43,597 nt of DNA from an uncultured Bacilli bacterium (GTDB taxonomy: Bacteria > Bacillota_I > Bacilli_A > RF39 > UBA660), in NCBI GenBank assembly GCA_944332435.1, contig CALVJW010000010.1:1-43597 (forward strand). Direction: 5' to 3'. Positions 1 through 43,597 of this stretch are shown here, one piece after another (positions within the stretch are counted from its first letter, which is position 1; every line of letters begins with the position of its first letter). The notes below the pieces were generated by a model. The model saw only the letters and a list, made by a program, of their open reading frames with translations. It did no database searches and was not told the origin of the DNA. The position numbers were made by a program, and so were the translations under genes.

Positions 1-472
1 ATTATTATTTTATGATTTTTATGAACCAGAGCTTATAGATAGCATTAGTGGTTACGAAAACTTTACAAAAGAAGAGATTCGTGAACAAATAAAAACGTGT
101 TTAAATTTCGATGAAATTGAACACGAACAGAAACATTATCTTATTCAATTAATTGAAACGATAGATGAAGTAGAAGAAGAAATAACGAATCGTTTTTATT
201 CTATGTTAGCAGTTATTCAATTGTTCTATTATTATGGAGAAGAATTATTAACGACCAATGAACAAGTGATTATTTGCTTTATGGGAGTCTATTTAAAAAC
301 AAGTAGAAAAGAATTAGAAGAAACAGTTCCTGTTTTATTAAACTCAAGTATTGTATCTTCCATTATTGAAGAATGTGAAAATGATGTTGGAGAAGCCGTT
401 CAGTATTTATATGAAAAAAAGTTAGAACTTATGTCACAAGGACATTCTATTAGAAAGAGGTTGCTTAATTAA
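1..472 (+). CDS. Hypothetical protein, 5' end outside the window
   Basis: The frame is open from base 2 to the TAA at 470-472, giving 156 visible residues. The true start is therefore upstream of the window. The internal ATG at 203 has no ribosome binding site, and the residues before it (YDFYEPELIDSISGYENF and onward) look like part of the same protein. The product is acidic, rich in Glu, Leu, Ile and Tyr, probably all-helical, with no membrane segment or catalytic motif that I recognise. Its stop overlaps the next start (TAATG), so the two genes are probably translationally coupled and may act together. I do not recognise the family. Confidence 0.8.
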   Translation, partial: LLFYDFYEPELIDSISGYENFTKEEIREQIKTCLNFDEIEHEQKHYLIQLIETIDEVEEEITNRFYSMLAVIQLFYYYGEELLTTNEQVIICFMGVYLKTSRKELEETVPVLLNSSIVSSIIEECENDVGEAVQYLYEKKLELMSQGHSIRKRLLN

Positions 473-1029
473 TGACGTATCAAATAAGATTAAAAACATC
501 ATCAGAGGAAATGCCCATTTTTTATGAAATGGTATTATCTATCGAAAATATGAAAAGACGATTATACCAACTGATAGATTGCCATTACGTTGAAATTGAT
601 GAATACTGTGGGATTGAGGACTTTAACGTCGATGATTTATTTGCTACTTGGAATGACATGATAGAAATCAAAAAATATGAAGAAGATATTCAATTATTTT
701 ATATAGACTTGATGAGATATATTGATAACATGATGGGAAGATCAAAAGTAGAACGATTATTTTTAATGTTAAGTCTTACAAAATTATTTTTAGCTTACCC
801 AATTATTACTACTTATCCAGAAAATAAAATATTATTGCTAGCAAAAGTTTATGAAACAACACCAATGATTTTATTATCTACTACGGAAAGAATTATTTTG
901 GATAGAGAGTATTATGAAGAAGTAACAAATGATATTTCGTTAGGAATAACAGAATATAATCGTGTTTATAATCAAAAATTAAGTTTAGAGGATGAACAAG
1001 AATTGCAATTACAAAAAACAATTAGTTAA
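472..1029 (+). CDS. Hypothetical protein, 185 aa
   Basis: The ATG shares one base with the stop of the preceding gene, and AAGAGGTTGC upstream can serve as ribosome binding site. The protein is cytosolic-looking and helical, with alternating acidic stretches and Tyr/Leu/Ile-rich segments (for example DDLFATWNDM near residue 54 and MGRSKVERLFLMLSLTKL near residue 89). No signal peptide, zinc motif or nucleotide-binding motif is visible. It lies 18 bases before pgi on the same strand, so it is probably cotranscribed with pgi and folD. Because it is coupled to another unknown gene, the pair may form a complex, but no function can be assigned. Confidence 0.8.
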   Translation: MTYQIRLKTSSEEMPIFYEMVLSIENMKRRLYQLIDCHYVEIDEYCGIEDFNVDDLFATWNDMIEIKKYEEDIQLFYIDLMRYIDNMMGRSKVERLFLMLSLTKLFLAYPIITTYPENKILLLAKVYETTPMILLSTTERIILDREYYEEVTNDISLGITEYNRVYNQKLSLEDEQELQLQKTIS

Positions 1030-1047
1030 GAATAGAAGAGGGATTAT

Positions 1048-2262
1048 ATGCAGTTTGATTTTAATACTTATACGAAAGAGTATATTGATAATGAAGCAAT
1101 CAAAAAATTTGCTAGTAAAGCAAATGAAATAAAAAAGAAATTTGAGACAAATTTAAAAGAATTAAAATGGTTTCAAATGAGTGAGTACGTTGATAATGCA
1201 GAGTTAAAAGAGATAAAGGAACTTGCTGTTCATCTAAAGGAGACAACTGATGTTCTATTAGTGGTAGGAATTGGGGGCTCTTATATGGGAACGCAAGCAA
1301 TTTTAAGTGCGATGTTACCATACTTTAAGAAGACACAACCAGAAATTATTTTTGTTGGGACTTCTTTATCTAGCGAATATTATTATGATTTAATGAAATA
1401 TTTAAAAGAAAAACGAGTGAGTATTAATGTAATATCTAAGTCAGGAAATACGATGGAAACGATTACGGCTTATGAATTATTGATGAAAATGATGCATAAA
1501 AAATATACGAAAAAAGAATTAAAACAGCGAATTTATGTTACAACTAATATTCACCAAGGAAAATTGTTGGAAGAAGCGAAAAAGAATGGCTATCGTACTT
1601 TTTTTATTCCAGATGACATTGGAGGAAGATATTCCATTTTAACTTCTGTTTCCTTATTTCCTCTTGCTGTAGCAGGAATTGATATTATCGAATTTTTAAA
1701 AGGGGCAAAAGAAGGAAGAATGTACCTAAATTACGCAAGTATTTATGCAATGGTACGAACCATTTTATACGAACGAGAACGCGTAATAGAAGCTTTTACT
1801 GTGTATGAACCAAAACTATATTATTTTACGGAATGGTTAAAACAATTATTTGCAGAATCAGAAGGGAAAGATTGTAAAGGAATTCTACCAATTTCAGTAG
1901 TAAATCCAAGAGACTTACATTCTTTAGGTCAATTTATTCAAGATGGTAATCCATGTCTTTTTGAAACAAACCTTTATGTTGATACTTGTAGAACTGTCAC
2001 TTTGGAAAAATACCATGAACCAATGCATGATATTGAGCACTTAGTATTAGAAAAGGTTTGTGAAGCACATACAATGAGTGGTAGCCCATCTAACATTATT
2101 ACATTAGATAGTATTAATGAATATCATCTTGGAGAAGCTTGTATGTTCTTTATGATGAGTGCGGCTATTAGTGCATATTTAACTGATGTAAATCCTTTTG
2201 ATCAACCCGGAGTAGAGACATACAAAGAATTAATCGCACAAAATTTAAGAGTTTTAAAGTAG
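1048..2262 (+). CDS. pgi: Glucose-6-phosphate isomerase
   Basis: Interconverts glucose 6-phosphate and fructose 6-phosphate in the cytosol, at the entry to glycolysis. Family hallmarks are in order: VVGIGGSYMGTQAI near residues 71-84 and ISKSGNTMET near 130 (sugar-phosphate binding in the SIS fold), DDIGGRYSILT near 192 (first PGI signature), and VNPFDQPGVETYK near residues 380-392 (second signature with its conserved Lys). At 404 residues it is about 45 residues shorter than the usual ~450-residue Firmicute enzyme, which is typical of compact low-GC genomes. GAGGGATT precedes the ATG. folD starts 10 bases after its stop, so the two are cotranscribed. Confidence 0.96.
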   Translation: MQFDFNTYTKEYIDNEAIKKFASKANEIKKKFETNLKELKWFQMSEYVDNAELKEIKELAVHLKETTDVLLVVGIGGSYMGTQAILSAMLPYFKKTQPEIIFVGTSLSSEYYYDLMKYLKEKRVSINVISKSGNTMETITAYELLMKMMHKKYTKKELKQRIYVTTNIHQGKLLEEAKKNGYRTFFIPDDIGGRYSILTSVSLFPLAVAGIDIIEFLKGAKEGRMYLNYASIYAMVRTILYERERVIEAFTVYEPKLYYFTEWLKQLFAESEGKDCKGILPISVVNPRDLHSLGQFIQDGNPCLFETNLYVDTCRTVTLEKYHEPMHDIEHLVLEKVCEAHTMSGSPSNIITLDSINEYHLGEACMFFMMSAAISAYLTDVNPFDQPGVETYKELIAQNLRVLK

Positions 2263-2271
2263 GAGGATAAG

Positions 2272-3135
2272 ATGAGTTTGAAATTAGATTGTAGACAATT
2301 AAAGAAAGAAGAATTATTAAAGTTAAAAGAAAAAATAAAGAAAGAAGCATTGCAACCAGTATTAGCTATTATTCAAGTTGGAAGTGTCGATGCGAGTAAT
2401 ATCTATATTCGAAATAAAAGAAAAGCTGCTGATGAAATTGGGATTGCAACAACACTATGTTCTTTTCCAGAAGATGTTTGTCAAGAACAGTTACTTCAAA
2501 AAATTGATGAATTAAATATAGACCCTAATGTGAATGGTATTTTTATTCAACTGCCAATTCCTACTCATTTAGATGAAGCAGAATTAATTAATCGCATTGA
2601 TCCTAAAAAAGATGTTGATGGACTTACAACAATGAATTTAGGAAATTTAGTTAGTGGAAAACCGTTATTAACACCTTGTACACCAAATGCTGTAATGGAT
2701 ATTTTAGAACAGTTAAATTGTGATATCACGGGAAAGAAAGTTGTGATTATCGGTCGTAGTCGTTTGGTAGGAAAACCATTATTTCATCTATTATTACAAA
2801 AAGATGCAACGATTACACTGTGCCATAGTAAAACAGAAAATTTAAAAGAATATACTTTAAATGCGGATATTTTAATTACTGCAGCAGGAACAAAGAAGAA
2901 TTTAATTACAGCTGATATGGTAAAAGAGGATGCAATTATTATCGATGTTAGTATTATTCGGGATGAACAAAATAAGCTACATGGCGATGTTGATTATGAA
3001 ACAGTAAAAGAGAAAGTGACATATGTTACACCAGTACCTGGTGGAGTTGGCCAATTAACTGTGTTAGAATTAATGAAAAATACTGTTCAAGCACAGGAAA
3101 TACAAAAGCAGTATACACTAACAAAGAAACGTTAA
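2272..3135 (+). CDS. folD: Bifunctional methylenetetrahydrofolate dehydrogenase / cyclohydrolase
   Basis: Oxidises 5,10-methylene-THF to methenyl-THF with NAD(P)+ and hydrolyses it to 10-formyl-THF, feeding purine and formyl-methionine synthesis. The catalytic block YIRNKRKA holds Tyr45 and Lys49. It is followed by QLPIPTHL, DPKKDVDGLT, PCTPNAVMDIL and the Rossmann motif VVIIGRSRLVGKP near residue 160. The C-terminal signature reads PVPGGVGQLT, where most homologues have PGGVGPMT, a mild variation near the cofactor pocket. The length of 287 residues is normal. AGGAGGATAAG precedes the ATG, and a strong terminator starts at the stop codon, closing the pgi-folD unit. Confidence 0.97.
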   Translation: MSLKLDCRQLKKEELLKLKEKIKKEALQPVLAIIQVGSVDASNIYIRNKRKAADEIGIATTLCSFPEDVCQEQLLQKIDELNIDPNVNGIFIQLPIPTHLDEAELINRIDPKKDVDGLTTMNLGNLVSGKPLLTPCTPNAVMDILEQLNCDITGKKVVIIGRSRLVGKPLFHLLLQKDATITLCHSKTENLKEYTLNADILITAAGTKKNLITADMVKEDAIIIDVSIIRDEQNKLHGDVDYETVKEKVTYVTPVPGGVGQLTVLELMKNTVQAQEIQKQYTLTKKR

Positions 3136-3164
3136 AAGAGTATCACTTAAGATATTCTTTTTTT
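3135..3164 (+). terminator. Rho-independent terminator after folD
   Basis: AAAGAGTATC, loop ACTTAA, then GATATTCTTT (one G-U pair) running into a T tract. It overlaps the last base of the folD stop. Confidence 0.8.
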
Positions 3165-3212
3165 GTATCTTATTGTGCATTCTGTCATTTAATATATTGA
3201 AGGAGGCATGTT

Positions 3213-3530
3213 ATGAATGAAATTTTATCTATCATTTTATCTAATTTCATTCCTATTTTAGGAACATGTATTGCAGCAATCTTAGGCTATGTAGGCATGT
3301 GTTTAAAGAAAATAGTAGAGGATACAATAAAACAAAAAGAAAAAGAAAAAATTGTAACTTCTACCGTTTATTATGTTGAACAAATTAGTAAAAATGATAA
3401 CCTAAGTAGTGCTGAAAAATTTGTGGAAGCGAAGGAAAAAGCAAGTTCTTGGTTACGAGAAAAAAATTACAAATTTAGCGATACAGAATTAGATATTATG
3501 ATTGAATGTGCAGTAAAAAATTTAGAATAA
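3213..3530 (+). CDS. Phage holin of the LL-H type, solitary
   Basis: A 105-residue protein with one N-terminal hydrophobic segment (about residues 3-31, ILSIILSNFIPILGTCIAAI), a charged Lys/Glu-rich helix, and a C-terminal region with KEKASSWLREKNYKFSDTELDIMIECAVKNL. This layout and the ending (a Trp-containing helix followed by 'xSDxELDxxIExAVKxL') match the LL-H holin family (Holin_LLH) as I know it. In phages, holins form membrane lesions that release endolysin. A perfect AAGGAGG precedes the ATG. No endolysin, portal or tail gene lies nearby, so it is either a domesticated gene, a prophage relic, or a membrane protein that only resembles holins. Confidence 0.7.
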   Translation: MNEILSIILSNFIPILGTCIAAILGYVGMCLKKIVEDTIKQKEKEKIVTSTVYYVEQISKNDNLSSAEKFVEAKEKASSWLREKNYKFSDTELDIMIECAVKNLE

Positions 3531-3560
3531 AATAATAAAAAGAAAAGTAAAAATGTAACA

Positions 3561-3589
3561 TTGACATAATGACTATTATCTTATACTAT
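3561..3589 (+). promoter_or_regulatory. Candidate SigA promoter for the zinc-ribbon membrane genes
   Basis: TTGACA at 3561-3566 is a perfect -35 box. Seventeen bases later is TACTAT (3584-3589), overlapping a better-looking TATACT at a 15-base spacing. The ATG at 3611 follows with AGGAGGAT between. Confidence 0.6.
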
Positions 3590-3610
3590 ATAAGTATAGG
3601 AGGATGATTT

Positions 3611-4819
3611 ATGTTTTGTGAAAAGTGTGGTGCAAAAAACGAAAAGAGCTCTAATTTTTGTGAAGAATGTGGAGCACCATTAAAGAAAGGAACGAATAAA
3701 AAAGAGAGAAAACCAATATCTAAAAAAACAAAAATGTTAATAGGGGGTATTGGAGCTACAGTTGTTATTGTTGTTGGTTTATTTGTGTTATTAAGTAATA
3801 TGTTTACACCTGAAAAAGAGGCGAAAAAATATTTTGAAGCCATTATGAATCAAGATATAGATGCATTATATCATTATGTGGATGTAAAAAAGAGTAAATT
3901 AACAACCAAAAAAGTGTTCAAAGAAGTAATGGAAGAACAATTAAAAGATGAAACAGATTCTAAGGAAGTAATTAATTACAAAGTAACAAAAGTGAGTGAA
4001 TCACTAGATGGACTATATACGGGAGTCACCATTAGCTATGTATTAGAAGGTTCTAGTTCTAGTAAAGAAGTAACTATTACACTAGCAAAAGATAAAAAGA
4101 ATAAATTTTTATTCTTCGATAATTGGAGAATTCAAAACGGAGTATTAAAATGTGTTGAAAATAATCAACTAAAAGTATTAGCTGGTTCTAAAGTACGTAT
4201 TGCTGGGGTAGAACTTACAAAATCTGATTTAAATAAAAAAGAATCAACAAATAAATTTGATGTTTATGATTTGCCAGCAATGTTCCGTAGTGAATATCCA
4301 GTTGAGGTAACATTCCCATTTGGTTTTGCAATTAAAACCAGTTTTATGCCAAGTAGTTATGGAAAAGTAGAAACAATTGAATTTGATGAAACAGATTTAT
4401 CAGAAAAGAATACCCAAGAAATCATTGGTGCAATTAAAAAGAATTTAGAAACTATTTATAATGGAGCAATTGCTAATAAAGATTTTGCAGATATTAAATC
4501 AAACTTTGAATATAAAGATGGGGATTTATCAGATTTAGAAGATGAATATAATGATTTAAAAGCTTCATTATTAAAAAGAACAAAAAAATTAACAAAGATA
4601 ACATTTGACACGATTGAACTTCGTGACCTTGATATGAATGAAGATGGAATGTTAGAATTATATTTTAAAGCATCTTATGATTATGAAGTAAAGTATAAAG
4701 ATGGGGATGAAGAAAAAACATCATCAGATGACAGTACAATGTATGCTTATATGACATTTGATTTTGCGGATGGATATCACTTAGTTGATATGGACAACTT
4801 AAATTATTATTTCTATTAG
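3611..4819 (+). CDS. Zinc-ribbon, single-pass membrane protein with TcaA-like architecture
   Basis: The N-terminus is a Cys4 zinc ribbon (CEKCGAKN and CEECGAPL, residues 3-24), followed by a Lys-rich linker and one membrane helix near residues 42-62 (MLIGGIGATVVIVVGLFVLL). The remaining ~340 residues are extracytoplasmic: a small alpha/beta region starting EKEAKKYFEAIMNQDIDALY that resembles NTF2-like domains, and a second alpha/beta region near residues 270-400. This order matches TcaA/YvbJ-type envelope proteins of Firmicutes, which affect wall-antibiotic response, but I cannot confirm that function. A second zinc-ribbon membrane protein starts 9 bases downstream and is probably cotranscribed. 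Confidence 0.75.
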   Translation: MFCEKCGAKNEKSSNFCEECGAPLKKGTNKKERKPISKKTKMLIGGIGATVVIVVGLFVLLSNMFTPEKEAKKYFEAIMNQDIDALYHYVDVKKSKLTTKKVFKEVMEEQLKDETDSKEVINYKVTKVSESLDGLYTGVTISYVLEGSSSSKEVTITLAKDKKNKFLFFDNWRIQNGVLKCVENNQLKVLAGSKVRIAGVELTKSDLNKKESTNKFDVYDLPAMFRSEYPVEVTFPFGFAIKTSFMPSSYGKVETIEFDETDLSEKNTQEIIGAIKKNLETIYNGAIANKDFADIKSNFEYKDGDLSDLEDEYNDLKASLLKRTKKLTKITFDTIELRDLDMNEDGMLELYFKASYDYEVKYKDGDEEKTSSDDSTMYAYMTFDFADGYHLVDMDNLNYYFY

Positions 4820-4828
4820 GAGGTTATT

Positions 4829-5524
4829 ATGGCAAAGTTTTGTACGAATTGTGGTAAGAAATTACAAGATGGAGAAGTATGTACTTGTAAAAAAGAAATG
4901 AAAGTACAAATAAAAGAAAGCTTGAGACAAGTATTCGAATTGGGAAAAGGATTATTCTTAAGTCCAACAGATACTGTAAAGAAATATGTTGAACAAAGTA
5001 ATATTTGGTTATCTATTATTTTATTGGTCATTGGTGGGCTAGTATCTGGAATATTTTCACTTATATTTGTAAAAGAGATTGTAGGATTTGCTTTGGGAAT
5101 GATGTTTGGAGTCTCTTCATTATTTGGTAGTAGCTTAACAATGGAAATTCCGTATTTACAGATATTTATGTCTATAGTAATTACTGTAATTATTATTTAT
5201 TTTACAGAAGCATTTGTTGCTTATCTTATGTTAAATAAATGGTTTAAAATTGATTTTGATTATAAAAAAATGATACATTTATTTGCAGCACTTTCTATTT
5301 TTACAACTCTTGCATTTTTAATTTCTATCGTAAGTATCTATTTATCCATTTATATCGTTTATGGATTATTGCTTACAGCAGGAATTATGACAACGGTTGT
5401 ATTTGCTCTTTCTATAAAAAAAATCTGGAAAGTCAAAGATGAGCAAGTTATGTATACGGTTGTAATTACGCTATTAACAGTTACTTTACTAATTTTACTT
5501 GTAATCCCAAGATTATTTGGATAG
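4829..5524 (+). CDS. Zinc-ribbon multi-pass membrane protein (Yip1-like layout)
   Basis: An N-terminal zinc ribbon (FCTNCGKKL, then VCTCKK) is followed by an amphipathic stretch (QVFELGKGLFLSPTDTVKKY) and about five membrane helices between residues 55 and 228. A cytosolic zinc ribbon plus 'L-S-P-x-x-T' helix before a five-helix bundle is the layout of bacterial Yip1/DUF1282-like proteins. No enzymatic residues are evident. An AGGAGG sequence starting on the last base of the preceding stop provides the ribosome binding site, and a perfect hairpin terminator begins on the last base of its own stop. Together with the TcaA-like gene it forms a two-gene operon, probably an envelope assembly or sensing pair (inference). 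Confidence 0.7.
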   Translation: MAKFCTNCGKKLQDGEVCTCKKEMKVQIKESLRQVFELGKGLFLSPTDTVKKYVEQSNIWLSIILLVIGGLVSGIFSLIFVKEIVGFALGMMFGVSSLFGSSLTMEIPYLQIFMSIVITVIIIYFTEAFVAYLMLNKWFKIDFDYKKMIHLFAALSIFTTLAFLISIVSIYLSIYIVYGLLLTAGIMTTVVFALSIKKIWKVKDEQVMYTVVITLLTVTLLILLVIPRLFG

Positions 5525-5546
5525 ACATGAAATTTCATGTCTTTTT
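5524..5546 (+). terminator. Rho-independent terminator
   Basis: A perfect 9-bp inverted repeat, GACATGAAA/TTTCATGTC, followed by five T. It ends the zinc-ribbon operon. Confidence 0.85.
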
Positions 5547-5644
5547 CATTTACTAGTTAATATGAATTTAGAAGGATAAAAATATATTGAAAAAGGAAGT
5601 ATGCGGGGATTTTTGAAATGAAAATCAGAAATGATTTCTTTTTT

Positions 5645-5675
5645 TGTATATAAATGATTTTTCTGGTACTTAATA
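5645..5675 (+). promoter_or_regulatory. Candidate forespore-type promoter of sigG
   Basis: TGTATA at 5645-5650, 18 bases, then CTTAATA at 5669-5675. Compared with the SigG consensus (TGAATA, 17-18 bases, CATACTA) this matches 5 of 6 and 5 of 7. The embedded GTATA also fits a SigF -35 element, as expected for a gene switched on by SigF and then self-amplified. No SigA-type pair was seen. It is weak on its own merits and is supported mainly by the identity of the gene. Confidence 0.35.
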
Positions 5676-5697
5676 GAAACGAAAGGAGAAATAATAT

Positions 5698-6474
5698 ATG
5701 GCACGTCATAAAGTAGAAATTTGTGGCGTGAATACTGCGAATATTAAAGTATTAAGTAATGAAGAAATGGTAGAATTATTTAAGAAGTATCAAAATGGAG
5801 ATGAGTTTGCGAAGGAAGAATTGATACAGGGAAATTTAAAATTAGTTTTATCTATTTTAAAGAAATTTACTGGTCGTGTTGATAATATGGATGATTTATT
5901 TCAAGTTGGATGTATTGGCCTTATTAAAGCAATTGATAATTTTGATTTATCCTATGATGTGAAGTTTTCAACTTATAGTGTTCCTATGATTTTAGGAGAA
6001 ATTAAACGTTATTTAAGAGACAATAATTCGGTACGAATTTCGCGTAGTATTAAAGATTTAGCTTATAAGACGTTAAAATTAAGAGAAGAGCTTACAAATG
6101 AGCGGGGAAATGAACCATCCCTCGAAGAAATTAGTAAATTATTAGGTGCTAGTGAATTAGAAATTAGTCAAGCTTTAGAATCATTAAAAGATACGGTTAG
6201 TATGTATGAACCAATTTATAATGATGGTGGAGATACCATTTATTTGTTAGACCAATTAGAGGATAAATCACTACAAAAATTTCCTATTGAATATCATATT
6301 GCTCTTCGAGACTCTTTAAAAAAATTGAAGGCCAAAGAACGTTTTATTTTAACAGAACGTTATTTAATTGGAAAAACACAAATGGAATTAGCAAGTGAAA
6401 TTGGAATTAGTCAAGCCCAAATATCTCGATTAGAAAAAAATGGAATCGATAATTTAAAAAAAATGATTTTATAA
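5698..6474 (+). CDS. sigG: Late forespore RNA polymerase sigma factor SigG
   Basis: This sigma-70 family factor drives late forespore genes (spore protection proteins, germination receptors, spoIVB). The 258 residues begin MARHKVEICGVNT, and the KVEICGV motif is specific to SigG orthologues as opposed to SigF. Region 2 contains DDLFQVGCIGLIKAIDNFD (core binding) and VKFSTYSVPMILGEIKRYLRDNN (-10 recognition and melting). Region 3 and region 4 follow, with the C-terminal helix-turn-helix QMELASEIGISQAQISRLEK. AAAGGAGAA precedes the ATG. In Bacillus, sigG lies next to spoIIGA-sigE; here neither is present upstream, although ylmC still follows. The stop codon lies inside a terminator. Confidence 0.95.
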   Translation: MARHKVEICGVNTANIKVLSNEEMVELFKKYQNGDEFAKEELIQGNLKLVLSILKKFTGRVDNMDDLFQVGCIGLIKAIDNFDLSYDVKFSTYSVPMILGEIKRYLRDNNSVRISRSIKDLAYKTLKLREELTNERGNEPSLEEISKLLGASELEISQALESLKDTVSMYEPIYNDGGDTIYLLDQLEDKSLQKFPIEYHIALRDSLKKLKAKERFILTERYLIGKTQMELASEIGISQAQISRLEKNGIDNLKKMIL

Positions 6475-6484
6475 TCATTTTTTT
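6456..6484 (+). terminator. Rho-independent terminator overlapping the sigG stop
   Basis: An A tract, ATGATT, loop TTAT, AATCAT, then a T tract. Together they give a stem of up to about 12 A/T-rich pairs. It separates sigG from ylmC, which has its own -10 box. Confidence 0.7.
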
Positions 6485-6507
6485 CATATAATGAAATAGG
6501 TGGTAAG

Positions 6508-6741
6508 ATGAGACTTTCAGATTTACAACACAAAGATGTTGTTAATATGGTAGATGGAAAAAAAGTTGGAAATATTATTGATGTGTCATTAGAAAGTAGT
6601 ACGGGGAAAATGGAAAGTTTAATCGTGGAGAAAAGTAAGTTTTTCATTTCAATGTTTTCTAGTAAAGACGAGATTGAAATAAGGTGGGAACAAATAGAGA
6701 AAATTGGGGAAGATGTGATTTTAGTAAAAATGATCTTCTAG
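6508..6741 (+). CDS. ylmC: YlmC/YmxH family PRC-barrel sporulation protein
   Basis: A 77-residue PRC-barrel protein, MRLSDLQHKDVVNMVDGKKV then GNIIDVSLESSTGKMESLIV, in the typical pattern of the small YlmC/YmxH proteins found throughout spore formers. Its biochemical role is not established. The family's position next to sigG is conserved in Bacillus (sigE-sigG-ylmA-ylmC), which supports the call here. It has its own compact start region: TATAAT at 6487-6492, five bases, AGGTGG at 6498-6503, then ATG at 6508. Expression therefore does not depend only on read-through from sigG. Confidence 0.85.
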   Translation: MRLSDLQHKDVVNMVDGKKVGNIIDVSLESSTGKMESLIVEKSKFFISMFSSKDEIEIRWEQIEKIGEDVILVKMIF

Positions 6742-6742
6742 A

Positions 6743-6771
6743 TTGTCAAGCCATAATAGTTATGATACAAT
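6743..6771 (+). promoter_or_regulatory. SigA promoter with extended -10
   Basis: TTGTCA at 6743-6748, a 17-base spacer, and TACAAT at 6766-6771 preceded by TGA (extended -10). The start codon of the glycosyltransferase is only 15 bases past the -10, with GGTGAT at 6778-6783, so the predicted leader is about 9 bases. Confidence 0.8.
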
Positions 6772-6786
6772 GAGACTGGTGATACA

Positions 6787-7788
6787 ATGAAAGTTTTACT
6801 TAGAACGGATTTATTTAATACAGTAGAAAAAAGTGGAGTAGGAAGGGCTATTATTCATCAAAAAGAAGCATTAAAAAGAAATAATGTAGCATATACAACA
6901 GATCCAAAAGATGATTATGATATCGTACATATTAATACAATCTTTCCTCAATCTTATTTGGCGGCAAGAAAAGCACACAAGCATGGAAAAAAAGTAGTGA
7001 TGCATGCTCATTCTACAGAAGAAGATTTCCGTAATTCATTTATTGGTTCTAATATTATGGCACCACTGTTTAAAAAATGGATTACGATGTGTTATCGACA
7101 AGGAGATATTGTACTTACTCCAACTCCTTATTCAAAATTGCTATTAGAGCAATATCATATTGGAAGACCAATTATTCCGATTTCCAATGGGATTGAATTA
7201 AATTATTTTAAGAAAGAAGAAAATTGGAACTATGAATGGCGTAGAGAGTTTGGCTTTGATCCAGATGATAAAGTAATTATTGCAGTAGGTCTTTATATTG
7301 AACGAAAAGGAATTTTAGATTTTGTTGAACTTGCAAAACAGTTACCAGAATATAAATTTGTTTGGTTTGGTTATACGAATTTAAATACGGTTCCCAAAAA
7401 AATAAAAGATGCGGTAATGACTAAATTAGATAACTTATATTTTCCTGGATATTATCCAAGAAATTTACTTCGTAAAGCATATGCAGGAGCAAACCTATTT
7501 TTCTTTCCTACTTATGAAGAAACTGAGGGAATCGTTTTATTAGAAGCACTTGCTAGTAAAACACCGGTGTTAATTCGCGATATTCCAATTTACGAAGGTT
7601 GGTTTGAAGATGGTAAAAACGTATATAAAGGACAAAATAATCAAGAATTTAAACAAAAAATTATCGATATTGTTGAAGGAAAGTTGCCAGATTTAACGGA
7701 AAAGGGCTATGAAATTGCTGAAGAACGTAGTATTGAAAATGTTGGTAGGCAGTTAAAACAAATTTATGAAGATTTATTAGAAAAGTAG
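6787..7788 (+). CDS. GT4-family glycosyltransferase, probable glycolipid (diglycosyl-diacylglycerol) synthase
   Basis: A GT-B enzyme of 333 residues. The N-terminal lobe has SGVGRAIIHQKEAL near residue 16, YDIVHIN near 44, and VMHAHSTEEDFRNSFIGSN near 71. The C-terminal lobe has the nucleotide-sugar site PISNGIELNYF near 131, VGLYIERKGILDF near 167, and the retaining-enzyme motif E-x7-E (Glu245 to Glu253, in ETEGIVLLE). The N-terminal block and the length resemble the CpoA/LafB and Acholeplasma DGS enzymes, which add a second sugar to monoglycosyl-diacylglycerol at the membrane. The acceptor is inferred from that resemblance; other lipid or wall acceptors remain possible. It is a single-gene unit with its own promoter and terminator. 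Confidence 0.75.
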   Translation: MKVLLRTDLFNTVEKSGVGRAIIHQKEALKRNNVAYTTDPKDDYDIVHINTIFPQSYLAARKAHKHGKKVVMHAHSTEEDFRNSFIGSNIMAPLFKKWITMCYRQGDIVLTPTPYSKLLLEQYHIGRPIIPISNGIELNYFKKEENWNYEWRREFGFDPDDKVIIAVGLYIERKGILDFVELAKQLPEYKFVWFGYTNLNTVPKKIKDAVMTKLDNLYFPGYYPRNLLRKAYAGANLFFFPTYEETEGIVLLEALASKTPVLIRDIPIYEGWFEDGKNVYKGQNNQEFKQKIIDIVEGKLPDLTEKGYEIAEERSIENVGRQLKQIYEDLLEK

Positions 7789-7806
7789 ATTCTGTCTACT
7801 TTTTTT
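7781..7806 (+). terminator. Rho-independent terminator
   Basis: AAAAGTAGA, loop TTCTG, TCTACTTTT, continuing into T. It contains the stop codon of the glycosyltransferase. Confidence 0.9.
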
Positions 7807-7831
7807 GATAAAATAAATATGGTGAAATAAT

Positions 7832-8419
7832 ATGCAGCATAAAATTAATATTTTTATATGGACACTTGTTATTATCCTCTTTTTTTCTGTTACTTATTTA
7901 GAGATGCAAAAGAGAACTATGTTGCAATCTTACCAAGTAACGTTAAATGCTGGAGCTGAGGTAAGATTTTATACAAAAAATAAAAAACAAGCAGAACAAA
8001 TTGAAAAAGAAATAAAAAAAATTGATGAAAATGAAGAAATGAAGTTAATAGAAAACCTAGATGCCGTTTTAAATGAACATGGACTATCTACCTATTTTAT
8101 TCATGTTGGTGATTATGTAAAGGTAGGAAATCATTATGAAAATGACACTTATCAAGTAGCGGTTAATACAAAACAAAATACCCTTTTTCGAATTTTATCG
8201 TTAGAAAATCAAGCTGTCTATTCTAAAAATGTATTTGAGCAAGAGGAATTTGATCGTGTAATTATTATCGGTAAAGAAGTTCAAGATGTAGATAAGATTG
8301 CTACTATTCTTACTAAGAAAAATTTAACAGAAGGTAAGAAAATTGCAAAGAAAGAAAATGTCTCGGTATATTGGTTAAAAGGGGAAAAAGAAGTGCAAAA
8401 AGTATTTAACAAATCGTAA
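7832..8419 (+). CDS. Membrane-anchored ApbE-like protein lacking the catalytic core
   Basis: One N-terminal membrane helix (residues 5-23) and an extracytoplasmic part of about 170 residues. The segment SYQVTLNAGAEVRFYTKNKK resembles the opening of ApbE flavin transferases. Residues from about 71 (LNEHGLSTYFIHVGDYVKVG) align with the 'GhxxyLInaGGNI' strand region. FDRVIIIGKEVQDVDKIATIL near residues 137-157 matches the 'VSVTVIGKDxxxADxLATALF' end of ApbE. About 100-130 central residues of a normal ~320-residue ApbE, including the FAD-binding and LGGIAKGYA region and the 'HIIDPKTG' segment, are missing. Flavin-transfer activity is therefore unlikely. The start is supported by a -10 (TAAAAT 7809-7814) and GGTGAA at 7821-7826. 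The 3' end overlaps ylbJ tail to tail by 14 bases. Confidence 0.6.
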   Translation: MQHKINIFIWTLVIILFFSVTYLEMQKRTMLQSYQVTLNAGAEVRFYTKNKKQAEQIEKEIKKIDENEEMKLIENLDAVLNEHGLSTYFIHVGDYVKVGNHYENDTYQVAVNTKQNTLFRILSLENQAVYSKNVFEQEEFDRVIIIGKEVQDVDKIATILTKKNLTEGKKIAKKENVSVYWLKGEKEVQKVFNKS

Positions 8420-9389
8420 GAAGCCAAAAATCAAATAAAAAGTAAACAATAAGTCCAGAAATTATCGCATGAAGAACACGGGCAATAAAGTATAACTTAT
8501 AAGAGATTCCAGTATTACTTAAAATACTGATAACTTGCATATGCACACTAAAGCCACCAAATGATAAAATCATCGCACTAAGAGAACTTTTTAAGGATAG
8601 AGGAATATGTAGTTTACTAAGATAGTTTAATCCTTGCGTCATTTCAATCATCCCACTAACGATTCCTTGTTCGAAACGGTTAAAGTGAAAAATTTGATTT
8701 AGGATTGTTGATAGTACTAAAAACATAGTAACTGTTCCAAGTACAAGTAATAATGTTTGAATTGCTCCCATGACTGCTTCCGTAACAATTGTCCCTAATT
8801 TTTTCGGGTTATGCATTCGTTTTTCATGCATTTTGTTTATTGCTTTAACAATCGAACAATGACTTTTTTCTTTTTTACTTGGTAAAACATTACGAAATAA
8901 CACGCCAATCATAAAATTTGTGATATAATGAGAAAGTAGGATCAGAAGCCCTACTTCTTTATTATTTAAAAATAAAATAGATACCGTACCAAGAATAAAT
9001 AAGGGGTTAGAAAAATGAGAGAATGTTAAAATTTTTGTTGCTTCTTGTCTTGTAATTAGGCCTTTATCATATAATTCTTTGGTGTATTTTGCATTACTAG
9101 GAAATCCAGAAATCATGCTCATAACAAAAATAAAAGCGGTATTACTTCCGATTTTAAATACACGAGTCATAAGTGGCTTTAATAATTCACTTACTAGTTC
9201 AACAAATCCAAATTCAATTAACAAAGTAGATAAAATAAAAAAGGGAAATAATGAAGGAAAAATATTATCTTTCCATACACGAAAGGAAAAAGAAACAGTT
9301 TCCATGATTTCTTTAGAAGAAATTAATATTTCTACGCCAATGAGTAGAAGCAATGTCATGATACCGATACTAATACTTTTTTTACGCAT
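8406..9389 (-). CDS. ylbJ: Sporulation integral membrane protein YlbJ
   Basis: A polytopic protein of 327 residues with about eight membrane helices and nucleoside-recognition (Gate)-type sequences: FSFRVWKDNIFPSLFPFFIL near residue 35, MSMISGFPSNAKYTKELYD near 90, and TFSHFSNPLFILGTVSILFL near 122. The 'W-x-x-xIFPSLFPFF' and 'SGFPSNAK' blocks are characteristic of YlbJ, which in Bacillus is made in the mother cell under SigE and is needed for normal cortex and heat resistance. AAGGTGG lies before the ATG. It is divergent from ylbL with only 45 bases between the start codons, so the two regulatory regions must overlap or lie inside coding sequence. Confidence 0.9.
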   Translation of the reverse strand: MRKKSISIGIMTLLLLIGVEILISSKEIMETVSFSFRVWKDNIFPSLFPFFILSTLLIEFGFVELVSELLKPLMTRVFKIGSNTAFIFVMSMISGFPSNAKYTKELYDKGLITRQEATKILTFSHFSNPLFILGTVSILFLNNKEVGLLILLSHYITNFMIGVLFRNVLPSKKEKSHCSIVKAINKMHEKRMHNPKKLGTIVTEAVMGAIQTLLLVLGTVTMFLVLSTILNQIFHFNRFEQGIVSGMIEMTQGLNYLSKLHIPLSLKSSLSAMILSFGGFSVHMQVISILSNTGISYKLYFIARVLHAIISGLIVYFLFDFWLLTIC

Positions 9390-9434
9390 AATAAACCACC
9401 TTTTTATCTAAACTATATTAGAGGGGATGATGAA

Positions 9435-10439
9435 ATGATTACTAAAGTATATGAAAAAGTAAAACAATTTATCAAGGAAAATAAAATCTTTGTTTTAGTA
9501 ATGTTTTTTATTACAGTGAGTAGTTATATACCATTACCATATTATATTTACGCTCCTGGAGGCCTTGTTGATGTGAGTGATCGTTTTTCTATTGATGATG
9601 GACATCCAAGTAAAGGAAGCTTTCATATGGCATATGTAAGTGAATATTCTGCAACGTTGCCGATTTATTTGTTGGCGCTTGTAAAAGATGACTGGGATAT
9701 TACAAAAAAGGGAGAAGTAGTTGCTTCTAATGAAACGGAAGAGGAATCAATGATTCGAAATAAATATTTATTAGAAGAAGCAAATCAAGATGCTGTAGTG
9801 AATGCCTTTCGTTATGCCAATAAAACTTATGAAATTACAGAAGAAAAATTATATATTACTTACATTGATGAAAAAGCAGATACGCAGTTAAAAATTAATG
9901 ACCAAATTTTAAAAGTTGACGGAAGAAAAGTAAATTCTAAGAAAAGCTTACAAAACTATTTAAAAACAAAAGAAGCTGGTTCTATAGCTACATTTGAAGT
10001 ATTAAGAAATGAAAAGAAAGAAATAGTAACAGGGAAAATGTTACAGATGAATGGAAATACGAAAATTGGTATTATGATTACTAGTTTACGAACATTAAAG
10101 ACAAATCCTAAGATTACGTTTGAATTTAAAGAGTCAGAATCTGGACCAAGTGGTGGTCTTATGATGAGTTTAGCAATTTATAATCAATTAATAGAAGAAG
10201 ATATTACAAAAGGAAGAAAAATTGCTGGGACAGGAACCATTGATGCACAAGGTAATGTTGGACAAATAGGAGGAATTGAATATAAAATTATGGGAGCAGA
10301 AAAAGAAAGTGCTGATATCTTTTTTGCCCCAAGCGGGAAAAATTATCAAGATGCAAAAAAAATTGCGAAAGAAAGAGATTATCATGTAAAAGTAGTAGAA
10401 GTAAAAACATTTGATGATGCTTTAAAAGCATTAAAATAG
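9435..10439 (+). CDS. ylbL: YlbL/SepM-type PDZ-Lon (S16) membrane protease
   Basis: A signal-anchor helix (about residues 18-38) is followed by the family block YYIYAPGGLVDVSDRF near residues 37-52. A PDZ domain spans about 140-200 (KINDQILKVDGRKVNSKKSL), and a Lon-type C-terminal protease domain holds the Ser-Lys dyad: Ser239 in ESGPSGGLMMSL and Lys284 in GGIEYKIMGA. In streptococci the homologue SepM trims the competence peptide outside the cell; in Bacillus YlbL is a cell-surface protease. The length of 334 residues is normal. Proximity to ylbJ is also seen in Bacillus, which strengthens both calls. GAGGGGATGATG precedes the ATG. Confidence 0.93.
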   Translation: MITKVYEKVKQFIKENKIFVLVMFFITVSSYIPLPYYIYAPGGLVDVSDRFSIDDGHPSKGSFHMAYVSEYSATLPIYLLALVKDDWDITKKGEVVASNETEEESMIRNKYLLEEANQDAVVNAFRYANKTYEITEEKLYITYIDEKADTQLKINDQILKVDGRKVNSKKSLQNYLKTKEAGSIATFEVLRNEKKEIVTGKMLQMNGNTKIGIMITSLRTLKTNPKITFEFKESESGPSGGLMMSLAIYNQLIEEDITKGRKIAGTGTIDAQGNVGQIGGIEYKIMGAEKESADIFFAPSGKNYQDAKKIAKERDYHVKVVEVKTFDDALKALK

Positions 10440-10484
10440 TACAAGACGAGTAGTTTTTATTCCTTTAAGCATACTCTTTTTTTA

Positions 10485-10513
10485 TTGCTATAATGATAAA
10501 AACATGGTAAAAT
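10485..10513 (+). promoter_or_regulatory. SigA promoter with extended -10
   Basis: TTGCTA at 10485-10490, a 17-base spacer, and TAAAAT at 10508-10513 preceded by TGG. It serves the coiled-coil gene at 10540. Confidence 0.65.
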
Positions 10514-10539
10514 AGGCGAGCAGAAAGAAGGAAAAAAGA

Positions 10540-12183
10540 ATGAAAAAAGTTTCATATCAAGATCTCTTAACTTTGCTAAGAAGAGAAATCGAAGAAAAGG
10601 AAAAGAAACAAGCTTTATTAGATGAAGTGAATAAAAAATTAAAATTGCTCGATCGAGTATTAAATTATAAAGGAAAACAGAATGTTTCTAAATATTTTCA
10701 AAATGTGGGGATAACAAGATTTGAACGTTTTTTTCATAAAAAGCCTAAAGTTTGTATGGGTGATATGTATGGTTGGACATATGACATTGTTTTTTTTGCT
10801 AAGCGTATAAAAAATATGTCACCTCAACAACGAACTTTATTTTACCAATATACTTTTGGCAACATTTCAACAAAGGTTCAGGACCGTTTTGTCCGTGATG
10901 TAACAGAATTTAAAAAGCTAGCGGGCAAGTCCAATCTGAGTAAACAAGAAAATTTGATGCTGACGAAATCTTTAATTAATATTACAACGTCATTATCGAT
11001 GATGTTTCATTCTTATTATAAGTTACAAGATAAACAAAAAGAATTACAGAATGAATTAACGAAGACGACAACATTAAGTGATTTAAAACGATTATTGCAA
11101 AAGTTAGAATATGTTCAATATTATTATTTTACAGAAAAAGATAAGAGAATTTTGTTGTCGCTTGAATCTTGCCATAAAAAAAGATTAAAACAATTAGAAA
11201 TCTTTTGTAATCAGCATAATCATGAGTGGAAACAGCAACAAGAAGAAAAAAAGAAAATTCTTTCAGAAATAAAAAAAATAGAAGTAAGTCGTCATATTGT
11301 TTCAAAAAATGCAAACAAAATGGTTACTCTTGTAAAAGAAGATACACAATTTGATAAAGCGATACCAGTAGAATTACAAACAGAAAAAGAAAATGTTTAT
11401 GTTACCAGTTTATTTCAATTGTTAAAGTTAGAAGCAAATTTAGAAAGTTTAGAAAGCTATTTACCTACGGTAGAATTTAAAGATTATTATTTATTACGTG
11501 ATGGTTTACTAAGAAAAGTAGAAGAAGAAATAGAAGAATTAAACAAGATAAAGAAAGACGTTAGTAATGTAGAAGAACGAAGTTACTTGGAAGAAGAGGT
11601 GTTACGACTTCGTCATCTTTTTGAATCTTTAGAACAATATTTTCAAAAACAAGAAATAGAGCAGCAAGAACTTCCAAATGAAACAATTTTTGAAAACGAA
11701 ATCATCTATTTACTACAACCTAGTGGTATTCCTTATATTATGAAAGATATTAAAAATCAATTAGAAAAAGAACAAATTCCTTATTTTATAAAAGCTTTAA
11801 ATAGAATAAAACAAGGGACGGTGGATTTCGATATTCGAAAATTAAATAAGTTTAAAGAAGGAAAAGGTTATTTTGGTGCAAGTGATGTATTTGAAGCAAA
11901 AGCTGGACAAATTAGAATTTTATTTCAATATTTAGGGGATCATAAAGTAGCAGTACTCATGTATTTTATTAAAAAAGATAATCATACGACCGTGTTGTTA
12001 CGAGAAATGATGAAAGAACGAATTGCAAATTGCGAGGAGCAAGTGCAAACCCTTAGAAAAAAGATTACCAATCATACTTTAGATTCTACCATTCTTAAAC
12101 AGTCTTATGAAACAGAACAAGAGTTACTAGAAATGTTTGCAACAAAAGATAAAAAAGTAAAAAAGAATTATTCCTTGCGATAG
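10540..12183 (+). CDS. Coiled-coil protein with a C-terminal RelE/HigB-like domain
   Basis: A 547-residue soluble protein. Residues 1-380 are strongly helical and charged with several predicted coiled-coil stretches (for example QALLDEVNKKLKLLDRVL and EEEIEELNKIKKDVSNVEE). Residues from about 383 to 500 form a compact alpha/beta region: two helices (IKNQLEKEQIPYFIKALNR), then strands VFEAKAGQIRILFQYL and HKVAVLMYFIKKDNHTT, then a final helix. 'R-I-L-F-x-Y' followed by a strand ending F-x-K-K is the core of the RelE/HigB (Gp49-like) RNase fold of type II toxins. No antitoxin gene is adjacent, and the long N-terminal arm could itself be a built-in inhibitor or a localisation module. GAAGGA precedes the ATG. 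The domain call is from pattern recognition only. Confidence 0.6.
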   Translation: MKKVSYQDLLTLLRREIEEKEKKQALLDEVNKKLKLLDRVLNYKGKQNVSKYFQNVGITRFERFFHKKPKVCMGDMYGWTYDIVFFAKRIKNMSPQQRTLFYQYTFGNISTKVQDRFVRDVTEFKKLAGKSNLSKQENLMLTKSLINITTSLSMMFHSYYKLQDKQKELQNELTKTTTLSDLKRLLQKLEYVQYYYFTEKDKRILLSLESCHKKRLKQLEIFCNQHNHEWKQQQEEKKKILSEIKKIEVSRHIVSKNANKMVTLVKEDTQFDKAIPVELQTEKENVYVTSLFQLLKLEANLESLESYLPTVEFKDYYLLRDGLLRKVEEEIEELNKIKKDVSNVEERSYLEEEVLRLRHLFESLEQYFQKQEIEQQELPNETIFENEIIYLLQPSGIPYIMKDIKNQLEKEQIPYFIKALNRIKQGTVDFDIRKLNKFKEGKGYFGASDVFEAKAGQIRILFQYLGDHKVAVLMYFIKKDNHTTVLLREMMKERIANCEEQVQTLRKKITNHTLDSTILKQSYETEQELLEMFATKDKKVKKNYSLR

Positions 12184-12203
12184 TCTTTTAAATTTGTTAT
12201 AAT
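12175..12203 (+). promoter_or_regulatory. SigA promoter inside the 3' end of the preceding gene
   Basis: TTGCGA at 12175-12180, 17 bases, TATAAT at 12198-12203. It drives the phospholipase C-like gene at 12231. Confidence 0.7.
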
Positions 12204-12230
12204 ATACCCTGAAAAAATGGAAGTGATAAT

Positions 12231-13181
12231 ATGCCAAGTATGGTAGCACATACTTACTTTGCAAAAGATGTGTACAAAAAATTAAAACCAAAAATAAAAC
12301 GAAAAATGGATTATGATACGTTTCTCGTATTTTCTAAAGGGTCAGATTTGTTTTATTATCAATATCTTGACTTTTTTCATCATCAAAATTTATCAGATTT
12401 TGGATTTTATATTCATGATAATCGTACAAAAAAATTTTTAATGGAATATGTAAATCATATTTTAAAATATCGATTAGAGAAAAATGAAGAAGCAATTGCT
12501 TCTTTATATGGAATGATTGTTCATCATGTATTAGATGTAAAAACACATCCATTTATCTACTATCAAACGAATATTAAACCATATGAGCATAAAGAAATGG
12601 AATTATTAATTGATTTATATATGTTGGAAAAAAGAGAAGATATGAAACCATGTAAAGTAAATCTTCATCGTTTCTTATTCCCAAAAACGTCTTATTCTGT
12701 TCAACTTCGTAATTTATTAAACCGTCTTTATCAAGATGTATATGGAGTTCCAAGAATGGGGAATGCTTATTTATCTTGTTTAGAACAAACGCATTTCATT
12801 GTTCGCTATTTTATGACTGATCGATATGGGATTAAGTTAACCATCTATCGTTTACTATCTAAATTGCCATTTGTTCCAAATCAAATTGTATGTAACTCTT
12901 ATGCAAATGATTTAAGAAAAAAAGTGGTATACTTTAATTATGAACATGATAGATGGTGTCATCCATGTAATAAAAATGAAACAAGTACTGCTAGTTTTTT
13001 TGATTTATACCATGAAGCGATTGAACGTGCGGTGGAAATTATGAATGAAGTACATGAAGTATTGGTTGGAAAAAAAGATGTAAAAGAATTAAAAAAGATA
13101 TTTGACAATGCATCCTGTATTACGGGAAAAGATTGTGATATTAAATATCCAATGAAATATTGTAAAGAAGGAGAAGTTTAA
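12231..13181 (+). CDS. Zinc-dependent phospholipase C-family protein
   Basis: A 316-residue protein starting MPSMVAHTYFAKDVYKKL, the usual opening of bacterial Zn_dep_PLPC-family proteins. Candidate metal ligands are His7, the DFFHHQNL cluster (about residue 47), the Asp/His pair in YIHDNR (near 60), and GMIVHHVLDVKTHPFIYY (near 97-114), in the spacing of the S1/P1-like helical fold. No signal peptide is present, so this is not a secreted toxin such as the Clostridium or Bacillus enzymes. The cytosolic family members have no settled substrate. A shorter relative is encoded at 21751-22380. AAGTGAT precedes the ATG. Confidence 0.75.
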   Translation: MPSMVAHTYFAKDVYKKLKPKIKRKMDYDTFLVFSKGSDLFYYQYLDFFHHQNLSDFGFYIHDNRTKKFLMEYVNHILKYRLEKNEEAIASLYGMIVHHVLDVKTHPFIYYQTNIKPYEHKEMELLIDLYMLEKREDMKPCKVNLHRFLFPKTSYSVQLRNLLNRLYQDVYGVPRMGNAYLSCLEQTHFIVRYFMTDRYGIKLTIYRLLSKLPFVPNQIVCNSYANDLRKKVVYFNYEHDRWCHPCNKNETSTASFFDLYHEAIERAVEIMNEVHEVLVGKKDVKELKKIFDNASCITGKDCDIKYPMKYCKEGEV

Positions 13182-13197
13182 TATTTCTTCTTTTTTT
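13167..13197 (+). terminator. Rho-independent terminator
   Basis: AAGGAGAAG pairs with CTTCTTTTT (two G-U pairs) around an A/T loop, followed by T. It overlaps the stop of the phospholipase C-like gene. Confidence 0.65.
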
Positions 13198-13230
13198 ATA
13201 TTTTAATTGACATAAAAAGCAAAAAGATAA

Positions 13231-13259
13231 TTGACAGAATAATTAGAAAAAATTATACT
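13231..13259 (+). promoter_or_regulatory. Strong SigA promoter
   Basis: TTGACA at 13231-13236, an exact 17-base spacer, TATACT at 13254-13259. It matches 11 of 12 consensus positions and is the best housekeeping promoter in the window. It drives the DUF2628 gene. Confidence 0.88.
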
Positions 13260-13294
13260 AAAGATAAGTAGTATAGTAGATAGGAGTATAAAAA

Positions 13295-14692
13295 GTGGAT
13301 CAAAATAATTTAATGAATGGATTTGAACATTCGAATTCCAATAATCAAACTGGAGGAAATCTTAATTCTAATATAGAAAAACCGTCAAATCAAGGAGAAC
13401 AATTAGTCACAGAGACAAAGCAAACACAAAATATAGTCAGTCAAACATCTCAAGTAGGAGGATTAAACCAAACTAATATAACAGGAAATAGTATGGGAAT
13501 TTCTATGAATCAGAGTAGTGTTGAGAGTATTTCAAATGGACCCAGTGTCAATGTTAGTGGCGAAATAAATCAAGCAGTACAGTCAACCTCAACTATCCAT
13601 TCAACAATGAACGGAACTCAACCTCAAAGAGAAAATATAGGCAGTGTTACAGGACAACAAACTATGAATATGAATTCCTCACAAGGAAATGCAACACAAA
13701 TGAATCAACAAGTTTCATCTCAACCTTCATCTAAAGTAATTGGTGGGCAAACAATTACAAATTCAGATGAGGAACTATTGAAAGCATTTGTAGGAAAAAA
13801 CTATGATAAAATTACAAAAAATTCGTTCAACTTTGCTGCTTTTTTTGGCAATTCTTTATATTTATTTTATAGAAAAATGTTTTTATATGGATTGTTGTTA
13901 TTTTTCATTAACTTATTCATTATAAATGTAGTGGATGGCTATTTTGTTGCAACACTTTATTATTTAGCAGTTGGAATCTGTATGAATAAATTTTATCTTT
14001 CTTTTGCAATGAAAAAAATTAATAAAATTAAATTTGTTAATCAAGGAAAAGATATGAATGAATTAAAACGTATTTGTGCTTCTAAAGGAGGAACAAGTAT
14101 AGGACTTACCATTTTAGGAGCAGTTTTACAAATCGTTATTGGCCTAATTATATTATTGATTTTATTTTTTGCAGGTATTATTTCTGGAATTGGGGCAATT
14201 TTTTCTAACACCAAAATTCATATTAATCAACCATCTGATACAACGGTAACAGAAGAAAAAATTTATGAAGGTGTACTTTCCTATGATACGAATTTCCATA
14301 TAGAAGATGAATTCTCTATTGTAGTACCAAGTGTCTTTGAAAACGATTCTGATACTTATAGTTATGATTATGAGTTTGATTCTAATTTGGGTATTTTTGA
14401 TAGTTGCGAAGTTTCACTTGGATCTGTACAGGGCTATACATCTTCTAAAAATTTAATTAATCAAATGGTTCAATACCATACAGCGGATAATCTAGCCACA
14501 GTTTCACAATATACAAAAAATGGAATTCAATGGGATTGGTTTTCTTATCAAAATTCATTTGGTACGCAATACTATTATGCAACAACAAAAGATAATAAAG
14601 TTTATTTACTTTCTTACGAAGTAGAAGAGGATGCTTCAACTGAGTGTGAAACATATCGTGGACAAATTATCGATTCCATTCAGAAAAAATAA
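13295..14692 (+). CDS. DUF2628-type membrane protein with a long Asn/Gln/Ser-rich N-terminus
   Basis: Begins at GTG, supported by TAGGAGT upstream and the strong promoter 35 bases before. Residues 1-155 are low-complexity Asn, Gln, Ser, Thr and Gly with almost no hydrophobics. Residues 160-240 contain AFVGKNYDKITKNSFNFAAF followed by FFGNSLYLFYRKMFLYG, the DUF2628 pattern of 'FVGKN...FNxAAFFxGxxWxLYRKM', with about three membrane helices up to residue 300. The last 160 residues are an extracytoplasmic alpha/beta region ending TECETYRGQIIDSIQKK. The family appears in many small-genome Firmicutes with no assigned role. The unstructured cytosolic tail could bind partners or drive clustering; this is inference. 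Confidence 0.75.
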   Translation: MDQNNLMNGFEHSNSNNQTGGNLNSNIEKPSNQGEQLVTETKQTQNIVSQTSQVGGLNQTNITGNSMGISMNQSSVESISNGPSVNVSGEINQAVQSTSTIHSTMNGTQPQRENIGSVTGQQTMNMNSSQGNATQMNQQVSSQPSSKVIGGQTITNSDEELLKAFVGKNYDKITKNSFNFAAFFGNSLYLFYRKMFLYGLLLFFINLFIINVVDGYFVATLYYLAVGICMNKFYLSFAMKKINKIKFVNQGKDMNELKRICASKGGTSIGLTILGAVLQIVIGLIILLILFFAGIISGIGAIFSNTKIHINQPSDTTVTEEKIYEGVLSYDTNFHIEDEFSIVVPSVFENDSDTYSYDYEFDSNLGIFDSCEVSLGSVQGYTSSKNLINQMVQYHTADNLATVSQYTKNGIQWDWFSYQNSFGTQYYYATTKDNKVYLLSYEVEEDASTECETYRGQIIDSIQKK

Positions 14693-14700
14693 TGATGAAG

Positions 14701-14730
14701 AAATGATGCGGAGATTCCGATCATTTTTTT
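14701..14730 (+). terminator. Rho-independent terminator
   Basis: AAATGAT-(G)-CGG, loop AGATT, CCG-ATCATTT, then T. A single bulged G interrupts a 10-bp stem. Confidence 0.88.
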
Positions 14731-14763
14731 CTTGTTATCTTGGACTTTTTTTATAATTTTTGT

Positions 14764-14783
14764 TACAATATTTGATAGGTGAT
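14764..14783 (+). promoter_or_regulatory. -10 box and GGTGAT ribosome binding site that set the mutS start
   Basis: TACAAT at 14764-14769 is followed seven bases later by AGGTGAT at 14777-14783, four bases before the ATG at 14788. The GTG at 14779 and ATG at 14782 lie inside the ribosome binding site itself, so they are unlikely starts. A weak -35 (TTGGAC, 14740-14745) sits 18 bases upstream. Confidence 0.6.
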
Positions 14784-14787
14784 GCAT

Positions 14788-17337
14788 ATGACAAGAGAAG
14801 AAGTTGATAAAAATAAAATTACACCAATGATGCGTCAATATTTAGAAATTAAAGAAGCAAACCCAGATGTTATTTTATTTTTTCGTCTGGGAGATTTTTA
14901 TGAGATGTTTTTTGAAGACGCTATTTTAGTATCACGTGAATTAGAACTTACATTAACAGGAAAATCTGCAGGATTAGAAGAAAGGATTCCAATGTGTGGA
15001 ATTCCTCATCATGCGTGTAATGTTTATATTGAAAAACTAGTAGATCGTGGCTATAAAATTGGAATTTGTGAGCAGCTAGAAGATCCTAGAACAGTAAAAG
15101 GATTAGTAAAACGTGGGATTGTTCAAATTATTAGTAAAGGTACCTTGATGACAGGAGAATCTTTAGTAGAATATGAATCTAATTATATTGGAAATATTCT
15201 TGATTTTACTCATGCATATGGAATTAGTTATTCTGATATTTCAACAGGGGAAATCAATGTATTATTAGTAGAACATAATATATCAAAAGTGGTAACCGAA
15301 GTAGTAAGTTTGGGGTTAAAAGAAATTATCGTATCAAGTAATGTTGACAAGCGTATTTTAAGTCTTTTGAAAAATCAGTTTAAAATTGTTACAACCGTAT
15401 TTGATGAAATTGATTCATTAAAAGAATATGCTTATATCTATGAAGATTTTGGAGATATGCGTTATATTCAAACCATTAAACATTTACTTACCTATATTAC
15501 CCAAACACAAAAAAGAAATTTAAGCCATTTACAAAAAGCAGTTATAAAAGAGCAAAAAAATTATTTGAAGATGGATGTGCACACAAAAAGAAATTTGGAA
15601 TTAACTGAGACATTACGCTTGAAACAACGCAATCATTCTTTAATTGATTTATTAGATAAAACGAAGACAGCGATGGGGTCACGTAAGTTAAAGAACTTTA
15701 TTGAAAATCCTCTTGTTGATAAAGAAGAAATTAATAAACGATACGATGTCGTAGATACGTTGCTACAAGAATTTATTTTAAAAGATGATTTACAAAAAGC
15801 TCTTTATGAGGTATATGATTTAGAGCGTTTAAGTGGTCGTGTTGCATTTGGAAACGCTAATGCAAGAGATTTACTTCAGTTAAAACAATCTTTGGCCGTG
15901 TTACCAACAATTCAAACTATTTTAAAACAAATTAACTTTTATCATACAATTGAAACAGTAGAAGAATTATGGAAGTTGTTAGATAACAGTATTTATGAAA
16001 CTCCACCGATTGGGTTAAAGGAAGGTTATTTAATAAAAGAAGGTTATAATCAAGAACTAGATGAATTAAAATCACTTCGTAAAGGTGGAAAAGATTTTGT
16101 TGCCAAGTTTGAAGCAGAGGAAAGAGAAAGAACAGGAATTAAAACATTACGTGTTGGCTATAATCGTGTATTTGGTTATTATATTGAAGTATCAAAAGGT
16201 CAAACTGATTTAGTAAAAGAAGAATATGGTTATGAAAGAAAACAAACTCTCTCTAATTGTGAACGATATATTAGTCCTATTTTAAAGGAAAAAGAAAGTA
16301 TTATTTTAAATGCCGAAGAAAAAATTATTGATTTAGAATATGAATTATTTATTGAAATTCGAAATAAAATTAAAGAGTATATTCCTAGATTACAAGAAAT
16401 CGCTAAAGTAATTAGTGAAATTGATGTATTGCAATCTTTTGCAACCGTAACAGAGTTACATCGCTATGTACGGCCGACTTTAACGGAAAAGCGAACATTA
16501 CGTTTAATTGAAAATCGTCATCCGGTTGTTGAAACGGTTATTCAAGGTGAGTTTGTTGCAAATGATATTATTATGGAAGAGAGTACTGATATTTTATTAA
16601 TTACAGGGCCAAATATGGCCGGGAAGTCTACTTATATGCGTCAGTTAGCAATAACAGTAATTATGGCACAAATTGGATGTTTTGTTCCTGCTAAGGAAGC
16701 TATATTACCTGTGTTTGATGCAATTTTTACAAGAATTGGAGCAAGTGATGATTTAGTTAGTGGTGAATCTACGTTTATGGTAGAAATGAATGAAGCAAAC
16801 CATGCAATTAGTAATGCAACAAAAAATAGTCTTATTTTATTTGATGAATTAGGACGTGGAACAGCGACTTTTGATGGAATGGCATTAGCACAGTCAATTA
16901 TTGAATACATTCATAATGAAATAGGTGCTAAAACATTATTTTCAACTCATTACCATGAATTAACTGATTTAGACAGCACACTTACTCATTTAAAAAATAT
17001 TCATGTTAGTGCTTATGAAGAAGATGGAAATATTGTTTTTTTACATAAAATAAAAGCGGGTAGTGTTGATAAAAGTTATGGAATTCATGTTGCAAAATTA
17101 GCAGGTCTTCCAAATAAGTTAATTCAACGAGCAGATGCTATTTTAAAAGTATATGAGACAAAAGAACAGAAACGAGATATTAAAATTCAAGAAAGTTTAC
17201 CATTAGATGAGTTATGTGCTCCAAGGACTTCAAAGATAGAAGAAGAATTAACAAAAATCGACCCATTATCAACAACTCCGATGGAAGCAATGAATATACT
17301 ATATCGATTAAAAGAATTAATGAAAGAAGGAAAATAA
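14788..17337 (+). CDS. mutS: DNA mismatch repair protein MutS
   Basis: Recognises mismatches and small loops and starts repair in an ATP-dependent way. With the start at 14788 the protein has 849 residues, normal for MutS1. The N-terminal domain carries FFRLGDFYEMFFEDA (Phe-x-Glu mismatch-binding motif). The core has GMGSRKLKNFIENP-like lever sequences (here AMGSRKLKNFIENPL) and the clamp region ERTGIKTLRVGYNRVFGYY. The ATPase has Walker A GPNMAGKSTYMRQ near residue 606, LILFDELGRGTATFDGMALA (Walker B), and the STHYHELTDL switch. No mutL lies in the window. A small membrane-protein gene begins two bases after its stop, so read-through expression of that gene is likely. Confidence 0.97.
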   Translation: MTREEVDKNKITPMMRQYLEIKEANPDVILFFRLGDFYEMFFEDAILVSRELELTLTGKSAGLEERIPMCGIPHHACNVYIEKLVDRGYKIGICEQLEDPRTVKGLVKRGIVQIISKGTLMTGESLVEYESNYIGNILDFTHAYGISYSDISTGEINVLLVEHNISKVVTEVVSLGLKEIIVSSNVDKRILSLLKNQFKIVTTVFDEIDSLKEYAYIYEDFGDMRYIQTIKHLLTYITQTQKRNLSHLQKAVIKEQKNYLKMDVHTKRNLELTETLRLKQRNHSLIDLLDKTKTAMGSRKLKNFIENPLVDKEEINKRYDVVDTLLQEFILKDDLQKALYEVYDLERLSGRVAFGNANARDLLQLKQSLAVLPTIQTILKQINFYHTIETVEELWKLLDNSIYETPPIGLKEGYLIKEGYNQELDELKSLRKGGKDFVAKFEAEERERTGIKTLRVGYNRVFGYYIEVSKGQTDLVKEEYGYERKQTLSNCERYISPILKEKESIILNAEEKIIDLEYELFIEIRNKIKEYIPRLQEIAKVISEIDVLQSFATVTELHRYVRPTLTEKRTLRLIENRHPVVETVIQGEFVANDIIMEESTDILLITGPNMAGKSTYMRQLAITVIMAQIGCFVPAKEAILPVFDAIFTRIGASDDLVSGESTFMVEMNEANHAISNATKNSLILFDELGRGTATFDGMALAQSIIEYIHNEIGAKTLFSTHYHELTDLDSTLTHLKNIHVSAYEEDGNIVFLHKIKAGSVDKSYGIHVAKLAGLPNKLIQRADAILKVYETKEQKRDIKIQESLPLDELCAPRTSKIEEELTKIDPLSTTPMEAMNILYRLKELMKEGK

Positions 17338-17339
17338 AC

Positions 17340-17732
17340 ATGGATTTATTAAAAAAAGAAAATTGGTGGCTTTGGTTATTAATTGAAATATTCGGACAAG
17401 GAATTGGAATATTTATTCTGGCAGCATTATTAAAAGTATATAAAAAGAATGCTTGGTATAGTAAATGGTATTATTGGTTAATCGGAGTGCTTTGCTGCTT
17501 TTTTCCTGCTGTTATTATGATTTTAGTATTAAGTATTCAATTAACAGTAGAATGCGCAAAAAAACTAGATGTAGCAGGTAGTGAAGTTTATGCTCTTCCA
17601 TATGTATGGATAGTTGGACTCATCGTACCAATCTTAGGATGGATATTTCTTGCCGTAATGAATATTTATTTAACCATTTTTATCATTGTTGCAATTTATA
17701 AAGGAAAAGCAGAACGTTTTATTCATAGTTAA
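17340..17732 (+). CDS. Small four-helix membrane protein of unknown function
   Basis: A 130-residue hydrophobic protein, MDLLKKENWWLWLLIEIFGQ, with about four membrane helices and many Trp and Tyr residues near the membrane faces (WYSKWYYW near residue 41). The frame is open further upstream inside mutS. The ATG at 17340 is preferred because AAGGA (17328-17332) lies just upstream and all upstream codons overlap conserved mutS sequence. It is probably cotranscribed with mutS, but nothing links it to mismatch repair, and I do not recognise the family. Confidence 0.7.
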   Translation: MDLLKKENWWLWLLIEIFGQGIGIFILAALLKVYKKNAWYSKWYYWLIGVLCCFFPAVIMILVLSIQLTVECAKKLDVAGSEVYALPYVWIVGLIVPILGWIFLAVMNIYLTIFIIVAIYKGKAERFIHS

Positions 17733-17780
17733 ACGAGATATGTTATACTTGAGGATATTTAAACTTTAGTATTAACTTTG

Positions 17781-17819
17781 AAAAAATAAGAAAATAAGTT
17801 ACTATTTTTCTTATTTTTT
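17781..17819 (+). terminator. Rho-independent terminator
   Basis: A long A/T stem, AAAAAATAAGAAAAT with ATTTTTCTTATTTTTT, around loop AAGTTACT. It ends the mutS unit. Confidence 0.8.
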
Positions 17820-17844
17820 GATATAATGAAAGCAGGTGATTTTG

Positions 17845-18252
17845 ATGGAACAACTAAATAGAACGGAACTTAGAAAAAAAATCATGACGATTCTTTACCA
17901 AATTAATGTTTATGAAAAACATAAAATGAAGTATCAAATTGATGAGGTAATGAAAGAAGTGTTACCAATTGAAAATGAGTTTGTAAAAGATGTTGTTTAT
18001 GGAGTTACAACTTATAAAAATGAAATCGATCAGTTAGCTAATAAAGTATTAGATGGTTGGACGATTGATCGTTTGGGAAATACAGATGTTGCCATTTTAA
18101 GAATGGGGATTTATGAACTTATTTATACAGATACTCCACCAATTGTTGCAATTAATGAGGCTATTGAACTGGCAAAAGAATATAGTGATGATAGTATTAG
18201 AAAAATGATTAATGCAGCTCTGGATAAAATTTATCATGAAAAAGAAGAATAA
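17845..18252 (+). CDS. nusB: Transcription antitermination protein NusB
   Basis: An RNA-binding partner of NusE (S10) in the rRNA antitermination complex. The 135 residues start [19 protein letters not shown] and include [17 protein letters not shown] near residue 50, then [20 protein letters not shown] and [20 protein letters not shown], the hallmark C-terminal half of NusB. The ATG at 17845 is preferred over an in-frame GTG at 17836, because that GTG lies within AGGTGAT (17834-17840), the ribosome binding site. TATAAT lies at 17822-17827, giving a leader of about 11 bases. It is a single-gene unit with its own terminator. Confidence 0.95.
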
Positions 18253-18283
18253 AAAGGATAAAATTTGCATTTTATCTTTTTTT
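18251..18283 (+). terminator. Rho-independent terminator after nusB
   Basis: GATAAAAT, loop TTGC, ATTTTATC, flanked by A and T tracts. Confidence 0.88.
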
Positions 18284-18322
18284 GTGATAATATAAGCGTA
18301 CTTATTTTTAAGGGGGGATTTT

Positions 18323-19024
18323 ATGTATCATGCATTTCAAGTAGAAAAGGATCAGTTATTAGCAATATCAGATAAAAAAGAATATGTACGCGTTATGCCA
18401 ATTACAAGAAAATCGAAAGAAGAAATCTTGATGGAAAATAAAATTGAGGCATATGAAACAGCTATTTTAAACGAAGAAAAAGCAAAAAAGGAATACGCTC
18501 ATAAAGAAGAGCAAAACCATAAAATTGCAATTATTTCGGTACTTTTTATAGTTATTGTTACAATTTTATTAGCAGCTTTAGCACTATGTTTTATGCCATT
18601 AACACCACTGGTAAGTAATGTAGGTTTTATTAGTTGGATTGTTAGCTTTGTAGCTGGAATGTTTATTACTGATAAAGCTTGTTCTAATGAACAATACTAT
18701 TACAATAAAATGTTGGAATCAGATAAATTAATTGAGATACTCCAACAAGAGATAACGAATGAAAAACAACATAAAGATTTTTTAAATATGGCAACTTTTT
18801 ATGATAGCGTAAAACAGCCAGACAACTCAATTAGCAATGAACGAGTTGAAGCTGAATATAATAAGCAATTAAAACAGCATTTTTTAGAAATTCGAGCAGA
18901 GCTTAAAAGACTACAACAACTTGCAAAACAGCAAGTATTACAAGAAGGTATTAAGGTTGCAATGGATGATAATGATGACTTTGATATTGTTACAAATTCA
19001 AAACAAAAAAAGAAACTAAGATAG
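18323..19024 (+). CDS. Two-helix membrane protein with flanking coiled coils, unknown function
   Basis: A 233-residue protein. The N-terminal 70 residues are charged and helical (KIEAYETAILNEEKAKKEYA). Two adjacent membrane helices cover about residues 73-115 (IAIISVLFIVIVTILLAALA and GFISWIVSFVAGMF). The C-terminal 115 residues are again helical and charged (LKQHFLEIRAELKRLQQLAK), ending in a basic tail, QKKKKLR. Both ends face the same side, probably the cytosol, like a hairpin-anchored scaffold. A very strong AAGGGGGGAT ribosome binding site suggests substantial translation. It sits between nusB and xseA with its own terminator. I do not recognise it. Confidence 0.75.
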   Translation: MYHAFQVEKDQLLAISDKKEYVRVMPITRKSKEEILMENKIEAYETAILNEEKAKKEYAHKEEQNHKIAIISVLFIVIVTILLAALALCFMPLTPLVSNVGFISWIVSFVAGMFITDKACSNEQYYYNKMLESDKLIEILQQEITNEKQHKDFLNMATFYDSVKQPDNSISNERVEAEYNKQLKQHFLEIRAELKRLQQLAKQQVLQEGIKVAMDDNDDFDIVTNSKQKKKLR

Positions 19025-19035
19025 TTTCTTTTTTT
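19005..19035 (+). terminator. Rho-independent terminator
   Basis: AAAAAAAGAAACTA, loop AGA, TAGTTTCTTTTTTT, a perfect 14-bp stem that includes the stop codon of the preceding gene. Confidence 0.92.
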
Positions 19036-19054
19036 AGATTTTTCGTGAAAACTA

Positions 19055-19083
19055 TTTACACATACATTTGTTTGTGATATGAT
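19055..19083 (+). promoter_or_regulatory. SigA promoter of xseA-xseB
   Basis: TTTACA at 19055-19060, a 17-base spacer, and TATGAT at 19078-19083 with TGA before it (extended -10). Confidence 0.8.
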
Positions 19084-19107
19084 GAATAATAGATAGGATG
19101 TGGCAAC

Positions 19108-20403
19108 ATGGAACATGATAAATATCTAACCGTTGGAGCACTTACAAAATATTTAAAATATAAATTTGATACGGATAATAATTTAAAACAAGTGTTTTTG
19201 AAAGGTGAAATTAGTAATTTTAAAGCACATACGAGTGGTCATTTTTATTTTTCAATTAAAGATGAGACAAGTAAAATTAATGCAATTATGTTTAGTAGTA
19301 ATGCTAGTAAAATTAATTTTGTTCCTCAGGATGGAATGAAAGTATTAATTGCGGGAAGAATAACAGTATATGAAGCAACTGGTGGATACCAAGTATATGT
19401 GAATGACATGATGGAAGATGGTGTTGGAAATCTGTATGTTGCTTTTGAAAAATTAAAAAAGGAATTAGAAAAAGAAGGATTGTTTGATCCAGCACATAAA
19501 AAGAAAATACCGGAAATTCCTAGTAGAATTGGAATTATTACGGCCCCAACAGGAGCTGCAATTCGTGATATTTTATCAACAATAAAAAGACGATTCCCAA
19601 TTTGTGAAACAATTTTATTTCCAAGTTTAGTCCAAGGAGAAGCTGCAGCAAAGGACATTGTAAAGAATATTCAACTAGCAAGTCACTATGATTTAGATGT
19701 ATTAATTATTGGGCGTGGTGGAGGCTCTATTGAAGATATGTGGCCTTTTAACGAAGAAATTGTCGCACGTGCTATTTATGACTGTCCAATTCCTACAATT
19801 AGTGCAGTAGGACATGAAATCGATTTTACAATTAGTGATTTTGTTTCGGATTTACGAGCACCTACTCCAACAGGAGCTGCGGAACTTGCTGTCCCTAACC
19901 TAATGGATTTGAAAAAACATATTAATCAATTACAAATAAGATTGAATGAAAACTTAAATCAAAAAATTAATTATAATAAATTATATTTGGAAAATATGAA
20001 AAATTCTTTTGTAATAAAAAATCCAATTATTATGTATGAAAATAAAAAACAAATGGTTGATACGTTATATGAAAAAATAGTAAGTCTTATAACGAATAAA
20101 GTGGATATGGAAAGAACACATTTGGATCATTTAAAAGAACATTATATTTTAAAAAATCCAGAGGAATTAATGAAACTTCCAAAATTAAAATTGGCTAGTA
20201 TGATTGATAAATTAGAAGTAATGAATCCACTTGGAATTTTAAAACGTGGATATACAGTAAATTATAAAGATGATTCTTTAATCACGAGTGTTCATGACAT
20301 TAAAAAGAACGATATCCTTACAACGGTATTTCATGATGGAACGGTATCGGCAAATATTATTAGTATAGAGGTGAAGAAAGATGGAGAAAAAAGTAAAATT
20401 TGA
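19108..20403 (+). CDS. xseA: Exodeoxyribonuclease VII large subunit
   Basis: Catalytic subunit of ExoVII, which degrades single-stranded DNA from both ends to oligonucleotides. The 431 residues start with an OB fold (LTVGALTKYLKYKF, then GEISNFKAHTSGHFYFSIKD). The catalytic domain follows, with PSRIGIITAPTGAAIRDIL near residue 138, IIGRGGGSIEDMWPFNEE near 205, and SAVGHEIDFTISDFVSDLRA and PTPTGAAELAVP near 232-260. The Lys/Glu-rich helical arm binds the small subunits. TGA is its stop, at the natural C-terminus. It overlaps xseB by 23 bases, so the subunits are translationally coupled. Confidence 0.96.
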   Translation: MEHDKYLTVGALTKYLKYKFDTDNNLKQVFLKGEISNFKAHTSGHFYFSIKDETSKINAIMFSSNASKINFVPQDGMKVLIAGRITVYEATGGYQVYVNDMMEDGVGNLYVAFEKLKKELEKEGLFDPAHKKKIPEIPSRIGIITAPTGAAIRDILSTIKRRFPICETILFPSLVQGEAAAKDIVKNIQLASHYDLDVLIIGRGGGSIEDMWPFNEEIVARAIYDCPIPTISAVGHEIDFTISDFVSDLRAPTPTGAAELAVPNLMDLKKHINQLQIRLNENLNQKINYNKLYLENMKNSFVIKNPIIMYENKKQMVDTLYEKIVSLITNKVDMERTHLDHLKEHYILKNPEELMKLPKLKLASMIDKLEVMNPLGILKRGYTVNYKDDSLITSVHDIKKNDILTTVFHDGTVSANIISIEVKKDGEKSKI

Positions 20404-20605
20404 AGAACAAGTAAAGGAATTAGAAGCAATTATTAATGAATTGGAAAATGGAAATATTGATCTCGAAGAATCAATTGAAAAATATACTAAAGCAATGAAA
20501 TTAGTTAAAGAATGTGATACGAAATTAAAAAATATTGAGGAAACGGTTAATAAAATTGTTGCCGAAAATGGTGAATTAGAGGATTTTGAAGTAACAGAAA
20601 ATTAA
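20381..20605 (+). CDS. xseB: Exodeoxyribonuclease VII small subunit
   Basis: A 74-residue helical hairpin, FEEQVKELEAIINELENGNI then DLEESIEKYTKAMKLVKECD, matching XseB, several copies of which coat the arms of XseA. GAGGTGAAGAA inside the end of xseA is the ribosome binding site. It is the second gene of the two-gene ExoVII operon, closed by a terminator eight bases after the stop. Confidence 0.95.
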   Translation: MEKKVKFEEQVKELEAIINELENGNIDLEESIEKYTKAMKLVKECDTKLKNIEETVNKIVAENGELEDFEVTEN

Positions 20606-20612
20606 ATTAGTT

Positions 20613-20638
20613 AAAAATGTCAAATTGACATTTTTTTT
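20613..20638 (+). terminator. Rho-independent terminator after xseB
   Basis: AAAATGTCA, loop AAT, TGACATTTT, then T. Confidence 0.92.
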
Positions 20639-20641
20639 AAA

Positions 20642-20670
20642 ACATAGTTTTATTTATCATTTCCATAATA
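20642..20670 (+). promoter_or_regulatory. Candidate SigG promoter of spoIVB
   Basis: ACATA at 20642-20646, 17 bases, CATAATA at 20664-20670. The -10 fits the SigG consensus CATNHTA exactly, and the -35 matches four of five bases of GMATR. Bacillus spoIVB is known to be SigG-dependent, so the match is where it would be expected. No SigA-type pair is visible in the 70 bases between the terminator and the start codon. Confidence 0.6.
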
Positions 20671-20708
20671 ATAATGTAGTCTATATTACTACAAGGAGAT
20701 TGATTCTG

Positions 20709-21698
20709 ATGTTTAAAAAATTAAAAAATCAAACAATCATCATTCTTCTTTCATTATTTATTATGCCTACATCGATTCTAGCTTATTCTTCTTATTTAAT
20801 TCCAGGTGGTGAAAACATTGGGATTGAATTAAATAGTAAAAATGTTATGATTGTAGGTTTATATGAAGTAAATAATCAAAATCCTGGAAAAGACGCAGAT
20901 TTAAAAGTAGGAGATATGATTGAATCAGTCAATCAGAAAAAAGTATCAACAATTGAAGATTTAGTTCAAGCATTCGATTCAAATTGTGAAAGTGCTAGTA
21001 TTACATATATTAGAGATAATGAGAAATTGCAAACAAATTTAAGTTTGACCAAAGATAGTAATGGAGTATGTAAAACAGGACTTTATGTAAAAGATAGTAT
21101 TACTGGATTAGGAACACTTAGTTTTATTGATCCAAACACAAAAAAATTTGGTGCATTAGGACATGAAATTATTGAAAAATCAACAGGAAGATTATTGGAA
21201 ATCAAAGATGGAAAAATATTTCATTCTGATGTAACAGGGATTGAAAAAAGTGAAAATGGTGTTCCTGGAGAAAAGAATGCAAGATTTTATTCAGAAGAAG
21301 TAACTGGTACTATCAAAGAAAATACTGTACATGGTATTTTTGGAACCTATCAAGAAACATTGCCAAATAAAAAACAATATAAAGTAGCAAAACCAGAAGA
21401 AATAAAAAAAGGGAAAGCAAAATTACTTACTGTATTATCTGGTAATGATGTAAAAGAATACGATATTGAAATAACAAAAATTAATACAAATATGAGTCAG
21501 AAAACAAAAAATATTGTATTTAAAATTACCGATCAAGAATTGTTAAATCAAACCGGTGGTATTGTGCAAGGAATGAGTGGTAGTCCAATTATTCAAGATG
21601 ATAAGATTGTTGCTGCTGTCACACATGTTGTTGTAAATGATCCTACTCGTGGATATGGAATTTTTATTACAAATATGTTAGAAGAAGCAGAAAATTAG
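20709..21698 (+). CDS. spoIVB: Stage IV sporulation protein B, PDZ-S55 signalling protease
   Basis: In Bacillus this protein is secreted from the forespore into the intermembrane space, where it cleaves SpoIVFA to release pro-SigK processing. The ATG at 20709 follows AAGGAGATTG. Upstream in-frame codons cross the xseB terminator and are rejected. The 329 residues have a signal-anchor helix (about residues 8-26), a PDZ domain (residues 35-110, with LKVGDMIESVNQKKVSTIED), and the S55 peptidase: LGHEI with His152, and GGIVQGMSGSPIIQDDKIVA near residues 283-302 with the catalytic Ser in GMSGSP, then VNDPTRGYGIFI. At 329 residues it is about 100 shorter than the Bacillus protein, mostly before the PDZ domain. 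Confidence 0.95.
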   Translation: MFKKLKNQTIIILLSLFIMPTSILAYSSYLIPGGENIGIELNSKNVMIVGLYEVNNQNPGKDADLKVGDMIESVNQKKVSTIEDLVQAFDSNCESASITYIRDNEKLQTNLSLTKDSNGVCKTGLYVKDSITGLGTLSFIDPNTKKFGALGHEIIEKSTGRLLEIKDGKIFHSDVTGIEKSENGVPGEKNARFYSEEVTGTIKENTVHGIFGTYQETLPNKKQYKVAKPEEIKKGKAKLLTVLSGNDVKEYDIEITKINTNMSQKTKNIVFKITDQELLNQTGGIVQGMSGSPIIQDDKIVAAVTHVVVNDPTRGYGIFITNMLEEAEN

Positions 21699-21718
21699 AG
21701 ACTCTTGTCTCTTTTTTT
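21697..21718 (+). terminator. Rho-independent terminator after spoIVB
   Basis: AGAGAC, loop TCTT, GTCTCT, then T. It starts within the stop codon. Confidence 0.88.
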
Positions 21719-21750
21719 GTTATACTATAATTGGATAGGAGAAAATAATT

Positions 21751-22380
21751 ATGGCATCAGCAATTATTCATATTTGTGTAGCAAAAAAAATAAATGAAAA
21801 ATTAAAACGAGACGAACATGTTTTCTTTTTAGGAGCTATTGCACCTGATATTAGTAAGTTAATTGGTGAAACAAAAGAAAAATCGCATTTTTTAACAACA
21901 ACAAAGCGGAATGTTCCTAATATATTAGAATTCATGAAAAAATATAAAAATGATTTAAATCATGATTTTGAATTAGGTTATTTTATTCATTTATATACTG
22001 ATAAACTTTGGTTTGATGGTTTTATTGATCGTTATATTTTAGGTGATAGTATTCGATTGTTAGATGGAACAAAGGTTCCTATGAGCGAAGAAGAAGCATA
22101 TTATTTTGTGTATAATGATTATACTAATTTAAATATTCAATTATTAGATGAATATCAGTTGGACTTATCCCTTTTTTATTTACCAGTCTGTTACTCAGAT
22201 ACTAAAATTGATGAAATTCCCGTTGATAAGTTACAAATATTAGTAGATAAAATGAGTCTTATTATTAAAAATTCTACACAAAATGTATCATATATGTTTG
22301 ATATGTCGACTGTAAAACAATTTATTGAAGAAGCGAGTGAAATCATCTATAAAAAATTAATTGAATTTCATATTATATAA
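21751..22380 (+). CDS. Short zinc-dependent phospholipase C-like protein
   Basis: A 209-residue protein starting MASAIIHICVAKKINEKLKR, with FFLGAIAPDISKLIGETKEK near residue 27, KSHFLTT near 46, and FELGYFIHLYTDKLWFDGFI near 75. The His-Asp-His-His/Asp spacing (His7, Asp36, His48, His83, Asp87) fits the metal-binding helical core of the Zn_dep_PLPC family. It lacks a signal peptide. It is distantly similar in layout to the 316-residue protein at 12231 but not an obvious recent duplicate. Cytosolic members are often adjacent to nothing informative, and the substrate is unknown. Its stop abuts a bidirectional terminator shared with the convergent small gene. Confidence 0.65.
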   Translation: MASAIIHICVAKKINEKLKRDEHVFFLGAIAPDISKLIGETKEKSHFLTTTKRNVPNILEFMKKYKNDLNHDFELGYFIHLYTDKLWFDGFIDRYILGDSIRLLDGTKVPMSEEEAYYFVYNDYTNLNIQLLDEYQLDLSLFYLPVCYSDTKIDEIPVDKLQILVDKMSLIIKNSTQNVSYMFDMSTVKQFIEEASEIIYKKLIEFHII

Positions 22381-22412
22381 AAAAATATCAATGTTTTCAT
22401 TGATATTTTTTA
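22380..22412. terminator. Bidirectional terminator between convergent genes
   Basis: AAAAAATATCAATG, loop TTTT, CATTGATATTTTTT. The A and T tracts on both sides let it work for both strands. It contains the stop codon of the minus-strand DUF4044 gene. Confidence 0.85.
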
Positions 22413-22523
22413 AAAATAAGCAAAGGTAGATGCTACGAAAGAAAGAATCATGATAATTAATAAAATAATTGCAACGATTCTTTGATAATTAACTTGTTTT
22501 TTTTGTTTTTTCTTTTTACTCAT
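22410..22523 (-). CDS. DUF4044-type small membrane protein, 37 aa
   Basis: Reading the minus strand from the ATG at 22523 gives 37 residues: MSKKKKQKKQVNYQRIVAI, then a membrane helix (LLIIMILSFVASTFAYF), then stop. The layout of a poly-Lys cytosolic head followed by one C-terminal membrane helix is that of DUF4044 microproteins found in many Firmicutes. GAGGTGTGAAA upstream is a good ribosome binding site, which strongly supports translation. It is divergent from spoIIM and convergent with the phospholipase C-like gene. The function of the family is unknown. Confidence 0.75.
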   Translation of the reverse strand: MSKKKKQKKQVNYQRIVAIILLIIMILSFVASTFAYF

Positions 22524-22612
22524 TTTCACACCTCAATTAACATTATACTAAAATTTTATCTAATTTGGAATATTTTTTTTCTATCATTAATATCTTTAAG
22601 TGAGGTGAAAGA

Positions 22613-23239
22613 ATGAAACAATTGGACAAACTAACAAACAAAGCAAAAAGTAATAAAAAAACTCTTTTATTTTTAGTAATTTTATTTATAGTAGGAATCA
22701 TTGCTGGATCGTTATTTATCACTATTCTAAATACATCTGATAAAACTCTAGTAAAAGAATATTTAGAGAAATTTATCATGAATTTACAACAAAACAAATT
22801 AGATTATACTGCTTCTTTTATTAGCTCTTTAATCTCTAATTTATTTTATGTTATTGTAATTTGGTTATTAGGCATTTCTGTAATTGGACTACCGATTATT
22901 TTATTTTTATATTTTGCAAAAGCATTTATTCTAGGATTTAGTATTTCTAGTATTTTATTTCATTATCAATTAAAAGGTATTGTTATTGCATTTTGTTATA
23001 TTTTTCCTCATCATATAATAAATGTATTAATATTTACGCTTTTAGTACTTTATTCTATGCGTTTATCTATTAGAATAAGTAAAACATTGATTGCTAAAAA
23101 AAGTCTTGATTTTAGGCTTATAATGAAGAAATACGGAATTATATTAGGAATCTGTTTAGTTGGTAGTATTATTACTTCCGTATTAGAAGTATTTGTCATG
23201 CCAACGTTATTAAAACTTTGTATGAGTATTATTTCATAG
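22613..23239 (+). CDS. spoIIM: Stage II sporulation protein M
   Basis: A membrane scaffold of the SpoIID-SpoIIM-SpoIIP complex that drives septal peptidoglycan thinning and engulfment of the forespore. It has 208 residues and about five membrane helices: residues 18-40, 67-95 (LISNLFYVIVIWLLGISVIG), 97-118, 123-150 and 174-200. The motif FCYIFPHHIINVLIF corresponds to the conserved 'lPHxxxExP'-type loop. The length agrees with Bacillus SpoIIM (about 214). GAGGTGAAAGA precedes the ATG. No clear SigE promoter was found upstream. spoIID and spoIIP are not in the window. Confidence 0.88.
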   Translation: MKQLDKLTNKAKSNKKTLLFLVILFIVGIIAGSLFITILNTSDKTLVKEYLEKFIMNLQQNKLDYTASFISSLISNLFYVIVIWLLGISVIGLPIILFLYFAKAFILGFSISSILFHYQLKGIVIAFCYIFPHHIINVLIFTLLVLYSMRLSIRISKTLIAKKSLDFRLIMKKYGIILGICLVGSIITSVLEVFVMPTLLKLCMSIIS

Positions 23240-23268
23240 ATATCGAATACATGTGATATCTTTTTTTT
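23239..23268 (+). terminator. Rho-independent terminator after spoIIM
   Basis: GATATC, a 10-base loop, GATATC, then eight T. It begins at the last base of the stop codon. Confidence 0.75.
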
Positions 23269-23276
23269 ATGTAATA

Positions 23277-23299
23277 TGATATAATACAAGCTAGGTGAT
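23277..23299 (+). promoter_or_regulatory. Extended -10 promoter and GGTGAT site of mnmA
   Basis: TGATATAAT (extended -10, TATAAT at 23280-23285), seven bases, then AGGTGAT at 23293-23299 and ATG at 23303. No good -35 is present, as is usual when TGN precedes the -10. Confidence 0.7.
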
Positions 23300-23302
23300 G
23301 TC

Positions 23303-24409
23303 ATGAAAAAAGTTGTAATAGGAATGAGTGGGGGAGTCGATAGTAGTGTTGCTGCGATTCTATTAAAGCAGCAAGGATACGATGTAATTGGATTATTCAT
23401 GCGTAATTGGGATAGCTTAGTAAATAACGATATTTTAGGAAATCCGGATTTACAGGGAAATGATATTTGCCCACAAGAACAAGATTATAATGATGCATTA
23501 AAGGTATGTGAAAAAATAGGGATTCCACTACATCGTGTTGATTTTGTTAAAGAATATTGGGATTATGTATTTACTTATTTCTTAGATGAATTAAAACAAG
23601 GTAGAACGCCAAATCCAGATATTATGTGCAACAAGTATATTAAATTTGATATGTTTGTAAAAGAAGCAGAAAAACTAGGCGCTGATTATATTGCTACGGG
23701 GCATTATGCTAGAATAAAAGATGGCAAATTATTACGTGGTATTGATAGTAATAAAGATCAAACCTATTTTCTAAGTCAATTATCAGAAACACAATTAAAA
23801 AACGTGTTATTTCCAATTGGTGATTTAGAAAAGCCTGAGGTAAGAAGAATTGCTGAAGAATATCAATTAGTAACAGCTAAGAAAAAAGATTCAACTGGTA
23901 TCTGTTTTATTGGTGAGAGAAATTTTACACACTTTCTTGAAAACTATTTACCAAATCAACCAGGTGATATGATTGAAATTGAAACAGGTAAAAAAATCGG
24001 TGAACATATTGGTCTTATGTATTATACGATTGGTCAAAGAAGAGGATTACATGTTGGTGGTAGTAAAGAAAGAATGTTTGTTGTAGGGAAAGATTTAAAT
24101 AAGAATGTTTTATATATTTCTTATGGGAATACAGATTATTTAATCAGTGATGCTTGTATTATTGATACGGTTAATTTTAATAGTGATGTACGTCCAACCG
24201 CTTGTACAGCAAAATTCCGTTATCGTCAACCAGATAATGATGTAACGCTTGAATATTTGGAAGATGGAACGATTTTAGTAAAATATCCTCAGGGAGTAAA
24301 ATCAGTTACACCAGGACAAGCTTGTGTTTTATATTTAGGAGAACAATGCCTCGGTGGAGGAATTATTAAAGAAGTTCGTAAAAATGGAAAAAAACTTTGG
24401 TATCTGTAA
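23303..24409 (+). CDS. mnmA: tRNA-specific 2-thiouridylase MnmA
   Basis: Thiolates U34 of Lys, Glu and Gln tRNAs using ATP and a relayed persulfide. The 368 residues carry the PP-loop GMSGGVDSSVAAILL (residues 7-21), the first catalytic Cys109 in PNPDIMCNKYIKF, ATGHYARI near 131, and the second Cys201 in KDSTGICFIGERNFTHFL, followed by IGQRRGLHVGG and a beta-barrel C-terminal domain. Between NWD and the 'DYNDA' helix it has a longer loop (LVNNDILGNPDLQGNDICPQ) than the Bacillus protein, a form I associate with Mollicutes and related Bacilli. It is monocistronic. Confidence 0.97.
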   Translation: MKKVVIGMSGGVDSSVAAILLKQQGYDVIGLFMRNWDSLVNNDILGNPDLQGNDICPQEQDYNDALKVCEKIGIPLHRVDFVKEYWDYVFTYFLDELKQGRTPNPDIMCNKYIKFDMFVKEAEKLGADYIATGHYARIKDGKLLRGIDSNKDQTYFLSQLSETQLKNVLFPIGDLEKPEVRRIAEEYQLVTAKKKDSTGICFIGERNFTHFLENYLPNQPGDMIEIETGKKIGEHIGLMYYTIGQRRGLHVGGSKERMFVVGKDLNKNVLYISYGNTDYLISDACIIDTVNFNSDVRPTACTAKFRYRQPDNDVTLEYLEDGTILVKYPQGVKSVTPGQACVLYLGEQCLGGGIIKEVRKNGKKLWYL

Positions 24410-24420
24410 TAATTGAAATT

Positions 24421-24447
24421 GAATAGTATAAAGTTTACTATTCTTTT
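24421..24447 (+). terminator. Rho-independent terminator after mnmA
   Basis: GAATAGTA, loop TAAAGTT, TACTATTC, then TTTT. Confidence 0.88.
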
Positions 24448-24469
24448 ATTTTATTATACTTTTACTTTA

Positions 24470-24500
24470 CACTTGACATTTGACATGTAAGTGATAAAAT
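24470..24500 (+). promoter_or_regulatory. Promoter with overlapping operator-like palindrome
   Basis: TTGACA at 24473-24478, 16 bases, TAAAAT at 24495-24500. An imperfect inverted repeat, CACTTGACAT with ATGTAAGTG (24470-24493, one-base offset), covers the -35 and the spacer. A second TTGACA at 24480-24485 makes a direct repeat as well. A repressor bound here would block polymerase. The gene downstream encodes an Xre-type regulator, so autorepression is the simplest reading. Confidence 0.55.
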
Positions 24501-24519
24501 GTTAATAGGAGGTTAAAGA

Positions 24520-25305
24520 ATGGAACGACTAAATGAAATTTTACATGAATTAGGAATATCAAAAGTGAAGTTGGCCAAATTTTTAGGTGTATCAAGACAA
24601 ATGATTTATAATTATCTTGAGTTAGACGATATTAATAAATGGCCAAAAGATAAAAAAGTGCTACTATTAAACTTATTGGGAATAAAATCAGCTGAGGAAT
24701 TAAATAAGATTAAGGTAGACACAGATTATATATTAAGCGTAGAAACCCGTATGAACACCGTATTGGAAGAAGCCGACGGAACGGCAAATGGTAGTGGCAA
24801 ATCTTTAGCCGGACTAAAAAAACGCGATCAAGAATTAGCAAACGATATTATCGATGTTATGAAAGAACGCTTAGAAGAAGATAAAACGGACGAAAGTTAT
24901 CATATTTTTAAATACTTGTACCATTTTATTCAGTCATTAGACTCATCAAGAGAATTAAAATATATGCTAGCGTATGTTTCTAAAGCAGCAGGGTTTACAA
25001 AACCATTAGAATTTGCATTTGATGAAGAAGAACAATTCGTATTTGAAAGTATTTTATTTTCAGCAATGACAATTTATAATAATGGCGGTTCAAGTCCAGC
25101 AAAGATTGCTGAATCACATCGTCGTTTTGTAAATCAAATCGAACATAAGATTGAAGAAAAAATGAGTCGTACATTGGAATTAAATTCTGCAAGAATTCAA
25201 GCAATGAAAGAACTTGGCTATACTACTGTTACTGAAGAAAATTTTAGAGAAGTTCTAGAAAAGATGGCAGAAATTGATACTCGCAAAATATCAAATTTAA
25301 AATAG
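24520..25305 (+). CDS. Xre/Cro-family DNA-binding protein with a helical C-terminal domain
   Basis: Residues 4-60 form a helix-turn-helix: LNEILHELGISKVKLAKFLG then VSRQMIYNYLELDDINKWPK, with SRQMIYNYL as recognition helix. The remaining 200 residues are soluble, acidic and mostly helical (DQELANDIIDVMKERLEEDK, ELKYMLAYVSKAAGFTKPLE, SHRRFVNQIEHKIEEKMSRT) and do not resemble a peptidase, kinase or known sensor domain. AGGAGGT precedes the ATG. The gene is a single unit with its own promoter, palindrome and terminator. It borders the AT-rich region holding the NERD gene, but a regulatory link to it is only a possibility. Confidence 0.8.
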   Translation: MERLNEILHELGISKVKLAKFLGVSRQMIYNYLELDDINKWPKDKKVLLLNLLGIKSAEELNKIKVDTDYILSVETRMNTVLEEADGTANGSGKSLAGLKKRDQELANDIIDVMKERLEEDKTDESYHIFKYLYHFIQSLDSSRELKYMLAYVSKAAGFTKPLEFAFDEEEQFVFESILFSAMTIYNNGGSSPAKIAESHRRFVNQIEHKIEEKMSRTLELNSARIQAMKELGYTTVTEENFREVLEKMAEIDTRKISNLK

Positions 25306-25332
25306 AGTAGGGAAGCACTACTCTGTTTTTTT
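25304..25332 (+). terminator. Rho-independent terminator
   Basis: AGAGTAG, loop GGAAGCA, CTACTCT, then G and a T run. Confidence 0.9.
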
Positions 25333-25959
25333 ATTTATTATATATATAAGTCTATTTTTTTGTTTAAGTCCCCTCTTCTAATCACAATAAAACAGTAGGG
25401 TAGAAGAAAGTGTTAAGTCCCCTTCTAATCATACACTAATGATATTTACAATAGTAGAGATGATTTATATTTATAATAGAGTATCAGTTTATTTATAAAA
25501 TGTAATCGTATATTTAAAATAAATATGGTAAAATAATAATATCGTTATAAAGTGATAAAATACAATTAAATTAACTTTTATAAATATATAAATAATTAAT
25601 TAGATTGAAAAATTAATAATCGAGAATTTAATTGTATTATTTATTAAAATTAAATTATATCAGCTATTATCATAAATACTAATATAATATAATAATAGTA
25701 ATAAATGATGTATTAATCAAAAATAATGGACAAATGAGAAAGTATTATTTTTTAATAAATGAAGAACTATAAGCCTAAAATAAGAAATATATCTAACTTA
25801 CTATAATGTATATTATGTTAACTTCTGTATTTTGAAATAAATATGTTGATAAAAGAGCAACAAAATATTTTACAATAACATGTTATAAATTATTCTTTAA
25901 TATTTACTTTTTGCTACCACTTTGATATGCTATTTATATAATAGTCTGGAGTGAAAAAT
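25333..25959. other. Long AT-rich gap without a recognisable gene
   Basis: This is the only gene-free stretch of more than 300 bases. Stops are dense in all six frames, and A+T is visibly higher than in the genes on either side, with many short runs of TAT, AAT and TTA. It holds an imperfect 19-21-base direct repeat near its left end. Near its right end TATAAT at 25937-25942 is a likely -10 for the NERD gene. No tRNA-like fold, transposase remnant or clear ncRNA was seen. Confidence 0.6.
25364..25431. repeat. Imperfect direct repeat pair
   Basis: TTAAGTCCCC-TC-TTCTAATCA at 25364-25384 and TTAAGTCCCCTTCTAATCA at 25413-25431 are the same sequence apart from a two-base insertion, 28 bases apart. 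The C-rich block stands out in an otherwise A/T background. TAGAAGA between the copies can pair with TCTTCTA of the first copy. Confidence 0.65.
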
Positions 25960-26715
25960 ATGAATATTAATACGTTGTTATTATTATTGTGTTTTATCCT
26001 TTTAATTATCATATTAATTAATTTAATAAAAACAAAAAATACAAGTGTAACAAAAGAAAATTATAAAAGATATTATAGCAATAATTATTACTATCGTAAA
26101 AGAAACTATTCTAAAACTAAGAAAAAAGATGCTAATATAATTGGAAAAAAGGGAGAAACTAAGATTATTAATTTACTTAAAAATCAATCTATTCCTGGAT
26201 ATTATAAAATTTTAAAAAATATATATTTGATGGGAGATGGTGAAAATCGATCTGAGATTGATGTTTTACTAATTCATGAAACGGGATTCTATATTATTGA
26301 ATCTAAAAATGTAAGTGGTGCTATTTACGGTAGTAGTTATGATAAATCATGGACAGTAAAATATTATCGCAGTCAAACTACCTACCCTATTACAAACCCA
26401 GTTCATCAAAATTACGGACATATTATGTTTTTAAAAAACATGTTGCATTTAACAAATGATAGTTATTTTAAGTCTTTTGTTGTATTTAGCGATTATTGTA
26501 AATTATCAAAAATTAATTTATGTGATAATGATAAAACAATTGTTATACAACAAAATCAATTAGTAGATACATTAATAAAAGAAATTAGTAATGCTACTTA
26601 TAAACCTTTTTCTAAAGATAAAATTGATTCATATGAATATGTTTTAAATGCTTTTTGTAATAAGTCACAAGATATAAAAGAAAAACATATTGAGCGTTTA
26701 AAACAAAAAAATTAA
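25960..26715 (+). CDS. Membrane-anchored NERD-domain (nuclease-related) protein
   Basis: An N-terminal membrane helix (residues 4-22) is followed by a Tyr/Lys/Asn-rich linker and a NERD domain. The restriction-endonuclease-like residues are in place: Glu66 in IGKKGETKII, Asp101 in RSEIDVLLIHETGFYIIESK, and the E-x-K pair Glu114/Lys116. PITNPVHQNYGHIMFLKNML near residue 146 is another NERD hallmark. Such proteins are thought to act on nucleic acids, but their targets are mostly unknown. The ATG at 25960 is preferred to the GTG at 25951 because TGGAG (25947-25951) is then properly spaced. The gene follows a long AT-rich gap, which suggests recent insertion. Confidence 0.82.
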   Translation: MNINTLLLLLCFILLIIILINLIKTKNTSVTKENYKRYYSNNYYYRKRNYSKTKKKDANIIGKKGETKIINLLKNQSIPGYYKILKNIYLMGDGENRSEIDVLLIHETGFYIIESKNVSGAIYGSSYDKSWTVKYYRSQTTYPITNPVHQNYGHIMFLKNMLHLTNDSYFKSFVVFSDYCKLSKINLCDNDKTIVIQQNQLVDTLIKEISNATYKPFSKDKIDSYEYVLNAFCNKSQDIKEKHIERLKQKN

Positions 26716-26736
26716 CATATTTTACCACTCTATTTA

Positions 26737-26766
26737 TGAATACTACAATCATTTTGGTTCATAATA
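26737..26766 (+). promoter_or_regulatory. Near-consensus SigG (forespore) promoter
   Basis: TGAATA at 26737-26742, 17 bases, CATAATA at 26760-26766. The -35 matches the SigG consensus at all six positions, and the -10 fits CATNHTA exactly (6 of 7 against CATACTA). GGGTGAT follows at 26772-26778 and the ATG of a 49-residue gene at 26783. Confidence 0.7.
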
Positions 26767-26782
26767 GTAATGGGTGATTATA

Positions 26783-26932
26783 ATGGCAAAGAATAAGAAT
26801 AACAATAATGCAAAAGCAAAAAAAACAAATAAAATAACAAATGCTAATGCAAACAATGTTAACGATAATATTGGATTCACAAATGAAGATAATTCTAATA
26901 GATCTAATATTGACGCTAAAAATTGTAAATAA
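26783..26932 (+). CDS. Asn/Lys-rich 49-aa protein, candidate small acid-soluble-type spore protein
   Basis: The frame reads MAKNKNNNNAKAKKTNKITN, then ANANNVNDNIGFTNEDNSNR, then SNIDAKNCK and stop. About one third of the residues are Asn, with Lys, Ala and Thr making up much of the rest, no hydrophobic core and only one aromatic residue. Small size, low complexity and disorder are typical of minor and gamma-type small spore proteins. GFTNEDN loosely recalls their 'EFASET' protease site but is not a match. The case for a spore protein rests mainly on the SigG-like promoter directly upstream. GGGTGAT is the ribosome binding site, and a terminator follows the stop. No confident homologue is recognised. 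Confidence 0.65.
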   Translation: MAKNKNNNNAKAKKTNKITNANANNVNDNIGFTNEDNSNRSNIDAKNCK

Positions 26933-26940
26933 CCCAAAGA

Positions 26941-26967
26941 AAAGAGGCAATTATATGCCTCTTTTTT
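26941..26967. terminator. Bidirectional terminator
   Basis: AAAGAGGCA, loop ATTATA, TGCCTCTTT, with a T run on the plus side and a T-rich run on the minus side. It serves both the 49-residue gene and the convergent minus-strand gene, whose stop codon lies in the loop. Confidence 0.88.
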
Positions 26968-27475
26968 GCTTCTCCCCTACTCTTTGAGTTGCTGCATCAA
27001 TATATTCATGAATAATATCTAAGTTTTGTTCTTTTTTGTAATCACGATAAGAGCTAACTTCTAAATGAGATAATTCATTAGGTAATTGATTAATTAAATA
27101 AATTTTATCAAATGATTTCCATTGCTGATATAATTCTTTTAATGCTTGTAGTTGATTTTCGCTAATTAAATCTAAATCTATTGGTAATTGAACTTCAACT
27201 ATTTTTTCTCCACTAATAGAGAAAGAATAATCATCATTTAATACTAAAATCGTACCTAAATTTGTTAAGTATTGTTCGATAATATCATAAGAATTTTCTA
27301 TATCAGGAAATAAGTCGTTTACGATTTTTTCAAGAATTAAGTAATGTTTTTTTCGACATTTTTCCATTCTTAGCATAAATTTATTGATTGGAGAATAGAC
27401 TTGTCCTTCATATTCTGCAATTTGTAGTTGTTCTTTTGTTAGATCTTGATTAAAAATAACGTATCCTTTGTTCAT
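26951..27475 (-). CDS. Hypothetical protein, 174 aa
   Basis: A soluble acidic/basic mixed protein starting MNKGYVIFNQDLTKEQLQIA, with ISGEKIVEVQLPIDLDLISE near residue 87 and a helical second half (LQALKELYQQWKSFDKIYLI). No membrane segment, metal site or nucleotide-binding motif is apparent. The start is supported by GGAAGTGAT before the ATG and TATAAT (27496-27501 on the complement) 20 bases upstream. It appears to be a single-gene unit. I do not recognise it. Confidence 0.7.
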   Translation of the reverse strand: MNKGYVIFNQDLTKEQLQIAEYEGQVYSPINKFMLRMEKCRKKHYLILEKIVNDLFPDIENSYDIIEQYLTNLGTILVLNDDYSFSISGEKIVEVQLPIDLDLISENQLQALKELYQQWKSFDKIYLINQLPNELSHLEVSSYRDYKKEQNLDIIHEYIDAATQRVGEKQKRGI

Positions 27476-27531
27476 TCTATCACTTCCATATTAGTATTAT
27501 AACACATATTTTATAAGTTATAAATAATGAA

Positions 27532-28284
27532 TTATATTAGAATTGTGATTCCCATCAAAATACAACCAATAAAAAAGAATAAAATACTAACTTTTTTATG
27601 TTGATATGTTAGAGACTCTGGCATTAGCTCATAACAAGCAATATGTAGCATAATTCCTGCAATTATGGAAAATAGTATTCCTAAAATAAAATCATTGATT
27701 ATCGTGCTTAAAAATAAGAATGCTAGTAATGCTCCAAATGGTTCTGATAAACTAGAAATAAGTGTATACAAAAAAGCTTTCTTTTTACTTTTCGTACTAT
27801 AATAAATAGGAATAGAGATACTAATTCCTTCTGGAATATTATGAAATGTAATAGCTAGTGCTAAAGAAATTCCTAATGATATATTTTCATGCGTTGCCAT
27901 AAAAGTAGCTATTCCTTCCGGAATATTGTGTAAAATGATTGCAATCATAGAAAAAACACCAATGTGATATAATCCCCTACTCTGTTTTACTTGTTCTACT
28001 GGGAGTGATGCATCAATAAAAATAGAACATAATATTCCTATTACGATAAAAATTAAAACAGTTAAAAAGGACGGAAATGGTAAAAAAATAGTATCTAATA
28101 GTTTATTTGCCTCTGGAATTAAGTCAATAAAGGATACTGTAATCATAACTCCCGAAGCAAAGCTGAGGCTTGCTGCAATCATTTTCTCTTGCTTTTTAAC
28201 TTTGAAAAAAATAAAGACACTTCCTAACATGGTAGAAAAACCAGCGATAGTTGTAAGTAAAAAAGCTAATGTAGTATTAGACAT
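27532..28284 (-). CDS. zupT: ZIP-family divalent metal transporter
   Basis: Imports zinc, and in related proteins iron or manganese, across the cell membrane. The 250 residues contain about eight membrane helices and two copies of the metal-site motif: LHNIPEGIATFMATHE near residue 118 and FHNIPEGISISIPIYY near 147, on helices 4 and 5 of the ZIP fold. The start region is compact: TATAAT (28301-28306 on the complement), six bases, AGGTGAT (28288-28294), ATG at 28284. No Zur or Mur box is evident. Confidence 0.9.
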   Translation of the reverse strand: MSNTTLAFLLTTIAGFSTMLGSVFIFFKVKKQEKMIAASLSFASGVMITVSFIDLIPEANKLLDTIFLPFPSFLTVLIFIVIGILCSIFIDASLPVEQVKQSRGLYHIGVFSMIAIILHNIPEGIATFMATHENISLGISLALAITFHNIPEGISISIPIYYSTKSKKKAFLYTLISSLSEPFGALLAFLFLSTIINDFILGILFSIIAGIMLHIACYELMPESLTYQHKKVSILFFFIGCILMGITILI

Positions 28285-28322
28285 AGTATCACCTAATGTA
28301 ATTATATGATAAGATTTAATTA

Positions 28323-28356
28323 TTAATAAAAGAGATTACTCAATATAATCTCTTTT
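28323..28356 (-). terminator. Terminator of the corA-xerD-deoB-alkD unit
   Basis: On the minus strand, AAAAGAGATTA, loop TATTGAG, TAATCTCTTTT, then a T-rich run. It overlaps the alkD stop. Confidence 0.85.
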
Positions 28357-29061
28357 TAATTTTATTAATTGTTCTTTTTCTTCTTTACTTACTCGTTTAG
28401 AATCTCTAATTTTAGAAATTGCTTTATGAAAAGTCCAATCATCAATTGTTGTTTCTTTTAAAAATGCAGTTGTTTTTTCTTTATACTTTATATAACAAAT
28501 TGAAATTAACCATGCATTTGCCATTTTTACATAATATTCATCTGATTGAATCATATTTGATAATTTTAGTACTGTATCAATATAGGTATCGTTTATATAA
28601 TAATTTAATAATAAAACTAAGCCAAAACGAATGCTCCAAGGATTATTAGAATGTAAATAGGAATGGATATTTTTTAATCCATCTTCTTGATGTTTTTGAA
28701 ATGATTTTAAACTAGTACATACAATATCATTTATAGCCCAATTATCAATATAAGGAATAAAATATTCTAAGTAACTTAGTCGTTCAGAAAAAGTCATTTT
28801 TGCTTTTGCGATTACTAATCCATATAGTAATATTTCTTCATAACGATCCATTTTATTAATAGATAGAAAATTTTTATAATCACCTTTTGAAATATTTTTG
28901 GCTATAGTTTGTAAAATAGGTGTACGAATACCACGTAATGGTTTTCCATCTAAAATAAGCCTTTGTTGAAATTTCTGATATGATTCTTCAGCAAGAGAAT
29001 CTAGATAATTTAAAAATTGTTGATAGTCTTTTTGATTCCAAATAATATTATCGAATGTCAT
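28336..29061 (-). CDS. AlkD-family DNA alkylation repair protein
   Basis: A HEAT-repeat DNA glycosylase that excises bulky or cationic alkylated bases (3-methyladenine, 7-methylguanine) without base flipping. The 241 residues open IIWNQKDYQQFLNYLDSLAE and include GIRTPILQTIAKNISKGDY near residue 45, PYIDNWAINDIVCTSL near 103-118 (the catalytic Asp region of AlkD) and NPWSIRFGLVLLLNYY near 140 (conserved Trp and Arg). The start overlaps the end of deoB by 14 bases, so it is the last gene of the operon and translationally coupled to deoB. Whether its substrate range matches Bacillus cereus AlkD cannot be judged. Confidence 0.88.
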   Translation of the reverse strand: MTFDNIIWNQKDYQQFLNYLDSLAEESYQKFQQRLILDGKPLRGIRTPILQTIAKNISKGDYKNFLSINKMDRYEEILLYGLVIAKAKMTFSERLSYLEYFIPYIDNWAINDIVCTSLKSFQKHQEDGLKNIHSYLHSNNPWSIRFGLVLLLNYYINDTYIDTVLKLSNMIQSDEYYVKMANAWLISICYIKYKEKTTAFLKETTIDDWTFHKAISKIRDSKRVSKEEKEQLIKLKRDYIE

Positions 29062-30211
29062 TTAAAAACGATGTTCCACTTCCAGGATAAGTAAGATTAA
29101 AGTTATCCATAATCGTTGCCCCTATGCTAGCAAATGTTGTTAAATTTTCTAGTTGTTTTGGTTCTTTTAATCTGTTAGCATAAATTAGTACTGGTATATT
29201 TTCTCTCGTATGATCTGTTCCAATATAAGTTGGGTCGTTTCCATGATCTGCAGTAATAATTAGTAAGTCATCATCTTTTAACTGTTCTATTATTTGTGGT
29301 AAATGTTGATCAAATTCTACAATTGCTTTTCCATAACCTTCTACATCTCTACGATGTCCATATTTTGAATCAAAATCGTTTAGGTTAGCAAAACATAATC
29401 CAGTAAAATTTTCTTTTTCTGCTTCGATAATTTTATGAATTCCATCTAGGTTATCTTTTGTTTTAATACTTTTTGTTACACCACAATTGTTAAAGATATC
29501 ACTAATTTTACCAATTGTATATACAGTATAATCATTTTGTTTTAAATAGTCTAATACTGTATCGTGAGCAGGATCTAATGCATAATCATGGCGATTACTT
29601 GTTCTAGTAAAGCTACCAGGTACGCCAATATATGGGCGTGCAATAATTCTTCCTACTTTCCATTTTTCCTCTTTGGTAATCTCTCTTGCATATTCACAAA
29701 TACGGTATAATTCTTCTAATGGAATGACTTCTTCATGTGCGGCAATTTGTAATACTGAATCAGCAGATGTATAAACAATAAGTGCTCCTGTTTCCATTTG
29801 TTCTTTTCCAAGACGTTCAATAATTTCTGTTCCGGAAGCATCACAATTACCAATTACTTTTCGTCCACTAAATTCTTCTATTTTTTGTATTAATTCTAAT
29901 GGAAATCCATTTTTTGTATAGGTTTGAAATGGTTTTGTTGTAATAATCCCCATCATTTCTAAATGACCTGTTAAAGTATCTTTCCCATTGCTTATTTCTT
30001 CTGCTCTACAGTAATATCCTATTGGCTTAACATTACTTTTTCCTACTAAGTTTAAAAAGCCTAATTTTTCTAAATTTGGTAATTGAATATTCGTTTTTTC
30101 TAAAATATGTCCTAGGGTATTTGTTCCACTATCATGAAATTTTTCTGCATCCTTAGCTCCGCCAATACCTAAAGAATCTAAAACGATTAAAAAAATGCGA
30201 TTATACTTCAT
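29048..30211 (-). CDS. deoB: Phosphopentomutase
   Basis: Interconverts ribose or deoxyribose 1-phosphate and 5-phosphate in nucleoside salvage. An alkaline-phosphatase-superfamily enzyme of 387 residues: IVLDSLGIGGAKDAEKFHDS near residues 9-28 (first metal Asp), GTNTLGHI, SADSVLQIAAHEEVI near 157-171 and TADHGNDPTYIGTDHTRENI near 322-341 (metal-binding Asp/His set). The neighbourhood xerD-deoB also occurs in Bacillus (ripX-drm). No purine nucleoside phosphorylase follows here; alkD takes that place. Confidence 0.96.
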   Translation of the reverse strand: MKYNRIFLIVLDSLGIGGAKDAEKFHDSGTNTLGHILEKTNIQLPNLEKLGFLNLVGKSNVKPIGYYCRAEEISNGKDTLTGHLEMMGIITTKPFQTYTKNGFPLELIQKIEEFSGRKVIGNCDASGTEIIERLGKEQMETGALIVYTSADSVLQIAAHEEVIPLEELYRICEYAREITKEEKWKVGRIIARPYIGVPGSFTRTSNRHDYALDPAHDTVLDYLKQNDYTVYTIGKISDIFNNCGVTKSIKTKDNLDGIHKIIEAEKENFTGLCFANLNDFDSKYGHRRDVEGYGKAIVEFDQHLPQIIEQLKDDDLLIITADHGNDPTYIGTDHTRENIPVLIYANRLKEPKQLENLTTFASIGATIMDNFNLTYPGSGTSFLNDIR

Positions 30212-30212
30212 A

Positions 30213-30701
30213 TTACTTTTTCTTTCCTTCCTTTTTTTCTTTATAGCTCGTATTAATTGTTTTAATGGCTGTTTTTAAATCTGAGAACGTTTCTACTTCG
30301 TATTGACCATCTAGTATAAATGGTCGTGCAATTCCTTTGATTGATTCATCTAACTCTGTTTGTATATCTGTGATTGCTTCGTACTCTTTTCGTGTAATAT
30401 GATCTGGTAGAAAAATGTTTAATTCGTGCATTGCACGTATGATTAATGTTAAATTTAAATCTGTTATACCACAAAATAAGTCAAAAGAGTTATATTGTAA
30501 TAAATGTTCTGCATTTTTAATATAATTTTTAGCAATGTAATATTTTAAAATTTCATTATGAATATATAATTTTTTTCCTTTTGAATAAGATAATCCTTTT
30601 CTAGTAATGTTTTCTTGAATTTCTAGTGGTCGAATTGGTAATACTGTCCCACTACTACTAATAAGGTATCCTAAATCCATTTCTTTATCAATTTTTTTCA
30701 T
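30213..30701 (-). CDS. Hypothetical protein between xerD and deoB, 162 aa
   Basis: A soluble protein: MKKIDKEMDLGYLISSSGTV opens it, EYEAITDIQTELDESIKGIA lies near residue 104, and the tail is Lys-rich (KEKKEGKKK). It carries one pair of Cys/His-poor alpha-helical regions and no known motif. An AGGAGGACAT ribosome binding site lies just before the ATG. It is one base from deoB and 14 bases from xerD, so it is certainly in their operon. Position alone suggests neither a role in nucleoside metabolism nor in recombination. Confidence 0.75.
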   Translation of the reverse strand: MKKIDKEMDLGYLISSSGTVLPIRPLEIQENITRKGLSYSKGKKLYIHNEILKYYIAKNYIKNAEHLLQYNSFDLFCGITDLNLTLIIRAMHELNIFLPDHITRKEYEAITDIQTELDESIKGIARPFILDGQYEVETFSDLKTAIKTINTSYKEKKEGKKK

Positions 30702-30715
30702 ATGTCCTCCTAGTT

Positions 30716-31603
30716 TTATGCATGTGGATGATTTTTATAATTTTCTTTTAATAAATCATTTGACACATGGGTATATATTTGTGTTGTTGAGATGTCTGAG
30801 TGTCCCAGCAATTCTTGAATGCTTCGTAAATCTGCACCACAATCAAGTAAATGAGTAGCAAAACTATGTCGTAATGTATGAGGGGAAAATGGGGTTGTAA
30901 TATTTTTTTCTTTTGCTAGTTTTTTTATCATTTTAAAAAAGCCTTGCCTTGTAATGGGAGTACCATGATTATTTAAAAATAAATAATCGGTTACTTTCTT
31001 TTTCATCAATTCATCTCGATATCCATCCAAATAAAGATGTAAAGCTTCCAATGCATAATCACCAATTGGTAAAATACGTTCTTTGCTCCCCTTCCCCATC
31101 GTTTTTAATACTGCATCTTCAAAATTAATATCTTGTTTTTTTAAAGCAATTAATTCGCTTACACGTAGTCCCGTTGCATACATGAGTTCTAACATTGCTT
31201 TATTTCTTGCACTATAAGCATCGGTAACGGTAATATCTAAAAGACGCGATACTTCTTCTGTAGATAATACAGTTGGAAGTGTTTTCTTAATTTTAGGAAG
31301 TTCAATTAATTCAATTGGACTTTTTGTAATTACTCGCTCCATCAACAAAAATTTATAAAATGTACGAATACTAGAGATGTTGCGTGAAATGCTTTTGTCG
31401 CTCATTTTACTTTCTTTTAAGTATTTTAAATATTCTTTAATATCTTCTTTTTTGATTTGGTTTATTTTAACATTTCGTTGTTTTTGAAATGCATAATATT
31501 TTTCTAAATCTCTAGCATAAGATTCAATAGTATTGGGACTATATTTTTTATCAATTAGTAAATAGTCTAGAAAATCTTCGATATAGTTTTTAAACTCGTT
31601 CAT
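30716..31603 (-). CDS. xerD: Site-specific tyrosine recombinase XerD
   Basis: Resolves chromosome dimers at dif together with a XerC partner. The ATG at 31603 is chosen over an in-frame TTG nine bases upstream: it overlaps the corA stop as TAATG and has AAGGA nine bases before it. The 295 residues have the N-terminal SAM-like core-binding domain (YSPNTIESYARDLEKYYAF) and the catalytic set Arg147 (ATGLRVSEL), a Lys near 171-174 (MGKGSKERILP), His242-x-x-Arg245 (HTLRHSFATHLL), His268 (LLGHSDISTTQIYTHV) and Tyr277. Linkage to deoB favours XerD over XerC. Confidence 0.94.
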   Translation of the reverse strand: MNEFKNYIEDFLDYLLIDKKYSPNTIESYARDLEKYYAFQKQRNVKINQIKKEDIKEYLKYLKESKMSDKSISRNISSIRTFYKFLLMERVITKSPIELIELPKIKKTLPTVLSTEEVSRLLDITVTDAYSARNKAMLELMYATGLRVSELIALKKQDINFEDAVLKTMGKGSKERILPIGDYALEALHLYLDGYRDELMKKKVTDYLFLNNHGTPITRQGFFKMIKKLAKEKNITTPFSPHTLRHSFATHLLDCGADLRSIQELLGHSDISTTQIYTHVSNDLLKENYKNHPHA

Positions 31604-32523
31604 TATAACCAATCCTTCTTTTTAAAAATATAGGTTACAAAGATTGATAAGAGTAAAGAAATGAAGAGAAGTGTTGGAAATGCCATTTTGGCTTGATTGA
31701 ACCACCCTAAATGAACATTCATTCCCATAAACGATGCAACCATAGTTGGAATTGTAAAGACAATCGTAATTCCTGTTAAAAACTTCATAACGCGGTTTAG
31801 ATTATTAGAAATAATAGTACCATAAGTTTCTGTTAAACTAGCAAGTAAATCTTGATATAAGTTAGCCATTGCAATCGCTTGTTTATTTTCAATAATTGCA
31901 TCTTCCATGAGAATATTATCACTTTCAAAAAGCGGTAATATTTTCCCAGCTAGGATTCGTTCTAATACAAGTTCATTAGAAGTAAGCGAATTTCTAAAAT
32001 ATACTAAACTTTTTTCAATTTGTAATAATCCTTTCAAAGCATCGTTATTTGTTGCTTGATTAATCCATTTTTCTTGTCTTTTTAATTCTTCTTGAATTTG
32101 TTGTAAGTAAAGAAGATATAATGATGCTACTTTTAAGAATACTTGAATCGTAAAATTTGTTTTTTCTGTTGGAATTAAAACTCCTTCTTCAAGTAATTCG
32201 GCAAAAAAATCTTTTCCATGTTGACAAATTGTCATAATGTATTGGTCTGATATTACAATTCCAAGTGGTAATGTTTTATAGCTATTTTGTGTTTTAAATG
32301 GCAATTTTAAAACAATCAAAGTTGCTTGATTGCGAACTTCAATTCGCGAAGTTTCGTGATTATCTAGCATTTTTTTTAATAGTGAAGCATTAATATTCGT
32401 TTTCTCACTTACAAAATTTAATTCTTTTTCATCATAATGATATAAGTTAATCCATGATTGTGCTTTTATTTCGGTTATTTCGGTAAGTTTTTTATTTTCA
32501 TTACTTTCATAAACTTTTATCAT
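31603..32523 (-). CDS. corA: CorA-family magnesium/divalent cation transporter
   Basis: A pentameric Mg2+ channel-type transporter: a large cytosolic alpha/beta domain followed by two C-terminal membrane helices, with the selectivity motif in SFMGMNVHLGWF near residue 268. The second helix ends in a basic tail, FKKKDWL. With the ATG at 32523 the protein has 306 residues. An in-frame GTG at 32547 is rejected because GGTGAT (27-32 of 32500) sits three bases before the ATG. TATAAT (32539-32544 on the complement) is six bases upstream of that site. It is the first gene of the corA-xerD-unknown-deoB-alkD operon. Confidence 0.88.
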   Translation of the reverse strand: MIKVYESNENKKLTEITEIKAQSWINLYHYDEKELNFVSEKTNINASLLKKMLDNHETSRIEVRNQATLIVLKLPFKTQNSYKTLPLGIVISDQYIMTICQHGKDFFAELLEEGVLIPTEKTNFTIQVFLKVASLYLLYLQQIQEELKRQEKWINQATNNDALKGLLQIEKSLVYFRNSLTSNELVLERILAGKILPLFESDNILMEDAIIENKQAIAMANLYQDLLASLTETYGTIISNNLNRVMKFLTGITIVFTIPTMVASFMGMNVHLGWFNQAKMAFPTLLFISLLLSIFVTYIFKKKDWL

Positions 32524-32586
32524 ATTATCACCATCTTTATTATACACCTATCTTTTTATTTCATAAAACAATATCTGTCAAGTTGA

Positions 32587-32615
32587 CAAAAAAAAAGAAT
32601 AATTTCTTATTCTTT
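32587..32615 (-). terminator. Terminator of the amino-acid ABC operon
   Basis: On the minus strand, AAAGAATAA pairs with TTATTCTTT around a four-base loop and runs into a long T tract. It starts at the last base of the ATPase stop codon. Confidence 0.85.
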
Positions 32616-33328
32616 TAACAATTCTTTAAAAATTGTTGTAAGCGTTCTGTTTGTGGATTAGAAAATAAAGTTTTCGCATCTCCTTCTTCTAAGATTTCTC
32701 CATGGTCCATAAAAATAACACGAGAGGCGAATTGTTCTGCAAAATGTAATTCATGAGTAACAACTATCATTGTAATATTTTTTTTCGCAACTTCGATAAT
32801 TAGTGACAATACTTCACCAATCATTTCTGGATCTAAAGCACTTGTTGGTTCATCAAACAAAATTACTTTAGGATTCATCATTAACGTTCGAATAATCGCA
32901 ATTCTTTGCTTTTGTCCCCCTGACAGTTCAGATGGATAGACATCTTTCTTATCTTCTAAATGAATTTGTTTTAAATATTCCATAGCTTGCCTTTTTGCTT
33001 GCTTTTTTGTCATTTTTTTATTTAATACTGGTGCCAATGTTAAATTTTTTAACACTGTCATATGTTCAAATAATTGAAAATTTTGAAATACCATTCCAAT
33101 ATCACCATGTAACTGTTGATAGCTATTGGAGTTAATTTGTTTTCCTTCAAATAAAACTTCACCCTTAGTTGGTATTTCTAATCCATTTAAACAACGTAAT
33201 AACGTTGATTTTCCGCTTCCACTAGGACCAATAATTACTAATTTTTCATTGGGTTTGATTTCTAAATTAATATTCTTTAATACTTTTACGTCATCAAATG
33301 ATTTTTCTAAGTTTTTAATCTGAAACAT
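32615..33328 (-). CDS. glnQ: Polar amino-acid ABC transporter ATP-binding protein
   Basis: The ATPase of a PAAT-type importer, 237 residues, normal size. Walker A GPSGSGKSTLLRCLNGLE starts near residue 34. The rest follow in order: Q-loop MVFQNFQLFEHMTVLKNL, signature LSGGQKQRIAIIRTL, Walker B VILFDEPTSALDPEM, and the switch His in VVTHELHFAEQF. The start overlaps the end of the upstream binding-protein/permease gene by 14 bases, as expected for coupled synthesis. Which amino acid is carried is not certain; glutamine, cystine or arginine relatives look alike at this level. Confidence 0.93.
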   Translation of the reverse strand: MFQIKNLEKSFDDVKVLKNINLEIKPNEKLVIIGPSGSGKSTLLRCLNGLEIPTKGEVLFEGKQINSNSYQQLHGDIGMVFQNFQLFEHMTVLKNLTLAPVLNKKMTKKQAKRQAMEYLKQIHLEDKKDVYPSELSGGQKQRIAIIRTLMMNPKVILFDEPTSALDPEMIGEVLSLIIEVAKKNITMIVVTHELHFAEQFASRVIFMDHGEILEEGDAKTLFSNPQTERLQQFLKNC

Positions 33329-34748
33329 GATTCAACTTCCTTTCTCCATATTTCATAAGTTTTGATAATAAGAAAGTGAGAAGTAAGTAAATGACAGCTG
33401 AAACCATAAGTGGAAAGAAATAATCATACGTTCTAGAAGAAATGATATCAGCGGCTTTAATTAACTCAACGATTCCTACATAACCCGCAATTGATGTTTC
33501 TTTTACTAATGTAATCATTTCATTTCCTAACGCTGGGAAAATACGAATTAATGCATCTTTTAGTAAAATATAACGCATTGTTTTACCATAAGATAATCCA
33601 AGTGTTTTCGCAGCTTCTCTTTGTCCTTTGTCAATGCTCTCAAAACCGGCTCTAAAAATTTCTGATACATATGCTCCGGAATTAATTCCAAAGGTTAAAA
33701 TACCAACTAAAATTGGAGATATATGAATGGATTTAAATATAATATAGTAAAGGATCATTAATTGTAATAAGGTAGGAGTCCCACGAATAATGTAGATATA
33801 AGTATCACATAATTTGCTAAGAATTTTTAAGCGTCCAGTCTCTTTTCGATAATCTCGGATGATGCAAGTAGAAATACCTAATGTAATTCCAAGAATAATG
33901 GAAAAGATGGAAATAATAATGGTATAGCATAATCCACTTAAGAAAAATTCATAACGATTTTCATCTAGAAATGTTTTTTTTAATGATGCGATAATTCCCG
34001 TATCATTTTTTGTACTTGTTACACCAGAATGTTTTACAACAAATTCTTCAATTTTTCCTTCTTCCATTAAATCTTTTAATACACCGTTGATTTCATTTAA
34101 TAACTTGGTGTTTCCTTTTTTAACAATCATACCATATTGATCTTGAAATAATATTTCGTCTAAAATCATTAATTCAGGATTTTCTTTAATAATTTCTTTG
34201 GCAGGTGCTTCGTCTAAAATTAGGCAATCTGCTTTTTTCGTTTTTACTGATTCTACGGCAGATAAATACTTTTTATGTGTTACCAAAGTAGCATTTTTTA
34301 AGTTTTCACTGACATATAAATCGGCAACGGTTCCTAATTGTGTCACAATTCTTTTATCATAAATATCTTGAATCGTTTTAATATTACTATCTTTTCTTGT
34401 GACCACTACTTGATTAGAAGTTGTATAAAGTTCTGTAAAGTCTACTTCTTCTTTTCTTTCTTCTGTAACACTAAGTCCAGCTGCTGCAAAATCAGCTTTT
34501 CCACTTTTGACTTCATTAATTAAAAAATCGAATGAAATATCTTTAATTACTAATTTTCGATCTAATCGTTTGGCAATTTCTTTGGCAATATCGATATCCA
34601 CACCAACAATTTCACCATTTTGATAATACTCATATGGCGCAAAACCTGCCTCTGTTACCATAATTAATTCTTCTTGTTTTTTGGTGGTACACCCACAAAA
34701 TATTCCTACAAAGAAAAGTAGAAATAAAATCTTTTTCCAATTCTTCAT
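33315..34748 (-). CDS. Fused substrate-binding/permease protein of an amino-acid ABC transporter
   Basis: One polypeptide holds both the receptor and the channel. A lipoprotein-type signal (LFLLFFVGIFCGC, Cys near residue 20) is followed by a periplasmic-binding-protein-3 domain of about 230 residues (TEAGFAPYEYYQNGEIVGVD, with VDIDIAKEIAKRL and AGLSVTEERKEEVDFTE), then a MetI-type permease with about five helices and the EAA loop REAAKTLGLSYGKTMRYILL. ATG at 34748 gives 477 residues. It is chosen over an upstream ATG at 34784 because GGTAGTGA precedes it and the lipoprotein signal then starts correctly. It pairs with the ATPase downstream to make a complete importer. Confidence 0.92.
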   Translation of the reverse strand: MKNWKKILFLLFFVGIFCGCTTKKQEELIMVTEAGFAPYEYYQNGEIVGVDIDIAKEIAKRLDRKLVIKDISFDFLINEVKSGKADFAAAGLSVTEERKEEVDFTELYTTSNQVVVTRKDSNIKTIQDIYDKRIVTQLGTVADLYVSENLKNATLVTHKKYLSAVESVKTKKADCLILDEAPAKEIIKENPELMILDEILFQDQYGMIVKKGNTKLLNEINGVLKDLMEEGKIEEFVVKHSGVTSTKNDTGIIASLKKTFLDENRYEFFLSGLCYTIIISIFSIILGITLGISTCIIRDYRKETGRLKILSKLCDTYIYIIRGTPTLLQLMILYYIIFKSIHISPILVGILTFGINSGAYVSEIFRAGFESIDKGQREAAKTLGLSYGKTMRYILLKDALIRIFPALGNEMITLVKETSIAGYVGIVELIKAADIISSRTYDYFFPLMVSAVIYLLLTFLLSKLMKYGERKLNHVSD

Positions 34749-34869
34749 TTTTTCACTACCTATCTTATATTTAGCGTACCACAAAATATGTAAAATGAAA
34801 AGTTTTTTTCATCTTTTTTAACTATTCATTTTATTTAAAATTTGATAAAATATTATCTGAGGCGATAAT

Positions 34870-36084
34870 ATGAATGAACCATTAGCAGTAAAATTAAGAC
34901 CAACTAAATTAGAGGAAATTATTGGGCAACAACATTTAGTTGGTGAAAATAAAGTGCTCTATAATATGGTAAAACATAAAAAATTGTTTTCTATGATTTT
35001 ATATGGAAAACCAGGAATTGGAAAAACAACTATTGCTTGTGCCATCGTAGAAGAATTAGGATTAAAATATCGCATGTTAAATGCGGTAATTCATAATAAA
35101 AAAGATTTTGATGTTGTAGTAGAAGAAGCAAAATTATTTGGTGGCCTAGTTGTAATTATGGATGAGATTCATCGCTTAAATAAAGATAAACAAGACTTAC
35201 TTCTTCCCTACTTAGAAAATGGATTAATTACATTAATTGGGATGACAACATCCAATCCATATCATAAGATTAATCCGGCAATTCGCAGTCGTTGTCAAAT
35301 CTTCGAATTAAAAGAATTAACGGATGATGATATTGTTACTGCCTTAAAAAAAGCAATTACAAGTGAAATATTACCGAATATAAAAGTAGAAGAAGATGCG
35401 ATTCATTATATTGCCGAATTATCAAGTGGTGATGTACGTTTTGCTTATAATTTATTAGAGGTGGCTTATTATTGTACTTCTGATTATCATATTACGATTG
35501 ATATCCTAAAAGATATTAATAATAAACCAGCGTTTTTCCATGATAAAAATGAAGATGGACATTATGATGTATTAAGTGGTTTTCAAAAATCTATTCGTGG
35601 AAGTGATGTCGATGCGGCTCTTCACTATTTAGCAAGATTGATTATTGCCGAAGATTTGGATAGTATTTACCGAAGAATGAGTGTAATTGCATACGAAGAT
35701 ATTGGACTTGCAAATCCTAGTATGGGACCTAAAGTTGATGCGGCAATTCATGCTGCTGAACGACTTGGACTACCAGAGGCAAGAATTCCATTAGGACAAG
35801 TTGTAATTGAATTAGCTTTATCACCAAAGTCAAATAGTGCTCATTTAGCACTCGATCAGGCAATTGCTGATATTCAAAGAGGAAATACAGGAAATTTACC
35901 AAGTCATTTAAAAACCAATGCCAAAGATTATAAATATCCGCATGATTATAAAAATGCGATTGTAAAACAACAATATTTACCAGATAATTTAAAACATCGT
36001 GTTTATTATAAAGCAAAAGATACCAGTAAAAATGAGAAAATGTTGAAAGAAATTAACGAAAAAATTAAGCAAATATTAGGATGA
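34870..36084 (+). CDS. rarA: Replication-associated recombination protein A (RarA/MgsA)
   Basis: An AAA+ ATPase that acts at stalled replication forks. The 404 residues begin EPLAVKLRPTKLEEIIGQQH. They include Walker A GKPGIGKTTIACAIVEEL (residues 46-63), Walker B VVIMDEIHRLNKDKQDLLLP near 97-116, sensor 1 IGMTTSNPYHKINPAIRSRC, and the C-terminal tetramerisation region with YRRMSVIAYEDIGLANPSM and GLPEARIPLGQVVIELALSP. The family's usual length is about 420-440. It ends with TGA at the expected C-terminus and is 13 bases from the preferred gpsA start, so the two are cotranscribed. Confidence 0.95.
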   Translation: MNEPLAVKLRPTKLEEIIGQQHLVGENKVLYNMVKHKKLFSMILYGKPGIGKTTIACAIVEELGLKYRMLNAVIHNKKDFDVVVEEAKLFGGLVVIMDEIHRLNKDKQDLLLPYLENGLITLIGMTTSNPYHKINPAIRSRCQIFELKELTDDDIVTALKKAITSEILPNIKVEEDAIHYIAELSSGDVRFAYNLLEVAYYCTSDYHITIDILKDINNKPAFFHDKNEDGHYDVLSGFQKSIRGSDVDAALHYLARLIIAEDLDSIYRRMSVIAYEDIGLANPSMGPKVDAAIHAAERLGLPEARIPLGQVVIELALSPKSNSAHLALDQAIADIQRGNTGNLPSHLKTNAKDYKYPHDYKNAIVKQQYLPDNLKHRVYYKAKDTSKNEKMLKEINEKIKQILG

Positions 36085-36097
36085 AATGGGTGAAAAA

Positions 36098-37081
36098 ATG
36101 AGAAGAATAACAATATTAGGAACAGGTGCTTATGGTCTTAGTTTGGCACTTATGTTTCATAAAAAACAAAATAAAATAAAGATGTGGACGAAGTTTGAAG
36201 AAGAACAACAATTATTAAAAACAACTAGAAAAAACGAAAAATTATTACCAGGGATTGTCATTCCAGAAGATATTCAGTTTACCTGCTCTTTAGAACAAGC
36301 TGTATCAAATGCGGAATTAATTGTTATCGCACTTCCTGCGGCTGTTGTTGATAGTGTGATGCAAAAGTTGGAGCCATTTGTTACAAAGAAACAATCTTTT
36401 TTAATCGCATCGAAAGCAATTGATCATAATGAATGTAAATTATTAAATCAAGTTGTTGCATCTTATTTTAAAGAATGTCCAATTGCGGTAATATCAGGTC
36501 CAACGTTTGCCAAAGATATGGCAAGTAATAATCCAGTTGGTTTATCTTTAGCAGGTACTACTGAAGAAGTTGTGAGTTTAGTAAAAACATGTTTAGAAAG
36601 TGATACCGTGAAATTAAGAAAGTCAAATGATCTACTAGGATTAGAAATTTGTGGTTCTTTTAAAAATGTTATAGCAATTGCCAGTGGTATCATCGCAGGT
36701 ATGGGGTATCCAGATTCGACAAAAGCGATGTTTATTACAGAATCTATGCATGATGTAAAAAGAATTATTCAAGGATTTGGTGGAAATGATCGCACCATTA
36801 TGTCATTTGCTGGATTTGGAGATATTTTAATGACTTGTACCAGTACCAATAGTAGAAATTTTACACTAGGAAAATTAATTGGAGAAAGAAAAAGTGAAAA
36901 AGAAATTATGGAATATTTATCTACTCATACGGTAGAAGGTTATGAAACACTCCAAACCTTTCATTTTTTATTAAATAAACAAGGAATCACCATTCCACTT
37001 ATTGAATGTATTTATTTAATTGTAAATGACCATGCTGACCCATCCTTACTAATTGATTGGTTAGTTGGGGTAAAAGAATAA
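36098..37081 (+). CDS. gpsA: NAD(P)+-dependent glycerol-3-phosphate dehydrogenase
   Basis: Reduces dihydroxyacetone phosphate to sn-glycerol 3-phosphate, the backbone for phospholipids and glycolipids. The Rossmann motif ITILGTGAYGLSLALMFHKK is at the very N-terminus, then VIALPAAVVDSVM, SKAID, VISGPTFAKDMASNNPVGLS, the catalytic Lys in LGLEICGSFKNVIAIASGII, and FGDILMTCTSTNSRNFTLGK with the substrate-binding Arg. The ATG at 36098 (GGGTGA four bases upstream; 327 residues) fits the family better than the ATG at 36086. It ends in a terminator shared with the convergent sirtuin gene. Confidence 0.95.
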   Translation: MRRITILGTGAYGLSLALMFHKKQNKIKMWTKFEEEQQLLKTTRKNEKLLPGIVIPEDIQFTCSLEQAVSNAELIVIALPAAVVDSVMQKLEPFVTKKQSFLIASKAIDHNECKLLNQVVASYFKECPIAVISGPTFAKDMASNNPVGLSLAGTTEEVVSLVKTCLESDTVKLRKSNDLLGLEICGSFKNVIAIASGIIAGMGYPDSTKAMFITESMHDVKRIIQGFGGNDRTIMSFAGFGDILMTCTSTNSRNFTLGKLIGERKSEKEIMEYLSTHTVEGYETLQTFHFLLNKQGITIPLIECIYLIVNDHADPSLLIDWLVGVKE

Positions 37082-37083
37082 AG

Positions 37084-37114
37084 AAAGATCAGAATATGAA
37101 GTTCTGATCTTTTT
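37084..37114. terminator. Bidirectional terminator between gpsA and the sirtuin gene
   Basis: AAAGATCAGAA, loop TATGAAG, TTCTGATCTTT, flanked by A- and T-rich runs on both sides. Confidence 0.88.
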
Positions 37115-37115
37115 C

Positions 37116-37814
37116 TTATTTTTGTATAAAAGAAAATACCTTTCCGATTGAATCATGAATCACTAACGTTGCTTGCTCTTCAAATCGTGTTTTTTCTTGA
37201 TTAATGATGACTAAGTTTTTACCATGAAAATAATGAATGAGATAATTGGCTGGATAAACCGCTAAACTTGTTCCCCCAATAATAAGACAATCTGCTTGTT
37301 CAATCACTTTTATTGCCCCTTCAAAAATACTATTATCTAATGGTTCTTCGTACAGAACAACATCAGGTTTAATTTGTCCTCCACAAGAGCATATATGAGA
37401 TTTCATGATTTCTTCTAACGTATAAAACTGGTGACATTTTTCACAATAATTACGATAAATACTACCATGTAATTCATAAACATTTTTACTCCCGGCAATT
37501 GTGTGTAGTCCATCAATGTTTTGCGTAATGATTCCCTTTAATTTTCCGTCTTGTTCTAGTTTCACTAATGCCTTATGACAAAGATTTGGTTTTGCATCTA
37601 AATGAATCATTTCTTTTAAATAAAAATCATAAAACTCTTTGGGATGGCTACGGTAAAAACTATGAGAAAGCATCCGTTCTGCTTGATATGGATATTTTTG
37701 AAATAGCCCTCGGTCACTTCGGAAATCAGGTATTCCACTTTCGGTTGACACCCCTGCTCCACCAAAAAAAACAATGTTCTTACTTTCTTTTATCACTTCT
37801 TCTAATGTTTTCAA
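37116..37814 (-). CDS. cobB: NAD-dependent protein deacylase (sirtuin)
   Basis: Removes acyl groups from protein lysines using NAD+. NAD-binding motifs IVFFGGAGVSTESGIPDFRS and TQNIDGLHTIAGS, the catalytic His in VYELHGSIYRNYC, a Cys4 zinc site (CEKC and CSC), and IIGGTSLAVYPANYLI are all present. The TTG at 37814 is preferred (232 residues): GGGTGAT lies just upstream and TAAAAT (37830-37835 on the complement) precedes it, whereas the GTG at 37826 lies inside that signal. The nicotinamide loop is normal. It is a single-gene unit. An acetyl-specific or succinyl-specific role cannot be told apart here. Confidence 0.93.
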   Translation of the reverse strand: MKTLEEVIKESKNIVFFGGAGVSTESGIPDFRSDRGLFQKYPYQAERMLSHSFYRSHPKEFYDFYLKEMIHLDAKPNLCHKALVKLEQDGKLKGIITQNIDGLHTIAGSKNVYELHGSIYRNYCEKCHQFYTLEEIMKSHICSCGGQIKPDVVLYEEPLDNSIFEGAIKVIEQADCLIIGGTSLAVYPANYLIHYFHGKNLVIINQEKTRFEEQATLVIHDSIGKVFSFIQK

Positions 37815-37902
37815 GTTATCACCCACTTCATTTTAACACATCATTTTCATTTTGTCATACTCCTCTTTTCCTATCATATAGTTAATTAGTTAGGGGGAAG
37901 TT

Positions 37903-38859
37903 ATGAAACAAGAGTTTGCTTATCAAGGGATAAAGAAAAAGAAAAAAAACTATTTTGAAGGTTGGTATTATAAGAATGTAACAGTTGATAAGAAGTGGAC
38001 AATATCCATTATTCCTGGAATATCATATAGTAAAGAAAAAGATTGTGCTTTTATTCAAGTTATCGAATCAATTAACCATAAGAGTTATTATATTGAATAT
38101 GATATTGATGATGTTGTAATTCACCAGAATCCTGTCTGTATTCAAATAAAAAATAATTATTTTTATGAAGATTATATTGATTTAGATATTCATACTGCTG
38201 AATTAGAACTCACTGGCTTTTTATATTATAGTGAACAAACAAAGTTAAAAAAGACAGCTTATGCACCAACGATTATGGGACCGTTTTCTTATCTACCGAT
38301 GGAATGCTATCACAGTATTATTAGTATGCATCATTATATTGATGGTGTTTTATCACTCAATCAAACAGAAATTGATTTTGAAGATGGAATTGGGTATATT
38401 GAAAAAGATTATGGTACTAGTTTTCCAAAAGAATATACATGGATTCAAACCAATACTTTAGAAAAGGATAATTTAAATTATAAAAAAGTATCATTATTTT
38501 TTTCTGTTGCAGAAATTCCTACTTATTTTGGCCATTTTAATGGCTTTATAGCCGTGTTCTATTTAAACAATAAAGAATATCGATTTACAACTTATAATGG
38601 CTCTAAATTGATTAGAATAACAAAAAATAATGGCATTTATAAATATGTATTGAAAAGCGGAAATAAAAAATTACTCATTCGAATTAAACCAAGAAATGGG
38701 TTAAAATTACGTTCACCAAAATTAGGTGTCATGGATGATACTGTTTTAGAAAGTTTAGATTCTGTTTGTCATGTTACACTTTACCAGAAAAAGAAAGTAT
38801 TATTTCAACAAAAAATGCGAAATACCGGTTATGAAAAAAAAGAAAAACCATCGAAATGA
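37903..38859 (+). CDS. Tocopherol cyclase-like protein
   Basis: A 318-residue soluble beta-rich protein matching the tocopherol-cyclase-like family found sporadically in Firmicutes. NYFEGWYYKNVTVDKKWTIS at the N-terminus, IMGPFSYLPMECYHSIISMH near residue 125, and GIGYIEKDYGTSFPKEYTWI near 165-184 are its conserved blocks. The plant enzyme (VTE1) closes the chromanol ring of vitamin E. A gut-type Bacillota makes no tocopherol, so the bacterial substrate is unknown and may be another lipid-like molecule. GGGGGAAGTT precedes the ATG. No partner gene suggests a pathway. Confidence 0.83.
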   Translation: MKQEFAYQGIKKKKKNYFEGWYYKNVTVDKKWTISIIPGISYSKEKDCAFIQVIESINHKSYYIEYDIDDVVIHQNPVCIQIKNNYFYEDYIDLDIHTAELELTGFLYYSEQTKLKKTAYAPTIMGPFSYLPMECYHSIISMHHYIDGVLSLNQTEIDFEDGIGYIEKDYGTSFPKEYTWIQTNTLEKDNLNYKKVSLFFSVAEIPTYFGHFNGFIAVFYLNNKEYRFTTYNGSKLIRITKNNGIYKYVLKSGNKKLLIRIKPRNGLKLRSPKLGVMDDTVLESLDSVCHVTLYQKKKVLFQQKMRNTGYEKKEKPSK

Positions 38860-38866
38860 TCGATCG

Positions 38867-39802
38867 TTATAATCCTAAAATAAATAATTCTAATGCTAGT
38901 TCTTTTTCTACTTCCCCTTTTTTTATTTGTAAATCAATATCAGAAAGACGATGAATTAATAAAAGTAACATTTCACTTGGATAGGATCTACTCTTTTCTA
39001 ATGCTAATTTAACAGGATATGGATGAACATCCAATTGTTTGGCAATATCTTGTTCTGTATACCCTTTCGATCTTAATGTTTTTGCTTGAAACATTAAACG
39101 GAATTGATTTGCTAGAAGAATTAAAATTTTAATGGGTTCTTCATTGTACTTCAACATCTCATGATAAATTTCGATAGCAGAACTCTTATTTTTTTTGATA
39201 ATCATATCAATTAATTTAAAAATATCTAAATCAATATTTTTCGTTACTAATTCCATTACATCTTCTTTCGTAATGACTTTTTCATCTAATTTATATAATT
39301 TCAATTTAATACATTCTTGTTCTAATAAAGAGATGTTATTGGCTCTATTAACAAGTAATTGTAATACATCATAGTCAACTTTATAACCTTCTAAAAGTTC
39401 TTTCGCAACACTTTGTAGATTCATGTGATTGGTACATTCTTTTACGACTCCTACTTTTTTTAATAATTTACATATTTTTTTAGTCATTGATATTTTATCA
39501 TTTATCAATATTAAATGAGTATCAGGGTTCATATGATTGAGATATTCTTCTAATGAAGATAAATCACAATCATTGCCTGATTTTTTCGTATTATTAGCTA
39601 AAAAATTAGCATTTTCAACAATAATTAACTTATTATCACTAAACAATGATACAGTATTCGCATCCTCGATAATAAGATCTAATAAATTTGGTTCAAAATC
39701 ATATTTACTAATATTTAACTCTGTAATATGATTTTCCTGTTTAATTTTTTCTAGTTCTTTTTTTATAAAAAATGGTTCCACACCATATAATACATACACC
39801 AT
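38867..39802 (-). CDS. holA: DNA polymerase III delta subunit
   Basis: The wrench subunit of the clamp loader, which opens the beta sliding clamp. The 311 residues start MVYVLYGVEPFFIKKELEKI and have HLILINDKISMTKKICKLLK near residue 95, LLVNRANNISLLEQECIKL near 147, and the C-terminal collar domain with LANQFRLMFQAKTLRSKGYT and HPYPVKLALEKS. The start has TATAAT (39818-39823 on the complement), five bases, AGGTGAT, three bases, ATG. In Bacillus holA (yqeN) lies next to rpsT; here rpsT is absent. It converges closely with the tocopherol-cyclase-like gene (7 bases). Confidence 0.93.
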   Translation of the reverse strand: MVYVLYGVEPFFIKKELEKIKQENHITELNISKYDFEPNLLDLIIEDANTVSLFSDNKLIIVENANFLANNTKKSGNDCDLSSLEEYLNHMNPDTHLILINDKISMTKKICKLLKKVGVVKECTNHMNLQSVAKELLEGYKVDYDVLQLLVNRANNISLLEQECIKLKLYKLDEKVITKEDVMELVTKNIDLDIFKLIDMIIKKNKSSAIEIYHEMLKYNEEPIKILILLANQFRLMFQAKTLRSKGYTEQDIAKQLDVHPYPVKLALEKSRSYPSEMLLLLIHRLSDIDLQIKKGEVEKELALELFILGL

Positions 39803-39925
39803 ACTATCACCTATTTCATTATAGACTAAAATTGTAAAAAATACTAGATAACAATATGTATTTTATTGACGAAGAAAGAAAAAATTTATATAATAGATAG
39901 GTATTTAATAGAAAGAAGGAAGAAG

Positions 39926-40915
39926 ATGGCTGGAAAGAAACAAGATATGTCAAAAAAAGCAAAACAACAAGATATTGCTGATATCTTTACGACATCTCCA
40001 AACAAAGATGCCAAGAAAAAGAAGAAGTCAAATAAAAAATCATTAAACAAAGAAACACCAAAAGAGAAAAAGAAAAAAGAAGAAAAAAAAGAAAAAGATA
40101 ATAAAGAGACAACAAAAAAAGTCGTTGAAGAAGTAGTTGTTCCAGAAAAAGAAGAGACTTTAAAAGAAAAAATTGATAAAGCACTTATAACTGATAACAT
40201 TACAACAAAACAGCTTAGAATTGGTATTGTTATTATTCTTGTGATGATTATTTTTGCTCTTATTTTAATTAATAGTCGTATTCATCGTATTGAACAGATG
40301 ATAAAACCAACTGAACCAGTTACTTATTATGTAAATCCAAAAACAATCTTTTTTGGTGACTCTATTACAAGTCGTTATGACTTAAATAAATTTTTTGAAA
40401 ATAGTTCTTACATTAATAAAGGAATTGGTGGAGAAAAAACAGCTGATTTATTAGAGCGAATGAAAGAAAGTATCTATGATTATAATCCACAACGTGTTGT
40501 ATTATTAATCGGGACAAATGACCTAAGTGCAAACATTCCATTAGATGAGATTGCTAGTAATATTTCACTGATTATTAAAAAAATTCAAAAAAATAATTCT
40601 CAAACAGAAGTTTTTGTAGAATCAGTTTTGCCAGTAAGTAAAGAGGAAAATGCTGATAAAGTTGATCTTGATGCCGTTGGAAGACGCAATAATGATGATA
40701 TTAAGAAGTTAAATGAAATGATTCGTTTAGTATGTGAAAAAACAGGAGCAACTTATATTGATGCTTATGATGAATTTACTGATAAAAATGATAATTTAAA
40801 ATTAGAATATACGGTAGAAGGTCTTCATCTTAATGATGCGGGATATCAAAAGCAAACAGAAGTAATTAATCAAGCTTTTAAAGAAGCAGATGAACAAAAA
40901 AATAGTAGAAATTAA
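39926..40915 (+). CDS. Membrane-anchored SGNH/GDSL hydrolase with a Lys/Glu-rich cytosolic tail
   Basis: Residues 1-95 are extremely rich in Lys and Glu (for example KKKKSNKKSLNKETPKEKKK). One membrane helix covers residues 98-117, and the SGNH esterase domain faces outside: block I IFFGDSITSR (Ser146), block II NKGIGGEKTADLL (Gly), block III LLIGTNDLS (Asn), block V VEGLHLNDAGY (His). The block V position that is normally Asp (DGLH) is Glu here. Such extracellular SGNH enzymes often remove acetyl groups from wall polysaccharides. ATG at 39926 with GAAGGA is chosen; a longer upstream frame lacks a ribosome binding site. Confidence 0.85.
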   Translation: MAGKKQDMSKKAKQQDIADIFTTSPNKDAKKKKKSNKKSLNKETPKEKKKKEEKKEKDNKETTKKVVEEVVVPEKEETLKEKIDKALITDNITTKQLRIGIVIILVMIIFALILINSRIHRIEQMIKPTEPVTYYVNPKTIFFGDSITSRYDLNKFFENSSYINKGIGGEKTADLLERMKESIYDYNPQRVVLLIGTNDLSANIPLDEIASNISLIIKKIQKNNSQTEVFVESVLPVSKEENADKVDLDAVGRRNNDDIKKLNEMIRLVCEKTGATYIDAYDEFTDKNDNLKLEYTVEGLHLNDAGYQKQTEVINQAFKEADEQKNSRN

Positions 40916-40929
40916 TTTCTACTATTTTT
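40898..40929. terminator. Bidirectional terminator between the SGNH gene and pnp
   Basis: AAAAATAGTAGAAAT, loop TA, ATTTCTACTATTTTT, a perfect 15-bp stem. It contains the stop codons of both convergent genes. Confidence 0.92.
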
Positions 40930-43060
40930 CTTTATTAAATGCTTGCTTACGAGATAAGTTTAATCTTCCACGATTATCATATCCAAGAGATTTTACAATA
41001 ATCTCATCTCCTACTTTTACGACATCGCTTGCTTTTTCTACTCTCGTTTGATCTAATTGTGATACATGAACAAGTCCTTCACATCCAGGCCATAATTCAA
41101 CAAAGCATCCAAAATCTTCTACTTTTACTACTTTGCCAGTATAAATCTTATTTTTTTCTACTTCTCTTGTTAAACTTTCAATACGTGCTTTTGTACGATC
41201 AATAACATCTTGATCCGTGTGATAGATAATTACTCTTCCATCATCTTCTAAATCTACTTTTACTGCTTTTACATCATTTACTGATGTGACATTGCTTTCT
41301 TCACAAATAATCTTCGTAATCATTTCTCCACCACGACCAATTACGTCTTTAATCTTATCTGGATTAATCATAAAGGTACATGTTTTTGGTGCATATTTAC
41401 TTACTTCTTTACGAGGAGATGGAATTTGTTTTGTAATAACTTCTAAAATTTCCATTCTTGCTTGTTTTGCTTGTTCTAAAGCTTGTTTTAATATTTCTCT
41501 TGTAATTCCTTTAATTTTAATATCCATTTGTAATGCACAGATACCATCTTTTGTTCCAGCTACTTTAAAATCCATATCACCTAAATGATCTTCCATACCT
41601 TGAATATCCGTCAAAATAGTATAATCATCACCATCAGTAATTAATCCCATCGCAATTCCAGCTACAGGTGCTTTGATTGGTACTCCTGCTGCCATAAGAG
41701 CCATACAACCGGCACAAATACTTGCTTGACTAGAAGAACCATTACTTTCTAAAATTTCGCTTACAACACGAATTGTATATGGAAATTCTTCTTCACTTGG
41801 AATAACTTGTAAAAGTGCTCTTTCACCAAGGGCTCCATGCCCAATTTCTCTTCTACCAGGTGCTCCATAACGTCCTGTTTCCCCAACTGAAAATTGTGGG
41901 AAGTTATAATGTAACATAAATCTTTTTTCATCTTCCGGAGTAAGTCCATCTAAAATTTGATGTTCTCCAAGAGCTCCTAACGTAACGATAGATAAACTTT
42001 GTGTTTGTCCACGGGTAAATAAAGCAGAACCATGTGTTCTTGGAAGTAAGTCAATCGCAGTAGATAATGGTCTAATTTCTGTCATTTTACGACCATCCGC
42101 ACGAGTTTTCTCTTTTACAACAATTTTTCTAAAGATTTCGTATTCAATTTCTTCTAATACTAATTTTACCTTTGTTAATAATTCTTTTAACTCTGCTTCT
42201 TTTAACGCTTCATTTTCTGTTTCATATTTTGCGACAACATCTTCTTTAATTTGATCAATTGCAGCATACTTTTCTAGTTTATCTTTAATACGCATTGCTT
42301 GATCTAACTTATCACTTGCAAGACTTCTAATTTCTTCTTTTAATTCATCACTAATTTCTAAAGTTTCATATTCCATCATTGGAAGTCCTACTTCTTTTAT
42401 AATTTCTTCTTGGAAGGCAACCAATTCTTTAATTGCTTCATGCCCAAACATAAGTGCTTCTAACATATCTTCTTCACTTACTTCTTTACTTCCAGCTTCT
42501 ACCATGTTAATCGCATGTTTTGTTCCAGCCACAGTAAGATCAATATCAGATAGTTCCATTTGTTCTGTCGTTGGATTAATCACAAATTCCCCATTCACAC
42601 GTCCTACTTTTACGCCGGCAATTGGTCCATCAAATGGAGCTCCACTAATACAAGTTGCTAAAGAAGAACCAAACATTGCTGTCATTTCTGGAGAGTTATC
42701 TTGATCTACCGATAATACTGTATTAACAATTTGTACTTCATGTTTAAAATCTTCTTTAAACATTGGACGCATTGGTCGATCAATCATACGTGCAGCTAGT
42801 GTTGCATTGTCTGTAGGTCTACCTTCTCTTTTTATAAATCCCCCTGGAATCTTTCCTACAGAGTATAATTTTTCTTGATATAATACCATAAGTGGAAAGA
42901 AATCAGCTAAAATATTTACATTTTTAGAAATAACAGTTGTACTCAATACAACAGTATCTCCATAACGAACTAAAACAGCACCAGTTGCTTGTTTAGCAAG
43001 TTCCCCATGTTCAACTACTAATTTTCTTCCTCTAAAATTTAATTCAAATACTTTTTTCAT
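40922..43060 (-). CDS. pnp: Polyribonucleotide nucleotidyltransferase (PNPase)
   Basis: A phosphorolytic 3'-5' exoribonuclease of the RNA degradation machinery. The 712 residues have two RNase PH domains ([20 protein letters not shown] and [20 protein letters not shown] in the first; [34 protein letters not shown] and [20 protein letters not shown] in the second). A KH domain ([20 protein letters not shown] near 555) and a C-terminal S1 domain ([20 protein letters not shown]) follow. ATG at 43060 follows GAGGAGGTACAT; a further-upstream ATG has no signal. It follows rpsO with a hairpin between them, as in most bacteria. Confidence 0.97.
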
Positions 43061-43082
43061 ATGTACCTCCTCAATATTCCAT

Positions 43083-43110
43083 AAGAAAGGCACTCAAAAA
43101 AGGAGTGCCT
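43083..43110 (-). terminator. rpsO-pnp intergenic hairpin
   Basis: On the minus strand, AGGCACTC, loop CTTTTTT, GAGTGCCT, then TTCTT. The T tract is short and interrupted, so it is more likely a partial terminator or processing hairpin than a full stop. Some transcription must continue into pnp unless pnp has its own promoter. Confidence 0.75.
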
Positions 43111-43117
43111 GTTGAAA

Positions 43118-43387
43118 TTATTTTCTTAATCCTAATTCTTTTACAATTGTACGGTATCTAGTAACATCATTTTTAACTAAATAGTTTAATAAACTACGTC
43201 TTTGTCCTACTTTTTTAAGTAATCCTCTTCTAGAATGGAAATCATGACTGTGTTCTTTTAAATGTTCCGTTAAATTGTTAATTTCTTCTGTAAGAATTGC
43301 AATTTGAACTTCAGCAGAACCAGTATCTCCTTCATTTCTAGCGAATTTTTTAATAATTTCTGCTTTTCTTTCCTTTGTTAAAGCCAT
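43118..43387 (-). CDS. rpsO: 30S ribosomal protein S15
   Basis: Binds the central domain of 16S rRNA. The 89 residues start [20 protein letters not shown] and contain [40 protein letters not shown] and [20 protein letters not shown], all family signatures, including the rRNA-contacting His-Asp-x-His and Arg-Arg. AAAGGAGAGAT precedes the ATG. First gene of the rpsO-pnp unit, with a strong promoter about 80 bases upstream and a structured leader. Confidence 0.98.
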
Positions 43388-43467
43388 ATTATCTCTCCTT
43401 TCATCTTCATTAGCTTAAACCTAGATATGAGTTGGAGTATCTCAAATCCACGAATAAGTACATCTTT
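43388..43467 (-). promoter_or_regulatory. rpsO 5' leader, possible S15 autoregulatory site
   Basis: About 70 bases separate the promoter from the start, unusually long for this window. The leader can form a hairpin with GAGATA pairing to TATCT around CTCCAACTCA, partly extended by G-U pairs. S15 represses its own translation in several bacteria through non-conserved leader structures. That role here is a guess from position. Confidence 0.4.
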
Positions 43468-43496
43468 AATATACAGGAAATATTATGATTTTTCAA
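43468..43496 (-). promoter_or_regulatory. SigA promoter of rpsO
   Basis: On the minus strand, TTGAAA (complement of 43491-43496), 17 bases, TATATT (complement of 43468-43473). A 9-bp inverted repeat, ACGAATAAG at 43450-43458 with CTTATTCGT at 43517-43525, flanks it. Confidence 0.82.
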
Positions 43497-43597
43497 GTCT
43501 TTTCATACTATTTTTTCTTATTCGTAGATTTTTATTTGGAATTCCGTTTTATGATAAAAAACTGAAATAAGTCTGATAGTAGTATAATATACATGTT

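Follow-up and report, generated by a model that had tools for sequence, protein, structure and literature searches.

A 49-codon gene between a SigG-type promoter and an intrinsic terminator

The window, a stretch of 43,597 nucleotides from an uncultured Bacilli bacterium, carries at 26783–26932 on the forward strand a gene of 49 codons, with its start ATG at 26783–26785 and its stop TAA at 26930–26932. The product of 49 residues, MAKNKNNNNAKAKKTNKITNANANNVNDNIGFTNEDNSNRSNIDAKNCK, is Asn/Lys-rich and disordered, with one Cys at residue 48. Upstream, TGAATA (26737–26742) is followed by N17 and CATAATA (26760–26766). Read as GAATA-N17-CATAATA (26738–26766, +; −35 at 26738–26742, −10 at 26760–26766), this element fully matches GHATR-N17-CATWHTA and bears out the near-perfect SigG promoter named in a preliminary description of this DNA; the SigG regulon pattern GHATR-N17/18-CATWHTA is thus present, and its distance from the start codon suits a promoter. 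The GGGTGAT Shine-Dalgarno (SD) sequence (26772–26778, +) sits five bases behind CATAATA and four bases ahead of ATG, and the mRNA 5′ end is predicted to fall here, 6–8 nt after the −10. An intrinsic terminator (26938–26967, +) overlaps the end of a convergent ORF (26951–27475), and its hairpin is strong (−15.5 kcal/mol, z −4.9, equalled in stability by 0 shuffles). The preliminary description had promoter, SD, ATG, frame, terminator and coordinates right, and erred only in giving six bases between CATAATA and GGGTGAT.

The sigma factor proposed to drive the gene is encoded in the same window, as had been stated: sigG lies at 5698–6474 (+). The models that fit it best are NF006071, with 364 bits against a strict cut-off of 372, and TIGR02850, with 347 bits against 457; both fall short of the cut-off, yet the other sigma models score far lower. 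The sporulation genes spoIVB (20625–21698) and spoIIM (22613–23239) are also present. GHATR-N17-CATWHTA alone is found once in the window against 0.70 expected, and in 54 of 100 shuffles, while the complete arrangement promoter-N5-GGGTGAT-N4-ATG occurs once without mismatch and in 0 shuffles, even allowing three mismatches. A bare promoter match is unremarkable in this AT-rich window; the case for the gene rests on its conservation in relatives.

A lineage-specific gene family under purifying selection

Homologues were sought in 386 genomes of the same taxonomic family with a profile built from four sequences and then from sixteen. The second search reached 51 genomes at E ≤ 0.1; matches other than short frames were dropped, which left 45 short frames of 46–101 residues in 45 of the 386 genomes. 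These were found via protein similarity only, and promoters played no part in finding them. A single-sequence search of the 386 genomes returned two real relatives besides the one in the same genus; low-complexity matches inside long proteins were discarded. Extra members recovered via the GGGTGAT pattern were excluded from all statistics, since that search presupposes the SD. A class-wide search of 296 genomes with the 45-member profile gave no convincing match outside the taxonomic family, although this profile is so diffuse that even the window gene reaches only 9e-5, and distant relatives may escape it. The lineage specificity that had been suspected is upheld, with 45 members within one taxonomic family and none convincing elsewhere in the class. 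Likewise, the databases bear out the statement that the protein has no recognisable family, as no Pfam or NCBIfam family fits any of the 45 members; there is nevertheless a real family, so far without a name, that numbers 45 members or more. Weak matches to these databases, such as Bflower_2 in four members, are scattered and not credible.

In the only other genome of the genus, the ORF retains 93% DNA identity against 83–87% for the flanking genes, and the frame, promoter, SD and terminator are all intact. Across the family, dN/dS is below 1 in 13 of 13 close pairs (range 0–0.55). Pooled over these pairs, pS is 0.295 and pN 0.064; the pooled test ignores phylogeny, and the uniform direction in all pairs is the safer statement. 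A terminator-like hairpin, by a loose criterion, follows all 45 members. The frame is under purifying selection and the window gene is real. Promoter, frame and terminator, whose joint conservation had been proposed as a check, travel together, and relatives keep the frame under selection rather than the DNA without it. Judged from these sequences, the genes form a conserved, previously unnamed, lineage-specific and fast-evolving family that existing databases miss.

A conserved genomic slot in probably spore-forming Bacilli

Most members are orthologous by locus. A convergent ZIP/ZupT-like metal transporter gene (27532–28284, −; Pfam PF02535, 112 bits) lies downstream of the window gene, and a ZIP-type transporter is found in this place in at least 34 of the 45 loci, counted in flanks of 0.7–1.5 kb, and also in L241–L243. 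The conserved upstream neighbour encodes an HTH-type protein (24520–25305, +), with relatives upstream in at least 15 loci (same flanks) and in L241 and L243. This protein, which has no confident family and is kept upstream of a spore gene in many genera, could be a sporulation regulator. Immediately upstream of the window gene is a gene for a NERD-domain (nuclease-related) protein with a hydrophobic N-terminus (25951–26715), whose relatives lie nearby in only six of the 45 loci.

The gene tends to occur in genomes with other spore genes. An alpha/beta-type SASP is detected in 40 of 45 genomes that carry it, but in only 17 of 29 genomes of the taxonomic family in which no member was detected (Fisher p 0.004); the five carriers without one are G087, G168, G144, G177 and G358, and some of these assemblies are incomplete. 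A full-length GPR protease is encoded in 19 of 20 carriers tested, the exception being G168, and gamma-type SASP (PF04259) was found in 0 of 60 relatives. Where relative genomes have public names, these denote uncultured Bacilli/Bacillales, and several of the assemblies come from animal gut. The order is possibly RF39, and the hosts are probably spore-forming gut Bacilli. Sporulation in such uncultured small-genome Bacilli is inferred mainly via homologues of Bacillus genes, and searches of this type miss the present family, which is as such a candidate marker for spore-formers among uncultured gut Bacilli genomes.

A predicted disordered protein, probably kept for its composition

The mean composition of the members is 23% Asn, 15% Lys and 13% Ser, and AlphaFold2 predicts no secondary structure for one full-length relative (pTM 0.14, mean pLDDT 63), in agreement with the Asn/Lys-rich, disordered frame of 49 residues that had been described. 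At least one cysteine is present in 44 of 45 members, at shifting chain positions. In other genomes, genes found by pattern in the same genomic slot (L243 and, in part, L242) have no more in common with the family than composition, Cys, promoter and SD. Orthologues have kept promoter, position, composition and a cysteine while sequence similarity has been lost, and such retention of composition under sequence drift fits a disordered bulk protein such as gamma-SASP.

We consider it probable that SigG RNA polymerase transcribes the gene in the forespore and that the product is a small spore-core protein, intrinsically disordered and high in Asn, Lys and Ser, that resembles the gamma-type or minor SASPs. 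SigG dependence, location in the spore core and a storage or filler role are what we infer from this resemblance; most likely the protein would work as those SASPs do, as bulk, unstructured material kept for composition and not for fold. The cysteine, of which there are nearly always one or two, would be available for disulfide linkage. Unlike in classical alpha/beta and gamma SASPs, a GPR-type cleavage motif, such as [TE]EFASE of the gamma type, occurs in 0 of 45 members, and this difference counts against the reading; if the protein is a store, a protease other than GPR would have to open it.

A comparison with the known classes delimits this resemblance. The gene is not an alpha/beta-type SASP (PF00269), having no profile match and no GPR site and, in place of DNA-binding helices, a relative that is disordered in AlphaFold2. 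Nor is it a gamma-type SASP (PF04259) by profile, as neither the window gene nor any member matches or carries a GPR cleavage motif. With gamma-type SspE, which is restricted to bacilli (PMC3533761), the family shares small size, lack of structure, a polar, amide-rich composition, probable SigG control and lineage restriction, but it is Asn- and not Gln-rich, lacks the profile match and the cleavage motif, and has a conserved cysteine and an SD-complementary motif in its 3′ UTR. The minor SASPs SspK–SspP and Tlp are likewise small, are confined to narrow phylogenetic groups and have forespore promoters (PMC3533761), but 0 of 45 members match their Pfam or NCBIfam models. Small SigG-dependent spore proteins are already known; what is new here is an unnamed lineage-specific family and a less usual RNA feature.

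Several motifs bear on how specific the role of the protein may be. The GF motif is found in 42 of 45 members and the SFxL motif in 38, doubled in 34; most members carry one or two copies of an SFx[LVYI]D-like sequence ending in HSFELR, which the genus of the window and G168 have lost. In most members the N-terminal part is positive and the C-terminal part negative, with a mean net charge of +7.3 before the GF motif and −4.8 after it. The conserved C-terminal SFxLDxDxxHSFELR repeat suggests a role more specific than bulk storage, and these motifs, together with the segregation of charge along the protein, are what speaks for a dedicated binding function in the forespore, the target being DNA, RNA, the inner membrane or a partner that the IGF and SFxLDxDxxHSFELR motifs would contact. 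We hold such a function to be rather unlikely, given that the positional orthologues L243 and L242 have no recognisable motifs and still keep composition, Cys, promoter and SD.

Asn/Lys/Cys-rich frames of 49–50 residues with the same CATAATA-GGGTGATGAAA leader were also seen at L218, L219 and L220 (genomes G208, G230 and G104), with no HTH or ZIP neighbours within the DNA read. They are possibly a second family or relocated copies.

The family promoter resembles those of SASP genes

Consensus −10 elements are CATWHTA for SigG, CATACAHT for SigE and CATAN3TA for SigK. In nearly all members the −10 reads [CAT]AT[AT][ACT]TA and ends 14–17 bases before the start codon, with a GHATR-like −35 usually 17 bases away. 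An independent standard is provided by a matrix derived from the alpha/beta-SASP promoters of the same taxonomic family, which are typically GTATG-N17-CATTCTA and have the same 17-base spacing as the window promoter. With this matrix, 58% of members reach at least 2 bits, compared with 2.9% of shuffled upstream regions, and 38% reach at least 6 bits, compared with 0.6%. The window promoter scores 6.36 bits, a value attained by 0.47% of shuffles, while some members (G161, G077 and G121) score poorly. G171 and G002 encode identical proteins, and their upstream DNA has diverged except at the −35, −10 and SD. The simpler pattern of a −10 plus SD also matches genes of vegetative look and is therefore not specific by itself. 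From its sequence, we assign the promoter of the family to the forespore (SigG) type of sporulation promoter.

Transcription in the mother cell by SigE or SigK, with a disordered, Asn-rich coat or crust protein as the product and the cysteine cross-linking the coat, is improbable. The members do share with SigE-type promoters the ATA of the −35 and the CAT of the −10, disordered Asn-rich proteins bearing Cys are known from coats, and one SigK gene of C. difficile carries the annotation of an asparagine-rich protein of coat assembly (PMC5311115). The −10 of nearly all members, however, fits the SigG consensus and not those of SigE or SigK, and the SASP-promoter matrix of the lineage fits with the same spacing.

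A TACCA element at 26723–26727 (+), upstream of the −35 of the window promoter, also lies upstream of nearly all SASP promoters read; within the gene family it is confined to part of the members (18 of 45 by a loose count). As ATTACCA, this element precedes the −35 in nearly all alpha/beta-SASP promoters of the taxonomic family. In addition, these SASP promoters have an inverted repeat, TGTACAC-N9-GTGTACA, straddling the −10 (L043:1443–1465, most of L132–L151, L046 and L051), which looks like an operator for a forespore regulator.

The Shine-Dalgarno sequence is complementary to a conserved 3′ motif

Directly behind the window gene, the motif ACCCA (26932–26936, +) overlaps the last base of the stop codon and is complementary to TGGGT at 26771–26775. 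Like the cysteine and the genomic slot, this conserved 3′ CCCA is an addition to the preliminary description. GGGTGAT precedes the start codon in 45 of 45 members and in none of 192 background ORFs taken from the neighbouring DNA, start codons having been picked with a preference for an SD and not for GGGTGAT. A 3′ UTR motif complementary to the SD of the same gene is present beyond chance: CCCA, complementary to (T)GGGT in the SD, where the transcript is predicted to begin, occurs within 40 nt after the stop in 35 of 45 members against 3 of 192 background ORFs, and in partition-function folding of the predicted transcripts the GGG of the SD pairs with the 3′ region with a mean probability of 0.80, compared with 0.35 when 3′ regions from other terminator-bearing genes are used. 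The distance from stop to CCCA ranges from 3 to 22 bases and the surrounding bases differ, so that the motif is no passive remnant. The genome of the window contains 21 GGGTGAT-ATG arrangements, and the 3′ motif is found only at the window gene. The pairing core is about five base pairs. CCCA is missing from ten members, and some members are predicted not to pair: G001 (same genus; 0.10 despite the motif), G171, G002 and G011. Between SD and 3′ motif only wobble or one-sided changes are seen, and compensatory covariation could not show because the SD side never varies.

This arrangement resembles that of the icaR mRNA of S. aureus, in which the 3′ UTR motif UCCCCUG base-pairs with the SD, keeping ribosomes off and bringing in RNase III (PMC3868564). 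Both have a C-rich 3′ UTR motif complementary to the SD region of the same mRNA, but the present pairing, predicted from sequence, comprises about five base pairs; the SD lies at the very 5′ end predicted for the transcript, and the motif, which is conserved in many genera, follows the stop by no more than about 25 nt. The complementarity suggests closed-loop, icaR-like control. The mRNA would begin at or next to GGGUGAU, and in the cell CCCA before the terminator would pair with this sequence in most members, dampening translation and/or shielding the 5′ end. More tentatively, the spore-specific mRNA might perhaps form a loop in this way that is translationally muted and protected from 5′-end decay, so that the message is either metered out as the spore forms or kept in store through dormancy. 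SigG-dependent mRNAs whose purpose is unclear are abundant in dormant spores (PMC7649253), which we mention as a speculative setting for such 5′–3′ control; whether structure silences or protects spore messages could be tested directly on an mRNA whose two ends are complementary and conserved.

The same motif could in principle act in trans on GGGTGAT-type SDs of other forespore mRNAs, the gene being a dual-function or mainly regulatory RNA with the protein secondary. Its strong enrichment, the use of GGGTGAT by other genes of the genome, the action in trans of UCCCC motifs in S. aureus RNAs (PMC3868564) and the existence of forespore sRNAs such as CsfG and Bvs196 (PMC9147052) lend this some appeal, and the latter also share forespore (SigF/SigG) promoters and mRNA pairing as a conceivable mode of action. 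They are, however, noncoding, whereas the present genes are conserved as coding sequences. The strong purifying selection to which the protein is subject, the lack of an Rfam match and the ten members without the motif make such a role of the RNA unlikely. A chance open frame behind a chance promoter, conceivable insofar as the bare consensus is expected about once per window, is extremely improbable and is refuted by the conservation of frame, promoter and terminator.

The genus g162 (L083, L086, L087 and L088) has no CCCA and instead a short hairpin directly after the coding frame that includes the stop codon. Compensatory changes are seen in this hairpin, TAGGT..ACCTA in some sequences corresponding to TAGGC..GCCTA in others.
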